A DNA stretch of 64,000 nt from an uncultured Myxococcales bacterium. Its GTDB lineage: Bacteria; Myxococcota_A; UBA9042. Position 1 is the stretch's first letter. Each line of letters begins with the position of its first letter. Below the pieces are notes generated by a model that ran no database searches, was not told the DNA's origin, and was given only the letters and a program-made list of their open reading frames with translations. Positions 1 through 64,000 of this stretch are shown piece by piece. The translations under genes were made by a program, and so were the position numbers. Where the stretch lies: NCBI GenBank assembly GCA_903842345.1, contig CAIMLR010000014.1, positions 62,001 through 126,000 on the forward strand. The letters are read 5' to 3'.

Positions 1-92
1 CACGGCTCTGCGAGATGTGCGACCTGGTCACCGTCGTCGGCCCGGACCAGCGCAAAGCCGGGTTGCCGGAAGCCGCCCGGGGCGCGCGGTGA
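1..92 (+). CDS. C-terminal tail of an unidentified protein (5' end outside window)
   Basis: An open frame runs in from the left edge (codons start at position 3) and ends with TGA at 90-92. The visible tail is 29 residues and contains a CEMC-type CxxC pair, which suggests a small metal-binding ribbon. The stop overlaps the GTG start of the next gene (GTGA), the usual sign of translational coupling, so this protein probably works with the GspF-like protein downstream. Nothing more can be said about its function. Confidence 0.6.
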   Translation, partial: RLCEMCDLVTVVGPDQRKAGLPEAARGAR

Positions 93-1309
93 TCTGTCCG
101 CTCTGCGGCAACGACCAGCCGATCGCGCCCGAATGCGCGCGGTGCGGCGTCATCTTTGAACGGATGCACACGCTCGGTCGGCCGCGCCTCGTCAAGCCGG
201 AGCCACCGCCGCCGGAACCCAAGGCGCCGCCGGCCGTCCAGGTGCAGCAGGCCTTGCGCAAGGCGATGGCGACCCGGCCAGCGCTGCTCCGGCACCGCCA
301 CATCTTCTTCGTCCAGTTGGGACGGATGCTGCACTCCGGCGTGCCGCTGGACGAAGCGCTGGGCCGAATCGGCGACGTCGTTGGGCGATCGGCCATGGGT
401 CGCGCGACGCGGGCAATGGCAGCGGACGTCAAGATCGGCGTGTCGCTCAGCGCGGCGATGGAACGGGAAGCGACCGTTTTTGACGAAGTTGAACGCGCCG
501 TCGTGTCGGCCGCGGAGCACACGGGCGACCTGCCGCGCGCCGCCAATCGCCTTGCGAGCCGCGTGGAAGAAGCGCGGCGGACGTCGCGCATCCTGCTGGG
601 CGCGGCCGCCTACCCCGTTTTCATCGTCACGATGTCGATTTTGAGCGAGCCGCTGCCCGCGCTCGTACTTTCCGGGTTCAGCGCGTTCCTGGACGCGGTG
701 TGGCTGCCGCTGACGATTTGGCTGGCCATCCTCCTCACCGGCTTGGTCATCGTGCCGCAGCTGCTGGCGCGCCCCGCGGTGCGGTCCCTGCTGCTGGATA
801 CGCTCGGGCGGCTGCCGCTGCTGCCGATCTTGCTGCGCAATCGCCGGTATGCGCTGGCTTTTGACGTCCTGGCGCAAGCGCTGGAGGCCGGCCTGCCCCT
901 GGCGCGTTGCCTCGAGCTGAGCTGCCGCGCAACGGGCGAAGAACGGATGGTCACAGCGGGCCGGGTTGTCGCGCTGGCTGTCGACAAAGGCGCATCGCTC
1001 GCCGACGCGTCACTGGGCCTGCCGGGGCTCGATGGCGCTTCACGGGCAACGATTGCGGCGGGTGAGCGCACGGGCCATTTGCCCGAGACCTTCGCGGAAC
1101 TCGCCAAGGAGCGGGCGCAGCACTGGCAGACGCAGTTGAAGATTGCCGCCTCGGCGTTCGGGCTGGTGCTGACGCTGGGATCGGCGGCGTGGGTGGGGTA
1201 CTCGCTGGTTCGTCAGGTGCAGCAAGGCGTCGCTGGGCCGCTGAGCGGCTTGCCAAAGGCGGATCTGCGGGAGTTGGAGCGGGCGCTGGGGCCGGAGTTG
1301 TTCAAGTAG
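89..1309 (+). CDS. Type II secretion / type IV pilus GspF/PilC-family inner-membrane protein with N-terminal zinc ribbon
   Basis: The 406-residue protein carries two T2SF domains (about residues 75-195 and 265-380), each ending in a hydrophobic segment. This is the duplicated layout of GspF and PilC, the inner-membrane platform proteins of secretion and pilus machines. Motifs such as LHSGVPLDEAL and AAEHTGDLP in the first half, and LEAGLPLARCL and AAGERTGHLPET in the second, match the family. Unusually, the first 22 residues hold a CPLC...CARC zinc ribbon. The GTG at 89 is chosen as start because it overlaps the upstream stop and puts the ribbon at the extreme N-terminus. The longer ATG start at 17 would add an Arg-rich stretch overlapping the upstream gene. 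It is shown as a single gene without GspE/GspG partners nearby. Confidence 0.85.
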   Translation: MICPLCGNDQPIAPECARCGVIFERMHTLGRPRLVKPEPPPPEPKAPPAVQVQQALRKAMATRPALLRHRHIFFVQLGRMLHSGVPLDEALGRIGDVVGRSAMGRATRAMAADVKIGVSLSAAMEREATVFDEVERAVVSAAEHTGDLPRAANRLASRVEEARRTSRILLGAAAYPVFIVTMSILSEPLPALVLSGFSAFLDAVWLPLTIWLAILLTGLVIVPQLLARPAVRSLLLDTLGRLPLLPILLRNRRYALAFDVLAQALEAGLPLARCLELSCRATGEERMVTAGRVVALAVDKGASLADASLGLPGLDGASRATIAAGERTGHLPETFAELAKERAQHWQTQLKIAASAFGLVLTLGSAAWVGYSLVRQVQQGVAGPLSGLPKADLRELERALGPELFK

Positions 1310-1397
1310 CGGCTTGGCCCTGCGCTTCGGGCATCGTTGCGGCCGACTCGTTCACCGGACGTAGCACTTTGCCCGTCACCTGTGGCATCGTGCCGCC

Positions 1398-1904
1398 ATG
1401 CCTGCCAGCCTCGCCGAGTACCGCCTGCTCCTCGCCAAAGTCGACGCCAAAGTCGCTGAAATCGCCGCTCACCAGGCCGCGCAACTTGCGTGTGCCGCCG
1501 GGTGCCACGCGTGCTGCGCGCCCGACCTCACCGTCGCCGCCGTGGAAGCAGCAGCCATCGCCGAATTCCTCGCCGCGCACGCTGACAAACTGTCTCAGGT
1601 CGAGGCCCTGGCCGTCGCCCGACCGTGGGGCGCGACCCGCTGCGCATTCCTGAATCGCGACGGCGGCTGCGCCATCTACGCGGTCCGCCCGCTTGTCTGC
1701 CGCACGCAGGGATTGCCGATCGCGTTGGAGAACGGCGAATTGACCGCGTGTTCGTTGAACTTCCGCGACGGGCTCACTGCGCTTCCCGTCGGCGACCGCA
1801 TCGACCAGAAGACGCTCAGCACTTTGCTTTTTGTGGTGAACCAGCGGTTTGGCGGCGGCGAACGGCGCGAACTGACCGTCGCCGGCGTAACGGGACGCGG
1901 CTAG
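1398..1904 (+). CDS. YkgJ-family cysteine-cluster (Zn/Fe-chelating) protein
   Basis: This 168-residue soluble protein has the CxxxCxxCC-type cluster (CAAGCHACC near residues 31-39). Downstream cysteines include CAFL, GGCAIYAVRPLVCR near residues 80-100. This is the signature of the YkgJ / UPF0153 family, thought to bind zinc or an iron-sulphur cluster; the biochemical role of the family is unknown. It stands alone between the GspF-like gene and the convergent hydrogenase-like operon. Its stop codon overlaps the stop of the operon's last gene by four bases. No clear ribosome-binding site is visible upstream of the ATG. Confidence 0.85.
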   Translation: MPASLAEYRLLLAKVDAKVAEIAAHQAAQLACAAGCHACCAPDLTVAAVEAAAIAEFLAAHADKLSQVEALAVARPWGATRCAFLNRDGGCAIYAVRPLVCRTQGLPIALENGELTACSLNFRDGLTALPVGDRIDQKTLSTLLFVVNQRFGGGERRELTVAGVTGRG

Positions 1905-2656
1905 GGCAGCGCGATTCCGAGCAAATCCATCAGGCCGTTGACGAGCGTCAGCGGGTGCGGCGGGCAGCCGGGCACGTAGAGAATCGGCACGTTCGCGTCG
2001 AGGAATTGCCGCTCAATCTGCGGCGCCTCGGCGAACAGACCGCCAGAGATCGCGCAGGCACCAAAGGCAAGCACAAAGCGCGGGCGCGGCAGCGCGTCAA
2101 AGCAGAGCTGCAGCGATTCCGCCATGTTGCGGGTGACGGGACCGCTGATGACGAGGCCATCAGCGTGGCGCGGCGAGGCGACGAACTCGATGCCATACCG
2201 GCCAAGGTCAAAATTGACGTTGCCAACCGCGTTCAGCTCGGACTCGCAGCCGTTGCAGCCGCCCGCGGAGACGGAACGCAGCCGCAGCGAGCGGCCAAAT
2301 TGCTTCTGCAGCGCGGTCGAGACGGCGATCGGCGGCGGCGCAGGCCGGTGGGCGGAGATGAGCAGGTCTTCGCGCAGCACAGCCGCAGTGTGACAGGCGT
2401 TGGCGAACGTGAGCTTCTTTTCCGGGCAAACGGGCGCGCAATCACCGCACTGGATGCAGCGTCCAAGGTCGATCTGCACGGGGTCGAGCGCCACAAACGC
2501 GTGGGTTGGGCACGCATCCGCGCACGCACGGCACGCCGGCGCACACGCGACGTCGGCGATGACCGGCATGCCGCGGAAGTTGGCGGGCGCTGCCGTGCGC
2601 AAGTCGCCGATGTACTGGCGACCTTGCGAAATTCTGACGCGTAGCGAACGCAGCAT
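1901..2656 (-). CDS. Hydrogenase-4-type small subunit (HyfI/NuoB-like) with N-terminal 2x[4Fe-4S] ferredoxin domain
   Basis: The protein is 251 residues. Residues 38-77 contain two clusters of four cysteines (C38, C42, C45, C49 and C67, C70, C73, C77), a bacterial-ferredoxin fold carrying two [4Fe-4S] centres (HyfH/NuoI-like). The remainder is a NuoB/HycG domain with CNGCE (134-138), FGACAISGG and PGCPPHP, the ligands of the N2-type proximal cluster. HyfH and HyfI functions are therefore fused in one polypeptide. The start ATG at 2656 has AGGAG eight bases upstream. It is the last gene of the operon and follows a 148-base gap. It should pass electrons along the peripheral arm of the membrane complex. 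The longer in-frame ORF upstream is out-of-gene translation of the large-subunit region and is not used. Confidence 0.88.
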   Translation of the reverse strand: MLRSLRVRISQGRQYIGDLRTAAPANFRGMPVIADVACAPACRACADACPTHAFVALDPVQIDLGRCIQCGDCAPVCPEKKLTFANACHTAAVLREDLLISAHRPAPPPIAVSTALQKQFGRSLRLRSVSAGGCNGCESELNAVGNVNFDLGRYGIEFVASPRHADGLVISGPVTRNMAESLQLCFDALPRPRFVLAFGACAISGGLFAEAPQIERQFLDANVPILYVPGCPPHPLTLVNGLMDLLGIALP

Positions 2657-2804
2657 CGGTTTGGCTCCTATGCCCGCTGGCAGAAGTTCGAGAACGAGCG
2701 GCCGCGATCGGCGGCGTGCCAACCGGAGTCCACGCGCGCGGACGTGGTCCGACTTGGAGCAGACCTGACCGCCCCCCTTGGGTCGTGGAGTGAGGTCAGC
2801 CTGT
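2657..2804 (-). other. Intra-operon gap in the hydrogenase-like operon
   Basis: This 148-base gap is the only sizeable one in an otherwise overlapping operon. It has no convincing ORF. It contains a 6-bp inverted repeat (CTGACC/GGTCAG, about 2765-2800) spaced by roughly 23 bases, next to a C6 run. The repeat could form a weak RNA hairpin or an mRNA processing site, but it is not a convincing terminator. Confidence 0.3.
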
Positions 2805-4259
2805 TCACAGGTCGCTCCCGCAGTAGGAGAGGTCAAAGCTCTTGTTGCAGATCGGAAAGTCGCTGATGTCGTTGCCGCGCAGCGCCACCGCCAGGCCAAA
2901 CCAATTGCGCAGTGACGGATCCTGCGCCTTGAAGTGCCGCAAGTTGCCGTTGGCGTCGGTCTGCAGCGCGTGGATCGTCTCCCCGCGCCAGCCTTCGCAG
3001 ACGCCGATCGCCAGCGTGTCCGGCGGCAGCGGGCCAATCGCCTGCAACGGCGGCGCATCGAGACCGGGCACCGCCAGCGCCTGTTGCAGCCACACGACGG
3101 ATCGGCCGATTTCATCGATCCGCAGCCCCGCGCGCGCCCAGACGTCGCCCGTGAGCTGCTTGGCGTGCGGCATCGGCAGCCGCGTGTACGCGCGTCCCGG
3201 CAGCGCCACGCGCTGGTCGAGGTCCAGACTGCTGGCGCGCGCCACCATGCCCACGAGCCCCAGCTCGCGCGCCGTCTCGGCCGTCACCGTGCCGACCTCG
3301 TGCAGTCGTCCTGCGACCGAGAGCGACGTCTCAAACAGCGCCGAGACCGTCCGCATGTCGCGCTGGAACTGCGCCAGCACGTCCGGAATGCGCCGCGCTG
3401 TCTCGGCGTCAATGCCAAAACGCACGCCGCCCGGCCGCAGCCAACCGCGACCAAACCGGCTGCCGCAGAGCTGCATCGACAAGTTGATGATCGTCGTGCG
3501 CAGCCGTCCCCAGGTCGTCCCGCCTTGTAGGAAGCCAATGTCCGTCGCGATGCCGCTCAGACCGGTCAGGTGCATCGCCACGCGCTCCAGTTCCAGCGCG
3601 ATCGCCCGGACGATCTCGACCTCGTCCGGCACCGTCACGCCCGCCATCGCCTCCAGCGCGCGGCAAAACGCCCACGTGTGGCCGATGCTCGTGTCGCCCG
3701 CAATCGTCTCCACCAGCGCAGGGGCGTGCGCAAGCGGCCGTTGCAGCACCAGCGCCTCGATGCCGCGATGCTGAAAACCCAGCTGGATCTCCAGATGGTG
3801 GACCTGTTCGCCGAGGCACATGAAGCGGAAATGCCCGGGCTCAATCACGCCGGCGTGGATCGGCCCGACCGCAACCTCGTGGACTTCCTTGCCGGCCATC
3901 TGAAAAAATGGATACGCGCCCATCGGCGCCACGGGCGACCGCACCGGCTTCAGCCACGGGTGCCCCGGCATCGGCAGGCCCGTCTGCTCGTGAATTTCCC
4001 GCTCAAAAATGTGCAGCTGGGGAAACTGCACCGTCAGCGCCGGCAGCCCCGCGTCGCCCGTGGCGTGACCGCGCAGCACGGCAAGGCCCTGGTCATCCTG
4101 CAACAGCGCCGTCAACTCGATGACGCCATCGGCCAGCGGCGCGCCAAAGTACGTCAGCGCCCGCGCGCCCGCGTCCAGCCGCTCGCGCAGGGCGTGGACG
4201 AACGCGCCATGGGACAGCGGCGTCAACGACGACGCGACGAGATACGGCGGCGGAGGCAT
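2805..4259 (-). CDS. Nickel-free hydrogenase-4-like large subunit (HyfG/HycE/NuoD family)
   Basis: The 484-residue protein has the HycE/HyfG layout: an N-terminal NuoC-like part (about 1-110) followed by a NuoD-like large-subunit domain. In true group 4 [NiFe] hydrogenases two CxxC motifs bind nickel. Here the first (normally CGICxxxH) reads IAGDTSIGH at 186-194. The C-terminal one (normally DPCxxC) reads DLSYCGSDL at 476-484. All four nickel ligands are therefore replaced, so [NiFe] hydrogenase activity is not expected. Known relatives are the Ehr (energy-converting-hydrogenase-related) complexes. The ATG overlaps the stop of the upstream antiporter-like gene (TGATG). It probably forms the quinone- or unknown-substrate-reacting interface with the HyfI-like subunit. 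Confidence 0.88.
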   Translation of the reverse strand: MPPPPYLVASSLTPLSHGAFVHALRERLDAGARALTYFGAPLADGVIELTALLQDDQGLAVLRGHATGDAGLPALTVQFPQLHIFEREIHEQTGLPMPGHPWLKPVRSPVAPMGAYPFFQMAGKEVHEVAVGPIHAGVIEPGHFRFMCLGEQVHHLEIQLGFQHRGIEALVLQRPLAHAPALVETIAGDTSIGHTWAFCRALEAMAGVTVPDEVEIVRAIALELERVAMHLTGLSGIATDIGFLQGGTTWGRLRTTIINLSMQLCGSRFGRGWLRPGGVRFGIDAETARRIPDVLAQFQRDMRTVSALFETSLSVAGRLHEVGTVTAETARELGLVGMVARASSLDLDQRVALPGRAYTRLPMPHAKQLTGDVWARAGLRIDEIGRSVVWLQQALAVPGLDAPPLQAIGPLPPDTLAIGVCEGWRGETIHALQTDANGNLRHFKAQDPSLRNWFGLAVALRGNDISDFPICNKSFDLSYCGSDL

Positions 4260-5707
4260 CAGCGCGTCCCCAGGCTGCCGGCAACTTGTTGCAGCAGCGT
4301 TGACAGCGGCGCCGGGGTGTAGACGCCCAGCGACAGCAGGATGGCGAGGTAGAAGAGCTTGGGACCCAGCGCGACGAGCGATTCCTTCTTGCGGACAGCG
4401 CCCGGCCGCGGCTCGCCCCAGACCATCGGAAAGAGCGAGCGCCCCGTGGCGACGAAGACAACTGAGAGCAACACGCCCAGCGCGCCAAACGTGACGAAAT
4501 GCCCGGTTGTGATGAGTCCGGTCATGATGATGACCTCCCCAAAGAAGCTGCCGAACGGCGCGAAGCCGAGGAGCGCGAACGTGCCGACGAGGAAGAAGAG
4601 CGCGCTGTAGCGCATTTCCCGGATCATGCCGTGAAGCTCGTCGATCTTCTTGGTGCGGTAGTGCGCCTTGATGGTGCCGGCCGTGAGGAACAGGATGGCT
4701 TTGACCAGCGCGTTGCTGACGACGTAGAGGATGACGCCGTACGCTGCCGGGCGGCCGAGTGCGAGGCCAAGCGCGATGACGCCCGCGTGGTTGATGGCCG
4801 CGTAGGCGATGAGCAGCTTGTAGTTGTTGGTGGAGACGATCTTGACGGTCGCCACCAACATGGACGCCAGCCCGAGCGCCGTCAGTTGATAGCCAGCCAG
4901 ATCCGCGTCATTGCCGCCGTAGACCTGCAGCGTGCGGAACAAACCGACGAACACCGCGTTGAACTGGACGGCGGCGAGCAGCGCGGTGACGGACGGCGAA
5001 GCGGCGTCGTACGTCTCCGGCAGCCACGCGTACAGCGGCGCCATGCCGAGCTTGGACGCGTAACCAAAGATCATCAGCGCGAGGCCCAGCCGCCGCCAGA
5101 CCGGATCAGCGATCGCCACTTCCAGCCGCAGGTTGTCGTGAAAAAGGCTGACCCGTTCGGCGCCGACCGTCAGCTCAATGCCATGCGTCAGGCAGACGAC
5201 GCCCAGGAGCACAAGGCCAAGGCTTACCGCCGAGAACAGAAAGTAGTGCCACGCGGCCGTCGTCGCGGAATCGCGGCGCTGGTGGTGGATCATTGGCACG
5301 GCGGCGAGCGCGGTGAACTCCAGAAAAATCCACGCGATGACGATGTGGTTGGCGAGAATCGCGCCGTTGGCCGCCGCCATGAAGACCAACGCCAGCCGCA
5401 CCAGCCGGTGGATCTCGCCCGTGAGCTCCGGCGCCGCGCGCAGGCGGTTGTGCAGGTGCAGCGAGATACCGACGAAGAGCGCGTTGATGAGCAGGAGAAA
5501 CAGCTGCGACGTCGCGTCCACGACCATGAAGTGGCCGAGCTCAAAGGTCGGCGCGCCGCGCGGAACCGAGAGCGGGAGGACGGCCAGCATGTCCAGCGCG
5601 GCGATCGCCAACAGCAGCCGGCGCGCAAACGGAAACAGCCCCGGAACCAGCAGGAGCAACGCGCCGATGAGGGGCAGGACGACGGTAGTGAGCGGCAGGA
5701 GGTTCAT
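4259..5707 (-). CDS. Hydrogenase-4 component F-like / NuoN-type antiporter membrane subunit
   Basis: This 482-residue, highly hydrophobic protein belongs to the proton-conducting Mrp-antiporter/NuoL-M-N family. It has about fourteen predicted transmembrane helices, with conserved-looking segments such as KLGMAPLYAWLPETYDAASPSVTALLAA and INHAGVIALGLA read in pieces along the sequence. The former is the typical lysine-bearing helix around broken TM7-8. The start at 5707 is chosen because its ATG overlaps the TGA of the gene upstream (ATGA). The longer ORF adds 41 residues lacking hydrophobic character. It should contribute one ion-translocation channel of the complex. Confidence 0.87.
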   Translation of the reverse strand: MNLLPLTTVVLPLIGALLLLVPGLFPFARRLLLAIAALDMLAVLPLSVPRGAPTFELGHFMVVDATSQLFLLLINALFVGISLHLHNRLRAAPELTGEIHRLVRLALVFMAAANGAILANHIVIAWIFLEFTALAAVPMIHHQRRDSATTAAWHYFLFSAVSLGLVLLGVVCLTHGIELTVGAERVSLFHDNLRLEVAIADPVWRRLGLALMIFGYASKLGMAPLYAWLPETYDAASPSVTALLAAVQFNAVFVGLFRTLQVYGGNDADLAGYQLTALGLASMLVATVKIVSTNNYKLLIAYAAINHAGVIALGLALGRPAAYGVILYVVSNALVKAILFLTAGTIKAHYRTKKIDELHGMIREMRYSALFFLVGTFALLGFAPFGSFFGEVIIMTGLITTGHFVTFGALGVLLSVVFVATGRSLFPMVWGEPRPGAVRKKESLVALGPKLFYLAILLSLGVYTPAPLSTLLQQVAGSLGTR

Positions 5708-6327
5708 AGGATGGCCGAATCCGCGGGATGCTCGGGCGCATCGTCCACCATGCCCAGACGCCGCACCAGCAGCGCGAGTGTCAGCACGGACAGGAGGTAC
5801 ACGAGCGTCAGACCCAGCTGCGCCATCCATTCGACATGGTGGTGCGCGTGGAGCTCAAAAAGCGCGATGCTGTTCTCCAGCGTGAGCACCGCGATCGCTT
5901 GGCCCAGCGGCGCGCGCTGGGTCGAAAGGATCAGCAGCGCCAGCAGCACGCCGGAACACGCCACGCCGAGGTGCGTGATCGAACGCGAGTATTCGCCCGC
6001 CAGCGTCGCCGAAAATCCAAAACTGGTCATCACGAGCACCGCCGCGAGCGTCCAGACGAACAGGTTGGCCGGAATGAGGTCAAACGCCGACTGGACGCCG
6101 CGCTCGGTCGCCATCCGCTTGAGGTACCACGGCGCGAACAGCGCCCGGAACAGCAGCAGATCGGCCAGCGCAATCAGCGGCGAGGGCGCGAAGTGGTCCG
6201 CGTGCAGCCAAATCATCCCCGCCATCGCCAGCGCCTGGATGCGCAGCCCGGTCAGCGCCGCGCGCCACGAGCGGATGAACAGCGGCAGGCACAGCGCGAG
6301 GAACCAGGCAAAGAGGAGGTACGTCAT
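5704..6327 (-). CDS. Hydrogenase-4 component E-like (NuoK-related) membrane protein
   Basis: The 207-residue protein has about six hydrophobic helices and ends in a short polar tail. Size, position between HyfC- and HyfF-like genes, and the C-terminal NuoK-like part match HyfE of formate hydrogenlyase-2. It is an inner-membrane subunit expected to sit between the antiporter-like subunits and the NuoH-like anchor. The stop overlaps the next ATG by four bases, and six bases separate it from the upstream gene. Confidence 0.82.
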   Translation of the reverse strand: MTYLLFAWFLALCLPLFIRSWRAALTGLRIQALAMAGMIWLHADHFAPSPLIALADLLLFRALFAPWYLKRMATERGVQSAFDLIPANLFVWTLAAVLVMTSFGFSATLAGEYSRSITHLGVACSGVLLALLILSTQRAPLGQAIAVLTLENSIALFELHAHHHVEWMAQLGLTLVYLLSVLTLALLVRRLGMVDDAPEHPADSAIL

Positions 6328-6333
6328 GGCCGC

Positions 6334-7254
6334 CTACCCCAGTTCCGGTTGCGTGGTGGCCAACAGGAGCGCGACAACGCCCAGCGCAGCGATCACAAAA
6401 GCGAACTGCGGAATCAGGCGCATCCGCAGCCGCGCAACAAGCGACTCGACGAAGCCAATCGCCACGGCCGTCGCCAGCATCAACGCCAGCGAAACGAGCG
6501 CGCTCAGGAGCGGCTGGTTGTGGGCGGGGAACGGATTGACGAGCGCTGCGAGCATCCCGGCGTAGAGCGTCAGCTTCAGGCCCGCGCCGTACTGCATCAT
6601 CGCGAGATCGACGCCGCTATGATCGAGGATCATGACCTCGTGAATCATCGTCAGTTCGAGATGGGTCGTCGGATCGTCCACGGGCAGCCGCGCGCTCTCG
6701 ATGAGCAGCAGCAGGAACAGCGCCGTCGCGCACAGCGGCGACACGAGAAACGCCTGCCAGCCGTGCGGCAGCATGAGTTCGGCAAAATTGCCATGACCGC
6801 TGCCGAGCGCGAGCGTGCCCAGCACGAGGAAGAGCGCGGGCTCGGCGAACACCGCAAACGTCGCCTCGCGCGCGGCGCCCATGCCCTCAAACGGACTGCC
6901 AGTATCGAGCGCGGCCAGCATCAGGAACATGCGCCCCAGCCCGACGACGTAGGCGAATGCGACAAAATCGTTGGCGAACGGGAGGATGCCCGCCCCAGGC
7001 ACGAGCGGCGCCAGGAGGGACGCCACCAGGGTAGTCGCCACAACAACGAGCGGCGCGAGCCGGAAGACGGCGGTCGTCACTTCACTGTAGACCGGCTGCT
7101 TGCCCAGCAGGCGGCGCGTGTCCCACAACGGCTGCAGCAACGGGGCGCCACGGCGACCGCCCCACCACGCCTTGACGCGGTTGATGACGCCGGGCAGCAG
7201 GAACGGCAGCAGCACGAGCCCGAGCAGGTGCAGGACGAGGGAAGCGAGCATCAC
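6334..7254 (-). CDS. Hydrogenase-4 component C-like (NuoH/HycD) membrane anchor subunit
   Basis: This 306-residue membrane protein belongs to the respiratory-chain subunit 1 (NuoH/HycD/HyfC) family. It shows the family segment around LPVDDPTTHLELTMIHEVM (approx. residues 195-215), including the conserved acidic loop that contacts the peripheral arm, and about eight helices. NuoH-type subunits link electron transfer in the peripheral arm to ion pumping. Its ATG overlaps the stop of the HyfB-like gene by four bases. Full family length, no damage seen. Confidence 0.88.
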   Translation of the reverse strand: MMLASLVLHLLGLVLLPFLLPGVINRVKAWWGGRRGAPLLQPLWDTRRLLGKQPVYSEVTTAVFRLAPLVVVATTLVASLLAPLVPGAGILPFANDFVAFAYVVGLGRMFLMLAALDTGSPFEGMGAAREATFAVFAEPALFLVLGTLALGSGHGNFAELMLPHGWQAFLVSPLCATALFLLLLIESARLPVDDPTTHLELTMIHEVMILDHSGVDLAMMQYGAGLKLTLYAGMLAALVNPFPAHNQPLLSALVSLALMLATAVAIGFVESLVARLRMRLIPQFAFVIAALGVVALLLATTQPELG

Positions 7255-9254
7255 AGCCGGCCTCCCGTGCTCGCCAGCACCAACGCGATCGTCGCGACGA
7301 GAACCAGCAGGCCGACGGCAAACGCGATCCGCGGGCTCTGCGGCGCTTTCTCGGCCAGGAGCGCGAGCGTCGCTTCGCCCGTGTCCAGCACCTCAAACAT
7401 GCGATCCTCGACGGCGTCCACCGCATGCGTCCGCAGGTACGCTTCCGGCGGAAAGGGCCCGGTTGGCAGGCGCTGCGTGATCTTGATGGGCAGCAACGTC
7501 TTGTAGTAGCTGGCCAAATGGCCGGAAAACGACGCGCCCGTGTACTGCGCGCGCGGCACCGGCTGCGTGTAGCCGCAGCCCCAGGTCCGATGCGAGAGCG
7601 CCGGCGTCGGCGACGCCCACTTGCGGACGACCGCGAGCGCGCCGACGAGCAGCAACACCGCGACGCTCACGCCCACGACTGGCAGCAGCAGCCCCAGCGG
7701 GACCGCGAGCACCTGGGCGACGTCCAGCCCGCGGTGGGTGAGCGCGATGAACTGCTCGGCGGGAACCGCGACGAGCGCGAGTCCGACCTGCGGAACCAAG
7801 CCAAACACGAACAGCAACACCGAGAGGATGTACAGCGCGCTGCGCATGGCCGGACCGGGATCGTGGGCGCCGTGAATCGTCGGGTCGCGCGGCGCGCCGA
7901 GGAAAGTCAGACCGAAGGCGCGCGTCATGGAGAACGCCGAGACGGCGCCGACGAACGCGAGCACCGTCGCAGCGAGGACGAGGAGCCCGCGGTTCTGGCC
8001 GCCGACGACGGAATGGTCAAAGAGCGCGCTGTAGATGAGGAATTCGCTGACGAAGCCGTTGAGCGGCGGCAGAGCGGCGATGGCGACGCCGCCCAACAGG
8101 AAGGCGACGGCGGTCTGGGGCATCCGACGGGCGAGACCGCCCAGGCGCTCGATGTCGACCGAGTGCGTGGCGCTGTAGACCGCGCCAGCGGCGTAGAAGA
8201 GCAGGCATTTGAAGATGGCATGGTGCAGGATGTGCAGCAGGCCACCGGCAAAACCGAGGACGACGAGGACCGGGTTGTGCCACGTCAGCCCGAGATAGCC
8301 GAGGCCAAAACCGAGGCACGCGATGCCGACGTTCTCCGTCGAACTGTAGCCCAGCAGGCGCTTGAGATCGCGCTGGACGACCGTGTAGACGACGCCGGTC
8401 ACCGCCGAGAGCAGCGCAAACGCGATGAGAAACCAGCCCATCCACTCGTCAGGCGCGCCCATCAGCAGTGTGAACCGCAGCAGGCCGTACAGCCCAGCCT
8501 TGTGGATGACGCCGGACATGAGCGCGGAGACGTGCGCGGGCGCGGCGGCATGCGCGCGGGGCAGCCAGGTGTGCGCCGGAAAAAACGCCGACTTCAGGCC
8601 GAACGAGGCGACAAGCAGCAGGAACGTCACGTTGCGGGTCATGCCCGGATTGTGGAGCGCGACCGCGAATTGGCTGAAATCAAAGGAGTGCGTCTGGCTG
8701 AAGAGCACGAGAAACGCGGTGATAAGGAAGAGGACGCCGAGGTGGGTCGAGACGAGGTAGTTGAAACCGGCGAAGCGCACCTTCTGGTTGCGATAGTCCC
8801 AAATCACCAACAGCCAAGCCGCCAGCGCGGCGACCTCCCAGCCGAGGAGAAAACCCATCGCGTTCTCAACGGAGTAGATGATGAGGTAGGAAAGCGAAAC
8901 GAAGTTCAGGAGCGCGTAGTGCACGCCAATGTTGCGGTCGCTCTTGAAATACGGCTGAAGATAGCCGTGGGCGTAGACCGCGCCGAGCAGCGTCAAGGGC
9001 ATGGAAAAAGCCAGAAAAAGCGCGCCGAGCCCGTCGATGCGCAGCAGGACCAGGTCGACCGGATAGGACCAGGTGAGCTCCGCGACGATGGCCGGGTGGT
9101 GGCCCAGCACCGGACCGACGGCGGCAAGCACGAGCAACGTGGCCACGACTTGGGACGCGATGCCAATCGCCGCGCGCCTCGTGTTGCCCGGCACCGCGAT
9201 GCACAGCAGCGCACCGAGCAACAGACTGAGGGTCGCAACGTGCATCAGCGGCAT
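7251..9254 (-). CDS. Hydrogenase-4 component B-like (HycC/HyfB, NuoL/M family) proton-translocating subunit
   Basis: The 667-residue protein is the first gene of the operon. It has the antiporter/NuoL-M core (about residues 120-440, with helix segments such as FPAHTWLPRAHAAAPAHVSALMSG read in parts and a lysine/histidine-rich channel). It is followed by the HycC/HyfB-type C-terminal extension containing TWGCGY and a last transmembrane helix. ATG at 9254 is chosen; the upstream 30 codons are Arg/Pro-rich and not hydrophobic. A promoter-like TTGACG-N17-TACGTT lies 60-90 bases upstream. The six genes in the order B-C-E-F-G-I have no formate dehydrogenase, hydrogenase maturation or NADH module nearby, so the electron donor is unknown. 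Confidence 0.88.
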   Translation of the reverse strand: MPLMHVATLSLLLGALLCIAVPGNTRRAAIGIASQVVATLLVLAAVGPVLGHHPAIVAELTWSYPVDLVLLRIDGLGALFLAFSMPLTLLGAVYAHGYLQPYFKSDRNIGVHYALLNFVSLSYLIIYSVENAMGFLLGWEVAALAAWLLVIWDYRNQKVRFAGFNYLVSTHLGVLFLITAFLVLFSQTHSFDFSQFAVALHNPGMTRNVTFLLLVASFGLKSAFFPAHTWLPRAHAAAPAHVSALMSGVIHKAGLYGLLRFTLLMGAPDEWMGWFLIAFALLSAVTGVVYTVVQRDLKRLLGYSSTENVGIACLGFGLGYLGLTWHNPVLVVLGFAGGLLHILHHAIFKCLLFYAAGAVYSATHSVDIERLGGLARRMPQTAVAFLLGGVAIAALPPLNGFVSEFLIYSALFDHSVVGGQNRGLLVLAATVLAFVGAVSAFSMTRAFGLTFLGAPRDPTIHGAHDPGPAMRSALYILSVLLFVFGLVPQVGLALVAVPAEQFIALTHRGLDVAQVLAVPLGLLLPVVGVSVAVLLLVGALAVVRKWASPTPALSHRTWGCGYTQPVPRAQYTGASFSGHLASYYKTLLPIKITQRLPTGPFPPEAYLRTHAVDAVEDRMFEVLDTGEATLALLAEKAPQSPRIAFAVGLLVLVATIALVLASTGGRL

Positions 9255-9315
9255 GGGCGCCTGTGGGGTGTGAATAGGCGGGCGGGCGGCTAAGCGGCCG
9301 CAGGCTCGCGGCCCG

Positions 9316-9344
9316 AACGTAGTACCCGCACAGGACGACGTCAA
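9316..9344 (-). promoter_or_regulatory. Candidate sigma70-type promoter of the hydrogenase-like operon
   Basis: Read on the minus strand, TTGACG (9344-9339), a 17-base spacer and TACGTT (9321-9316). The predicted transcript starts near 9309, giving a leader of about 55 bases before the HyfB-like ATG at 9254. Spacing and -35 are canonical; the match is by eye. Confidence 0.5.
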
Positions 9345-9491
9345 TGCTTGCGCTGGGCCGCAAGGGTGCGCGTCCCCGGACCACCGAGCCGGCGCCCAGT
9401 CGGGAACCCACGCGGTGTTGGCCGGCGCGCGTGCGATGCAAAAAACCGGCGATGCGGCTATCCTCGCGGCCCAATCGCTTCAAGGCCCATC

Positions 9492-9833
9492 ATGAACACG
9501 CCGCCGCCCTGCCCCTCGTGCACCTCCGCCTTCACCTACGAAGACGGCGCCAACTTTGTCTGTCCGGAATGCGGCCATGAATGGCCCCAGGCCGCGCCAG
9601 CCGCCGAGGACGCCCCCGCGCGCATCGTCAAGGACGCGTTTGGCACACCCCTCGCCGACGGCGACGCGATCACCATCATCAAGGACTTGAAGGTCAAGGG
9701 CTCCTCGCTCGTGGTCAAGGTCGGCACCAAAGTGCGCAACATCCGCCTCGTTGACGGCGACCACGACATCGACTGCAAAATCGATGGCATCGGCGCGATG
9801 GGCTTGAAGTCCGAGTTCGTCAAGAAGGCCTGA
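9492..9833 (+). CDS. phnA: PhnA/YjdM-family zinc-ribbon protein
   Basis: The 113-residue protein begins with a zinc ribbon (CPSC near residue 7, CPEC near residue 24). A PhnA domain follows with the family motifs [20 protein letters not shown] and [23 protein letters not shown] (read in parts). The family was named for alkylphosphonate loci, but that role is not established for most members, including the E. coli protein YjdM. The internal ATG at 9492 is chosen because it puts the ribbon at the N-terminus as in homologues. It is divergent from the hydrogenase-like operon and separated from it by about 237 bases. Confidence 0.88.
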
Positions 9834-9916
9834 GCAAGCGGCAACCGGCGATACCTCCGCTGCCGGAAATGCGCCACAATCGCCTGACGCCGCCCAGCCT
9901 CGGGCCAGAGGTTCAC

Positions 9917-10294
9917 ATGTTGACGTTCATTTTCCGCTGGCTTCTCGCGCTCGCCATGACCGGCGTCGGCATCCTGCATTTCACCGATCCCAAGCCGTTC
10001 GTGCGCATCGTGCCGCAGTTCATGCCCAATCCGCTGGCGCTCGTCTACATCAGCGGCTTGTTTGAGATTTTGGGCGGCGTGGGCCTCGTCGTGCCCATCG
10101 CGCTCACCCAGCGGATCGCCGCGTGGGGGCTTGTGGCGCTGTTCATCGCGGTCTTTCCGGCCAACATCAACATGGCGATGCACAAGCTGCCGCTGGGCAC
10201 CAAGCCGATGCCGGAATGGGCGCTGTGGGCGCGGCTGCCGATGCAGGGCGTGCTCATCGCGTGGGCGTGGTTCCTGGCGCGGAACGTGCCGTAG
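9917..10294 (+). CDS. DoxX-like small integral membrane protein
   Basis: The 125-residue protein has four predicted transmembrane helices. It carries the GILHFTDPKPFVRIVPQFMP segment after helix 1, typical of the DoxX-like family. The family contains membrane proteins of poorly known function, some linked to quinone or thiosulphate oxidation. ATG at 9917 has AGAGG a few bases upstream and opens directly into the first membrane helix; the longer ORF adds a polar 16-residue leader. It is 83 bases after the PhnA-like gene on the same strand. Confidence 0.72.
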   Translation: MLTFIFRWLLALAMTGVGILHFTDPKPFVRIVPQFMPNPLALVYISGLFEILGGVGLVVPIALTQRIAAWGLVALFIAVFPANINMAMHKLPLGTKPMPEWALWARLPMQGVLIAWAWFLARNVP

Positions 10295-10351
10295 CCGGTA
10301 GCAGTTCCCCCGCGCCTGTGGCATCTTCTGGCGCCGTTGGAGGCGATCCTG

Positions 10352-11881
10352 ATGCGTACCTGCCTGCAATGTGGAAAGGAAACGGACGCGCTGCACTGCC
10401 CGACGGACGGCATGGCGACCGTTGTGCAAGGCGTAATGCCGGCGTCCGCGATCCTGCAGGAAGGCACGGTTTTTGCTGGACGCTACCGCATCCTCGGCGT
10501 GCTGGGGCGCGGCGGCATGGGCGCGGTCTATGACGCGCAACACACGGGCACGGGCCAGCCGGTCGCGATCAAGACGCTGCTGTTGGACAACGCGGGCGAC
10601 GCGATGGCGGTGCGGCGCTTCTTCCAGGAAGCGCGGATGACGGCGGCGCTGCAGCATCCCAATACCGTGCGCGTGTTCGATTTTGGCCAAAGCGACGAAG
10701 GCATCTTCTACCTCGCGATGGAGCGGCTGCGCGGCGAGACGCTGGGCGACATGCAGCTGCGGCTGGACGCGCAAGTGCGGCCGATGACGCAGGAGGAAGC
10801 CGGGCGGATCGCCATCGACGTGCTGCGCAGCCTCGCGGAGGCACACAAAGCCGGGCTTGTGCACCGCGACCTGAAGCCGGCGAACATCTACTTGCACGAC
10901 ATCGGTACCGGCGAGCACGTCGTCAAAGTGCTGGATTTCGGCATCGCCAAGAGCAATGACGCGCACCTGACCAAGACCGGCACCTCGATTGGGACGCCGT
11001 CCTACATGAGCCCGGAACAGGTGATGTCGGGCGTTGTAGACGGTCGCAGCGATCTGTATGCGCTGGGCGTGATTCTGTATGGCTGCGTCGCGGGCGTGCT
11101 GCCGTTCCAGGCGGATTCCAGCTACTCGATGATGATGAAACACGTCGCCGAGCCAGCGCCGGACTTGAATGGCCTGCATCTGCCGGGAATTACGCCGGCG
11201 TTTGCGGCGGTCGTGCAGAAGGCGCTGGAGAAGAAGCCGGAGGATCGCTTCGCCGACGCCCCGGCGATGCGCGATGCGCTGGAGCGGGCGTTGCAGGGCG
11301 TGCCGGGTGTGCGCGTCGCCGAATCGCCGCCGCCCAAGGCGCCGCAAGCCAGTCCGGTTGTGGCCAAGCCGGTGCCGGCGGCGAGACCGCGGCGCAATGG
11401 CGCAGCGCTGGTGACCGTCGGTGCAGTCGCCGCGGTGACGGCGATGGCGGGTGTGGGGATTTGGTGGAGCCTGAGCCATCGCATGCAAAAAGCAGAGGCA
11501 GCCGCAGCGATCGCCAATGCCGTCATTGCCAAAGCTGAAGCCGACACGCCCGACGTTGTGGCGACGCCTGATGTGGCGGTCGCGGCGACCCTGGACGTCT
11601 TTGTCGCGCCGCCACCCGCGCCAGCGCCCGACGTGATCGCTGCGCCAGACCTGAGCGCTGCGCCAGTGGTTGCGGCCATGCCAGATGCGCAGGTTGCGCC
11701 GGACGTTGTGGCGGAGCCTGACACCGCACCGGCAACGGATCTCGCGCCGGCCAGGATGCCGCCCGTCCACGTCGCGCCGCCGCGCCCACATCCGCCCGCG
11801 CGGCCGCGTCCGCCCGTGGATCTGCGGGCGCCGGGACATGCCGACCGCGCCCCCTCCAATGACCGCGCGCCCGGTCGCTAA
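10352..11881 (+). CDS. Membrane-anchored Ser/Thr protein kinase with N-terminal zinc ribbon
   Basis: The 509-residue protein starts with a short ribbon-like CLQCG...HCPTDG (residues 4-20). A complete PknB-type kinase domain follows (about 45-325): glycine loop GRGGMGAVY, lysine in AIK, HRDLKPANIY catalytic loop, DFGIAK, and GTPSYMSPEQ in the activation segment. One transmembrane helix lies near residues 350-375. The external tail of about 130 residues is rich in Pro, Ala and Asp (repeated PDV/PDL). The ATG at 10352 has GGAGG eight bases upstream. The kinase would phosphorylate cytoplasmic targets and could sense the envelope through its tail. Its substrates are not predictable. Confidence 0.9.
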   Translation: MRTCLQCGKETDALHCPTDGMATVVQGVMPASAILQEGTVFAGRYRILGVLGRGGMGAVYDAQHTGTGQPVAIKTLLLDNAGDAMAVRRFFQEARMTAALQHPNTVRVFDFGQSDEGIFYLAMERLRGETLGDMQLRLDAQVRPMTQEEAGRIAIDVLRSLAEAHKAGLVHRDLKPANIYLHDIGTGEHVVKVLDFGIAKSNDAHLTKTGTSIGTPSYMSPEQVMSGVVDGRSDLYALGVILYGCVAGVLPFQADSSYSMMMKHVAEPAPDLNGLHLPGITPAFAAVVQKALEKKPEDRFADAPAMRDALERALQGVPGVRVAESPPPKAPQASPVVAKPVPAARPRRNGAALVTVGAVAAVTAMAGVGIWWSLSHRMQKAEAAAAIANAVIAKAEADTPDVVATPDVAVAATLDVFVAPPPAPAPDVIAAPDLSAAPVVAAMPDAQVAPDVVAEPDTAPATDLAPARMPPVHVAPPRPHPPARPRPPVDLRAPGHADRAPSNDRAPGR

Positions 11882-11914
11882 CCTCAGTTATTGCAAGCAC
11901 TCAGGAGTCAAACC

Positions 11915-12625
11915 GTGACCTGGATTCTGCCCCCGCCGCCGCAGCCTTTTCTCCACGTCGCCGGTCGTTCGGAGCTCTTTGCCGTCCGCCGCATCTGGTG
12001 CGTGGGGCGCAACTACGCCGCGCATGCCCGGGAAATGGGCTCTGACCCGGACCGCGAGCCGCCGTTCTTTTTTGCCAAGCCCGGCGACGCGATTGTGCCC
12101 GCGCTGGCCGATGGCGCGGTCACGGTCGCGTATCCGCCCAAGACGAACAACCTGCACCACGAGGTCGAGCTCGTCGTGGCCATCGGTCTGGGCGGCAGCA
12201 ACATTGCGCGCGAACAGGCGCTGCAGCACGTTTTTGGCTACGGCGTGGGGCTCGATCTGACCCGGCGCGATTTGCAGGCCGCCGCCAAGAAGCTCGCGCA
12301 GCCGTGGGAAATGGCCAAGGGCTTTGACGCGTCCGCGCCCTGCTCCGCGCTGCTGCCAAAGGCGCAATGGCCGGACGCGAGCCCACGGATTGAACTCGAC
12401 GTGAACGGCCAGCGTCGTCAGGAAGCCGGCCTCGACGAGCTGATTTGGCCGATCGCGGACGTCATCGCTTACCTGTCGCAGTTCGTCGCGCTCCAGCCGG
12501 GCGACGTGATCTTTACCGGCACGCCAGAAGGCGTCGCGCCGCTCGTGCCCGGTGACGTCGCCATCGCCAGCGTGACCGGACTCCCTGAATTGACCGTGCG
12601 GATCGCCGCTGCGGAGGCCGCATGA
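11915..12625 (+). CDS. Fumarylacetoacetate hydrolase (FAH) family protein
   Basis: The 236-residue protein is a compact FAH-fold enzyme: RNYAAHAREMG near residue 25, the metal-binding Glu pair in HHEVELVVAIG, GVGLDLTRRD, and the C-terminal GDVIFTGTPEGVAPL. Members include acylpyruvases, oxaloacetate decarboxylases and isomerases of aromatic catabolism. FAHD1-like acylpyruvase is the closest in size, but the substrate cannot be decided. The GTG at 11915 is preferred over the upstream ATG at 11891 because AGGAG lies seven bases before it and the upstream codons overlap that site. The stop overlaps the ATG of the OPT transporter (ATGA), so the two are coupled. Confidence 0.85.
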   Translation: MTWILPPPPQPFLHVAGRSELFAVRRIWCVGRNYAAHAREMGSDPDREPPFFFAKPGDAIVPALADGAVTVAYPPKTNNLHHEVELVVAIGLGGSNIAREQALQHVFGYGVGLDLTRRDLQAAAKKLAQPWEMAKGFDASAPCSALLPKAQWPDASPRIELDVNGQRRQEAGLDELIWPIADVIAYLSQFVALQPGDVIFTGTPEGVAPLVPGDVAIASVTGLPELTVRIAAAEAA

Positions 12626-14886
12626 GCCAGGACAAGCACGTTCCGTACATCCCCTCGACGGTCAACATGCCGGAATTGACGGTGCGCGCGGTCGTCGTCG
12701 GTACGCTGCTCGGCGTCGTCTTCGGCGCGTCGTCGCTGTACCTCGTGCTCAAAGTCGGCTTGACCGTCAGCGCGTCCATCCCGGTCGCCGTCATCTCGAT
12801 CACGCTCTTTCGCCTGCTCAGCAAGCTCGGTTTCAAGGACGCGACGATCCTCGAGCACAACATCGTCCAAACCGCGGGCTCGGCGGGCGAATCGATCGCG
12901 TTCGGCGTCGGCGTCACGATGCCGGCGATCCTCATCCTCGGATTTGACCTGGAGGTCGTCCGCGTCACGTTGGTCGCCGTGCTCGGCGGCCTGCTGGGCA
13001 TTCTGATGATGATTCCGCTGCGCCGCGCCCTCATCGTCGATCAGCACGAGACGCTGAAATACCCGGAAGGCACGGCGTGCGCGGAGGTGCTGAAGGCGGG
13101 TGCGTCGGAGGAATCGCGCGCGCAGGCGAGCCCGGAGTATGCGACCGCGGACAATCCGGAAGCGGAGAAAGAGCGCGCGGCTGCGGGCCAAACCATCTTT
13201 GCCGGATTCGCCATCGGCCTCGTCTACAAGATCGCCAACGTCGCCGCCAAGCTGTGGAAGGACACGCCGGGCGTCACATTTGGCAAGCCGCTGCTGGGCG
13301 GCTCGATCGCCGCGGAGATTTCCCCTGAATTGCTCGGCGTCGGCTACATCATCGGCCCCGTCGTCGGCTCCGTGATGTGCGCCGGCGGCGTCCTCGCCTA
13401 CCTCGTGCTGATTCCGATGATCAAGTTCTTCGGCGACGGCCTGCCGCTGCCGCTCGCACCCGGCACCATTCCCATCAGCCAGATGGACCCGCACCAGATC
13501 CGCAGCGCGTACGTCCTCTACATCGGCGCGGGCGCGGTCGCGGCGGGCGGCATCATCAGCCTCGGCCGTTCCTTGCCGCTCATCTGGCACGGCCTGCGCC
13601 AAGGCCTGACCGACCTGCGGCGCAGCGCGTCCGCCACCGCGACGATCCTCCGCATCGACCAGGACCTCCCCATCAAATGGGTCGGCATCGGCATTCTGGG
13701 CCTCCTGGTGGCGATCGTCGCCGCGCCGTCCCTGCACATGAACCTGTTGGGCGCGATCCTGATCGTGGTGTTCGGCTTTCTGTTTGTCACCGTATCCTCT
13801 CGTTTGACGGGCGAAATCGGCTCATCGTCCAATCCGATTTCCGGCATGACGGTCGCCACGCTCCTGCTCACTTGCCTGACGTTCCTCCTCGTCGGCTGGA
13901 CCGGCGGCACGTACTACGTCACGGCGCTCTCCGTCGGCGCCATCGTCTGCATCGCCGCGTCCAACGGCGGCACGACGTCGCAGGACCTGAAGACCGGCTA
14001 CCTCATCGGCGCGACGCCCCGGCTCCAGCAGTTGGCGATCCTCGCGGGCGCGCTGGCGTCCGCTGTTTGCCTCGGACCGCTGCTCTTGACGCTCAACGAC
14101 ACCGCGACGGTCTACGTGCCAGTGACCTCGGAGCTTGTGGCGCCGGCGACCGAGATGGGCGCACCGGAAGCGCTGACGCACACGCAGGCCAAGACCGATT
14201 CCGGCACCTATCGTTCATGGAATGTCACAAGGGATACAAATGGTTTGGCCGCAGGTCGTTATCTTGTAGATGCCGATGGCCACCCGAAATACCTCGTTGA
14301 TCCGGGCATCAACGGCACGCACGACACGCGCCCGGATGGCTCCAAAGTGCGGAAGTTTGAAGCGCCCAAAGCGACGCTGATGTCCTACATCATCAAGGGG
14401 ATCCTCGATCGCCAGTTGCCGTGGGGCCTCGTGCTGTTCGGCGTGATGATCGCGGTCGTGCTGGAGTTGTCGGGCATCCCGTCGCTGGCGTTTGCGGTCG
14501 GCGTGTACCTGCCGCTCTCGTCGTCGACGCCGATCTTCGTCGGCGGCATGATCCGCTGGCTTGTCGATCGCCGCCAGCGCAAGCTGGCGACGCGCGTGCT
14601 GACCGACGAAGAGGCCGCAGCCGCCTCCGATCGCAGCCCTGGCGTGCTCCTCTCCTCGGGCTACATCGCGGGCGGCGCGATTGCCGGCATCGTCATCGCG
14701 TTTCTCGCCGGCGTCATGGACAACGTCGATGCCGACCTGACCGCGTGGGCCGAGCGCGCCAATCCGTTCTTTGCCGGCCCCGACAGCGATGCGCTGTCGA
14801 TGCTGCCGTTCATCGTGATTGCGCTTGTGCTGTATCTGGCAGGCCGGCAGTCATCGCCACAGCCCACGCGAGATACGCCGCACTGA
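12622..14886 (+). CDS. OPT-family oligopeptide (or metal-chelate) transporter
   Basis: The 754-residue integral membrane protein has about sixteen predicted helices and the OPT family signature region near the N-terminus (VGTLLGVVFGASSLYL, then SIPVAVISI). It also has the conserved SAGESIAFG, YPEGTACAEVLKAG and SSNPISGMT motifs. It resembles the bacterial OPT subfamily thought to import peptides or metal chelates. A hydrophilic loop of roughly 90 residues (approx. 500-590) interrupts the helices; part of its DNA (14210-14290) is noticeably AT-richer than the rest. Translationally coupled to the FAH gene. The 3' end overlaps the convergent cutA gene by 77 bases. Confidence 0.9.
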   Translation: MSQDKHVPYIPSTVNMPELTVRAVVVGTLLGVVFGASSLYLVLKVGLTVSASIPVAVISITLFRLLSKLGFKDATILEHNIVQTAGSAGESIAFGVGVTMPAILILGFDLEVVRVTLVAVLGGLLGILMMIPLRRALIVDQHETLKYPEGTACAEVLKAGASEESRAQASPEYATADNPEAEKERAAAGQTIFAGFAIGLVYKIANVAAKLWKDTPGVTFGKPLLGGSIAAEISPELLGVGYIIGPVVGSVMCAGGVLAYLVLIPMIKFFGDGLPLPLAPGTIPISQMDPHQIRSAYVLYIGAGAVAAGGIISLGRSLPLIWHGLRQGLTDLRRSASATATILRIDQDLPIKWVGIGILGLLVAIVAAPSLHMNLLGAILIVVFGFLFVTVSSRLTGEIGSSSNPISGMTVATLLLTCLTFLLVGWTGGTYYVTALSVGAIVCIAASNGGTTSQDLKTGYLIGATPRLQQLAILAGALASAVCLGPLLLTLNDTATVYVPVTSELVAPATEMGAPEALTHTQAKTDSGTYRSWNVTRDTNGLAAGRYLVDADGHPKYLVDPGINGTHDTRPDGSKVRKFEAPKATLMSYIIKGILDRQLPWGLVLFGVMIAVVLELSGIPSLAFAVGVYLPLSSSTPIFVGGMIRWLVDRRQRKLATRVLTDEEAAAASDRSPGVLLSSGYIAGGAIAGIVIAFLAGVMDNVDADLTAWAERANPFFAGPDSDALSMLPFIVIALVLYLAGRQSSPQPTRDTPH

Positions 14887-15175
14887 CGCGCTCCGCCGGC
14901 AGCACGACCAACTCCGGCACGTCGTACGGATGCACCGCCTGCAGCGCCGCGAGACAGCGGTCCAGCGCGTGCTCCGGCACCTTGACCAGCAGCAGCGTCT
15001 CCGCCTCGCGTTGCACCGTCGCCGCAGCCTGCCCGGGCGCTTGCCAACGGTAGGTGCTCTGCGCCCCCGGCAGCGCACTCACGCAGGCGGCGTGCTGTCC
15101 CGCCACCAGATGCGTCGCGATGGCGTCCGCGTGCGCCGGCGGACAAGCCGTCAGGATCACGAACAACTCGGTCAT
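14810..15175 (-). CDS. cutA: CutA-like divalent-cation tolerance protein
   Basis: The 121-residue protein matches CutA1, a small trimeric ferredoxin-like-fold protein. Visible family features are the N-terminal strand, AACVSALPGAQSTYRW, ETLLLVKV, HPYDVPELVVLP and YLAWA. The family is associated with copper and heavy-metal tolerance in E. coli, though the mechanism is unclear. It is about a dozen residues longer than usual at the C-terminus and runs 77 bases into the convergent OPT gene. ATG at 15175 overlaps the TGA of the large cysteine-rich lipoprotein gene, so it is the distal gene of that transcript. Confidence 0.85.
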   Translation of the reverse strand: MTELFVILTACPPAHADAIATHLVAGQHAACVSALPGAQSTYRWQAPGQAAATVQREAETLLLVKVPEHALDRCLAALQAVHPYDVPELVVLPAERVSAAYLAWAVAMTAGLPDTAQAQSR

Positions 15176-18100
15176 TTGGGCGAAGTGCCAAAGACCTGGG
15201 CGGGCGCGAGGACCGGCTTGTCGGAGCCGTTGTTCAAGCCCAGCGCGCCGCCGACGTTGTTGCCCCAGCACCAGACGCTGCCGTTCAGGCGGATGGCGCA
15301 CGTGTGATCGTCGCCGGCGCCGATGCGGTACGCGCTGGTCATGCCGCTGACCGGCACAGGGCTGAGCGCGTCGGCCTGGGTGCCGTTGCCGAGCTGGCCC
15401 GCGTCATTGCGGCCCCAGCAGGACATGCCGCCAGTGGCCGTCCGCGCGCACGCGTGGTTGAAGCCGGCAGTGATATCGGTGACGTTGGCGACGCCGATGA
15501 GCACGGGCGTCGGCCCGCCGGCATCGGACACGCCCGTCGCCAATTGGCCCCGGCCGTTGGCGCCCCAGCACCAGATGCTCCCCGTGCCGCTGGCGAGCGC
15601 GCAGGAGAAGTCGTCGCCGGCCGCGACGGCGGTGATGTTGGCAAGCGTGCCGACCTGCACGGGCGTCGCGATGTCATTGGTGTTGGTTTGGCCGCACTGG
15701 CCGTCCTGGTTCTGGCCCCAGCAGAATACATTGCCGTTTTGGACCGCGCAGGCGTGGGCGCTGCCGGCGGCGATGGCGGAGACCTTGGTGAGCGAGACGA
15801 CCTGCGTCGGCACCTTGGAGTTGTTCACGGCAAAACCGAGGACGCCGCCGCCCAATTGCTGGCTGCCGTTGTCGCCCCAGCACCAAACTCGCTTGTTGGT
15901 CAGCAGCTCGCAGGCAAAGGCATCGCCGGCCGCGACGCGCGTGGGTGTGGCGGGCGACGTGCTGCTGCTGACGACGTCAACCGGCGCGTTGCTCGGGTTC
16001 GTCGAGTTGTTGCCCAGCTGGCCTGAGCCGTTGGCGCCCCAGCAACGCGTGGTATTCGTCGTGCCGCGGATGGCGCAGGTGAAGGCTGAGCCGCAGTCCG
16101 TATCCAGCACCGACGCCATGTTGCTCACGGCGACGGGATAGGGCCGGCTGGTGTTGCCGCCATCGCCCAATTGGCCCTGCTGATCGGCGCCCCAGCAGTC
16201 CTCGCCGCCGCCCCAGGTCCGCACGCACGTGTGAGCCGTGCCGCCGGAGATGCCGCTCAAGCCGGGGGGCGGCGCGGCGAAGGGCGTCATGCAGACGCCG
16301 GTGACGCAGATCTTCGGGCTGCTGGAGCTCGTGCACGTCGTGCCGTCGCCGACGTTGGTCGCCACGCAGCCGGTCTTGGTGTTGCAGGAGTCCGCCGTGC
16401 AGGCGTTGCCGTCGTCACAGGTGATGGGCACGGAGACGCACGCGCCGGACTTGGTGTCGCAGCTGTCGGCCGTGCACGCGTTGTTGTCGTCGCACGACTT
16501 GGCGGCGAATACGCAGCCGGTCGCGGCGGCGCAGGAGTCGTTGGTGCACGGATTGCCGTCGTCACACGCGACTTGGGCGAACGTGCAATTGCCGGTTGCG
16601 AGGTCGCACGAGCCGGTCGCGCACTTGGTCGCCGACACGCACTGCGTCGTGGCGCCGGATTGGCAGTTGCCGTTCTGGCAGCTGTCGCCGGTGGTGCAGA
16701 GGTTGCCGTCGTCGCACGCGCCCGCCGCGGGGGTGGCGATGCACTGGCCAGTTGTCGCGTCGCAGACGTTGGACCGACAGACGATGGGCACGCAGCTGAC
16801 CGCCAATCCGCTGATGCAGGCGCCGCCCTGGCACTGGTCGCCGAGCGTGCACGCGTTGCCGTCGCTGCAGAGCGCGCTGTTCGGCGGTTTGGTGCAGCCG
16901 ATCTGGCTGTCGCACAGGTCGTCGGTGCAGATATTGCCGTCGTCGCAGACCGTCATGGGGCCGGCGGTGCACATGCCCGACACGCACGCGTCGCCCACTG
17001 TGCACACGCTGCCGTCCGCGTCGCAGCTGACGCCGTTGGCGACAGCGGTCTGCAGGCAACTCCCGGTCACGGGTGCGCACGCGGTTACGACGCACGGATT
17101 GTTGCTGGGCGCGCACGTGATGATGCTGGCCGCCTTGACCTGGCACTGGAACGGGACGGCGCTCGTGTCGCAATACAGCGTGCCGTTGCACAAGTTGCCG
17201 TCTTCCTTGGCCTTGCAGTCGGCGTCCTGCGAGCACGCGCATTCATTGATGCCTGGCGTGCATTGGCCGTTCTGGCAGGAGTCCGTCAGCGTGCAGGCGT
17301 TGCCGTCCGTGCAGGTGCCGGTGTTGGGCAAGTGGACGCAGCCCGCGGCGGCGTCGCACGCGTCGTCGGTGCACACGTTGCCGTCATCGCAGCCGCCGGC
17401 CAGGACCTTGCCGGTGCAGGTGCCGCCAGCGCACTGGTCAAATTGCGTGCACGCGTTGTTGTCGTTGCAGAGCGAGGCGTTGGAATCGTGGACGCAACCG
17501 CCCTGGGGCGTGCAGCTGTCGTTGGTGCACGGGTTGCCGTCGTCGCAGACCACGCTGCCGCCGGAGCAGTTGCCGGCCAGGCACGCGTCGCCGATTGTGC
17601 AGGCGTTCCCGTCGTCGCACGGCGCGGCATCGGACTTGAACGTGGACTCGCACGCGCCATCGGCGGGATCGCACAACACCGCGACGCACGCGCTGCCGAC
17701 GCAGATTTTGCCAACGCCGACGCACGCGTCCTGGACGCAAACGTCATTGGCTGTGCATGCGCTGCCGTCGTCGCACGCATTGCCGTCCAGCGTCGTGTGC
17801 GTGCAATCGGCGGCGGCCGCGCAGAAATCCGTTGTGCACGGCTTGCCGTCGTCGCAGGTGCCTTCGTCCACGAGGCCGTCGCAATCGTTGTCCAACGTGT
17901 CGCAGACTTCATCCATCGGCAGGGGCGCGCTGCACGCCGTCAGCACGTCCTCGTCGCACGCGCGCGTTCCCAGGCACTTGCCGACGAGCGCGCCGGTCTT
18001 GTCCACGCTGGGTTGGTAGCAGCTCGTCGACAGCTTCTTGTGCAACGCGATGTTGCTGCACGTGCATTCGCCGATGCCGGTGGCGCCGTTCAGCGGAGTT

Positions 18101-18828
18101 GGCACGCACTGGCCGGTCAGGAGCTGCTTGCCTTCAATCGACGTCATGAGCTTGCAGTCGAAGCCGCTCATGCACTCGTCTTGCGAAGAGCACGGCGTGC
18201 CGCAGAAGTTGCCGGCCGGGCCAAAATTGAGGCACGCGGCGTCGGGCTGGCCGGTGTACTTGCACGCTTCAGACGTCTGGCACGGGTCGCACAGCGTTTC
18301 CCAGGCGGAGACAAAGACCCAGTTCTGCTGGGTCGGGCTGACGTCAACCGCCGCGCAGACCATGCTGTTGTCGTTGAAGGCTTGGCCCTTGAGGCACGGA
18401 ATCGCGCAGGCTTTGCTGATGGCCGTCGACGTGAAATCGATGAGCGTTTCGCACACGCCACTGGCGCACTTGCTGCCACTTGTGCACGGACAACCCGGGG
18501 CCGCGGGGCAGGTTTGCGGCGCGTCGAGAACGGGGACATCGCCGTCGGTGCCATCTGGATCAACCGCGTCCGAGCCATCCGTTGCGGCGTCGCTGCCATC
18601 GGCCAACGCGGCATCGCCATCGCCGTGCGCGTCCGTGTCAGCTGCGGCATCGCCGTCGGCTGTCACAGCGGCGTCGCCGTCACTCAAGGAACTGTCAGCA
18701 TCGGCGGCTGCAAGCTGCGCGAGGAGCGCATCGCGCGTCGCCAAATCGCCGAGACACCCGGTCAGCAGAACCGCGGATGCCCATGCGATTCCGCCAGCGC
18801 GCGCCGTCCGTCGATGCTGGTTTGCCAT
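15172..18828 (-). CDS. Large surface lipoprotein: Dictyostelium-type cysteine repeats plus seven-blade RCC1 propeller
   Basis: The 1,218-residue product has a lipoprotein signal (lipobox LLTGC near residue 25). A low-complexity Asp/Ala/Gly linker of about 80 residues follows. Then comes a long cysteine-rich region with more than a dozen CDDGNxCT-type repeats (PF00526-like). The C-terminal ~350 residues hold seven RCC1-like repeats, each roughly AGxxHxCA...CWGxNxxGQLG, enough for one closed beta-propeller. Each blade has two cysteines, unlike cytosolic RCC1 proteins, which fits an exported, disulphide-stabilised head. ATG choice is uncertain: GTG at 18849 and ATG at 18843 are in frame upstream; 18828 gives a normal signal peptide. 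Likely displayed on the outer membrane; the ligand is unknown. Confidence 0.85.
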   Translation of the reverse strand: MANQHRRTARAGGIAWASAVLLTGCLGDLATRDALLAQLAAADADSSLSDGDAAVTADGDAAADTDAHGDGDAALADGSDAATDGSDAVDPDGTDGDVPVLDAPQTCPAAPGCPCTSGSKCASGVCETLIDFTSTAISKACAIPCLKGQAFNDNSMVCAAVDVSPTQQNWVFVSAWETLCDPCQTSEACKYTGQPDAACLNFGPAGNFCGTPCSSQDECMSGFDCKLMTSIEGKQLLTGQCVPTPLNGATGIGECTCSNIALHKKLSTSCYQPSVDKTGALVGKCLGTRACDEDVLTACSAPLPMDEVCDTLDNDCDGLVDEGTCDDGKPCTTDFCAAAADCTHTTLDGNACDDGSACTANDVCVQDACVGVGKICVGSACVAVLCDPADGACESTFKSDAAPCDDGNACTIGDACLAGNCSGGSVVCDDGNPCTNDSCTPQGGCVHDSNASLCNDNNACTQFDQCAGGTCTGKVLAGGCDDGNVCTDDACDAAAGCVHLPNTGTCTDGNACTLTDSCQNGQCTPGINECACSQDADCKAKEDGNLCNGTLYCDTSAVPFQCQVKAASIITCAPSNNPCVVTACAPVTGSCLQTAVANGVSCDADGSVCTVGDACVSGMCTAGPMTVCDDGNICTDDLCDSQIGCTKPPNSALCSDGNACTLGDQCQGGACISGLAVSCVPIVCRSNVCDATTGQCIATPAAGACDDGNLCTTGDSCQNGNCQSGATTQCVSATKCATGSCDLATGNCTFAQVACDDGNPCTNDSCAAATGCVFAAKSCDDNNACTADSCDTKSGACVSVPITCDDGNACTADSCNTKTGCVATNVGDGTTCTSSSSPKICVTGVCMTPFAAPPPGLSGISGGTAHTCVRTWGGGEDCWGADQQGQLGDGGNTSRPYPVAVSNMASVLDTDCGSAFTCAIRGTTNTTRCWGANGSGQLGNNSTNPSNAPVDVVSSSTSPATPTRVAAGDAFACELLTNKRVWCWGDNGSQQLGGGVLGFAVNNSKVPTQVVSLTKVSAIAAGSAHACAVQNGNVFCWGQNQDGQCGQTNTNDIATPVQVGTLANITAVAAGDDFSCALASGTGSIWCWGANGRGQLATGVSDAGGPTPVLIGVANVTDITAGFNHACARTATGGMSCWGRNDAGQLGNGTQADALSPVPVSGMTSAYRIGAGDDHTCAIRLNGSVWCWGNNVGGALGLNNGSDKPVLAPAQVFGTSPK

Positions 18829-18916
18829 CCGCCACAGCGCCATATCCACCTGATGCCCGAGAACGTCCGCTGACTACCGTGCACTGCGGCTACGGTGGGT
18901 GCCCGGACCGTCCACT

Positions 18917-19864
18917 TCAGAACGATCCACCCCAACTCAGCATACCGCCTCCCGGCGCAGGAAACACGCCAATGGACGACTTGGGCGGCGTTTTTTCGTC
19001 ACCATTCGCTCCCGAGAACCACCAGTCCAGCAGCGCCCACGCCGCCAGACCTGACGCAACGACCGTGCCAGTGATGGCAACCGCCTGAAATGTCTTGGCA
19101 TCGCTGACGTGTCCCTGATAGGTTGTGACGTCATTGACATCGACGATCGTCAATTTTCGCGCTTGGTTGGCCTCATACAGCGCCTCACCGTAAGCACCGC
19201 CCGACAGCACGCCCACCGCAGCGGCGCTGGCAACGAGCACCCAGGACACGTGGCGGGCCACCGGCTGCGCGACGGTCGGCGTCGCTCCGAGCGGCAATTG
19301 CGCCACACGCTCGCGTTCCTCCCGTTCGCGTTCCAGCCGTTCGCGCTCCTGGCGCGCGCGTTCCGCTTCGCGTTTGTTCCGCAACTCGGTCGCCACACGC
19401 TCCGCTTCCAGGCGCGCCACCTCGGCTTTTTGCGCCTCGTCAGCCGCCTGCTGCCGCAGGACGCCCTCCATGCGCGCGATCCGTTCATCCGCGTCGCGCT
19501 TGCCGTCCACGCCGACGTCCGGCAAATCCCGGTAATGCCTCAGCAATGCCACTGCCTCGCGGAAATTCAGGCCTTCCTCGTAGGCGCGCGCGGCGTTGTA
19601 CATGAGCGACGGCCGCTTGGAAATCGCGAATGCTTCCATGAACTTGGTTGACGCTTTGTCAAAAAGGCCGGCCTTGAAGAAGACCTTGGCTTCCGTCGCC
19701 GCAGCTTCCGCCTTGCGCAACTCAGTGCCATCCGCTGGATCCGCGGCCCAAACTGGCGCGGCGGCCAACGCGCAGCAGAAGCAGCACAACGCGACAAGCC
19801 AGCGCCGCGCTCGCAGGCACCCGTCGGCAAAACGGACTGCGGTGGCGAGGGCGGGGTCGACCAT
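18917..19864 (-). CDS. Membrane protein with TPR-like region, long Arg/Glu coiled coil and two C-terminal helices
   Basis: The 315-residue product has an N-terminal signal peptide or anchor (hydrophobic residues about 17-40). A TPR-like helical region follows (about 45-130; ASTKFMEAFAISKRP, LMYNAARAYEEG). Then comes a highly charged coiled coil of Arg/Glu repeats (about 140-190) and two hydrophobic segments near residues 210 and 275. This layout is common in predatory and myxobacterial envelope proteins of unknown role. ATG at 19864 is chosen because a TTGCAC-N16-TATCGT promoter ends six bases before it and there is no ribosome-binding site, suggesting a leaderless mRNA. The longer ORF would begin inside that promoter. 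Function unknown. Confidence 0.75.
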   Translation of the reverse strand: MVDPALATAVRFADGCLRARRWLVALCCFCCALAAAPVWAADPADGTELRKAEAAATEAKVFFKAGLFDKASTKFMEAFAISKRPSLMYNAARAYEEGLNFREAVALLRHYRDLPDVGVDGKRDADERIARMEGVLRQQAADEAQKAEVARLEAERVATELRNKREAERARQERERLEREREERERVAQLPLGATPTVAQPVARHVSWVLVASAAAVGVLSGGAYGEALYEANQARKLTIVDVNDVTTYQGHVSDAKTFQAVAITGTVVASGLAAWALLDWWFSGANGDEKTPPKSSIGVFPAPGGGMLSWGGSF

Positions 19865-19870
19865 GCGGTT

Positions 19871-19898
19871 ACGATACCAATGGCACGGTGTCGTGCAA
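19871..19898 (-). promoter_or_regulatory. Candidate promoter giving a leaderless transcript
   Basis: Minus strand: TTGCAC (19898-19893), 16-base spacer, TATCGT (19876-19871). Only six bases separate the -10 hexamer from ATG at 19864, so transcription should begin at or next to the start codon. No Shine-Dalgarno sequence is present. Confidence 0.5.
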
Positions 19899-19950
19899 AG
19901 GGCTTGGCCGTCAATCCACGGGCAGTTCGTGGCGTTGGCAGCGAGCTTGC

Positions 19951-21423
19951 CTAGAATTTCTTGACGCACGCGGCGATGACGTCGGTCATCGCTTTGGGTT
20001 CCGGGAGCGTCGGAGGCGTCTCAAACGCGCGCTTGCTGAAGTCGAAGAAGTCCAGGAGCGGCCACGCATTGGCGTCGCGCGCCGTCATGGCGCCCAGGCC
20101 AAAGCGCGTCTGCAGCAGGCGGATAACCGAGGTATTTTCCGTAGCAATATGAGACACATAGCCCGGCTTTGACCAAGGAGAAATCACCAACAGCGGGACG
20201 CGGACGCCCATCCCGTCGAACTCGCCTTTCACGTCCGTGGGCGTCAGTTGCGGCGCCATGTCGTCCGGCTTGCAAGCGGGCGGCGGGACCGCGTGGTCGT
20301 AGAAACCGCCGTGCTCATCGTAGGTCTGGATATACGCTGAATCCTTCCAGTTCGGGCTGGCCATCAGCGCCGTCACGATCTTGTGCGTCCACTGTTCGCC
20401 CGTGTACGGCGTGCCCGGCGGATGCTCATCGTTGCGACCGCCGCCCGTCGTCGTGAACGACGGTTGGACAAACGACACCGCCGGCAGCGTGCCCGCCGCA
20501 GCGTCCTTGAAGAAGTCATCGACGGACAGCAGCCGCGCCGCATTGGCGTCCTGGGCGATGTAGTTCGGGTAGAGCATGAACTCGCTCAGGTCGGTCTTGT
20601 ACACGCGCCAATCGGCGCCCGCCTGATCCAACTGCGCGAGAATCAACTGGTTCGGGTGCGAATCCATCACGTCCGCGGGCGGCAGCTTGTTGGCGGTGAG
20701 ACCAAAGCTCGTCGCCGACGCAAAGTACAGCCGGTTGATCCACGTAGGCCCTTGCACCGAGCAATGGTGATTGTCGGAGATGCCGAACGCCTGCGCCGCG
20801 CCGTAATAGAACAGCAGATCCGTGCCGTCGAAGTAGCCCATCGCGCGCGTGCCGTTCGGGTCGTTGGTCGTGACGAAGCCGTCCATCTTGCCGCCGTCGA
20901 TCTGCTGGTGCGTCTTGGTCCACCCGTGCGCGACGTCGGCGATGCAGGCTTCCTGGGTGTGAAAGATCGGGACGGCCTTGCCCGTGGCGTCAGGGTTGCT
21001 GGCGCCGTCGGGGAACCCATCGACGTCAAGTCCGAACTTTTTGCCAGCGCCAAAATAGCTGTCAAATGAACGATTTTCCATCATGACAATGACGAAATGC
21101 TTGATGGGAATAGCGTCACCTATCGGCCACTCCTTGCCAATCGTGCGATCAGCCTTGTCGCCGGCGCCAAAAGCGCAGCCCGTGCGTTGGCCCGCCGCGG
21201 TCGCTTCGTCAACGCGGTCCTTGCAGGCGGCGGTCGCGGGTTCGCAGAACTGGCTGGCCGTGCAGGCCGCGCAACCCGTCGCAGTCGCATCTTGCGCGGC
21301 ATCGACGGCGACATCCACAGCGACATCGGCGCCGTCATTGGCCGTGCCGACGTCGGCCGTTTTGCCACCGCACGCCGCGGCGACAAGGGTCAAACCCATC
21401 AAGAACCATGAGACCTTACGCAT
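19951..21423 (-). CDS. Phosphoesterase / phospholipase C-type lipoprotein (PF04185 family)
   Basis: The 490-residue product has a lipoprotein signal (LVAAACGG). An Ala/Asp/Val linker follows, then a small cysteine cluster (CAACTASQFC...C, about residues 48-66), then a complete phosphoesterase domain. The metal- and nucleophile-site motif MMENRSFDSYFG and the late YDEHGGFYDHAVPP are both intact, as in bacterial phospholipase C and AcpA-type acid phosphatases of the alkaline phosphatase superfamily. It probably acts on phospholipids or phosphomonoesters outside the inner membrane. ATG at 21423 is preferred over 21429 because GGAGG lies six bases upstream. Confidence 0.88.
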   Translation of the reverse strand: MRKVSWFLMGLTLVAAACGGKTADVGTANDGADVAVDVAVDAAQDATATGCAACTASQFCEPATAACKDRVDEATAAGQRTGCAFGAGDKADRTIGKEWPIGDAIPIKHFVIVMMENRSFDSYFGAGKKFGLDVDGFPDGASNPDATGKAVPIFHTQEACIADVAHGWTKTHQQIDGGKMDGFVTTNDPNGTRAMGYFDGTDLLFYYGAAQAFGISDNHHCSVQGPTWINRLYFASATSFGLTANKLPPADVMDSHPNQLILAQLDQAGADWRVYKTDLSEFMLYPNYIAQDANAARLLSVDDFFKDAAAGTLPAVSFVQPSFTTTGGGRNDEHPPGTPYTGEQWTHKIVTALMASPNWKDSAYIQTYDEHGGFYDHAVPPPACKPDDMAPQLTPTDVKGEFDGMGVRVPLLVISPWSKPGYVSHIATENTSVIRLLQTRFGLGAMTARDANAWPLLDFFDFSKRAFETPPTLPEPKAMTDVIAACVKKF

Positions 21424-21488
21424 CCACAACCTCCGGGGCCGCCATGGTAGCAGTATCCGCCGTGCGCCGGTAGGTCGGCGGAAAACGG

Positions 21489-21517
21489 TTGCACGCCCGA
21501 TGCGCGCGTTTCACACT
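21489..21517 (+). promoter_or_regulatory. Candidate promoter upstream of small hypothetical gene
   Basis: TTGCAC (21489-21494), 17-base spacer, CACACT (21512-21517), placed 18 bases before the ATG at 21535 with GGAGG between. Identified by eye; the -10 element is a weak match. Confidence 0.35.
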
Positions 21518-21534
21518 CGGGAGCGGAGGTTGTC

Positions 21535-21819
21535 ATGTCTGACGAGGAACTGCCGGTGCTGCCAGAAGACGCCGAAGCACCGCAGGCGGACCCGGCGACG
21601 TATGCGATTCGGCGGGTGCGCGACGTTGTTGCCGCGACGCACATCATCCAGCGCGAACCGCCGCCAGACGCGGCTGAGCCGGCGCTGAAGGCCAAAATCG
21701 ATTGGCAACTCCACGTGTGGTCAGGTCCGCGCAAGGGCGCGCGGCGGCCGTTGGGAATGGCGGAAATGGGCGGACCGCAGCAGGCGCGGCCAAATGACGG
21801 GGCGCGCGCCGGAAAGTAG
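21535..21819 (+). CDS. Small hypothetical protein, 94 residues
   Basis: I do not recognise this protein. It is soluble, acidic at the N-terminus (SDEELPVLPEDAEAP), has a possible amphipathic helix (YAIRRVRDVVAATHII) and ends with a basic Gly/Arg-rich tail. A strong GGAGG stands seven bases before the ATG, which is the main reason to accept it as a gene. It sits alone between the divergent phosphoesterase lipoprotein gene and the convergent thioredoxin-fold lipoprotein gene, three bases from the latter's stop. Confidence 0.55.
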   Translation: MSDEELPVLPEDAEAPQADPATYAIRRVRDVVAATHIIQREPPPDAAEPALKAKIDWQLHVWSGPRKGARRPLGMAEMGGPQQARPNDGARAGK

Positions 21820-21822
21820 CGG

Positions 21823-23010
21823 CTACTCGACGTGAACGGAATCGCCGCTCACCCGCAGAAAGTGGCGGATGTAGAGCGCGACGCCGGGCTTCAAGTGGTT
21901 GGCCGCGGCAAGGTGCTTGCGCGCGCCATCGCGATCGCCCAGCTGCATCGCCAGTTCGCCGGCCAGGTAGTGCGCCCAATGGTCGCCCGGATCGGCGTTC
22001 AGCAGATCCGCCAGCAGGCGTTTGGCGCGCTCCGGCGCAACGTGCTCGTGGACCATCAAGTCCGCCGCAAGCAACCGCGCCGCCGCCGAGCCGTTCTCGT
22101 GGGTGATCCACGCGTCCAGCACGCGTTCCGCGCCCTGCCCGTCACCCGCCTTGGCCAGACAACGCGCTTGCCAGAACACGAGGCTGGACAGCGTCGACGG
22201 CGGCGTCCCCGGCCACGCCAGGAGCGCGCCGAACAGCTTGGCCGCGCGGACCTGGTTCTGCGCCACGCGGCTGTCGTAACGACCGAGCCCCTGCGCCACG
22301 CTGATCAGCCGCTCCCGCACGTCTTCCGGCCATTTTTCCACCTGCGCGAGCTGCGCCGGGTCGTCGAGGAACGCGTGCAACTGCGATGCCGCCCCCTCGC
22401 CGCGGTCGGTCGAAAGCTGCATCGCCAAACACTCGGCGTCGGCGATCAGGAGCGGCGCGGGGCGCGACGCGTCAAGAGGCCGATCGTCGGCATTGGCACA
22501 ACCCTGCGGCGCGGGATTGGCGCGGGTCAGGGCTTGCGCGAGCGCGGCGCGGTAGGCATCGGGGTGCTCAAAGCCTTCAATCCGCGCGAATTCCCGCAAT
22601 TCACGACCTTCAGGCCGCAAGACGACGGTCGTGGGCAGGCCAAGGACGTGCAAGCGGCTCGCCACCGCGCCGCCCAGGGGTTGGTCAAAATCGAGGGCGA
22701 CAAGCACGTGCTTCGCAACCAACGCCCTGCCTTCATTGGTATCCAGCACGCGGAATTGCAGCTCATTGCACGGCTGACACCAATCCGCCTGCAAGAGCGC
22801 GATGACCGCACCGCGCTTGGCGACCGCTTCCAGACGCGCTTGTTCAAGCAGCCGATCAGCGTCCTGCGGGCTGGCCACGGCTGGCGACGCGCCGGACGAC
22901 GCGACCGCGGCCACCTGCGCTTGCGATCCGCCGCAGGCCGTCAACGTCAAGGCTGCCAGCGCTGCGGCAAGCGGCAGCGACCGCTTGAGAATCCATCGGG
23001 CACGGGACAT
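21823..23010 (-). CDS. Thioredoxin-fold lipoprotein with C-terminal helical-repeat region
   Basis: The 395-residue product has a lipoprotein signal (LTLTACGG, cysteine near residue 26). A thioredoxin-like domain follows (about 50-165) with the redox motif WCQPC and the cis-Pro region LGLPTTVVL. An all-helical region of about 200 residues follows, resembling tetratricopeptide-type repeats at its end (HWAHYLAGELAMQLGDRDGARKHL, read in parts). It likely works in the periplasm as a disulphide reductase or isomerase. That fits the abundance of cysteine-rich exported proteins in this window, but the pairing is inferred. ATG at 23010 is preceded by AGGAGG at ideal distance. Confidence 0.83.
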   Translation of the reverse strand: MSRARWILKRSLPLAAALAALTLTACGGSQAQVAAVASSGASPAVASPQDADRLLEQARLEAVAKRGAVIALLQADWCQPCNELQFRVLDTNEGRALVAKHVLVALDFDQPLGGAVASRLHVLGLPTTVVLRPEGRELREFARIEGFEHPDAYRAALAQALTRANPAPQGCANADDRPLDASRPAPLLIADAECLAMQLSTDRGEGAASQLHAFLDDPAQLAQVEKWPEDVRERLISVAQGLGRYDSRVAQNQVRAAKLFGALLAWPGTPPSTLSSLVFWQARCLAKAGDGQGAERVLDAWITHENGSAAARLLAADLMVHEHVAPERAKRLLADLLNADPGDHWAHYLAGELAMQLGDRDGARKHLAAANHLKPGVALYIRHFLRVSGDSVHVE

Positions 23011-23117
23011 GCAACCTCCTTCCGGCGCGTTCAACTGGTGACAAGCCTGCCAGAACGGCGCGCGCCCGCATAGCGCGCCCGCGTGAGGCATGCGCACCCC
23101 ACGCGCACGGCTGCAGC

Positions 23118-23146
23118 TTGCCGTTCGCGACGCGTCACACTACAAC
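23118..23146 (+). promoter_or_regulatory. Candidate promoter of the giant DUF4157 gene
   Basis: TTGCCG (23118-23123), a 17-base spacer and TACAAC (23141-23146). The predicted start near 23153 gives a leader of about 36 bases that includes GGAG at 23176-23179 before the ATG at 23189. Confidence 0.45.
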
Positions 23147-23188
23147 GACTCTGGGCCTTTTGCGCCTGACGTTCCGGAGTTGAGCCGC

Positions 23189-26100
23189 ATGCCGACCCAA
23201 ACGCGTGATTCTGCGGAGAAGCGTCGGCCCGTCCACGCCCACACGATGCGCGACGAGGCCGCGGAGAAGGTGCCTGCACCGGCGATTCCGCCGGCTGAAA
23301 CGGGCGCGGCGGCGGCGAATCGCCCGGCGAGTCTGCCAGCGCTGGGCGGTTCCGGACTGGATGTCGTCGGCGGTCTCGGCGGCAAGATCGCCGCGGCCCA
23401 GGCCCAACAACGCGATCCGACGGCGGAGCTGGCGCGCATCAAGGCGCTGCCTGCGGGCAGCCCGGAGCTGCTGAAATACGTCAAGCCGGAGGCGCTGAAC
23501 GCGCAGATCCCGGAAGGCCCGGGCGCGACGGGCGGCGCGCAACAAGCCGCGGCGGCGATGACGCCCCAAGCCGTGACGGCGGCACCCGCGACGGTGGGAC
23601 CGAATGTGCCGGCCGTGAATCCGGAGTTGGCGGGCGCGCAGGTGCCGACGCCGGATCCGCAATTGGCGACGCCAGCTCCCACGCCCGCGGAGGCGACGGC
23701 TGGCCAGGCGCAAGCGCAACAGACACCCGCCCCGGCGGCCGCGCCGACGCCGATCGCTGTGCAGCCCGCGCCGCCCGCCATCGCCGCACCGTCGCCAGTG
23801 GAGGCGCCGCATGCGAAGTCAGCGGCGCCGCCAGCAGCCGTCGACGTGCGGCCGTCCCCCGGTCCTGAGCTGCCAGCAGCGGCCAACCGGACGCCAGACG
23901 CCGCGCCGCGTGCCGCCGTTCCGCAGCCCGCGCAAGCCGATACGCTGGCCGCGGCGCGATCAGCCGGGACACCGCCTCCAGTCACGGCTGCGACGGTCGC
24001 CGCGCCCGCCCATGCCGCCGTTGCCGCGCCAGCCAACCGCGAGACGCAAGCGCCGGTGGGGGCGGAGACCGCGATCGCCGAGGTCCGGTCGGCACCCGTC
24101 GCGAGCAATCCGCCAGCTCAAGCCCCGGCGCAGACTGCTGCGGAACGCGCAGCGCCCGCGGTCGCCGTGCCGCGTGCCGATGTGCGCGAAGTGGCGGTCG
24201 CCGCCGCGATCCCCGACGCCGCACCGGCTGTCCATGCGGCACCAACGCCCGCTCTGCCCGGCGTCGCGACGGCGAGCGCACCCGGTCCGCAGCCGACAGC
24301 AGCGCCCACGGCTGAGACGACAACTGCGCCGCACGCAGCGGCAGCACCAGCAGGAACAGTGGCGGAGAGTCCGGTTGCGCCGGTCGCCGGTCAGGCGCCG
24401 CTGCCAGCCCCGACAACGCCAACGGTGGCAGCATCGGGCGGTGCCGCGCCCCAAGCCGCTGAGGCCGCGACGGATCACGCGTCGGCTGCGCCTCCGGTCG
24501 TTGCTGCGCCGTCCGCAGCGGACGCTCCGGCGGCGGTGATGGCGGCCGCGGCGGCGGTCGCTCCGGCGCAGGCGGCGGGGCCGGCGGTTGCGTCTGCGGC
24601 CGAAGTCGCGGCACCCCCAACGGCACCTGCGGCATTTGCCGAGCCTGAAGCGGCGCGCGCGGCTTTTGGCCAGACCCCACTCGCGGATCAGCCTTATGGC
24701 GCGACGCCAGACGCTGCGGCGGTGGCGCACACGCCGGGGGCTGACGTGCGGCACGTGCTCGGCGCCGGTGCGCCCCTGGCGGCGGGCGTGCGCGATCGCG
24801 CGGAGCAGGCGTTGGGTGCGTCGCTCGCGGGCGTCCGCGTGCATGAAGGCGCGGGCGCGGAGACGCTGGCGGACCTGCACGGCGCGCGCGCGTTCGCGCA
24901 AGGACGGGACATTGTGCTGGGCCAAGCCGCGCACCTGGCGGACGGCGAGAAGCAGACGATCCTCGCGGAGGAAGTCGTTCACGTCGTGCAGATGGGCGGT
25001 CGTTCGGCGGCGGATCGCGGCGCAGCGGGCGTTTCCCGCGCGGGCGACAAGGAAGAGCAACAGGCGCGCGCGGCGACGGACGCGGTGCTGGCAGGCGAGG
25101 AAGTGACGGGGATCGCGGAGGATCCGGCGCGCAAGGCGCTGTACCGCAACGATGGCCCGGCCGTAGCACCCGCCGCGACGCCGCCCGAGCGGATCCAACT
25201 GCTGCTGGCGGGGAAGACGATGCAGGTGCGGCTGCCCAAGCTGGCCGCGGGCACGCTCGAGCACATGGCGACGATCGCGGATCCCGGCATTCCGGGCATC
25301 AAGCTGGAGCGGCAAGCGCGCCTGCGGTTTTCGCCGACGACGGGACAGTTCATCGGCGGAACGGCGTGGGCGGCCGTCGCGCTGGGCAAGACGGTGCGCG
25401 GTCAATCCATCGCGCTGGCGATTCAAGGCGATGGCACGGTGGCGAGCGCGCTGCCGCAGGTGGCGCTGACCGTCGGCGGACTTTTTGACGTGACCGGCCA
25501 GGCGCGCATCGCCGCGACGGGCGCCGTCAGCACCGCGCGGCTCACCGCCGCCGACGTCCGCCATCCCGCGCTGCAAAAATGGCTGACAACGGGCGCGCTG
25601 GACGTCCAGGTGGACAGCGCCGGCAAGGCCAGCGGCGCCGGAAGCTTTGGCCTGCGCGTCGATCCGTTCGGCGCCGGCATGCTGGCCGCGCGTCTCGACG
25701 GCGATCAACTGACCGGCACGGCGAGCGTCACGGTCAGGACCGAGATCGCACTGGGCCAAGGCGCGGCGGCCCAAGGCGGCACGCTCGCCGGCCAACTCAG
25801 CGGCGCCGGCAAACTGGACTTGAGCGGCGCGCTGGGCCTGGACGTCCCGGCCATGGGCAAGGGCCTCGGCACGGCCAACGTGCAGTGGTCAAGCGAGGGC
25901 GAAAAGCTGAACGGAAGCGCGACTTACGCGGCCAGGAGCACCGCGGCGTTCGGCAAACTGGCCCTGCGCAGCGCGGACGTGACGGGCGCCATCACCAACA
26001 GCGCCCTCGCCAAGGTCAGCGGCACCGGCGCCGGGACGTTTGACGGGACGTTCTCCGGCACATTCCAGGGCGACTTTGAGCTGGCCCGGAACGCCGGCAG

Positions 26101-29100
26101 CTTCACCGTGCAGGGACCGCTGGCGCAGCCCATCGTGCAAGGCGAGGCGACTGTCGAAAAAGGCGATGTGGGCGTGACGGTTGCGGCCGACGTGGTGACC
26201 GCGATCGCGGGCCAGGCCGATTTTCGCCTCGGCGCGGAGATGGTCGGCAAAGCCGCACTGCAGGTCGGCACGTCGCAGCAAGCCATCCAGGCGACGGCAA
26301 CGGCCGCGCTCGTCGCGCCACGGCCTCTCGGCGACGTCACGGTCTCCAAGGGCGCGATGAGCCTGAAGGTGCTGGGGAGCGTCGTCGAGATCGTCGGCGG
26401 TACGGTTGATTTTGCCTATCGGGACGCTGCCAAGGGCGTTCTGGCGCTCACGGCAAGCCCGGATGCCCGCAAGCTGACGGGCGCGGGCACGGCCAAGTCC
26501 ACGCGCGCGCAGACGTGGGGCGACATTGCAGTGCATGCCGCCGAATTCGCCGTCCACCTCGCGGACAACGTTGCCGACAAAGCGCAGGGGCACGCGGACA
26601 TCGGCTGGGCCGGCATCGCGAAGGGCAAGCTCGCGTTTGACGCGCTCAACGATTTCAGTGCGATCGACGCATCGGCAACGGCGACGCTGATCAAGCCGGT
26701 GACGCTGACCGCGCCGCTGCAGCTGCTCCCCGACGACAAGGCCGTGTTCAACGTCGCGTTTGAGGCGAGCCGGTTCAAGGCGCTTTCTGGCCGGTTCGCG
26801 TGGCAGCACGAAGGTTTCCGCGGCGAGGTGGCGACGGCCGCGCCGATCGAGGATCTGCAGCAGCTGAGCGGCCAGGGCAAGACGGACGTCGGCGCGCCCT
26901 TCCCGATTGCGACGACCGGCGGTCAAAAGCTGATGGCGCAGCCCGGCAGCACGTTGAACGGCACGCTGGACGGCGGGCGTTTCACCGGCGTTGGCGGCAC
27001 GCTGAACTGGCAGTACGCCAATTGGCTGGCCGGCGAGGCGCAGATCCCCAAGGGCACGACTGATATCCGCCAGATCGACGGGACGCTGGATGCGCAGGTC
27101 ATCGCCGCGCAGCCGCTTCCGGGGAACAGCGACGTGGTGCTGCAGCCGGGTGAGAAAGGCGCGCTGCGGGTCGCCATCGCCAACTCCACGCCGACCCGCT
27201 ACAGCGGCAAGCTCGTCTATTTGTTCCAAAATTTCTTGAAAGGCGACGTCGCGGTCGCCGGCCAAATGCTCAACTTCAGCGATTTGCAGGGCCAATCCAG
27301 CGGCGCGGTGATCGCTGAGAAGCAACTCTCCAACGCGACGCTGATTCCGGGCGGCAAGCTGGCCGTCGACTTCGTCAACTCGGATTTCAACGCCTTCACG
27401 GGATCGGCGGCATTCCGCTATCAGGACTGGCTGGAAGGCGTCGCGGCCGTCACTGCGAAGGACGGCGCGTCGATCAAGAGCGGCATCGCCGGACCAGCCG
27501 AGGCGACGCTCAAGAAGCCGATCGTCGGCGCGGGCGATTTCAGCTGGCAAAAGGGCGGCACGGTCAAGACGCGGCTCGCCCCGGGCGTGGCCATCAACCG
27601 CTTTGACGCCGGCTCCGTGCTCAACTGGCGCTCCGGGACGACCCTGGGCGGCGCCGTCACCTTGCGCACGGACGCCAGCCTGAGCGGCCCGACCGAGACA
27701 AGCAGCGCCAGCGTGCTAAAACGCCGCGAACTGACGGGCGATCCAAAAATCGCGCTCTTGCCATCGGGCGGGCTGAGCGTCGACCTTGCCGCCGGCGCGA
27801 TCGCCCGGCTGAGTGGCACCGTGGCCGCGGAGTTGGACACCTGGGCCAAAGGCGCGCTGCGTGTCGACAGCGGCAACACGGAGAGCGTCACGGGCGCGTT
27901 CCAGGGCGCCATTCTGGCCGACAAGCCGCTCGGCGGATCGGAGACAACGCTGGTCGCGGGCGGCAGCGTGACCGTTCCCGTTCGCGGCAACACTGCCGAG
28001 GGCATCTCTGGCCAAATTCCGGTGCGCTACGGTGCCGGGACCGGCTGGCTGCGCGGCATGCTCGACGGCAAGTCCAACGGCGCGGGCATCAACAGCCTCA
28101 CGGGCACGGTGACCGCGGCGCGCGTGACGACTGCGCAAAACCTCGCGGGCGGCCTGCAACTCAAGACGGGCGGCGACCTGACCATGCCGATGACCGCGTC
28201 GCACATCGATCGGCTCGGCGGCGAGGCCAATTGGGCGGCCAGCGAGGCGGGCGTCGCGGGCTGGATCGGCGGCATTGTCGCGCTGAGTGACAAGTCGACG
28301 CCCACGCTTGTGGACGGCCGATGGCGCGGCAACATCGACAAGCCACTGGCGATCTCGCCGACGCTGCAACTGCTGCCCGGCGGCGGGCTGTCGGGACAAA
28401 TCAGCCAGAATGCCGTGACCCGGATTTCCGGGCCGGTCGTGTGGCAGATCGACGATTGGCTGCAAGGCAAGGTGGACGTCACAGACGCGGACCCGCATCA
28501 GGTGGCGGGCGTCGGTCAGGCGCAGATCATCCGGCAGCTGGAGGTCATTCCGGGCAAGCTCGCGGTTACGCCGGGCGGCAAGTTCGCGGCGACGTTGCGC
28601 GCGGGGCAGCTCGTCAACATCGCCGGCGACGTGCCGTTCCTGTGGCAGGATTGGCTGGCGGGTAGCGTTCACGCGGAGGCGGGCACGCGCACGTCGCTCG
28701 TGGGTCCCGTGCACGCGAGCGTGGTCGGCAAAGGGACGACGCTGGGGCCGGTGCAGTTGCTGCCGGGCGGGTCGCTGGCGGCTCAGTTGACACCCGGCGG
28801 CGTGGACCAATTGGAAGGCGAGGCCAACGTCGCCTTTGGTACGGCGAACGACGGCGCGGCGTGGCATCTGGAAGCCACCGCGGCGGTCAAGGCGGCGTCG
28901 GCGAGCACGTTTCGCGGCGACCTGACCGGCAAACTGGCGTCCGATCGCAAGTTGCCGCCCTCGCTCCTGCTGCGACGCGGCGGCCAGATCTCCGCCCACG
29001 TGGAAGGCGCGGCGCTCTCCCAATTGTCCGGCGACGTCGGCTACGCCTTTGCCCCAGGCGGCACGCCAGTCGTCGAAGGCGCACTGCACATCGCCGGCGC

Positions 29101-32100
29101 GTCGTCGCCCCAGGAAATCTCCGGCAGCATCGATGGCCGCGTCGTGGCGCCGCTGAGCGGCCCCGGCATCAAGATCCTCCCCGGCGGCAGCGTGTCCGGC
29201 GCGTTGAGCCGCAACGTCAGCGTCAAACTGGGCGGCGCATTGGAAGCGGAAATCGCCGGGCTGGCCAAGGGCCGCATCGATGTGGACGGCCAGTTCGATC
29301 CAAACCTCGCGCAGGTGTCGGGCACGCTGCAAGCGGCCTTGCTCGCCGATCGCGCGGTGGGTCCGCTGACGGTGCAACAGGGATCGGGCATCGGCGGCAA
29401 GCTCGAGAACAACGTGCTGACGGAAGTGTGGGGCAAGCTGTCGACGCGGGTCGGCGATCTGCGCGGTGCGATCGACGTGCCCGAAGGCGGTCACGCGACG
29501 CTGGAGGCGCTGAGCGGCACGGCGGAACTGCAGCTTGTGAAGGACAAGCCGGTGGGCGATGGCGCGCTTGTGGTGCGCGCGGGCAGCAACCTGACAACGA
29601 GCGTGACGCGCAACCAACTGGGGCCGTTGCATGGCACGCTGGGCTGGCAGTATGCGGATTGGCTGGCGGGTCAGGTGACGGCGGATGTGAGGGCAGACTT
29701 CGCCAAGGTCGATGGCGATGCGACGGCGCGGATTGCCGCGGCCAAGACGGTTGGACCGCTGACGCTCCAGCCGGGTGGCAAGCTGGCGACGACGCTGAAG
29801 GACGGCAAGCCCGGCGCGCTCTCCGGCGACGTGGCGTTCCTGTACGGCGACGACGGCTGGCTGCGCGGGACGGCGACGCTGCAGGACAGTGACGGCCTGG
29901 CCAACCTGCGCGGCGAAGCCAAAGCGACGCTCGCCCAGCAGAAGCGCCTGAACGACCATCTGGTGCTGGAGGCAGGTGGCGCGCTGACGACGCGCGTGGA
30001 TGCCGGCAAAATCGGCGCGCTGACCGGCGATGTGATTGTCGGCTACGACGACTGGCTGCGCGGCAAGCTGCACGTGGACGCGAGCCGACTGGACGTGGTC
30101 TCCGGCCAGTTGGAGGCCAGCCTGCTGCGCCACCAGCCGTTTGGCGACCTGACGTTGCGGCGCGGTGGGCGGCTGCAGGCGGAGGTCGCGGGCAATGAAC
30201 TGAAGGCGCTGACGGGCCAAGCCGGCTGGCAGTGGAAGGACGCGCTGGAGGGGACGGTGACGCTGGATCCGTCGACGGTGGATTCCATCAGCGGTAGCGG
30301 CACGGCGAACTTGCGGCAGCCGGTGGCGATTCCCGGCGGCATTGAATTGCAGCGCGGCGGGCAATTGCAGGCGACGCTCGCGGCCAACAAGGTCAGCAAC
30401 GTCGCCGGCGACGTCAGTTGGCGCTACGGACAGTGGCTGAAGGGCAACATCGCGCTTGGCGCTTCTGGCAAGGCGGTCGCGCCGACGGGGCGGGCGCAGG
30501 CGACGGTGGCGCAGGCCCAAGCGTTCGGCAACTGGACGGTGCAGGCTGGTGGCGCGCTGGAAGCCAACATCGTCGAGGGCAAGCTGGAGACGCTGCGTGG
30601 CCACGCGGCGGTGCGTTGGCAGGATTGGCTGGATGGCGCGCTGGAGCTGCAGGAAGGCAAGCCGGACAAGTGGGCGGGTCGCGCGCAGGCGGGCATCCGC
30701 GTGGCGCATGACGTGGGCGCGGGCCTCACGCTGGAGCGCGGCGGGGCCGTGGCAGTGGACGTGGATACCCAGAAAGCGCTGGGCGACAGCCCGGTTGCAG
30801 GCCATCTCGCATTCACGGCGCAGGGCTGGCTGCGCGGCGACGTGGCGGTGACGGCGTCCCCCTTGGCCAAACCGACGGGCGATGCGACGGCGACGCTGGC
30901 TCAGGACAAACGGCTGGGCGAAGTGCTGCTGCGGCGCGGCGGCGATCTGCGGGCGACGCTGCAGGACGGTCAGGTCAAGACGCTGGGCGGGACGCTGAAC
31001 TGGCAACTGGCCGATTGGCTGGGCGGGACGCTGCACGCGGACGCGCCGATGGCGCTCGACAAGCTGGAAGGCCAAGCGAGCGTGACGCTGCTGACGGAGA
31101 AGCCGCTCGCGGGCGGTATGAAGTTGCTGCCGGGCGGCAAGCTGAGCGCGAAGGTGGCCGGCGGTCAGGTGACGGAACTCACTGGCGCGGCCCGGTATGG
31201 GCTGGACGGCTGGCTGGAGGGGACCCTGGAACTGGCGCCGACGCCGAGCCTGAGCAACGTGAGCGGCAAAGGCAGCGCACAGGTGCTCGCCGACAAACCG
31301 ATGGGCGCGACTGGGCTGAAAGTGCGGGCGGGCAGCCAACTGCAGGTCGACGTGGCGGCGAACGCGCTGGCTCACGTCAAAGGCGGCGTGCGCTGGCAAC
31401 TGGCGGATTGGCTGGCCGGCACGGCGGAAGTGGACGCGGAGAAGCTCGAGACGCTGCAGGGCAAGGCCAACGCGCGACTGCTGACCGAGAAGCCGCTCGC
31501 GGGTGGCACCAAGCTCCTGCCTGGCGGCGCGGCGGAGGTGGAGTTCGTCGGCGGCGTGCCTACGGCGTGGTCGGGCACCGTTGGCTGGCAGCAAGGCGAC
31601 TGGCTGACGGGCCGCGTGGCGTTGGCGGGCAAGTCGACGCTGGCCGATCTGAATGGGGAAGCGGACGTCCGGCTGCTCACGGACAAGCCGCTGCCCGGTG
31701 GCTTTGCCCTGCTGCGCGGTGGCGCGCTCAAGACGACGGTCGGGCAAGGCAAGCCCGGCGCGGTGACCGGCGACCTCCGCATGCGCTATGGCGCGTGGCT
31801 CGAGGGCGCGCTGCACGCGCAGAACGCGACGCTCGAGGCGCCAGAAGGCCAATTGACCGCGACCGTGACGGCAGATCACCCGCTGGCGGGAGGCCTGACG
31901 TTGCAGCGCGGCGGGACCCTCCAGGTCGACGTCCAGGCAGGCAAGCTGGGAGAAGTCGATGGCGCCGCGGCCTTTGCGCTCCAGAGCGCGGCGCTGAGCG
32001 CGGATGGAACGCTGACGGTGCACAAGTCCCAGCTGGAGAACGTGACAGGCACTGCCCACGCCCGCCTGACGGCGCCGACCAAGCCGATCCAGGAGACTTC

Positions 32101-35100
32101 CCTCCTGCCGGGCGGCGCGCTGACGCTGGAAGTGCGCGATGGGCGGCCGGAGTCGCTGGGCGGTCGTGTCGAGTGGCAGCATGGCGCGTGGCTGGGCGGC
32201 GCGCTGGAGCTGAAACCGGGAACGCCGGTGAGCGGGCCATTTGCCGGAGAGGCGAGCGCGCGACTGCTGACGGACAAGGCGCTGGGCAGCCACGTGACGC
32301 TCAAGGCCGGCGGTCATGTGCAGGCGCAGCTCGATGGCGCACAACCGGTCGCGCAGAGCCAGGTTCACGGCGTGGTTGCGGCGCAGTTGGACGATTGGCT
32401 GAGTGGCGCCGTGACGCTGACGCCCGGCGCGACGCTGCAGCAACTGGATGGCAGCGCGGATCTGGCGCTGCTGGCGGACAAACCGCTGGGCGAGGCGCTG
32501 ACGTTGCGCAAGGGCGGCGCGGTGCATGCGACGGTCAAGCAGAACGCGGTGAGCGACGTTTCCGGCCTGGCGCTTGTCGACTACGCGCGCTGGCTCGCGG
32601 GCTCCGTGCACCTGGAGCCGACCGCGGATCTGAAGGCGGTGACCGGCAATGCGACGCTGCAACTGCAGGAAGATCGGCCGCTGGGCGCGCTCACCCTGCA
32701 AAAAGGCGGCGACCTCCGCGCGCGGATGGAAGGCGGCAAGCTCGCGATGTTCGGCGGGCTTGTCGATTGGCGGTATCAGGACTGGCTGCGCGGCAACCTG
32801 ACAGTCGACGGCGCGAGTACGCTGGAAAACGTCGCCGGCACTGGCGCGGGTGTCGTCACGGCGGAACGTCCCGCGGGCAGCAACGTCACGCTCCAGCCGG
32901 GCGGCCAACTGAGCGCGACGTTCGCGGCCAACAAGCTGGACAAAGTGCGCGGCGACGCGGCGTTCCAGTGGCAGAAGTGGGTGGAGGGCCGGGTGCGGCT
33001 GGATCGCGACGTCGCGCCGGAGAGCCTCGCGGGCGAGGCGGACGTGCGCACGCTTGTGGACAAGCCGTTGGGCGGCAACGTGACGCTGCTCCGCGGCAGC
33101 CGGGCGAACGCGACGCTTGAGAACGGCGAGCTGGCCAAGTGGCAAGGGATGGTCGGGTTCCGCTACAGCGATTTCGTCGAGGGCAAGCTGAACCTGGACG
33201 GCGGCGCGACGCTGGCGCAACTCAAGGGCGAGGCGACGGTCGGCGTGGTGCGAGAGAAGCCGCTGGGCGCGCGCATCGACCTGCTCAAAGGCGGGATACT
33301 GGACGGCCAGTTTGACGCGACTGGCTTGCACGGTGTCCGGGGCGCGGCGGCCGTGCGCTACGACAAATGGCTGACGGGCAACGTGACGGCGCAGGGCGAA
33401 GGCGGGCTGGAGCACCTCGCAGGCCACGCCACGCTGCAGGTGGAGACCGAGAAGCGTTTTGGTTTGCTGGCGCTGCGCAAGGGCTCCGTGCTGGACGCGG
33501 AATTCGCTGACAACGCCGTGGACCTGTACCGCGGCAACGTCGACGTGGCCTTTGACAGCTGGCTGGCGGGCAACCTGCGCTTTGAGGCTGCGGACTTGGC
33601 CGATGTGGCAGGCGAAGCGTCCCTCAACGTCACCCAGACGCACGCGCTCGCGGGCCCTCTCAGCGTGCTCCCGGGCAGCCGCCTGCGCGCGCGGGTCGCC
33701 AAATCCACACTCGCCGACTTTGGCGGCGTGGCCAAGCTCGCCATCCGGGACTGGGGCACGGGCGAGCTGGGCGTGCGCGACGGCTCAAAAACCGACAACC
33801 TGTCCGGCGGCGGCAAGCTCGAATTGACGACGCCCAAACACCTTGGTCCGTTGGTCACGCTCACGCGCGGCAGCTTGGGCGCGGAGGTTGAAGCCAACGA
33901 ACTGACGTCGGTCTGGGGCCGCGCCGACGGCGAAGTCAAAGGCTTTGGCACGGGCTGGGTCACGCTCGAACACGGCTCCAAGCTCGACGCCTTTGACGGT
34001 CAGGCCGGCATCAAGCTGACGACGCCGCGCAAGATCGGCCGGTTCGCCGAGCTGTCTGGCGGCGAAGTGCTGGCCAACTTCAAGCAGAACGAATTGGCGT
34101 CTTTTGGCGGCCATGCCGAAATCACCGTGTACGGCTGGGGCAAAGGGACCGTGCAGATCGACGCCGGCTCGACGCTGGAAAGCCTCAACGGCGCCGCGAG
34201 CCTCAAACTGACGGAAGCGCGCGCGCTGGCGGGCGGCAAGGTCAAGATCACCGGCGGCGAGGTCAGCGCGCGGATCGATGGCGAGGCGCTCACGCAGGTC
34301 GCCGGCCAGGTGGACGTGGAGCTGCCCGGCATCGCGCGCGGCAAAGTCGGCGGCGAGATCGACCTGGCACGGAATACGTTCAGCGGCCAAGGCACGGTGC
34401 AGCAAATCAAGCCGTGGACCGCGGGACCGGCAAAAGTGACGGACGCGACGCTGTCGGCGAGCATCGTCGATGGACGACTGGCGGGCGCGAGCGGGAGCGC
34501 GCAGATCGACGCGGGCAAGATCGGCCGCGGCACGTTCCAGGTCAATTACGAGGACACCGGCAACGGCCCCCTGCTCTACGGCGCCGGCGAGGTGCAATTC
34601 CAGCCGCACGAGCGCGTCCAGGGCAAGCTGGACATCGCCGTGGCGCGCGACCAGAAGTTGACGGGCCGCGGCGAGGTCGACGTCAAGATCAGCGACACCA
34701 TCCGCGGCAAGGCAACAGCGGCGCTCGACAGCGACGGCCATGTCAAGCTGGCGGGTGGCGTGACGATTCCCGGGCCGTTTGAAGTGTTCAAGCCGGAGCC
34801 GTGGCGCAAGGACTTGAAGCTGCTGGACGCGAGCTTCCTCGTGTACACGCCGCCCAACGTGAAGGTGAAGGTCGCGGCGGGCATGGGCCTGGCGGTGGGC
34901 TTGAAGCCGCTGACGCTGCGCAACCTGTCGCTTGGCGGCGCGGTGGACCTGATGGACCCGTCGTTCGCGTCAATGAGCGTCGCTGGCCAGATGTCCTCGG
35001 CGGCGTACGCCGACCTGAACCTGTTCGTGGAAGGTTCGGTGGAAGTGTCGGCGGTTGTTGTGGCGGTTCAGGCGGGGCTGCGCGCGGCGTTGAACCTGCA

Positions 35101-35437
35101 CCTGGAAGCGGCGATCGACGCCAATCCGACGCTGACAGTGAATCGCCGCGGGCTGGGCTTTGACATGCCGGTGGATGCGCGGCTGTCGGCGGCGCTGAAC
35201 CTGATCCTGACGTTTTTTGCCAAGGTGAAAGTCGGCCTCGACCTCGGCGTCGTGTCCGTGATGGAGACCGTGTGGCACTACGACAAGTCGCCCGATCCGC
35301 TGAAGCTGGCGCAGTTCGACATGGGCGCAAAAGGTCGCGTGCGCGCGGACGCGGGCGGGGCGCGGGCGACGATGAAGCCGGAGTACCGGCCGCCGGATCT
35401 GTCGATCGAGACGCTGAAGAAGGCGCTGAAGCTCTAG
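23189..35437 (+). CDS. Giant 4,082-residue protein: Pro/Ala-rich region, degenerate DUF4157 (eCIS-core) domain, ~65-residue DWLxG repeat array
   Basis: No signal peptide. Residues about 1-510 are Pro/Ala-rich and likely disordered. Residues about 520-605 match DUF4157, the domain linked to extracellular contractile injection systems and toxins (ADLHGARAFAQGRDIVLG, then LAEEVVHVVQ). The usual HExxH is EEVVH here, so metalloprotease activity is doubtful. After a Gly/Ala-rich transition, roughly residues 1230-3730 consist of about three dozen copies of a ~65-residue unit: a GGxLxAxV segment, an LxGxxxWxYxDWLxG segment and an A-x-L-x-x-x-K-P-L-G linker. A more hydrophobic, non-repeated end (about 3860-4082) follows. 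ATG at 23189 is chosen for its GGAG nine bases upstream; an earlier in-frame start at 23090 lacks one. Its stop abuts the convergent gene's stop exactly. Function unknown. Confidence 0.85.
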   Translation: MPTQTRDSAEKRRPVHAHTMRDEAAEKVPAPAIPPAETGAAAANRPASLPALGGSGLDVVGGLGGKIAAAQAQQRDPTAELARIKALPAGSPELLKYVKPEALNAQIPEGPGATGGAQQAAAAMTPQAVTAAPATVGPNVPAVNPELAGAQVPTPDPQLATPAPTPAEATAGQAQAQQTPAPAAAPTPIAVQPAPPAIAAPSPVEAPHAKSAAPPAAVDVRPSPGPELPAAANRTPDAAPRAAVPQPAQADTLAAARSAGTPPPVTAATVAAPAHAAVAAPANRETQAPVGAETAIAEVRSAPVASNPPAQAPAQTAAERAAPAVAVPRADVREVAVAAAIPDAAPAVHAAPTPALPGVATASAPGPQPTAAPTAETTTAPHAAAAPAGTVAESPVAPVAGQAPLPAPTTPTVAASGGAAPQAAEAATDHASAAPPVVAAPSAADAPAAVMAAAAAVAPAQAAGPAVASAAEVAAPPTAPAAFAEPEAARAAFGQTPLADQPYGATPDAAAVAHTPGADVRHVLGAGAPLAAGVRDRAEQALGASLAGVRVHEGAGAETLADLHGARAFAQGRDIVLGQAAHLADGEKQTILAEEVVHVVQMGGRSAADRGAAGVSRAGDKEEQQARAATDAVLAGEEVTGIAEDPARKALYRNDGPAVAPAATPPERIQLLLAGKTMQVRLPKLAAGTLEHMATIADPGIPGIKLERQARLRFSPTTGQFIGGTAWAAVALGKTVRGQSIALAIQGDGTVASALPQVALTVGGLFDVTGQARIAATGAVSTARLTAADVRHPALQKWLTTGALDVQVDSAGKASGAGSFGLRVDPFGAGMLAARLDGDQLTGTASVTVRTEIALGQGAAAQGGTLAGQLSGAGKLDLSGALGLDVPAMGKGLGTANVQWSSEGEKLNGSATYAARSTAAFGKLALRSADVTGAITNSALAKVSGTGAGTFDGTFSGTFQGDFELARNAGSFTVQGPLAQPIVQGEATVEKGDVGVTVAADVVTAIAGQADFRLGAEMVGKAALQVGTSQQAIQATATAALVAPRPLGDVTVSKGAMSLKVLGSVVEIVGGTVDFAYRDAAKGVLALTASPDARKLTGAGTAKSTRAQTWGDIAVHAAEFAVHLADNVADKAQGHADIGWAGIAKGKLAFDALNDFSAIDASATATLIKPVTLTAPLQLLPDDKAVFNVAFEASRFKALSGRFAWQHEGFRGEVATAAPIEDLQQLSGQGKTDVGAPFPIATTGGQKLMAQPGSTLNGTLDGGRFTGVGGTLNWQYANWLAGEAQIPKGTTDIRQIDGTLDAQVIAAQPLPGNSDVVLQPGEKGALRVAIANSTPTRYSGKLVYLFQNFLKGDVAVAGQMLNFSDLQGQSSGAVIAEKQLSNATLIPGGKLAVDFVNSDFNAFTGSAAFRYQDWLEGVAAVTAKDGASIKSGIAGPAEATLKKPIVGAGDFSWQKGGTVKTRLAPGVAINRFDAGSVLNWRSGTTLGGAVTLRTDASLSGPTETSSASVLKRRELTGDPKIALLPSGGLSVDLAAGAIARLSGTVAAELDTWAKGALRVDSGNTESVTGAFQGAILADKPLGGSETTLVAGGSVTVPVRGNTAEGISGQIPVRYGAGTGWLRGMLDGKSNGAGINSLTGTVTAARVTTAQNLAGGLQLKTGGDLTMPMTASHIDRLGGEANWAASEAGVAGWIGGIVALSDKSTPTLVDGRWRGNIDKPLAISPTLQLLPGGGLSGQISQNAVTRISGPVVWQIDDWLQGKVDVTDADPHQVAGVGQAQIIRQLEVIPGKLAVTPGGKFAATLRAGQLVNIAGDVPFLWQDWLAGSVHAEAGTRTSLVGPVHASVVGKGTTLGPVQLLPGGSLAAQLTPGGVDQLEGEANVAFGTANDGAAWHLEATAAVKAASASTFRGDLTGKLASDRKLPPSLLLRRGGQISAHVEGAALSQLSGDVGYAFAPGGTPVVEGALHIAGASSPQEISGSIDGRVVAPLSGPGIKILPGGSVSGALSRNVSVKLGGALEAEIAGLAKGRIDVDGQFDPNLAQVSGTLQAALLADRAVGPLTVQQGSGIGGKLENNVLTEVWGKLSTRVGDLRGAIDVPEGGHATLEALSGTAELQLVKDKPVGDGALVVRAGSNLTTSVTRNQLGPLHGTLGWQYADWLAGQVTADVRADFAKVDGDATARIAAAKTVGPLTLQPGGKLATTLKDGKPGALSGDVAFLYGDDGWLRGTATLQDSDGLANLRGEAKATLAQQKRLNDHLVLEAGGALTTRVDAGKIGALTGDVIVGYDDWLRGKLHVDASRLDVVSGQLEASLLRHQPFGDLTLRRGGRLQAEVAGNELKALTGQAGWQWKDALEGTVTLDPSTVDSISGSGTANLRQPVAIPGGIELQRGGQLQATLAANKVSNVAGDVSWRYGQWLKGNIALGASGKAVAPTGRAQATVAQAQAFGNWTVQAGGALEANIVEGKLETLRGHAAVRWQDWLDGALELQEGKPDKWAGRAQAGIRVAHDVGAGLTLERGGAVAVDVDTQKALGDSPVAGHLAFTAQGWLRGDVAVTASPLAKPTGDATATLAQDKRLGEVLLRRGGDLRATLQDGQVKTLGGTLNWQLADWLGGTLHADAPMALDKLEGQASVTLLTEKPLAGGMKLLPGGKLSAKVAGGQVTELTGAARYGLDGWLEGTLELAPTPSLSNVSGKGSAQVLADKPMGATGLKVRAGSQLQVDVAANALAHVKGGVRWQLADWLAGTAEVDAEKLETLQGKANARLLTEKPLAGGTKLLPGGAAEVEFVGGVPTAWSGTVGWQQGDWLTGRVALAGKSTLADLNGEADVRLLTDKPLPGGFALLRGGALKTTVGQGKPGAVTGDLRMRYGAWLEGALHAQNATLEAPEGQLTATVTADHPLAGGLTLQRGGTLQVDVQAGKLGEVDGAAAFALQSAALSADGTLTVHKSQLENVTGTAHARLTAPTKPIQETSLLPGGALTLEVRDGRPESLGGRVEWQHGAWLGGALELKPGTPVSGPFAGEASARLLTDKALGSHVTLKAGGHVQAQLDGAQPVAQSQVHGVVAAQLDDWLSGAVTLTPGATLQQLDGSADLALLADKPLGEALTLRKGGAVHATVKQNAVSDVSGLALVDYARWLAGSVHLEPTADLKAVTGNATLQLQEDRPLGALTLQKGGDLRARMEGGKLAMFGGLVDWRYQDWLRGNLTVDGASTLENVAGTGAGVVTAERPAGSNVTLQPGGQLSATFAANKLDKVRGDAAFQWQKWVEGRVRLDRDVAPESLAGEADVRTLVDKPLGGNVTLLRGSRANATLENGELAKWQGMVGFRYSDFVEGKLNLDGGATLAQLKGEATVGVVREKPLGARIDLLKGGILDGQFDATGLHGVRGAAAVRYDKWLTGNVTAQGEGGLEHLAGHATLQVETEKRFGLLALRKGSVLDAEFADNAVDLYRGNVDVAFDSWLAGNLRFEAADLADVAGEASLNVTQTHALAGPLSVLPGSRLRARVAKSTLADFGGVAKLAIRDWGTGELGVRDGSKTDNLSGGGKLELTTPKHLGPLVTLTRGSLGAEVEANELTSVWGRADGEVKGFGTGWVTLEHGSKLDAFDGQAGIKLTTPRKIGRFAELSGGEVLANFKQNELASFGGHAEITVYGWGKGTVQIDAGSTLESLNGAASLKLTEARALAGGKVKITGGEVSARIDGEALTQVAGQVDVELPGIARGKVGGEIDLARNTFSGQGTVQQIKPWTAGPAKVTDATLSASIVDGRLAGASGSAQIDAGKIGRGTFQVNYEDTGNGPLLYGAGEVQFQPHERVQGKLDIAVARDQKLTGRGEVDVKISDTIRGKATAALDSDGHVKLAGGVTIPGPFEVFKPEPWRKDLKLLDASFLVYTPPNVKVKVAAGMGLAVGLKPLTLRNLSLGGAVDLMDPSFASMSVAGQMSSAAYADLNLFVEGSVEVSAVVVAVQAGLRAALNLHLEAAIDANPTLTVNRRGLGFDMPVDARLSAALNLILTFFAKVKVGLDLGVVSVMETVWHYDKSPDPLKLAQFDMGAKGRVRADAGGARATMKPEYRPPDLSIETLKKALKL
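26880..34370 (+). repeat. Coding tandem repeat array (~195 bp units) in the giant gene
   Basis: Units of about 64-66 codons recur roughly 36-40 times with divergent sequence. Each encodes a DWLxG or close variant (YANWLAG, YQDWLEG, WQDWLAG, YARWLAG) and a following KPLG or related turn. Divergence between copies argues for an old array kept by selection on the protein fold rather than recent slippage. Degenerate copies appear to extend upstream to about 26160. Exact count needs a self-comparison. Confidence 0.8.
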
Positions 35438-36517
35438 CTACTTGGACAGTTCCGGCGCCGCTTCGCCGGCAAACACCCGCCGCAGCGCCTCGCGTTTCTC
35501 GCCCGTGGCGTGGAGGCGCGACCATCCCCAGCGCGGCGTGTCGTCCTCGGAGGCGCCTTTGGCCAGCTCGGCCCCGCGCAGCAGCGGCGACTCGCGCGCG
35601 TCGACCGCGAGCAGGCCGGGCAATCGTTCTGCCGGGATGCGCGCTTGGGCGTAGAGCGACTCGACCGCGACTTCTGACACCTCCGCCGGCAGCGGAATCA
35701 GCCATTCATCGTGCACGTGCCAGCGCCCCTGGTCGTCGATCCCTTGGTGGATGCCGCCCCACGTCGCTTCATTGCCGCCCGCCATCGCCCGCAGCTCGGC
35801 CGGCAGGGTCGCCGCGGTCATGAACAGCGGCCGCATCGTCGGCATCGGCGGCGCCAGCGTCTTGACCTGGACACGCCCACCGCCGCCGCCGTCGCACAGG
35901 CGCCAATGCGTCTCCACGCGCAGCAGCAGCGTGCCGTTCACCACCGCCAGCGGCAGCCAGGTCTCGTGCAGCGCCTTCGCGCCGAGCCCAACGGCGGCCA
36001 TCGCCGGCAGGTGCGGCCCCACCGTCGCGGACCGTTCACTCAGCAAATCCTGCCACGTCGCCTGATCGACCGTGCCCGCGCCCGTCCTGCCCATCGGTTT
36101 GCAGTGCGGCACGTCTTCCTCGCACGCCAGCGGCGCGCAAACCGGCAAGTCCGCCTGCCCCGGCTCCCAGTGCCAAATCGCGTCGCGCGCGGCGATCCAC
36201 AGACCGTCGCGCTCGCCAAGCAGCTCCGTTGACGTCGCCTGCACCGCCAGCCAATACGTCGTGTCCGGCTGATAGTCGTCCTGCCGCCGCCACACGAGAT
36301 AGTCCCCCGGACGCGGCCGACCGTCGCTGAAATCAAAGAAATCCGTCGCCGGCTCCGGTAGCGCCACGGCCTCCGGCACCACGGGCGTCGGCGCTTCCGG
36401 CTCATCGACGGTCGCCACTTGCGGGTGCGGCTGCGGCGGGGACCGCGGGCGCGGCGGCGGGTCGAGATTGCGCTGGCACGCGAGCAGGCACACGAGCAGC
36501 CACGCGCGGATCGGCAT
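35438..36517 (-). CDS. Hypothetical lipoprotein, 359 residues
   Basis: I do not recognise a family. The N-terminus (LLVCLLACQR) is a lipoprotein signal with cysteine near residue 14. A Pro-rich linker follows (about 18-50), then a globular region with four or more cysteines (CAPLACEEDVPHC) and several Trp residues. It ends the carboxylase operon, three bases after the BKACE gene. It could simply be co-transcribed and need not share that metabolism. The stop abuts that of the giant gene. Confidence 0.68.
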   Translation of the reverse strand: MPIRAWLLVCLLACQRNLDPPPRPRSPPQPHPQVATVDEPEAPTPVVPEAVALPEPATDFFDFSDGRPRPGDYLVWRRQDDYQPDTTYWLAVQATSTELLGERDGLWIAARDAIWHWEPGQADLPVCAPLACEEDVPHCKPMGRTGAGTVDQATWQDLLSERSATVGPHLPAMAAVGLGAKALHETWLPLAVVNGTLLLRVETHWRLCDGGGGGRVQVKTLAPPMPTMRPLFMTAATLPAELRAMAGGNEATWGGIHQGIDDQGRWHVHDEWLIPLPAEVSEVAVESLYAQARIPAERLPGLLAVDARESPLLRGAELAKGASEDDTPRWGWSRLHATGEKREALRRVFAGEAAPELSK

Positions 36518-36520
36518 GCG

Positions 36521-37393
36521 CTAGGCGATCGCCGGCAGGCCAAGCAGCGCGCGCGTCTGGTCGATCGTCGCCACGTCGTTGCCCGTCTGCCGCACGGTCT
36601 GGGCGAGCGCCGCGACGAGCGCGCCGTTGGACCCGGTCTTCTCGCCGTTGGGCAGGTAGAACGTGTCTTCCAGACCGGTCCGCACGTGACCGCCCAGCTC
36701 AGCCGCCCGCCGGTGCAGCGCCCACACTTCCTGACGACCAATGCCAATCGTCTGCCAAATTGCGCCCTTGGGCATCTCACGGACGAGCAACGGCAGCCAA
36801 TCCGGGTCGGCTGGCATGCCGGACGCCACGCCCATCACCAGGGACAGGTGCACCGGATCGTGCAGCATCCCCATCTCCTGGAACATCTTGACGCTGCGCA
36901 CGATGCCCGTGTCAAAGCACTCGCATTCCGGAATGATATTCAGGCGATTCATCGCGGCGATGAACTGTTCGATCTTCTCCACCGGATTGGCGAACACCAT
37001 CGGCGGCCACGCCCACTCCGGCGTCGAGCGCTTCTTCAGGTAGTTCAGCGTTCCGGCGTTGAGCGCGGCGAGCTCCGGACGACCGGCTTCCAGGCACGCG
37101 ACCGGCCCGGAAATGTCCTTGCCCATCACGCCCGTCGAGAAGTTCTGCAGCAGCTTGGGGCAACGCGCGCGGATCGCGTCGCTGATGTCCTTGGCGACCT
37201 GCGCGTCCCACGACGGCATGCGGCCCATGCCCGGCTCCTGATCGCGAAAGTGCAGATGCACGATCGTCGCCCCGGCATTCCAGGCTTCCTCCGCGTGATC
37301 CGCCATTTGCTCCGGAGTCACCGGCACATTGTGGACTTCCGGGTCGGTCAGCACGCCGGTCAGCGCGCAGGTCAGAATCACGGGACGGGACAT
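36521..37393 (-). CDS. BKACE-family beta-keto acid cleavage enzyme (DUF849 / Kce-like)
   Basis: The 290-residue TIM-barrel protein has full family length. It carries the zinc-binding VHLHFRD motif (about residues 45-51), GTLNYL, PECECFDTGIV and GGHVRTGLEDTFYL. BKACE enzymes condense or cleave beta-keto acids with acetyl-CoA, giving a CoA ester and acetoacetate; the best known is 3-keto-5-aminohexanoate cleavage enzyme of lysine fermentation. The substrate here is not predictable from sequence. It lies 45 bases after the carboxylase alpha-subunit gene in the same operon, so it may process a product of that pathway. Confidence 0.88.
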   Translation of the reverse strand: MSRPVILTCALTGVLTDPEVHNVPVTPEQMADHAEEAWNAGATIVHLHFRDQEPGMGRMPSWDAQVAKDISDAIRARCPKLLQNFSTGVMGKDISGPVACLEAGRPELAALNAGTLNYLKKRSTPEWAWPPMVFANPVEKIEQFIAAMNRLNIIPECECFDTGIVRSVKMFQEMGMLHDPVHLSLVMGVASGMPADPDWLPLLVREMPKGAIWQTIGIGRQEVWALHRRAAELGGHVRTGLEDTFYLPNGEKTGSNGALVAALAQTVRQTGNDVATIDQTRALLGLPAIA

Positions 37394-37438
37394 GACAACC
37401 TCGTGGGCCAGCGGACCGGCCAGGCAAACAGGATGCGT

Positions 37439-39523
37439 TCAGGGCTCGCCGACTTCAACAAGCACCGCGCCAGCCGCCACGCTCTCGCCAGCAGCGGCGA
37501 GGATCGCGCGCACGACGCCAGCTTGCGGCGCTTTCAGAATCGTCAGCATCTTCATCGATTCCAGCGTCACCAGCGGCTGATCCGCGACGACGCTGTCGCC
37601 CACGGCCACGTGCACTTGGCTCACAACCGCAGCGATTTGCGCAACGACCGATCCGGGCGCCGCTTCAGGCGGCTTCGGCTCCGGCAGCAGCGACGTCTCG
37701 ACGACCGCGAACACCACGCCCTGCGGCGAATGCAGCCACAGCCGCTGGCCATCCGCGGCGATCCGCCACGTCTGTCGCTGTCCGTGCGTGGCAAACGTCA
37801 CGCCCGCGTCGTCGCTCGCCAGCCACTCGACCGGCGTCGGCGTCGGCAGCGGCGCGGAGAGCAGCGGATCGGGCGTGTGCGCGACGCCCCAGTGAAATTC
37901 CCGCCCCGCCTTGTGCTGCAGCCCCACGTGGACGGTCTGGCCGCCCGGGGTCTGCACGACCGTCACGTCCGGACGCGCGGGATTGTTGCGAAAACGCTTC
38001 ACCAGCCCCGGCGCGTGCCGCCAAAGCGCGACGGCCAGCAGCGCCGCGTCGGGCAGCGGCGGATCGTCAGCCACGGGGTGCGATTCGATGTAGTGCGTCG
38101 TGAAATTGCCGGCCTGAAAATCCGGCTCCTGCAGCACTTGCAGCAGGTGCGCGACGTTGGTCCGCAGGCCGAGAATCTCCGTCTGCTTGAGCGCCTGCAC
38201 CAGCCGGGCGATCGCCGTGGCGCGATTTGGCCCCCACGCGAGGATCTTGGCGATCATCGCGTCGTAGTGCACGGACACCGCATCGCGGTCATTGAGGCCG
38301 TGATCGACGCGCACGCCCTCGCCGACCGGCGGCTTCCAGCGCAGGATCGCGCCCGTCTGCGGCGCGAAATTGGCCTGCGGATCCTCCGCGCACAGCCGCG
38401 CTTCAATCGCGTGGCCGCTCTGCATGATTTCCACCTGCCGCATCGACAGCGGCACCCGCCGGGCGATCCACAGCTGCCACGTCACCAGATCCACGCCGGT
38501 AACAAGCTCCGTGACCGGATGCTCGACCTGGATGCGCGTGTTCACTTCCAGAAAATAGAACTCGCCCGTCTGGTCGTCCAGCAGGAATTCCACAGTACCG
38601 GCGGAGACATAGCCAACGGCCGAGGCCAAGCGCACGGCCGCCTGCGCCATGGCCATGCGCAGCTCCGGCTTGACGGCCGGGGACGGCGATTCTTCGATGA
38701 GCTTCTGGTGGCGGCGCTGGACCGAACAGTCGCGCTCGCCCAGATGGATGACGGTGCCGTGCGCGTCCGCGAGGATCTGGATCTCCACGTGACGACCGCG
38801 CTCGATGTAGCGCTCGATGAGCAGCGTGCCGTCGCCAAAGGCCTCCTGGGCCTCACGCGCCGCCAGTCGCAGGGACTCGATCAGCGTCCCGGCCTCGTGC
38901 ACAACGCGCATGCCGCGGCCGCCACCGCCCGCGACGGCCTTGATGAGCAACGGAAAACCCACTTCCTGCACAGCTTTTTGCAGCTTGGCCGGCAACCCGC
39001 CCGCGGTCGGCTTTTTGCCCGCAATCGCCGGCGCATCGTCGTTCAGCCATGCGTCCAGCAGATCGAGATCCGCGGCGGGCGATGGCGAACCGGCGTCCTG
39101 GCCGCCGACGATGCCCATTTCAAAACCCGGCACGACCGGCACGCCGATCGAACGCGCGAGCACCTTGGCGCCGTCCTTGCGGCCGAGGCGCTCCATCACA
39201 AGCGCCGGCGGACCGACCCAAGTCAGGCCGGCATCGACCACTTCACGAGCGAAATCGGCGCGCTCCGCCAGAAAGCCGTAGCCAGGATGAATGGCGTCGG
39301 CGCCCGTTTGCGCAGCCGCGGCGAGGAGCGCGCGAATGCTCAGGTACGGACTCTTGCCCTTGCCTTCCGTGCCGATGCACACCGCTTCATCGCACATCCG
39401 GACGTGCGGCGATTGCGCGTCCACGTCGGAATGCACGGCGACGGTCGCGATGCCCAAGCCCTTGGCGGCGCGCGCGATGCGACAGGCAATTTCTCCGCGA
39501 TTGGCGATGAGCAGTTTTTGCAT
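37439..39523 (-). CDS. Acyl-CoA carboxylase alpha subunit (biotin carboxylase + biotin carrier domain)
   Basis: The 694-residue protein begins with a biotin carboxylase domain (MQKLLIANRGEIACRIARA onward; GGGGRGMRVV, ERDCSVQRRHQKLIEE, FLEVNTRIQVEHPVTE), residues about 1-480. A linker region follows, then a biotinyl domain at the C-terminus. The biotinyl-lysine motif reads ESMKM instead of the usual AMKM. The layout is that of 3-methylcrotonyl-, propionyl- or geranyl-CoA carboxylase alpha chains. Methylcrotonyl-CoA is the best guess from the paired beta chain but is unproven. It follows the beta-subunit gene by 24 bases. Confidence 0.88.
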   Translation of the reverse strand: MQKLLIANRGEIACRIARAAKGLGIATVAVHSDVDAQSPHVRMCDEAVCIGTEGKGKSPYLSIRALLAAAAQTGADAIHPGYGFLAERADFAREVVDAGLTWVGPPALVMERLGRKDGAKVLARSIGVPVVPGFEMGIVGGQDAGSPSPAADLDLLDAWLNDDAPAIAGKKPTAGGLPAKLQKAVQEVGFPLLIKAVAGGGGRGMRVVHEAGTLIESLRLAAREAQEAFGDGTLLIERYIERGRHVEIQILADAHGTVIHLGERDCSVQRRHQKLIEESPSPAVKPELRMAMAQAAVRLASAVGYVSAGTVEFLLDDQTGEFYFLEVNTRIQVEHPVTELVTGVDLVTWQLWIARRVPLSMRQVEIMQSGHAIEARLCAEDPQANFAPQTGAILRWKPPVGEGVRVDHGLNDRDAVSVHYDAMIAKILAWGPNRATAIARLVQALKQTEILGLRTNVAHLLQVLQEPDFQAGNFTTHYIESHPVADDPPLPDAALLAVALWRHAPGLVKRFRNNPARPDVTVVQTPGGQTVHVGLQHKAGREFHWGVAHTPDPLLSAPLPTPTPVEWLASDDAGVTFATHGQRQTWRIAADGQRLWLHSPQGVVFAVVETSLLPEPKPPEAAPGSVVAQIAAVVSQVHVAVGDSVVADQPLVTLESMKMLTILKAPQAGVVRAILAAAGESVAAGAVLVEVGEP

Positions 39524-39547
39524 AGTGTGCGTTCGCCTTGCTCTCGC

Positions 39548-41161
39548 CTACATCCGAAAGACGCCGAAGTGCGGTTTGCCTTCAGCGATGATGTCGCGCT
39601 GCCAGGCCGCCTGCAGGCCGACCGAGAGCGCGGCGCGGGTGTGACGCGGGTCGATGATGCCGTCGTCCCAGAGCTGCGCCGTGGCGAAGTACGGATCGGA
39701 CTGGCGCTCAAACTCGCCTTTGACCATCTCTTCCATCATCGTCATCTGCGCTTCGTCCGCGGTCGCGCCCATCTTGCGCATCGCCTCTTCCTGGACGATC
39801 CGCATGACGCGCGCGGCCTGTTCCCCGCCCATGACGGCGATCCGGCTGGATGGCCAGGTCAGCAGCAAGCGCGGGTCATAGGCGCGGCCGCACATGCCGT
39901 AGTTGCCGGCACCAAAGCTGCCGCCGACGAGCACGGTGAACTGCGGGACGCTGGCGGTGGCGACGGCGTGGACCATCTTGGCGCCGTCCTTGACGATGCC
40001 GCCGCGCTCCGCGTCGACGCCGACCATGAAACCGGTGATGTTCTGCAGATAGATGATCGGGAAGCGCTTTTGGCAGCAGAGCTGGATGAAGTGCGTGGCC
40101 TTGAGCGCGCTGTTGGAGAACAGCGGGCCGTTGTTGCCGAGGATGCCGACGTTGAACCCGTCAATGCGGGCAAAGCCGCAGACGAGCGTGGGGCCGTAGC
40201 CGGGGCGGAATTCGTCAAAGTCGCTGGCGTCGACCGTGCGGGCGATAACTTCGCGGATGTCGAATGGAATCTTCAGCTCGGGCGGCACGAGGCCAAGCAG
40301 CTCCTCGGGATCGTACAGCGGCTCCTCGGGCGTCGCGCGCGCCACCGGATGCAGCGGCTTGCCGAGGTTCGCGACGATCTGCCGGCCAATGCGAATCGCG
40401 TCCGCGTCGTCCTCGGCGATGTAGTCGCACAGTCCGGAGACTTCATGGTGCATGTCGGCGCCGCCGAGCGCTTCGTCATCCGCGTCAGCGCCCGTCGCCG
40501 CCTTGACCAGCGGCGGTCCGGCCAGATACACGTGCGCTTGCTTGCGCACCATCACCGTGTAGTCGCTCATGCCCGGAACGTACGCGCCGCCCGCCGTGCC
40601 GTTGCCGAACACCAGCGCGATTTGCGGCAGGCCCGCGGCGGACATCCGCGCTTGATTGCAGAAGCCCCGACCGCCGCGATTGCCCGGCGCGAAAAGCTCA
40701 GCCTGGAACAGCAAGTTGGCGCCCGCTGATTCCACAAGCGAGATGGACGGCAGGCCGTTCTCAAGCGCGACGTTCTGGGCGCGGATCATCTTGTCCGCGC
40801 CGAGCGGGTAGATCGCGCCGCCTTTCACGCGCGTGTCGTTGGCGGTGATCATCACCCACCGGCCGCTGACCTGGCCGATGCCCGTGATGCAGCCCGCGCC
40901 GGGCGCTTCGCCGTCGTATTGGCCGTAGGCGGCGAGCGGGGAGAGTTCCAGAAAGTTGCCGTCGCGGTCGAGCAGCCGCTCGATGCGTTCGCGCGGCCCC
41001 AGCTTGTTGCGTTTGGCCAGCTTGGCCGCCGCTTTGGCGCCGCCGACGTCGCGCGCGGCCTGCTGCCGTTCCGCGAGCGTCTGGAGCAAACCCAGCATAT
41101 GCGTCCGGTTGCGCTGGTAGTCGGCGGAACGGGGCTGAATGTGCGTGATGAGACGTGTCAT
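39548..41161 (-). CDS. Acyl-CoA carboxylase beta (carboxyltransferase) subunit, MccB-like
   Basis: The 537-residue protein is a two-half carboxyltransferase. The N-half has NDTRVKGGAIYPLGADKMIRAQ (read in parts) and NQARMSAAGLPQIALVFGNGTAGGAYVPGMSD. The C-half has the acyl-CoA site with LGNNGPLFSNSALKATHFIQL and GGSFGAGNYGMCGRAY. These motifs are closest to methylcrotonyl/geranyl-CoA carboxylase beta chains rather than AccD. ATG at 41161 is chosen; the longer ORF overlaps the likely promoter. First gene of a four-gene operon (beta, alpha, BKACE, lipoprotein). No isovaleryl-CoA dehydrogenase or HMG-CoA lyase is visible nearby, so a leucine-degradation role is not assured. Confidence 0.88.
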   Translation of the reverse strand: MTRLITHIQPRSADYQRNRTHMLGLLQTLAERQQAARDVGGAKAAAKLAKRNKLGPRERIERLLDRDGNFLELSPLAAYGQYDGEAPGAGCITGIGQVSGRWVMITANDTRVKGGAIYPLGADKMIRAQNVALENGLPSISLVESAGANLLFQAELFAPGNRGGRGFCNQARMSAAGLPQIALVFGNGTAGGAYVPGMSDYTVMVRKQAHVYLAGPPLVKAATGADADDEALGGADMHHEVSGLCDYIAEDDADAIRIGRQIVANLGKPLHPVARATPEEPLYDPEELLGLVPPELKIPFDIREVIARTVDASDFDEFRPGYGPTLVCGFARIDGFNVGILGNNGPLFSNSALKATHFIQLCCQKRFPIIYLQNITGFMVGVDAERGGIVKDGAKMVHAVATASVPQFTVLVGGSFGAGNYGMCGRAYDPRLLLTWPSSRIAVMGGEQAARVMRIVQEEAMRKMGATADEAQMTMMEEMVKGEFERQSDPYFATAQLWDDGIIDPRHTRAALSVGLQAAWQRDIIAEGKPHFGVFRM

Positions 41162-41171
41162 GGCGAAACAG

Positions 41172-41200
41172 TGTGTGCCACGACTCGCGGCGGAGCGCAA
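41172..41200 (-). promoter_or_regulatory. Candidate promoter of the carboxylase operon
   Basis: Minus strand: TTGCGC (41200-41195), 17-base spacer, CACACA (41177-41172). The start would fall only a few bases before ATG at 41161, giving a very short leader. The -10 match is weak. Confidence 0.3.
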
Positions 41201-41326
41201 GCGGCCGCGGACGGACCAGCCAGCGCGGCGGGTGGCGCAGAATTTCGCGGGCGACGGGCGCGCCTCGCGACCAAAGATCTCAAGGTCTTAACGACGAACT
41301 TTGGCAGCGGACTCAGGTCAACAGGT

Positions 41327-42175
41327 TCAGTCAACGTGACGCGGCTTCTTGGCCGCGTGCTTGGCCGCCTTCCTGGCCGCGGCTGCGGCTTTGGCGGCTT
41401 CGTGCTTCTCCGCCCGCGCCGCGCGTTGCGCCTTGGCGTTCGCCGCCTTGGCCGCCTTCGCTTCCTTGGCGCTCGCCAATCGCGCAGCGCGCTTTTCCGC
41501 CCCAGCGCTCCGCTTGGCCTGAACCGCGTCGCCGTGTCCGGCTTTCTTCGCGGCGATCGCGTCTGCCCGTGCCGCTTTCTTGGCCGCGCGCGCCGCCGCC
41601 AGGGCCGCCTTCTTGGCGTGGATGGCCTCTGCCCGCTGCTTGGCCTTCTCAGCGCGGGTCAGCTTGGCTGGCTTGGCGGCTTCGGCGGGGGCAGTCGCCG
41701 GCTGGGTAGCGATGGCCACCGCAGGTGCGGGATCAGGCGCCACGGTCGCCGGCGGCTTGGTCAGACCCGGACGGGGCGACGGCGGCGGCACCGGAACCAG
41801 CGGCGTGGAGGCCAGGACCGGATGACCCGCGGTCCCCGCTTCCTGGGCCTTTTGCAGCTGCCGTTGCGCGCTTTCCGTCCGCAGGTGCAGCGTACAGTGC
41901 CGCGCCTCCCGCATCTTGAGGTGCCATTGGGCCATGCGCGCCGTCAGGCACGGCTTGGCGTCCGCGTCCGCGTCCACACCTTCCACGCGGCCGTCCGGCG
42001 CAACGTGGACCATCACCTGCCCGGTCGCACCGCAGCGCTCCAGCTTGCCGCTCGCCTGCCGCACCAGCTTGTGCGCCAGCGACGGCTCACATCCACCCTG
42101 CACATCGGTCACGTCCATCGCCAGGACCGGCGCCGACGCCAGCACTCCCACGAGCAACACCATCCGCTCCAACAT
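41327..42175 (-). CDS. Secreted protein with Lys/Ala-rich histone H1-like tail
   Basis: The 282-residue product has a signal peptide (VLLVGVLASAPVLA, cleavage near residue 19). A globular part of about 90 residues carries four cysteines (GGCEP, RCG, KPCL, RHCTL), likely two disulphides. A Pro-rich linker then leads to a C-terminal tail of about 120 residues, almost only Ala, Lys and Arg (AKKAALAAARAAKKAAR and similar). The tail resembles histone H1-like sequences and may bind polyanions such as DNA, LPS or teichoic-type polymers outside the cell; that is inference. It follows the flavoprotein gene by 24 bases. No family recognised. Confidence 0.72.
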   Translation of the reverse strand: MLERMVLLVGVLASAPVLAMDVTDVQGGCEPSLAHKLVRQASGKLERCGATGQVMVHVAPDGRVEGVDADADAKPCLTARMAQWHLKMREARHCTLHLRTESAQRQLQKAQEAGTAGHPVLASTPLVPVPPPSPRPGLTKPPATVAPDPAPAVAIATQPATAPAEAAKPAKLTRAEKAKQRAEAIHAKKAALAAARAAKKAARADAIAAKKAGHGDAVQAKRSAGAEKRAARLASAKEAKAAKAANAKAQRAARAEKHEAAKAAAAARKAAKHAAKKPRHVD

Positions 42176-42199
42176 CGCGCGTCCTCCCCTCTTCGTGCG

Positions 42200-42802
42200 T
42201 TAGCGTCCCAGCGCCGTGGCCAGCGCTTCCACAAGCGTCGCGTCGTCCGGAAGCGTCGCCTTGCCATCGCGCGCCAGCGGCGCAATGACGACGCAACCCA
42301 GGTTCGCAAGCCGCGCCAGGCTTCCGCGCAGGATCGGATTGACCATCGAGCCGTGCATCGTCGGCGCAAGCAGCACCTGCGTCTTGCCCTGCTCCAGCAG
42401 CCCCAGGGCGCTGGCGAGCGTCGTCGTCACCGCATTGTCAGCGACGCCCGCGGCCAGCTTGTTGAGCGTCGAGTAGGTCGCTGGCGCCACCAGGTACGCG
42501 TCGGGATGCGTTTCCACGTGCTGCGCGCGGCCGTCCAGCGCGTGCACGACCGGGTGGAGCGTCGTCCATTCCAGCGCATCCACCGTCACGAATTGCAGCG
42601 CACTTGGCGTCGTGAACGCGTAGACGTCCGCGCCCGCGCGCCGCAGTTCGCGCACGAGCCCCGGCGTCCGGTACGCCGCGATGCCCCCCGTCACGCACAG
42701 GGCCACGCTCTTGCCCGCGAGCCGCTGGGACGTCGGCCGCAGCGCCCGGTCGCCGGGCAACGGCTCGCCCAACTGCCACTGAAAATCTTCTGGTTTTGCC
42801 AT
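42200..42802 (-). CDS. PPC-decarboxylase-like flavoprotein (CoaC/UbiX fold)
   Basis: The 200-residue protein has the flavoprotein fold of phosphopantothenoylcysteine decarboxylase: CVTGGIAAYRTPGLVRELRRAG at residues about 35-56, and VAPATYSTLNKLAAGVADNAVTTTL around 105-130 (read in parts). The substrate-clamp motif, PxMNxxMW in true decarboxylases, reads APTMHGSMV, so Asn is His and Trp is Val. It is therefore a homologue of uncertain activity rather than a safe CoaC. No fused CoaB domain. ATG at 42802 is chosen by homology; the longer ORF runs into the preceding gene's 3' end. Confidence 0.78.
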   Translation of the reverse strand: MAKPEDFQWQLGEPLPGDRALRPTSQRLAGKSVALCVTGGIAAYRTPGLVRELRRAGADVYAFTTPSALQFVTVDALEWTTLHPVVHALDGRAQHVETHPDAYLVAPATYSTLNKLAAGVADNAVTTTLASALGLLEQGKTQVLLAPTMHGSMVNPILRGSLARLANLGCVVIAPLARDGKATLPDDATLVEALATALGR

Positions 42803-42831
42803 GATCGCCAAGTCCTTTTGCGCTGCACCGT

Positions 42832-45753
42832 TCAGAGGCACGGCACCTGTACGCTGATGTCGTCGAGATAGACGCCCTGCCCGCCGTTGGCCACGGCATC
42901 GACCGTGTTGAACGAGAACTCGAAGCGCACGCTCTGGCCTTGGAGCGTCGTCGGCAACGCGACGTTGAACGGCGCCCACGCGCCCATGGTCGCGACCTGC
43001 GGCTTGTTCAGGAGCACGGTCGTCGTCACTGCGCCGGTCGGGCTCGTGGCAATGGCGCTGACGCTCCAGAGGTCGTAGCCGTTGCCGTTTTCCGTGTCAG
43101 ACCAGATGGCGAAGCTGAGTGTGCCCGAGGCGAACAGGAACGGCGGAAAGGCGATGGGCGGCGTGCTGGCGATGCCGGACGAGGCGCCGAAATCAAAGTT
43201 GTTGGCGGCGGGATTGCCGTAATAGAGCGCCGACGGGCCGCTGTTGAACACGGAGTTGGCGCGCAACTGCCAGCCAAGCGCGGGGCTGCCGCTGCTGTTG
43301 GTGAGCGTCATGCCTTCCAGCCCGGCGGTGTCAAAGCTGTTGGCCCACAGGACCGGCGCGCAGCAGATTGTGCTCGAGGTGTGCGCGCAGGCGCCGGCAT
43401 TGCAGATGTCCGTTGTGCAAGGGAAGCCGTCGTCGCAGCTCGCGTCGGTGCTGCAGCAGCCGGGAGTGGCCTCTGTGAGGCATTGATCGGTCGGCTCGTC
43501 GCAGACGCCAGTGAGGCACGCCCCGCCGGCGCAGACCCGCGGCGCGCCGCCCGTGCACGCGCCCGAGCCGTTGCATGCGTCGCCGACGGTGCAGTAGAGG
43601 CCGTCATCGCAGAGCGTCGTGCTGCCGGCGTTGATGAAGACGCAGCCTTTTTGCGTCTCGTCGCACATCCCGAGCAGACAGGTGGACGGCGAACCGCAGG
43701 CGAACGGCGTGCCGAGGCAGTCGCCGCTGGCGTCGCATTGCTCCGCGACGGTGCAAAACAGGCCGTCGTCACACGCCGTGCCCGTTGGCCTGGCCCACGC
43801 CTGACAAACGTGGCCTTCCGCGCCGGTTGACTGGCAAATCGCCTCCTTGCACGGCTGATCGACAGGGGGCGGGCAGATCAAAGGCGCGCCGGCGGTGCAC
43901 TTGCCGCCTTCGCAAATGTCTCCCGTCGTGCAGCCGTCCCCGTCCGCACACGCGGTGCCCGCGGGCTTCGCGACGGGCTGGCATTTGCCCGTGCTGGCGT
44001 CGCAAATGCCGGCGTTGCACGCATCCGCGACCACGCTGCAGTCCACGGGCGCGTTGCCAGGCAGGCATGCGCCGCCACTGCACGTGCCGCTCCCCGGCTT
44101 CTGGCACTTGTCGCCCGGGCTGCACGTGTTGCCATCCGCGGCCTTGGCCACGCATTTTCCGGCTTGGCAGACGTCGGTCGTGCACGGGTTCTTGTCGTCG
44201 CAGTCCACGTCCGCCGCGCAATCGCACTTCACCACGGAGATGCACTTGCCGCTCTTGCAGAGATCGTCCGTGCACACGTTGCCGTCGTCGCAGGCGCCGG
44301 CGTCGTTGACCGCGTGCTGGCAATCGGCGGTCAGGTCGCACGTGTCAGACGTACACGGATTCTGGTCGTTGCAGGCCGCTGGATCGCCCAGGTGCTGGCA
44401 GTCGCCGGTCTTGGTGTCGCAGCTGTCAAACGTGCACAAGAGCGCATCATCGCAGGGCTTCTTGCTGCCGGCGCAGGCGCCGCCCTGACACGCGTCGTTT
44501 TCCGTGCAGAGGTTGCCGTCGTCGCACGGACCGACCGCAGACGTGTGGAAACAGCCGATGTCGCCGGCGCATCCGTCCGCCGTGCACGGGTTGTTGTCCG
44601 CGCAATCGGCGGGCGCGGTCCCGACGCAGTCGCCGGCTACGCAGTAGGACGCCGCGGTGCAAGCGTTCCCGTCGTCGCAGGTGGGTGAGCCCGCGATCGG
44701 CAAGGTGACGCAACCGCCGCTGGTCAGGTCGCACGCGGTCTTGCGGCACGCGCCGTCCTTGGACGCATCGCAGACGACCGCCGAGTCCGGCTTGGGCACG
44801 CAGATCCCGAGGACGCCGTCGCACTTGTACTTGACGCTGCACAGGTCCATGGCCTTGCTGACGCACTCGCTGTCGGACGCGCAGGCGCAGGTGGGATCCG
44901 TCGACGGCTTGCCTTTGCAGACGCCTTTCTCGCAGAGGTCGGGCGCGGAGCACGCGTTGCCGTCGTCGCACGTGCCGATTTCAAAGCCGACGGCGGTGCA
45001 GCCGACCGCGAGGTCACAAGCGTCCTTGGTACACGGATTGCCGTCGGTGCACACGTCCAGCTTGGGCGTGTGCTGGCAGCCGCCGACCTTGGCGCAGGTG
45101 TCGAGCGTGCAATCGATGCCGTCTGAGCAGCCGAGAGGGGCGCCCTGACAAGCGCCGGCGATGCACGCGTCGCCCTGGGTGCAGGAGTCGCCGTCGTCGC
45201 AAAGCAGCGCCGGATTGGTGACCGGCTCGTGTGCGACGACCTTGCCCTGATCGCAGTAGTCGTTGGTGCACGGGTTCTTGTCGTCGTAGTCCGCGGCGCT
45301 GGCGGGCGTGCACGCGCCCGACTTGCAGACGTTGCCACAGGCGCCGATGCCGCACGCCGTGCCGTCCTGCTGAGATTGCGCGGCGCATTGTCCGGTGCCG
45401 TCGCAGCGGGTTTCCTGGCACGCGACGGGGTCATTGAACGGGTCCACGCACAGGTCGCCGACGGAGCGCAATTGCAGCTTGCAGAGCCCCGTCGCTTTGA
45501 CGCAGATCGGGTACTTGCAGGGCGTCTTGCCCTTGATGCCCTTGCAGTCGTCGTCCGTCTGGCAGCCGCCCGCTGTGTCGTTGCCCACCGCGTCGGTGCT
45601 GCTGTCGCCCGCGCTGTCGCCTGCCGTATCGCTGCCTGCGTCGCCGGCAACGTCGTCTGGGAGGATGGCCGCGTCGTCGCCGACGATGCGAATCTGGCCG
45701 CAGGCCGAGACGCCGATCGCCATCCAAACGAGCCAACGCAATGCACGCGTCAT
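42832..45753 (-). CDS. Large surface lipoprotein: Dictyostelium-type cysteine repeats plus C-terminal jelly-roll-like domain
   Basis: The 973-residue product has a lipoprotein signal (IGVSACGQ, cysteine near residue 17). An Asp/Ala/Gly/Ser/Thr linker follows (about 20-65), then more than fifteen cysteine-rich repeats of CDDGNxCT, CADNNPCT or CDDGLxCT type. The last ~170 residues contain few cysteines and many aromatic and beta-prone segments (LWANSFDTAGLEGMTLTN near the start, VYLDDISVQVPC at the end), like MAM or carbohydrate-binding jelly-roll domains. The architecture parallels the RCC1-headed lipoprotein at 15172-18828. Probably a surface adhesin or binding protein. Start at 45753 chosen for the signal peptide. 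Confidence 0.83.
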   Translation of the reverse strand: MTRALRWLVWMAIGVSACGQIRIVGDDAAILPDDVAGDAGSDTAGDSAGDSSTDAVGNDTAGGCQTDDDCKGIKGKTPCKYPICVKATGLCKLQLRSVGDLCVDPFNDPVACQETRCDGTGQCAAQSQQDGTACGIGACGNVCKSGACTPASAADYDDKNPCTNDYCDQGKVVAHEPVTNPALLCDDGDSCTQGDACIAGACQGAPLGCSDGIDCTLDTCAKVGGCQHTPKLDVCTDGNPCTKDACDLAVGCTAVGFEIGTCDDGNACSAPDLCEKGVCKGKPSTDPTCACASDSECVSKAMDLCSVKYKCDGVLGICVPKPDSAVVCDASKDGACRKTACDLTSGGCVTLPIAGSPTCDDGNACTAASYCVAGDCVGTAPADCADNNPCTADGCAGDIGCFHTSAVGPCDDGNLCTENDACQGGACAGSKKPCDDALLCTFDSCDTKTGDCQHLGDPAACNDQNPCTSDTCDLTADCQHAVNDAGACDDGNVCTDDLCKSGKCISVVKCDCAADVDCDDKNPCTTDVCQAGKCVAKAADGNTCSPGDKCQKPGSGTCSGGACLPGNAPVDCSVVADACNAGICDASTGKCQPVAKPAGTACADGDGCTTGDICEGGKCTAGAPLICPPPVDQPCKEAICQSTGAEGHVCQAWARPTGTACDDGLFCTVAEQCDASGDCLGTPFACGSPSTCLLGMCDETQKGCVFINAGSTTLCDDGLYCTVGDACNGSGACTGGAPRVCAGGACLTGVCDEPTDQCLTEATPGCCSTDASCDDGFPCTTDICNAGACAHTSSTICCAPVLWANSFDTAGLEGMTLTNSSGSPALGWQLRANSVFNSGPSALYYGNPAANNFDFGASSGIASTPPIAFPPFLFASGTLSFAIWSDTENGNGYDLWSVSAIATSPTGAVTTTVLLNKPQVATMGAWAPFNVALPTTLQGQSVRFEFSFNTVDAVANGGQGVYLDDISVQVPCL

Positions 45754-45796
45754 GCCGACAATCCTCCGGCCGGGGCAAACGGCACGTTCACACATG

Positions 45797-47035
45797 CTAG
45801 CGCCGCGGCTTGCGGGGCGCCATCGGTTCCCGAGCGGCGAAACCCGGGCGCCCCGGCGGCGGCGTCCCCGGCTGCTGCGGACGTCCCGGCTGCTGGGGGC
45901 GCTGCTCCTGCTTCGGCTGCTTCTGCGGGATCCAGCCCGGCTCCGTGCCACTCCCGCGCCGCATGTCTGCGGGCTGGCCCGGCACCACGAGCGCATCGCC
46001 GCGCCATGCTGTCGTCAGTTCTGGCCAGGTCCGCCCAGCATCGTGCCGCTCGGCGACGGCCACGCGCCGCCCGTCGGTGCCGCAGAGATAGCGGCGGAAG
46101 GTGTCGCCCGCCGTCATCGGCCCACCAATCACCCGGAACAACTGGCGATTCACCGGCGGCGGCGGCTGATCGATCAACACCAAATGGCTGAACTTGAGCG
46201 TTGCGCGGCGGTGGCCGATCGCGTCGTCCAGCATGGTCACCAACCGCGGCCGCTGCCACGGCTGCTCGGCGTGGCACCAGTCGCGCGTCGTGTCGGCCAT
46301 CGGACACGGCATGGACCCCATGCACGGCGAGACGATCGTCAACCCCGACTCCGCCACCAGGTGCTCCCGCACGCCGATGAGCTTGTGCGAACCGTGCCGC
46401 GTCGCCGGCTCCACCAGCACCACCGCACCGCCCGGCGCCAGACGTTCCGCCAGCAGCCGCTGCAGCCAGTCCTCCGCGGGCCGATTGGTCTGGCTGGGCC
46501 ATTCATTCAGCACGTGCGAGGCGAGGATGACGTCGTACTGCCCCGTCAGCTTGTGCAGCGTCTTGCCGTCGCGCAGGTTGCCATCGATCAGGCGCACTTT
46601 GCTGTCCGGCCGCAGCTGCTGCAGGATCGCCTGCCCGTCTTCCATCGACTGCCGCGCGGCGTCCACCGCCGTCACGTCCAGCGGCGCGTCGGTCGCCAGC
46701 GCCAGCGCCAACGTCGCCGTCAGCGGCCCGGAACCCAGATCGAGCACGCGCAACGGTCGCGCCGCGATGCGATCCAGGATGCCGGAACGCTGGAGCACGT
46801 GCAGGACGGTCGCCGCGCCGGTCGGCACAAAATAGAGGAGGTACGCGGCGCGAAAGCGCGGCTGGGTCATGTAGCCCGCCGGCAGCGCGATGCGGGCCTG
46901 GGTGAACAGCCCGGAGAGCAGCGAGAGCGCTTCCGCGTGCACATCCGCCAGCGGCTGGTGGCGCGCGCGGGGCGGCGTCAGGTGCGCGCGGACATGGGCT
47001 TCCAGCAGGTCAGGCAGGCCGGCGAGATCGGGCAT
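45797..47035 (-). CDS. Rsm22-family SAM-dependent methyltransferase (ribosome assembly)
   Basis: The 412-residue protein has a Rossmann methyltransferase core (VLDLGSGPLTATLALAL near residue 115; ILASHVLNEWP near 190). It also has the family's cysteine cluster SPCMGSMPCPMADTTRDWCH (about 255-275), which in Rsm22/METTL17 homologues binds an iron-sulphur cluster. Those proteins act in assembly of the small ribosomal subunit in mitochondria. The bacterial role is presumed similar but less studied. The last ~60 residues are a Pro/Gln/Gly-rich basic tail. Start ATG at 47035. A TTGACG-N17-CTCACT promoter lies about 70-95 bases upstream. It is followed after 43 bases by the cysteine-repeat lipoprotein. 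Confidence 0.83.
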   Translation of the reverse strand: MPDLAGLPDLLEAHVRAHLTPPRARHQPLADVHAEALSLLSGLFTQARIALPAGYMTQPRFRAAYLLYFVPTGAATVLHVLQRSGILDRIAARPLRVLDLGSGPLTATLALALATDAPLDVTAVDAARQSMEDGQAILQQLRPDSKVRLIDGNLRDGKTLHKLTGQYDVILASHVLNEWPSQTNRPAEDWLQRLLAERLAPGGAVVLVEPATRHGSHKLIGVREHLVAESGLTIVSPCMGSMPCPMADTTRDWCHAEQPWQRPRLVTMLDDAIGHRRATLKFSHLVLIDQPPPPVNRQLFRVIGGPMTAGDTFRRYLCGTDGRRVAVAERHDAGRTWPELTTAWRGDALVVPGQPADMRRGSGTEPGWIPQKQPKQEQRPQQPGRPQQPGTPPPGRPGFAAREPMAPRKPRR

Positions 47036-47102
47036 GGGTCGGGGAGGATTCGGCTGCAAGGGACTCCAAGGAGCGCAGCGCCCAGTGCGGGCAGGCAACG
47101 CG

Positions 47103-47131
47103 AGTGAGCGCGCGAAGTCAGCCTTCGTCAA
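47103..47131 (-). promoter_or_regulatory. Candidate promoter of the Rsm22 operon
   Basis: Minus strand: TTGACG (47131-47126), 17-base spacer, CTCACT (47108-47103), directly downstream of the intrinsic terminator of the preceding gene. This would start a transcript about 60 bases before the Rsm22 ATG. Confidence 0.45.
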
Positions 47132-47156
47132 CGCTCCCGGATCGAAACTGCAAACG

Positions 47157-47200
47157 AAAAAACCGCGGCGCTCGCAGAGTCTAGCCCTGCGAGGCCGCGG
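47157..47200 (-). terminator. Strong intrinsic terminator after the Lys/Glu-rich small gene
   Basis: Read on the minus strand, CCGCGGC-CTCGCA pairs with TGCGAG-GCCGCGG (13 bp with one bulged G at 47170, loop 47177-47187). It is followed immediately by six U residues (A6 on the plus strand, 47157-47162) and then CGUUU. It lies about 90 bases beyond the stop of the gene at 47288 and insulates it from the Rsm22 promoter. Confidence 0.85.
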
Positions 47201-47287
47201 CCTTTCGCGACAGTCAGCCCTGCATTGGCCGCGAGGACCTGCAGGTGCTGGAAAGACGGCGTAACCGAGAAAAGCGAGCCGTCAGGC

Positions 47288-47575
47288 TTACTTCTTCTCT
47301 TCGGCCTTCTTCTCGCCCTTTTCTTTCTTCTCGTGCTTCTTTTCGGCTTTCTTCTCGGCCTTTTCTTCGGCCTTCGTCTCGCCCTTCTCTTCTTTCTCTT
47401 TCTTGGCCTTCTTGCCCTTCTTCTCGGCCTTGGCTTCTTCCTTCTTCTCAGCCTTGGGCTCTTCCTTCTTCTCAGCCTTGGCTTCTTCCTTCTTCGGCTC
47501 GTCGGCGGCGAAAGCGGAAGCGCCCACGAAGGCGGAAAGAACGGCGACGGTCAGGGTCTTGGCGATCAACTTCAT
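47288..47575 (-). CDS. Small secreted Lys/Glu-rich protein, 95 residues
   Basis: The product has a clear Sec signal peptide (MKLIAKTLTVAVLSAFVGAS, cleavage after AFA). The remaining ~70 residues are almost only Lys, Glu and Ala in EEKKAEKK-type repeats, predicted as one long charged helix. ATG at 47575 begins the signal peptide exactly; the longer ORF adds eight residues. It has its own TTGACC-N17-TAAACG promoter with a leader of about 115 bases, and a strong terminator. This indicates a dedicated, probably well-expressed unit. Its periplasmic role is unknown; a spacer or polyelectrolyte function is possible. Confidence 0.7.
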   Translation of the reverse strand: MKLIAKTLTVAVLSAFVGASAFAADEPKKEEAKAEKKEEPKAEKKEEAKAEKKGKKAKKEKEEKGETKAEEKAEKKAEKKHEKKEKGEKKAEEKK

Positions 47576-47699
47576 CTGTTTGGCTCCTGAAAGGTGCAAC
47601 GCGGCGATGCGCGGAGTGCCGGTGGACGCGACTTTGGTTCATCACCGATTCAGTGCAGCCAACCTGACAGCACAGAATCGTCGCCCAGCAACTGCACAC

Positions 47700-47728
47700 C
47701 GTTTAAAGGCATTCGCCGCTCAGGTCAA
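47700..47728 (-). promoter_or_regulatory. Candidate promoter of the Lys/Glu-rich small gene
   Basis: Minus strand: TTGACC (47728-47723), 17-base spacer, TAAACG (47705-47700). The sequence around it (TTTAAA) is the most AT-rich point of this intergenic region. The leader is about 115 bases long. Confidence 0.5.
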
Positions 47729-47852
47729 GTCCTGCCCCCAAAGCCTCGGGCGCGCGGGCCCTCGCGAGAACGACTTGGGCGCAGCACCCGTTCAGCGCTG
47801 CGCCCAAGTCTTGCTCTCTGCGATCGCCGGGTTGCCCGTCACACCGCGTGGG

Positions 47853-48107
47853 CTACTGCGGCGCGGGGGTCGGCGCCGGTGCGACGTCTTTCTTGGGCTC
47901 GTCTTTCTTGTCTTTGGCCTTGTCGCCCTTCTTGGGGTCCGCTTTGCCGCCGCAGCCGCCTTTGCCGCCGCAACCGCCCTTTCCGCCGCAGCCAGCCTTG
48001 CCGGTCACGGCCTTGCCCGCACTGCCTTCGTCGGCATTCGCCGTCGCGCCCATCGCCAGCCCCGCAACTGCAACGCTCAGCGTCGTCGCGATCAAACCCT
48101 TCTTCAT
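47853..48107 (-). CDS. Small secreted CGGK-repeat protein, 84 residues
   Basis: The product has a Sec signal peptide (GLIATTLSVAVAGLAMGATA, cleavage near residue 25). A short acidic stretch follows, then three perfect GGCGGK-type repeats (cysteines at 40, 46 and 52), then a Lys/Asp-rich segment and a Pro/Ala tail. The three cysteines spaced by six residues in a Gly/Lys background suggest metal or thiol chemistry. It recalls small exported metal-buffering peptides (BufA/HvfA type) but lacks their EGKCG motif and neighbouring DUF692 gene. ATG at 48107 is preceded by AGGAGAG. A TTGACG-N17-CACAAT promoter lies upstream. It precedes the Lys/Glu-rich gene on the same strand. Confidence 0.75.
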   Translation of the reverse strand: MKKGLIATTLSVAVAGLAMGATANADEGSAGKAVTGKAGCGGKGGCGGKGGCGGKADPKKGDKAKDKKDEPKKDVAPAPTPAPQ

Positions 48108-48246
48108 GCTCTCTCCTGCGTGCGGAGGCGGCCAGAGGCCCGCTTCCAGTTGGTTGCGCACTTTCGCCCTGAAGCCGCGAATTCCGGGAATCCGCGACCG
48201 CTGAGCCCTTCTCTCGTTCAAACGCCCGCATGGGCCCGCCCATTCG

Positions 48247-48275
48247 ATTGTGCGGATCGCGCAACGCGGCGTCAA
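48247..48275 (-). promoter_or_regulatory. Candidate promoter of the CGGK-repeat gene
   Basis: Minus strand: TTGACG (48275-48270), 17-base spacer, CACAAT (48252-48247). It would give a leader of about 130 bases, long for this genome and possibly regulatory. Confidence 0.5.
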
Positions 48276-48321
48276 CGGCGTTTTGCCCAGCGGCACAGCG
48301 GTCAGAAACACGTCCAGACGC

Positions 48322-48350
48322 TTGCCCGAAAGGCGCCGCTGTGGCACCGT
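48322..48350 (+). promoter_or_regulatory. Candidate promoter of the FabG4-like gene
   Basis: TTGCCC (48322-48327), 17-base spacer, CACCGT (48345-48350), with GGGAGA and the ATG at 48375 following within 25 bases. It is divergent from and close to the CGGK-gene promoter. Confidence 0.42.
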
Positions 48351-48374
48351 TTTCGCCCTAACCGGGAGACGATC

Positions 48375-49841
48375 ATGCAAGACGACTGGAGCCTCAATCC
48401 GAACGTTCGCAAGCTGTTGCAGCGCGTCCCTTTGCCCATCTCCCTCCCCACGCCGCTTCGCCGCAGCGCAGGTCGCACGACGCCGACTGAACTGCATGGC
48501 ACGCGCGCCGTCGTGACCCACCTGCGGGATGCCCTGGATCTGGCGCTTGCGCAGGCCGTACAGCACGCCGGCGCGGCGGTGACGGTCGTGGACGCGATGG
48601 GCGAAACAACGCTCACCGGGCGGATCGTCGATGGCGGCGGTCAGTTGGTGCCGGCGACGGCGGATCTGCCGGGTGGCGTCCTGAGCGCGATCGCCCAGAG
48701 CGGCGCGACCGGCGATCGGCGCCCCGTGACGCTCATCCACCGCGTGACCCGCCCGCACGGCAACGACGTTGCGGTCAATGAAAGCACCGACGCGCTCCTG
48801 GGCGTGGGCCACGCGGCGGCGTCCCTGCCGCCCAATAGCCGGCTGCTGCTGGTGCTGGGGCCGGATCTGCGTGAGGACAGCCTCGGCGGCTTGATGACAG
48901 CGGCGACCCAGGGCTTCATGCGCTCCACGTTCAAGGAACTCGGCAAGAGCGGCAGCACGTGCCACCTGATTCGCGCGGAAGATGCGCAGTCGGCGGGCGC
49001 GCTGGCGGCGTTCCTGGCGAGTCCGCGGGCGGCGTTCCTGAGCGGCCTCGATCTGGTGGCGCAAAAGTCGCTGGCCGGCGATGCCGCGGAAGGCCCCGCG
49101 CTGGATGGCAAAGTCATCCTCGTCACGGGCGCCGCGCGTGGCATTGGCGCGGCGATCGCGGAACGCCTCGCGCTGGAAGGCGCCCACGTGTGGATCAACG
49201 ACATCGCGCAGTCCCAGGCCGCCGCCGCTGACACCGTCGCGCAAATTCGCGCCCGCGGTGGCCGGGCGGAGTTTGTCGCGGCGGACGTCGGCACGCTCTC
49301 TGGCGCGCAGGCGATCGCAGATGCCATCGCCAAGGGCGCGGGGCGCATCGACGGCGTGATTCACAATGCCGGCATCACGCGCGATCGCACGCTGCGCAAG
49401 ATGTCCGTGGCGCAGTGGCGGCAAGTCCTGCAGGTCAATTTTGGCGCGATGTATCTTGTGCAAAACGCGCTGGCGCCGATCCTGCAGCCCGGCGCGTCGA
49501 TGGTGCTCATGAGCTCGGTAATGGGCATCGCCGGCAATTTTGGCCAAACCAATTACAGCACGTCCAAATCGGCGGTCATTGAATTGGCCAAACAATGGGC
49601 GTGCGACGGTTATGGCCGTGGCTTGCGGGCCAACGCGATCGCCCCGGGTTTCATCCTCACGGACATGACCGCGCAAATGCCCGTCATCAATCGGGAAATG
49701 GCCAAGCAATTGACCGCGATGCTCCAGCCCGGGCTGCCGCTCGACGTGGCGGACCTGGCGTGCTTCCTTGTCGGCGCGCAGTCGCGCGGCCTGACGGGAC
49801 AGGTGCTGCGCTGCGATGGCGGTATGGCATTTGGCGCGTGA
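48375..49841 (+). CDS. High-molecular-weight 3-oxoacyl-ACP reductase (FabG4-like)
   Basis: The 488-residue protein has an N-terminal flavodoxin-like, non-catalytic half (about 1-230). A short-chain dehydrogenase half follows (about 240-488) with TGAARGIGAAIAERLA, NAGITRDRTL, the catalytic Ser in SSVMGIAG, and NYSTSKSAV (YxxxK). The C-terminus DGGMAFGA is typical. This two-part layout matches FabG4 (HMW FabG) of mycobacteria and proteobacteria, an NADH-preferring 3-oxoacyl-CoA/ACP reductase. The long ORF upstream of 48375 is antisense to the small secreted genes and is not used; GGGAGA precedes the chosen ATG. Confidence 0.86.
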   Translation: MQDDWSLNPNVRKLLQRVPLPISLPTPLRRSAGRTTPTELHGTRAVVTHLRDALDLALAQAVQHAGAAVTVVDAMGETTLTGRIVDGGGQLVPATADLPGGVLSAIAQSGATGDRRPVTLIHRVTRPHGNDVAVNESTDALLGVGHAAASLPPNSRLLLVLGPDLREDSLGGLMTAATQGFMRSTFKELGKSGSTCHLIRAEDAQSAGALAAFLASPRAAFLSGLDLVAQKSLAGDAAEGPALDGKVILVTGAARGIGAAIAERLALEGAHVWINDIAQSQAAAADTVAQIRARGGRAEFVAADVGTLSGAQAIADAIAKGAGRIDGVIHNAGITRDRTLRKMSVAQWRQVLQVNFGAMYLVQNALAPILQPGASMVLMSSVMGIAGNFGQTNYSTSKSAVIELAKQWACDGYGRGLRANAIAPGFILTDMTAQMPVINREMAKQLTAMLQPGLPLDVADLACFLVGAQSRGLTGQVLRCDGGMAFGA

Positions 49842-49853
49842 ACAGTATTTCAC

Positions 49854-49882
49854 TTGCCGCGTCCGTGTCGCCAGAGTAAGAA
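49854..49882 (+). promoter_or_regulatory. Candidate promoter of the cNMP-kinase gene
   Basis: TTGCCG (49854-49859), 17-base spacer, TAAGAA (49877-49882), 40 bases before the ATG at 49923. It falls just after the FabG4 stop. Confidence 0.4.
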
Positions 49883-49922
49883 GTTCTGAGAAGCTGCGAA
49901 CGTGCCAACGCGGGGAATCGGA

Positions 49923-51554
49923 ATGACTTTGGGGGCCAGCAAAACGCGTGACAGCGCGAAGACCATCGTGGCCTCGCAGCGGCCATCCGCGGACATGGGG
50001 CCGATTCCGCGGCACGTCTCGGAATGGATCCGGTCGCGGCCTTTCTGGGCGATGCTGCCGCTGTTCCAGGATCTGCCCGACGATGCCTTGAATTCGCTGC
50101 AGGAGGCGATGGAGCCGGTCGCGTTCGCCAGCGGGACCGTCATCCTGGAGCAAGGCGCGATTGGCGACGAGATGTTCGTCATCGAGCGCGGGATGGTGCA
50201 GGTCACCGTGCTGGATGAGGACGGCGCGCCGGTGTTTGAGACCGAGCTCGAAGCTCCGGCGCTCGTGGGCGAAATGGCACTTGTCACCTTGGAGCCACGG
50301 ACTGCGACGGTCCGCGCACAAGGCGAGGTCAGCGCGCAACGGATGCGCAAAAGCGTGCTGGAAGACCTGTTTGACCGCCAGCCGCAGGCCGCGTCGTTCC
50401 TGACCGCGCTTGTCGGCGAGCGGTTGATGGAGACGGGCGGAATTCGCAAAGTCGGCAAATATGAAGTGCTGGGGCCGCTGGGATCGGGCGGCGTGGCGAC
50501 GGTCTTTGAGGCGCGGCATCCGGGTCTCGGGCGCTCCGTCGCGCTCAAGATGCTGTCGCATTCGCTTGTCTATGATCGCAATTTTGCTGAGCATTTTGGC
50601 CGAGAAGGGCGCATCGTCGCGGGCCTGACGCACGACAACATCGTGCGCGTTCTGGATACGGAAGAAGCCTACGGCACGCGGTTCATCGTGATGGAGAAGC
50701 TGACCGGCGAGCTGCTGGAAGGGCTGATTCGCCGCCGCGAGGAGCTCGACTGGTACGTGGTGCGGCGCCTCCTGACGGAGATCGCGAGCGCGCTGGCCTA
50801 CTCGCACGAGCAGGGGCTGATCCACCGCGACGTCAAGCCGGCCAATGTCTTCATCACGGAAGAACGGCGCGTCAAGCTGCTGGATTTTGGCATCGCCGTG
50901 TCCGTGGGCGTGCCGACCGCGGAAGACGGCAAGGTCGTGGGCACGCCGTTCTACATGTCCCCCGAGCAGATCCTCGGATTGCCGCTGGATGGCCGCGCGG
51001 ATCTCTACTCGCTCGGGATCCTCGCCTACGAGCTATGCACGCACGAGCTGCCGTTCTGGGGCGAATCCGTGCAGTCCGTGTTCAACCTGCACCTCAACCA
51101 ACCGACGCCGGACCCGCGGCTCGTGGAACCCGACCTGCCCGATGATCTGGCGGAGTTCATCCGCATCAGCACCGCCAAGGATCCGATCCGGCGTTTTGGC
51201 TCCTGTCACGACGCGGCGAGCTTCCTCTACCGCGGCATGGACGAAGGCGCGACGGCGCCGCATGAGATGTCAACCATCGCCCTGACCTACCTGCCGAGTC
51301 GGCGCGGTCAGGTGCAGCAGATCCTCAACGAAGCGCTGGCCAAGTTGAAACGCCTGCGGGGCGTGCAGACGTTCGCGTCCAACCAGGTGAACGTGGAAGT
51401 CGCGGCGATGCCACGCGCTGCCGATCCGCGGCGGGTGACGATGACGTCGCAGATTTTCGAGGCGTCAACGGCGTATCACCGCCCGCCGGCGCGCCGCGAC
51501 GTGCCGGACATGCCGCCGCCGGACGACCTGCCGGACGAACCGCCGGAAGTGTGA
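49923..51554 (+). CDS. Cyclic-nucleotide-binding domain / Ser/Thr protein kinase fusion
   Basis: The 543-residue protein has a cNMP-binding domain (about 35-165) containing the phosphate-binding-cassette-like GEMALVTLEPRTATVRA. A kinase domain follows (about 175-445) with GSGGVATVFEA, the lysine in ALKM, HRDVKPANVF, DFGIAV and GTPFYMSPEQ. A C-terminal region of about 100 residues ends in a Pro/Asp-rich tail. No membrane helix. The order, sensor first and kinase second, is the same as in eukaryotic cGMP-dependent kinase. It suggests control by cAMP or cGMP, but ligand choice is unproven. GTG at 49902 is an alternative in-frame start. It lies 81 bases after the FabG4-like gene and is convergent with the barrel operon. 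Confidence 0.88.
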   Translation: MTLGASKTRDSAKTIVASQRPSADMGPIPRHVSEWIRSRPFWAMLPLFQDLPDDALNSLQEAMEPVAFASGTVILEQGAIGDEMFVIERGMVQVTVLDEDGAPVFETELEAPALVGEMALVTLEPRTATVRAQGEVSAQRMRKSVLEDLFDRQPQAASFLTALVGERLMETGGIRKVGKYEVLGPLGSGGVATVFEARHPGLGRSVALKMLSHSLVYDRNFAEHFGREGRIVAGLTHDNIVRVLDTEEAYGTRFIVMEKLTGELLEGLIRRREELDWYVVRRLLTEIASALAYSHEQGLIHRDVKPANVFITEERRVKLLDFGIAVSVGVPTAEDGKVVGTPFYMSPEQILGLPLDGRADLYSLGILAYELCTHELPFWGESVQSVFNLHLNQPTPDPRLVEPDLPDDLAEFIRISTAKDPIRRFGSCHDAASFLYRGMDEGATAPHEMSTIALTYLPSRRGQVQQILNEALAKLKRLRGVQTFASNQVNVEVAAMPRAADPRRVTMTSQIFEASTAYHRPPARRDVPDMPPPDDLPDEPPEV

Positions 51555-51558
51555 ATTC

Positions 51559-52977
51559 CTACAGATTGACGCGAAGATTGACGCCGGCTCGCAAGAGGCT
51601 CGGCAGGCTGTTGAGAAAATAGCCGGCGACCTGCTGTTGGAAATCCGTCGGCAGCGCGATGAATTGCGGGTCCGTGCCCAAACGGCTCTTGACGTACGGC
51701 AGGTACCCGCGCAGCTCACCGTCGCCAAAGACCACACCAGCGTACGCCTCAACCGTCAGGTCGGTCAGGAACAGATTGCTGAAATTGAGCTGAAAGGTTC
51801 CAGACTTGTCGGTCAAATTGGAAAGTGAAATCAGCGACAGCGTCGCGTCGTTCAGGCTGCCCGGAGAAGTCACCGTCGCCACCGCGCCGACATAATCGCG
51901 GCCCGTGTAGAGCGGCGTCAGGCTCGTCGCGGTCTGGGCAATGAAGCTGTTCTTGAGCTGGTTGTAGGCGCCGTCCAGCGTCAGGCCCTGGTCGTTGTGG
52001 AAATACTCGACCGCGAGCACCAGCGAATCATCCTCGCGGTACGCCCACGTGTAGCTCAGGCCCGCGGACAACTGCCACGCCACCGTGCCGTGCTGCGGAA
52101 AGACCATGCCGAACTCGCCGGTCAGGTCAAAATCGCCGAGCCCCGACGACACGTCCACGCCGAGCTTGGGATCGACGCCCTTGCGGAAAATCGTCGCGAC
52201 GCCGACCTCTGTGTGGCCAAATAGCGCTTCGGCACGCACCGCCGCGCCCAGGCGGTCCAGGGTCGTGGCGCTATCGGTCAGCGCGATGGCGTACAGGTTC
52301 CAGCCGAGCTTCTCGATCGGAATGTGCAGCTTGACCATCGGCACGCCGACGCGCTCGTCAAAGAACGCCAGCGGATTGACCTTGGTCGTGTTCAGGACGT
52401 CCACCGGATTCCAGAACCGCGTCGTGCCCCACCGGACGAATTGCTGGCCGACCGTGAGGAACACCGTGCGCCCGACGTCGAACTTCAGCCACATCTGGTT
52501 GAGCAGCGCCTTGGTCGTGTCGGTGCTGATCGGCGCGCCGAGGGCCGATTGCGAGTTGACGCCCGTCGCCGCCGCCGCGCTCGCCAGTGGGTTGTAGAGC
52601 ACGCGGCCGCGGACAAACGCGCGCACGCGGTCGTTCAGGCGCGTGTCGAAATACGCGTCAAAGAGGTTGGAATTGCCAAGGCCGATGTCAGAGAACTTGG
52701 CGCCCTGGTTGTAGGAAGCCGAAGTGCGCATGTAGAGGAAGCCACCCAACTGGCTGCGATCCTTGTACAAAAGCTCGGTATTCTCCTTGGCTTCGCCGCC
52801 CGCCATCCGCTCGTCGCCATAGTCGCTGGCGGTCGCATCCGCGGCGGTCGCGACGGCGGGCTTTTCTTCCTCACCGCCAAAAAGCGCGTCCTCGCGGGCA
52901 CGATCATCGGGTTTCGGGTCGTCCGCAAAGGCGACGCCCGGCAACAGGACAGCAAGCACAAGCAGGACGTATTTCAT
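51559..52977 (-). CDS. Outer-membrane beta-barrel protein (DUF1302/alginate-export-like)
   Basis: The 472-residue product has a signal peptide (MKYVLLVLAVLLPGVAFA). An acidic linker of about 50 residues follows, then many alternating amphipathic strands with aromatic girdles (WGTTRFWNPVDVLN, WQLSAGLSYTWAYRED), ending in VNLRVNL with hydrophobic last residues. That is the pattern of a large outer-membrane barrel. The WNPVDVLN segment is typical of barrels paired with LolA-like proteins. ATG overlaps the TGA of the LolA-like gene (ATGA). Last gene of the ABC-exporter operon, so it likely receives or passes the exported lipid or lipoprotein. Confidence 0.8.
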   Translation of the reverse strand: MKYVLLVLAVLLPGVAFADDPKPDDRAREDALFGGEEEKPAVATAADATASDYGDERMAGGEAKENTELLYKDRSQLGGFLYMRTSASYNQGAKFSDIGLGNSNLFDAYFDTRLNDRVRAFVRGRVLYNPLASAAAATGVNSQSALGAPISTDTTKALLNQMWLKFDVGRTVFLTVGQQFVRWGTTRFWNPVDVLNTTKVNPLAFFDERVGVPMVKLHIPIEKLGWNLYAIALTDSATTLDRLGAAVRAEALFGHTEVGVATIFRKGVDPKLGVDVSSGLGDFDLTGEFGMVFPQHGTVAWQLSAGLSYTWAYREDDSLVLAVEYFHNDQGLTLDGAYNQLKNSFIAQTATSLTPLYTGRDYVGAVATVTSPGSLNDATLSLISLSNLTDKSGTFQLNFSNLFLTDLTVEAYAGVVFGDGELRGYLPYVKSRLGTDPQFIALPTDFQQQVAGYFLNSLPSLLRAGVNLRVNL

Positions 52978-53792
52978 CGCGACTGGGACTCCAACCACGC
53001 TTTGGTGAAGAGGTTTGCCGGCAGCGAGTTCAAGTCCTGCTCCTTGAGCAGAATCGTCGTCGAATTGCCCTTCTCCACTTCGTCAAAGATGCGGATCTCC
53101 TTGGGCGTCCACACGTCGCCCTTCTTGGACGGGCTGAACTTCTTGACCCACTTCGGCGTGTACGTCGTGCGCATCAGCTTGCCGCTGTCAGCGTATTCCT
53201 GCTTTTTCAGCGTGTTGCCAGACGTCGTGGACAGCCACAGCACCAGCTTGGCATACGCCGCGTCCACGCCTTTTTTCAGCGTCAGCGTCATCTTGTGGGT
53301 CCACATCGAGCCGAGCTTCTCCGACCCCTCGTACTTGATGCTGTATTCTTCCGCGAGGCGCGACTCGTCAAAGTCCGCGCGCCGGCTGTCCGTGCCGCCG
53401 ATCTTCTCGCGCTCCGTCCGCCGCTCCCATTTGCCCGTCGTCGGGTCGTACATCCACAGGTTCTTGTCCACGCGCAGGTAGCCCTTGCCTTTCTCTGCCT
53501 TGGGCGCCTGGAACAGGATCATCAGCTTGTCGTCCGCGTCGCGGCGAAACACCAGCGCTTCAAAAACCACGTCGTTCTTGTTGCGCTCCTTGCGCTCGAT
53601 GTAGACGTTGGTCTTGTAGTCGCCCGAGTTCCGCTGGCGGTCATCCAGCGCTTGCACCCACTTCAGGGCATCGGCTTCATTGAGCGGCGCGGGCGGCGCT
53701 TCCGCAGCAGGCGCCGGGGCACCCGCGGGCGGCGTCTGGGCGACGGCGGGCAGCGCAGCAAGGAACAGGGAAATGGCCAGAAAATACTTCAC
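52974..53792 (-). CDS. LolA-like outer-membrane lipoprotein-sorting protein (PF17131 family)
   Basis: The 272-residue product has a signal peptide (LAISLFLAALPAVAQ), a Pro/Ala-rich linker and a LolA-like half-barrel domain. Visible family segments are LMILFQAPKAEKGKGYLRVDKNLW and YDPTTGKWERR (read in parts), and a MYDP loop. The family is periplasmic and is found with RND or ABC exporters and DUF1302-type barrels, suggesting carriage of lipophilic cargo between membranes. Overlaps the barrel gene by four bases and follows the permease gene by 23 bases. Confidence 0.85.
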   Translation of the reverse strand: MKYFLAISLFLAALPAVAQTPPAGAPAPAAEAPPAPLNEADALKWVQALDDRQRNSGDYKTNVYIERKERNKNDVVFEALVFRRDADDKLMILFQAPKAEKGKGYLRVDKNLWMYDPTTGKWERRTEREKIGGTDSRRADFDESRLAEEYSIKYEGSEKLGSMWTHKMTLTLKKGVDAAYAKLVLWLSTTSGNTLKKQEYADSGKLMRTTYTPKWVKKFSPSKKGDVWTPKEIRIFDEVEKGNSTTILLKEQDLNSLPANLFTKAWLESQSR

Positions 53793-53815
53793 GGTGCGAC
53801 CTCAAAGGGCTGATT

Positions 53816-55117
53816 TCAATTCGACGAATGCATGGCTTCCACGGGCTGCAACCGCGCCGCGCGCCAGGCCGGCAGGATGGAGCCCAGCGTAGTGACACTG
53901 GCGATGACCAAAAGCGAAATGATCACGGTCGGCACGTTGACAAGCAGCGTCACCGTCTCCGACATCAGCACCATCTGGAAACCCTTGATCATCTTCAAGT
54001 GCGCCGCGTTCAGGGCAAACGCCGCAGCCACGCCCAGAATCACGCCGATCGTCGACGACGCCAGCGCCAACAGCGCGCCTTCAGTCACGAACATCGCCAT
54101 GACGGTCTGCCGCTGCATGCCGATCGCCCGGAGCGCGCCCACTTCCCGCGTCCGCTCGCGAATCGCCATCCACAGCGTGTTCATGACGCCGATGATGATG
54201 ATCGCCAGCAGCACCATGAAGATGATGACAATCAGCGCGCGGAAGCCAAAGAGCGTCCACTTCATGAACGGATCTTCGTCCATCCACGTCGTCACATCGA
54301 TCTTCTGGCCGGTCCAGTCCTCGCGCTTGACGATGTCAAACTTGCGCCAGTACGGCAGGTCCATGTGGTCCATGACCCGATAGCCGGACTTGTCGAGCGC
54401 GATGCGCAGCTTGGCCGCGACCTGTTCCGCCTGCTCCCAATCCTTCAGGTAGAGCTGGATGCCGCCCGCCGTCGTCGCGTCCAGACCGTACAATTCGCGC
54501 AGCGTCTGCAGCGGCACGTACGAGAAGAAGCTGGAGAACATGCCAAGCGGCTTGGCGATGGCGACGACCTTGCAGTCAATCGAGTTGTTGGAGCCGCGGT
54601 AGGTCTGCGAGCTGAGCGTGACGTTGTCGCCGATCTTCAGCTCAAGCCGCTCGGCCGTCGCTTCAAAAATCAGGATGGAATGCGGCTCACTCAGGCGATC
54701 CACGTCGCCGTGGACGATCTCCAGGATGTTCTTGAAGTTGGCTTCCTGGGCGATGTCGATGCCCGAGACGACGGCGATCTGCGAGGACGCATCGCTGACG
54801 AGCTTGCCAAAACCGCGGCCGCGGATGACCAGCGACTGCAAGCCCGGCGTCTCCTTTTCCACCAGCGCGCGCAGCTTGGCGTACTCCGTGACGACCGGCG
54901 CGGCGGTGCCGGACGTGATCTTGTAGAAGCCCGCGACGTTGACGTGGCCGGTCGAGAGCGTCGTCGCGTTGCGCAACATGGACGCCTGCGTGCCGTTGAA
55001 CAGCGAAGTCAGGAGCACGAGCAGCACGGTCACGACCGCAATCGCGCCACCCAGCAGCAGCGTTCGTTTGCGGTTGCGCGCGAGGTTGCGCGCGGCGATG
55101 AGCAAGAGCGTGTTCAT
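53816..55117 (-). CDS. FtsX/MacB-family ABC transporter permease (433 residues)
   Basis: The protein has an N-terminal membrane helix (about 20-42), a periplasmic MacB-PCD-like domain (about 45-285) and three C-terminal helices with the MREVGALRAIGMQ-type coupling segment (TREVGALRAIGMQRQTV). This is the LolC/LolE/MacB arrangement; such permeases move lipoproteins or lipids by mechanotransmission rather than through a pore. Paired with the 709-residue permease and the ATPase in the same operon. Confidence 0.88.
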   Translation of the reverse strand: MNTLLLIAARNLARNRKRTLLLGGAIAVVTVLLVLLTSLFNGTQASMLRNATTLSTGHVNVAGFYKITSGTAAPVVTEYAKLRALVEKETPGLQSLVIRGRGFGKLVSDASSQIAVVSGIDIAQEANFKNILEIVHGDVDRLSEPHSILIFEATAERLELKIGDNVTLSSQTYRGSNNSIDCKVVAIAKPLGMFSSFFSYVPLQTLRELYGLDATTAGGIQLYLKDWEQAEQVAAKLRIALDKSGYRVMDHMDLPYWRKFDIVKREDWTGQKIDVTTWMDEDPFMKWTLFGFRALIVIIFMVLLAIIIIGVMNTLWMAIRERTREVGALRAIGMQRQTVMAMFVTEGALLALASSTIGVILGVAAAFALNAAHLKMIKGFQMVLMSETVTLLVNVPTVIISLLVIASVTTLGSILPAWRAARLQPVEAMHSSN

Positions 55118-55154
55118 CAGGTCTCCGTGGCGGAGGGCGAGAAGGCGGTGGCGA

Positions 55155-57284
55155 TCATTCTGAATCCTGCATCGCGGCGAGCGGGGTGATGCGCATCGCC
55201 AGCCACGCTGGGTAGAGCGTGGAGATCAGCGTCACGATGAGCACGGCGATCATGGCGACCGGCAGGCCCCACGGCGGCAGCGCCGGGTAGAAGCGCGGGC
55301 CGCCGGAGAGGAAAATCATGAAGTCGTTGCTGGCCAGCAGGCCAAAATGGCCAAAGTACGCGACGAGGGCGTAGCCGAATGTGCAGCCAATCGCGCCAAA
55401 GACGCCGGCCATCACCACGGCTTCCACCATGAACATCTGCAGGATCTCCGACCGCTGCGCGCCGATCGCCCGCATCGTGCCGATTTCCCGCGTCCGCTCC
55501 AGCGTGGACATGACAAGCGAGTTGTTGATGATGACGAGCGACACGAGGAAGATGATGAAGATCGAGAACGCGAGGACGGCGTAGATGACGCCGACGAAGT
55601 TGCCGACAAGGCCTGACGCCGCGCGCCAATCCAGCGGCTTGAGCGCGAACTTCCGGGCGGCGATGAGCGCGCTCACCTTCTCCATCCCGGTCTTCACGTC
55701 CACGTCCGGCTTAAGCATGATCGCCGCGCTGCGGATGACGCCGCCGTCGATCTCAGCCTGCGAATAGACGTGCCCTTCCAGCTCCTTGGCCATCAGCTTC
55801 GCGCCACTCAGCGGCACGTCGCCGGCAATCGCGGCAGGCGTCGCTTCCACCGGCGCGTCGGTCGGCGTGACTGCGGCCGCCTGCGTAGGCGTCGCGTTCG
55901 TCGTGTCCTCAACCTGCTCGCCGCCGCCCTCGCCGAACAGCTCCGCCTCGGCCGTGTCCCGCTTGAGCTCTTTCAAGCCGCTCTGCGCCTGCAGCTTGGC
56001 GATCTCCGCCTTTTTGTCGGCCGTCATGTAGCCGAGCAGGTCGCGGTAGGTCATCAGGTCTAGGATGTTGAAGGCGCCGGCCATCGTCGATCGGTCCAAG
56101 CCGTGGAAGCGGAAGGTGCCGTAGACTTTGACGTTCACCGTCGTCGCGTAGCCGGACTGGGAGAAGCCGTTGATGGTCATCGTGTCGCCCATGCGGATGC
56201 TGTAGAGGCGGATGCGCGGGGCGATAATCTTGTAGAACAGGTCGTAACGCTTCTGGAAATTGCCGTCGTTCACGTCCATGAACGCGTCCACAAGCTTGGC
56301 CATATCGCCTTCTTTGGACGCCAGCTCCGCCTGCAGCGCCGCCTTGACCGCGTCCGTCGCTACGTCGTCCAGCTGGAACGTAATCTCCTTGTATTGCGTG
56401 CGGTTCAGCTTGATCCACTGCTTGATCTCGTCGTCCGTGGCGACCTTGGCGCCTTCCGCGAGGCGATCCTTGATCTTGTCCAGCCGCCGCGCCGTCTTGT
56501 GCTTGACCTGCTCCTCGTAGGTGAACTTGTTGAACAGGAAGCCGCGCTGTCCCGGCGGAATCATCTGGCCGTCGACCATCTCAAAGCGGTCAAAAACCTT
56601 GCGGAAGCGCTCCGTGTCCGTGCCGACGTAACGCAGCATCAGCATGTCTTCGCCGATCGCCATCTTGGCGATCTTGTTCTCCAGAAACTCCAGGTGCGCG
56701 TACGGGTCCTGGTCAAAACTGTCCCAGAACTTCGGCTGATTGGCCTCGGTCACATCCAGCAGCCCCTGTTTCATGTCGTCGGACATCTTCTCCTGATCGG
56801 AAAAGCCTTTCAGGTTCTTCAGTTCGTCATCCAGCAGCGCGACCATGCGGCGCACGTGGCGGCGAATGACCTCCGACTGCGCCTTGTCGCCCGCCTTCAC
56901 GGCGTTGCGCAGCGCTTCCAGCTTCACGTCCAGCACGTTGCCGCCAAAGACGATGGACGAATCAATGCCCATCGGCACGACCGCCCCGACCTCCGGCATC
57001 GCTTCGATGGCCTTGCGAATCTCGGCAAAGTTGTGGATGTAGCCGATTTCATTGGAGCCCATCTGGCCAAAAATCGACAACTCGTCCTTGGCGCCTTTTT
57101 CCTGGAGCTGGATGTGGCCGGCGACCGAGTTGACGATGCTCTTGGACATCGACTTGTCGATCGACGAAATCAGGCTCAAGCCGGCGATGATGAGGAAGGC
57201 CGCAAAGATCAGCAGCCCGCCGACGATGGCGGACTTGATCTTGTGGGTCAGCAAGTTGCGAAGCGCGATCTGGATCAGGATCAT
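55155..57284 (-). CDS. FtsX/MacB-family ABC transporter permease with very large periplasmic insertion (709 residues)
   Basis: The layout is the same as the neighbouring permease: N-terminal helix about 20-42 and three C-terminal helices with the TREIGTMRAIGAQRSE coupling helix. The domain between them is about 500 residues, twice the usual size. It includes a charged helical region (about 140-300) and an acidic Thr/Ala/Pro-rich loop (about 465-500). The enlarged domain may form the docking site for the LolA-like partner or recognise cargo. The stop is 37 bases from the next permease start. Eleven bases separate it from the ATPase gene. Confidence 0.86.
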   Translation of the reverse strand: MILIQIALRNLLTHKIKSAIVGGLLIFAAFLIIAGLSLISSIDKSMSKSIVNSVAGHIQLQEKGAKDELSIFGQMGSNEIGYIHNFAEIRKAIEAMPEVGAVVPMGIDSSIVFGGNVLDVKLEALRNAVKAGDKAQSEVIRRHVRRMVALLDDELKNLKGFSDQEKMSDDMKQGLLDVTEANQPKFWDSFDQDPYAHLEFLENKIAKMAIGEDMLMLRYVGTDTERFRKVFDRFEMVDGQMIPPGQRGFLFNKFTYEEQVKHKTARRLDKIKDRLAEGAKVATDDEIKQWIKLNRTQYKEITFQLDDVATDAVKAALQAELASKEGDMAKLVDAFMDVNDGNFQKRYDLFYKIIAPRIRLYSIRMGDTMTINGFSQSGYATTVNVKVYGTFRFHGLDRSTMAGAFNILDLMTYRDLLGYMTADKKAEIAKLQAQSGLKELKRDTAEAELFGEGGGEQVEDTTNATPTQAAAVTPTDAPVEATPAAIAGDVPLSGAKLMAKELEGHVYSQAEIDGGVIRSAAIMLKPDVDVKTGMEKVSALIAARKFALKPLDWRAASGLVGNFVGVIYAVLAFSIFIIFLVSLVIINNSLVMSTLERTREIGTMRAIGAQRSEILQMFMVEAVVMAGVFGAIGCTFGYALVAYFGHFGLLASNDFMIFLSGGPRFYPALPPWGLPVAMIAVLIVTLISTLYPAWLAMRITPLAAMQDSE

Positions 57285-57294
57285 CGGAAGCGCC

Positions 57295-64000: not shown

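Follow-up and report, generated by a model that had tools for sequence, protein, structure and literature searches.

Judged by its sequence, the locus at positions 1901-9254 belongs to the known Ehr family of complexes; positions are those of the window, the whole 64,000-nucleotide stretch analysed here (contig 14, bases 62001-126000). In Ehr complexes a large subunit related to group 4 but devoid of nickel CxxC motifs is combined with an iron-sulphur small subunit and with NuoL-like and HyfE-like membrane subunits; their reaction is unknown (PMC7894505, PMC6728331, PMC10284858, PMC6688271). The Ehr-like, nickel-free, complex I-like class named in the original prediction is supported by alignment, by a tree in which the nickel-ligand columns were masked, and by operon content. 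What would be new here, on the aligned residues, is a pocket type unlike those of hydrogenase, complex I and MBS, with the proton path and both antiporter channels conserved. Earlier papers already present Ehr as a widespread complex whose function is unknown (PMC6349859, PMC10284858, PMC12342949), and it is regarded as a non-hydrogenase in nitrifiers (PMC12342949, PMC10432482, PMC10284858), mycobacteria (PMC6728331) and relatives of Cyanobacteria (PMC6349859). Known members include Geobacter GSU0739-45, the mycobacterial Rv0081-Rv0087 region, comammox Nitrospira and Methylacidiphilum ehrABCDLS. The complex occurs in many bacterial phyla. The window locus is well suited to testing: it has just six genes and every cluster ligand, hydrogenase maturation is lacking, and complex I is encoded separately.

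The host genome (phylum Myxococcota) comprises 5.85 Mb in 50 contigs and is 95.7% complete. All six reading frames are open at these positions:

7251 to 9254, minus strand: gene B, HyfB/NuoL-like antiporter subunit, 667 aa (Proton_antipo_M, 2e-51)
6334 to 7251, minus strand: gene C, HyfC/NuoH-like membrane anchor (NADHdh, 2e-27)
5704 to 6327, minus strand: gene E, HyfE-like membrane subunit (place between C and F, and alignment with E. coli HyfE)
4259 to 5707, minus strand: gene F, HyfF/NuoN-like antiporter subunit (Proton_antipo_M, 2e-36)
2805 to 4259, minus strand: gene G, large subunit (EhrL; NuoC-D-like fusion) without nickel ligands (alignment and fold model)
2657 to 2804, minus strand: G-I spacer, a divergent copy of a dispersed genomic repeat, outside the machine
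1901 to 2656, minus strand: gene I, small subunit (EhrS), a ferredoxin domain fused to a NuoB/HyfI-like domain, 251 aa (Oxidored_q6 and Fer4 matches)

By homology the six genes represent NuoB, C, D, H, I, L and N; a NuoA part at the B end and a NuoK likeness of E would follow by analogy only, from the published Hyc/Hyf structures. B also matched the hydrogenase 4 subunit B model at 2e-135, yet under that model's cut-off, and in the family-model searches of the six frames E matched none. The B/C, E/F and F/G pairs overlap, C and E are 6 nt apart, and G and I are separated by 148 nt. The original prediction had described six coupled genes; six Hyf genes in order are indeed present, but strictly the arrangement is five plus one, with the spacer setting I apart from G. 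This spacer has eight matches in the genome, counting itself, and is only about 18 nt long in same-genus relatives. A structured RNA within it was ruled out (z-score +0.8, inverted repeats absent), the spacer being a dispersed repeat.

The neighbours of the operon in the window are HisG/HisC-like genes and genes for a type II secretion F protein, a CxxCxxCC protein, YjdM, a DoxX-like protein and a serine/threonine kinase. Genes were called with a codon-trained caller, and neighbours lacking a family match were named by reading their sequences. No redox partner was found among them. The expectation that no maturation, formate or NADH module is adjacent was borne out by this reading: no hyp gene lies beside the operon, and an NADH module (NuoEFG), a HycB/HyfA electron-transfer subunit and formate dehydrogenase are absent from both operon and neighbours.

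The loss of the nickel site rests on the large subunit, G, in which the motifs IAGDTSIGH and DLSYCGSDL are both present. In an alignment of G with E. coli HycE, the four nickel-binding cysteines of HycE (C241, C244, C531 and C534) fall on A187, T190, S478 and G481, so that all four are replaced and both CxxC motifs are gone, as originally predicted. Among 117 aligned family sequences, the first of these columns is A in 95 (C in 12), the second T or S in 110 and never Cys, and the third and fourth S and G throughout; in 18 members C480, the residue next to the ligand position, gives way to A or S. Nickel loss is found in 117 of 117 members from many phyla, and same-genus orthologues (79-83% identity) have the same pattern. 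G ends at the position of HycE R537, and it therefore has no C-terminal extension to cleave. That a frameshift or misassembly conceals the cysteines of a true [NiFe] hydrogenase is as good as ruled out, since the same substitutions recur in these 117 sequences and neither HypD nor the [NiFe] large-subunit family PF00374 has a match anywhere in the 50-contig, 95.7% complete assembly (both by family search). The same genome carries two further canonical NuoD loci with complex I genes.

Relatives of the large subunit were found in 10 of 22 genomes of the order and, at E <= 1e-40, in 45 of 379 genomes of the phylum, at least one match (G116) being a more distant nickel-less type. HypD is carried by 106 of the 379. 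By hand comparison of the two lists, 27 of the 45 Ehr genomes are without HypD and 18 have both, which argues that Ehr has no need for nickel maturation. Among GTDB genomes there were more than 500 large-subunit matches from many phyla, and 80 loci were kept from these (at least 500) matches; no viral relatives were found. The gene order B-C-E-F-G-I is constant across phyla, with I right after G and an antiporter gene right before G in 113 cases each. The ferredoxin-NuoB fusion is present in nearly all relatives. The fusion of HyfH and HyfI functions, which the original prediction had singled out, is therefore real but not special to this locus, any more than nickel loss is: it is the family norm, and is also found in a nickel-bearing sister. 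Any special significance of the fusion at the window locus was rejected on this ground.

That sister emerged from a large-subunit tree built with the nickel-ligand columns masked and without Ech, Eha, Ehb and MbsL. In this tree the window protein falls on the group 4, HycE/HyfG side, outside NuoD, within a nickel-free clade; an earlier FastTree agreed. The sister of the clade is a nickel-bearing Myxococcota protein (L162) with both CxxC motifs present. Ultrafast bootstrap is about 91 for this grouping and 98-100 for deeper splits, and re-rooting may shift the labels by one node. The large subunit of the sister locus (L162/L191, G131:C671) is 35% identical and shows the Ehr motifs GIIEPGHFRF and NKSF, and the locus also has a fused ferredoxin-NuoB subunit, whereas the nickel motifs CGVC and CYAC occur only in the sister, whose genome has HypD. 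Because the nickel-bearing sister has the same fusion, the data suggest that the fusion is older than the loss of nickel, and the sister points to where that loss probably began. A second nickel loss is suggested by L194, a distantly related nickel-less protein placed outside L162.

The placement in Ehr also agrees with direct comparisons. As in Ehr, antiporter-like, NuoH-like, HyfE-like, large and small subunits are encoded in one operon, and G is 44-46% identical over nearly its full length to the large subunits of Geobacter argillaceus and Geomonas limicola; the likeness to GSU0739-45 is by description, the sequences compared being the orthologous operons of those two species. The window locus differs from other Ehr loci in the absence of an upstream HTH-EIIA gene, in its single HyfB copy (Geomonas has an extra one) and in the repeat before the small-subunit gene. 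With E. coli Hyf/Hyc (group 4a) it has gene order, fold, C-D domain fusion and proton path in common, but it lacks the nickel ligands, the C-terminal extension, HyfA, HyfD and hyp genes, and HyfH and HyfI are fused. Respiratory complex I has homologous large and small subunits, NuoH and antiporter subunits, and nickel ligands are lost in both; in contrast to complex I, the window complex lacks the NADH module and the His38/Tyr87 pair, and has a proximal CxxC where complex I has adjacent CC.

An AlphaFold model of G (mean pLDDT 91.9, with loop 134-139 and the last four residues at low confidence) has HycE (7z0s) as its best PDB match, with a TMq of 0.87. The formate hydrogenlyase proton path runs through E193, H284, R395, E437 and R478 (PMC9474812), and its counterparts are conserved among the 117 sequences: E140 in 117, H230 in 116, R341 in 113 (K in the other four), E383 in 116 and R425 in 117. 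The counterpart of HycE D529, at 476, is D or N. The complex I quinone-headgroup ligands His38 and Tyr87 (Thermus Nqo4; H224 and Y273 in E. coli NuoCD) are replaced by I139 and G188 in 117 of 117, so a quinone would need another binding mode; in the alignment, the two NuoD proteins of the same genome retain both ligands. E140, G188-D189, N472-K473, S478-Y479 and G481 are invariant pocket residues. Relative to the nickel-bearing sister, D189, S478 and G481 are among the changes that accompany nickel loss, while I139 and the NK of NKSF are already in place there. This residue map provides mutation targets for biochemists.

The small subunit, I, retains all 12 cluster cysteines, eight of eight in the ferredoxin domain and four of four at the proximal cluster (C134, C137, C201 and C231), in line with the prediction that its iron-sulphur ligands are intact. 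Its AlphaFold model (mean pLDDT 94.4) matches HycG/MbhJ. These ligands bear on whether the complex is a sulphur reductase acting at the proximal cluster, as in MBS/Mbx of Pyrococcus. MBS is likewise hydrogenase-derived, nickel-less and without His38/Tyr87, but the proton-donor Glu and the proton path are missing from it as well, and only three cysteines, in a shortened motif, serve its proximal cluster (PMC7684303). In Ehr, by contrast, E140 is invariant, the proton path is present and the proximal cluster has four cysteines, at the window locus with hydrogenase-like C-x2-C spacing in a motif of hydrogenase length. Such a sulphur reductase is accordingly very improbable. With both the Glu and the proton path, Ehr represents a different pocket type from MBS, and by its residues the Ehr pocket is neither hydrogenase-, complex I- nor MBS-like.

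In the membrane arm, B keeps the channel residues E140, K221, K252, K349 and E404, and F keeps E130, K219, K297, K336 and E391, including in both the lysine missing from HycC; C keeps the acidic residues E138, D193, E200 and E206, and Q31, E151 and N152 of E align with E. coli HyfE. For the window member, the subunits, the absence of a nickel site, the presence of every cluster ligand and the conservation of proton-path and antiporter residues are established. We consider the chances about even that the complex is a ferredoxin-fed, ion-pumping reductase with a remodelled pocket, its donor, acceptor, direction and ion being inferred. It would amount to complex I without the NADH module, in six genes equivalent to NuoL, NuoH, the HyfE subunit, NuoN, NuoC-D and NuoI-B. 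A soluble low-potential donor, such as reduced ferredoxin, would pass electrons to the two clusters of the fused ferredoxin domain and from there to the small subunit's proximal [4Fe-4S] cluster. A substrate would then be reduced in the remodelled former nickel pocket, with protons arriving by the conserved hydrogenase path, and the energy would be relayed by the acidic residues of HyfC to the two antiporter subunits, which would move ions across the membrane. The acceptor is perhaps a quinone, bound by a ligand set unlike that of complex I, and the conserved residues suggest that charge translocation is coupled to cytoplasmic redox chemistry. Among the 98 loci for which sequence downstream is available, no redox partner gene recurs beside the operon, consistent with a diffusible donor that docks on the ferredoxin domain. 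Against this explanation stand the replaced quinone ligands, the members without proximal ligands, and the lack of a donor or acceptor encoded nearby.

The same conserved chain and antiporters could also run in reverse, with the proton-motive force driving electrons from quinol to low-potential ferredoxin as a reductant for biosynthesis. The two other NuoD loci with complex I genes would make another forward quinone reductase redundant. Reverse electron transport is a need of nitrifiers. Ehr is found in this group (PMC10432482, PMC12342949). However, sequence fixes no direction and the complex I quinone ligands are absent, and we regard reverse operation as unlikely. Another source of electrons could be a soluble formate dehydrogenase encoded elsewhere that feeds the ferredoxin domain. 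A formate dehydrogenase-Ehr complex was put forward for Riflemargulisbacteria and Saganbacteria (PMC6349859), and all Ehr subunits are abundant in formate-grown Geobacter (PMC7894505). In the operon neighbourhoods, however, no formate dehydrogenase gene lies beside the window operon and none recurs beside its relatives, which leaves this arrangement decidedly unlikely.

Some relatives have lost the proximal cluster. In seven genomes of a Bacteroidota clade the four ligands are D/C/D/N (D/A/D/N in one), and in one planctomycete they are N/E/E/W; one of the seven Bacteroidota proteins is that of Ancylomarina, and the others share 64-76% identity with it. Full reading of six Bacteroidota and of the planctomycete showed that the large-subunit pocket and membrane-arm residues are retained. 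Judging from these substitutions, no electron route of a known kind can reach the pocket via the proximal cluster in these organisms, and the loss is the strongest hint that something beyond plain pocket reduction may be involved. Such lineages could show, as an experiment of nature, whether the pocket must receive electrons at all. The window member retains every proximal ligand, and the hint does not apply there.

These losses favour an ion translocator whose essential activity is not pocket redox chemistry, the peripheral arm sensing a ligand or redox state and gating the antiporter arm like a regulated cation/proton antiporter. A second point in its favour is that many operons start with an EIIA(Ntr)-like gene. 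In E. coli, the EIIA(Ntr) family regulates potassium transport. Nevertheless, the proximal cysteines and an unbroken proton path are retained in most members, that of the window included, and would serve no purpose if there were no redox chemistry; we think a translocator of this kind unlikely. The invariant pocket and the membrane arm, kept even where the proximal cluster is lost, would also underlie a bolder and quite unlikely proposal: that Ehr constitutes a fourth functional branch within the complex I superfamily. It would then be an ion translocator gated by a signal or ligand, its essential activity would not be to reduce protons, quinone or sulphur via the proximal cluster, and in many species a PTS-Ntr (EIIA) phosphorylation switch would control it.

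The open-access papers searched report no connection of EIIA with Ehr. The window has neither an HTH-EIIA nor a response-regulator-like gene, and a single query, a distant Geobacter protein, found no HTH-EIIA homologue in its genome. In 44 non-redundant loci, about half of the operons, the first ehr gene is immediately preceded, invariably on the same strand and mostly with a 4-nt overlap, by an HTH-EIIA(Ntr) gene. The proteins form one family with a conserved G-x-A-x-P-H active-site motif, and Pfam analysis of one member identified HTH_17 and PTS_EIIA_2 domains. Some Kofleriaceae-type loci instead have a short gene overlapping HyfB that, from reading its sequence, is response-regulator-like.

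The nickel-bearing large subunit at L191:1011-2624 (also handled as L162), a locus of a relative in another genome, is the sister of the Ehr large subunits and carries both nickel motifs, CGVC and CYAC. It has no C-terminal extension and shares the ferredoxin-NuoB fusion with Ehr; this sister is likely to represent an intermediate between hydrogenase and Ehr. A second, distant nickel-less type (motifs AGTT ... LSVAESDR) was found at L194 (G116:C22), and since its large subunit branches outside the Ehr/L162 pair, nickel was, this suggests, lost independently in that lineage.

The proximal [4Fe-4S] ligands are also gone from some Ehr small subunits, in operons that are otherwise intact. In Bacteroidota the four residues are replaced by D/C/D/N, or in one case D/A/D/N, and in a single planctomycete by N/E/E/W. 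The small subunits without these ligands are:

L101:11481-12224, one gene
L072:11564-12286, one gene
L047, L081, L094, L096 and L115, genes in these loci
L213

Immediately 5' of the first ehr gene, 44 loci have a gene for an HTH_17 plus PTS EIIA(Ntr)-like protein; among loci with a visible upstream gene, roughly one in two has an ehr operon that opens with it. For example:

L072:1470-2956, HTH_17 plus EIIA(Ntr)-like gene

The domains were assigned by Pfam on one member, L062:3419-4102, which points away from the main ehr operon and lies ahead of a separate copy of the antiporter gene HyfB. These upstream EIIA(Ntr)-like proteins retain the phosphorylatable histidine. No published account of an EIIA(Ntr)-ehr link was found in the open-access literature.

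The window operon has an insertion-like feature of its own:

2657-2804, divergent copy of a dispersed genomic repeat, between the large- and small-subunit genes

Seven other copies occur in the same genome (71-80% identity); the corresponding spacer in same-genus relatives is ~18 nt.

In a Rhodoferax MAG (L043:18100-21275), a single contig holds two distinct ehr-type operons separated by ~6 kb; their large subunits share 48% and 33% identity with that of the window.
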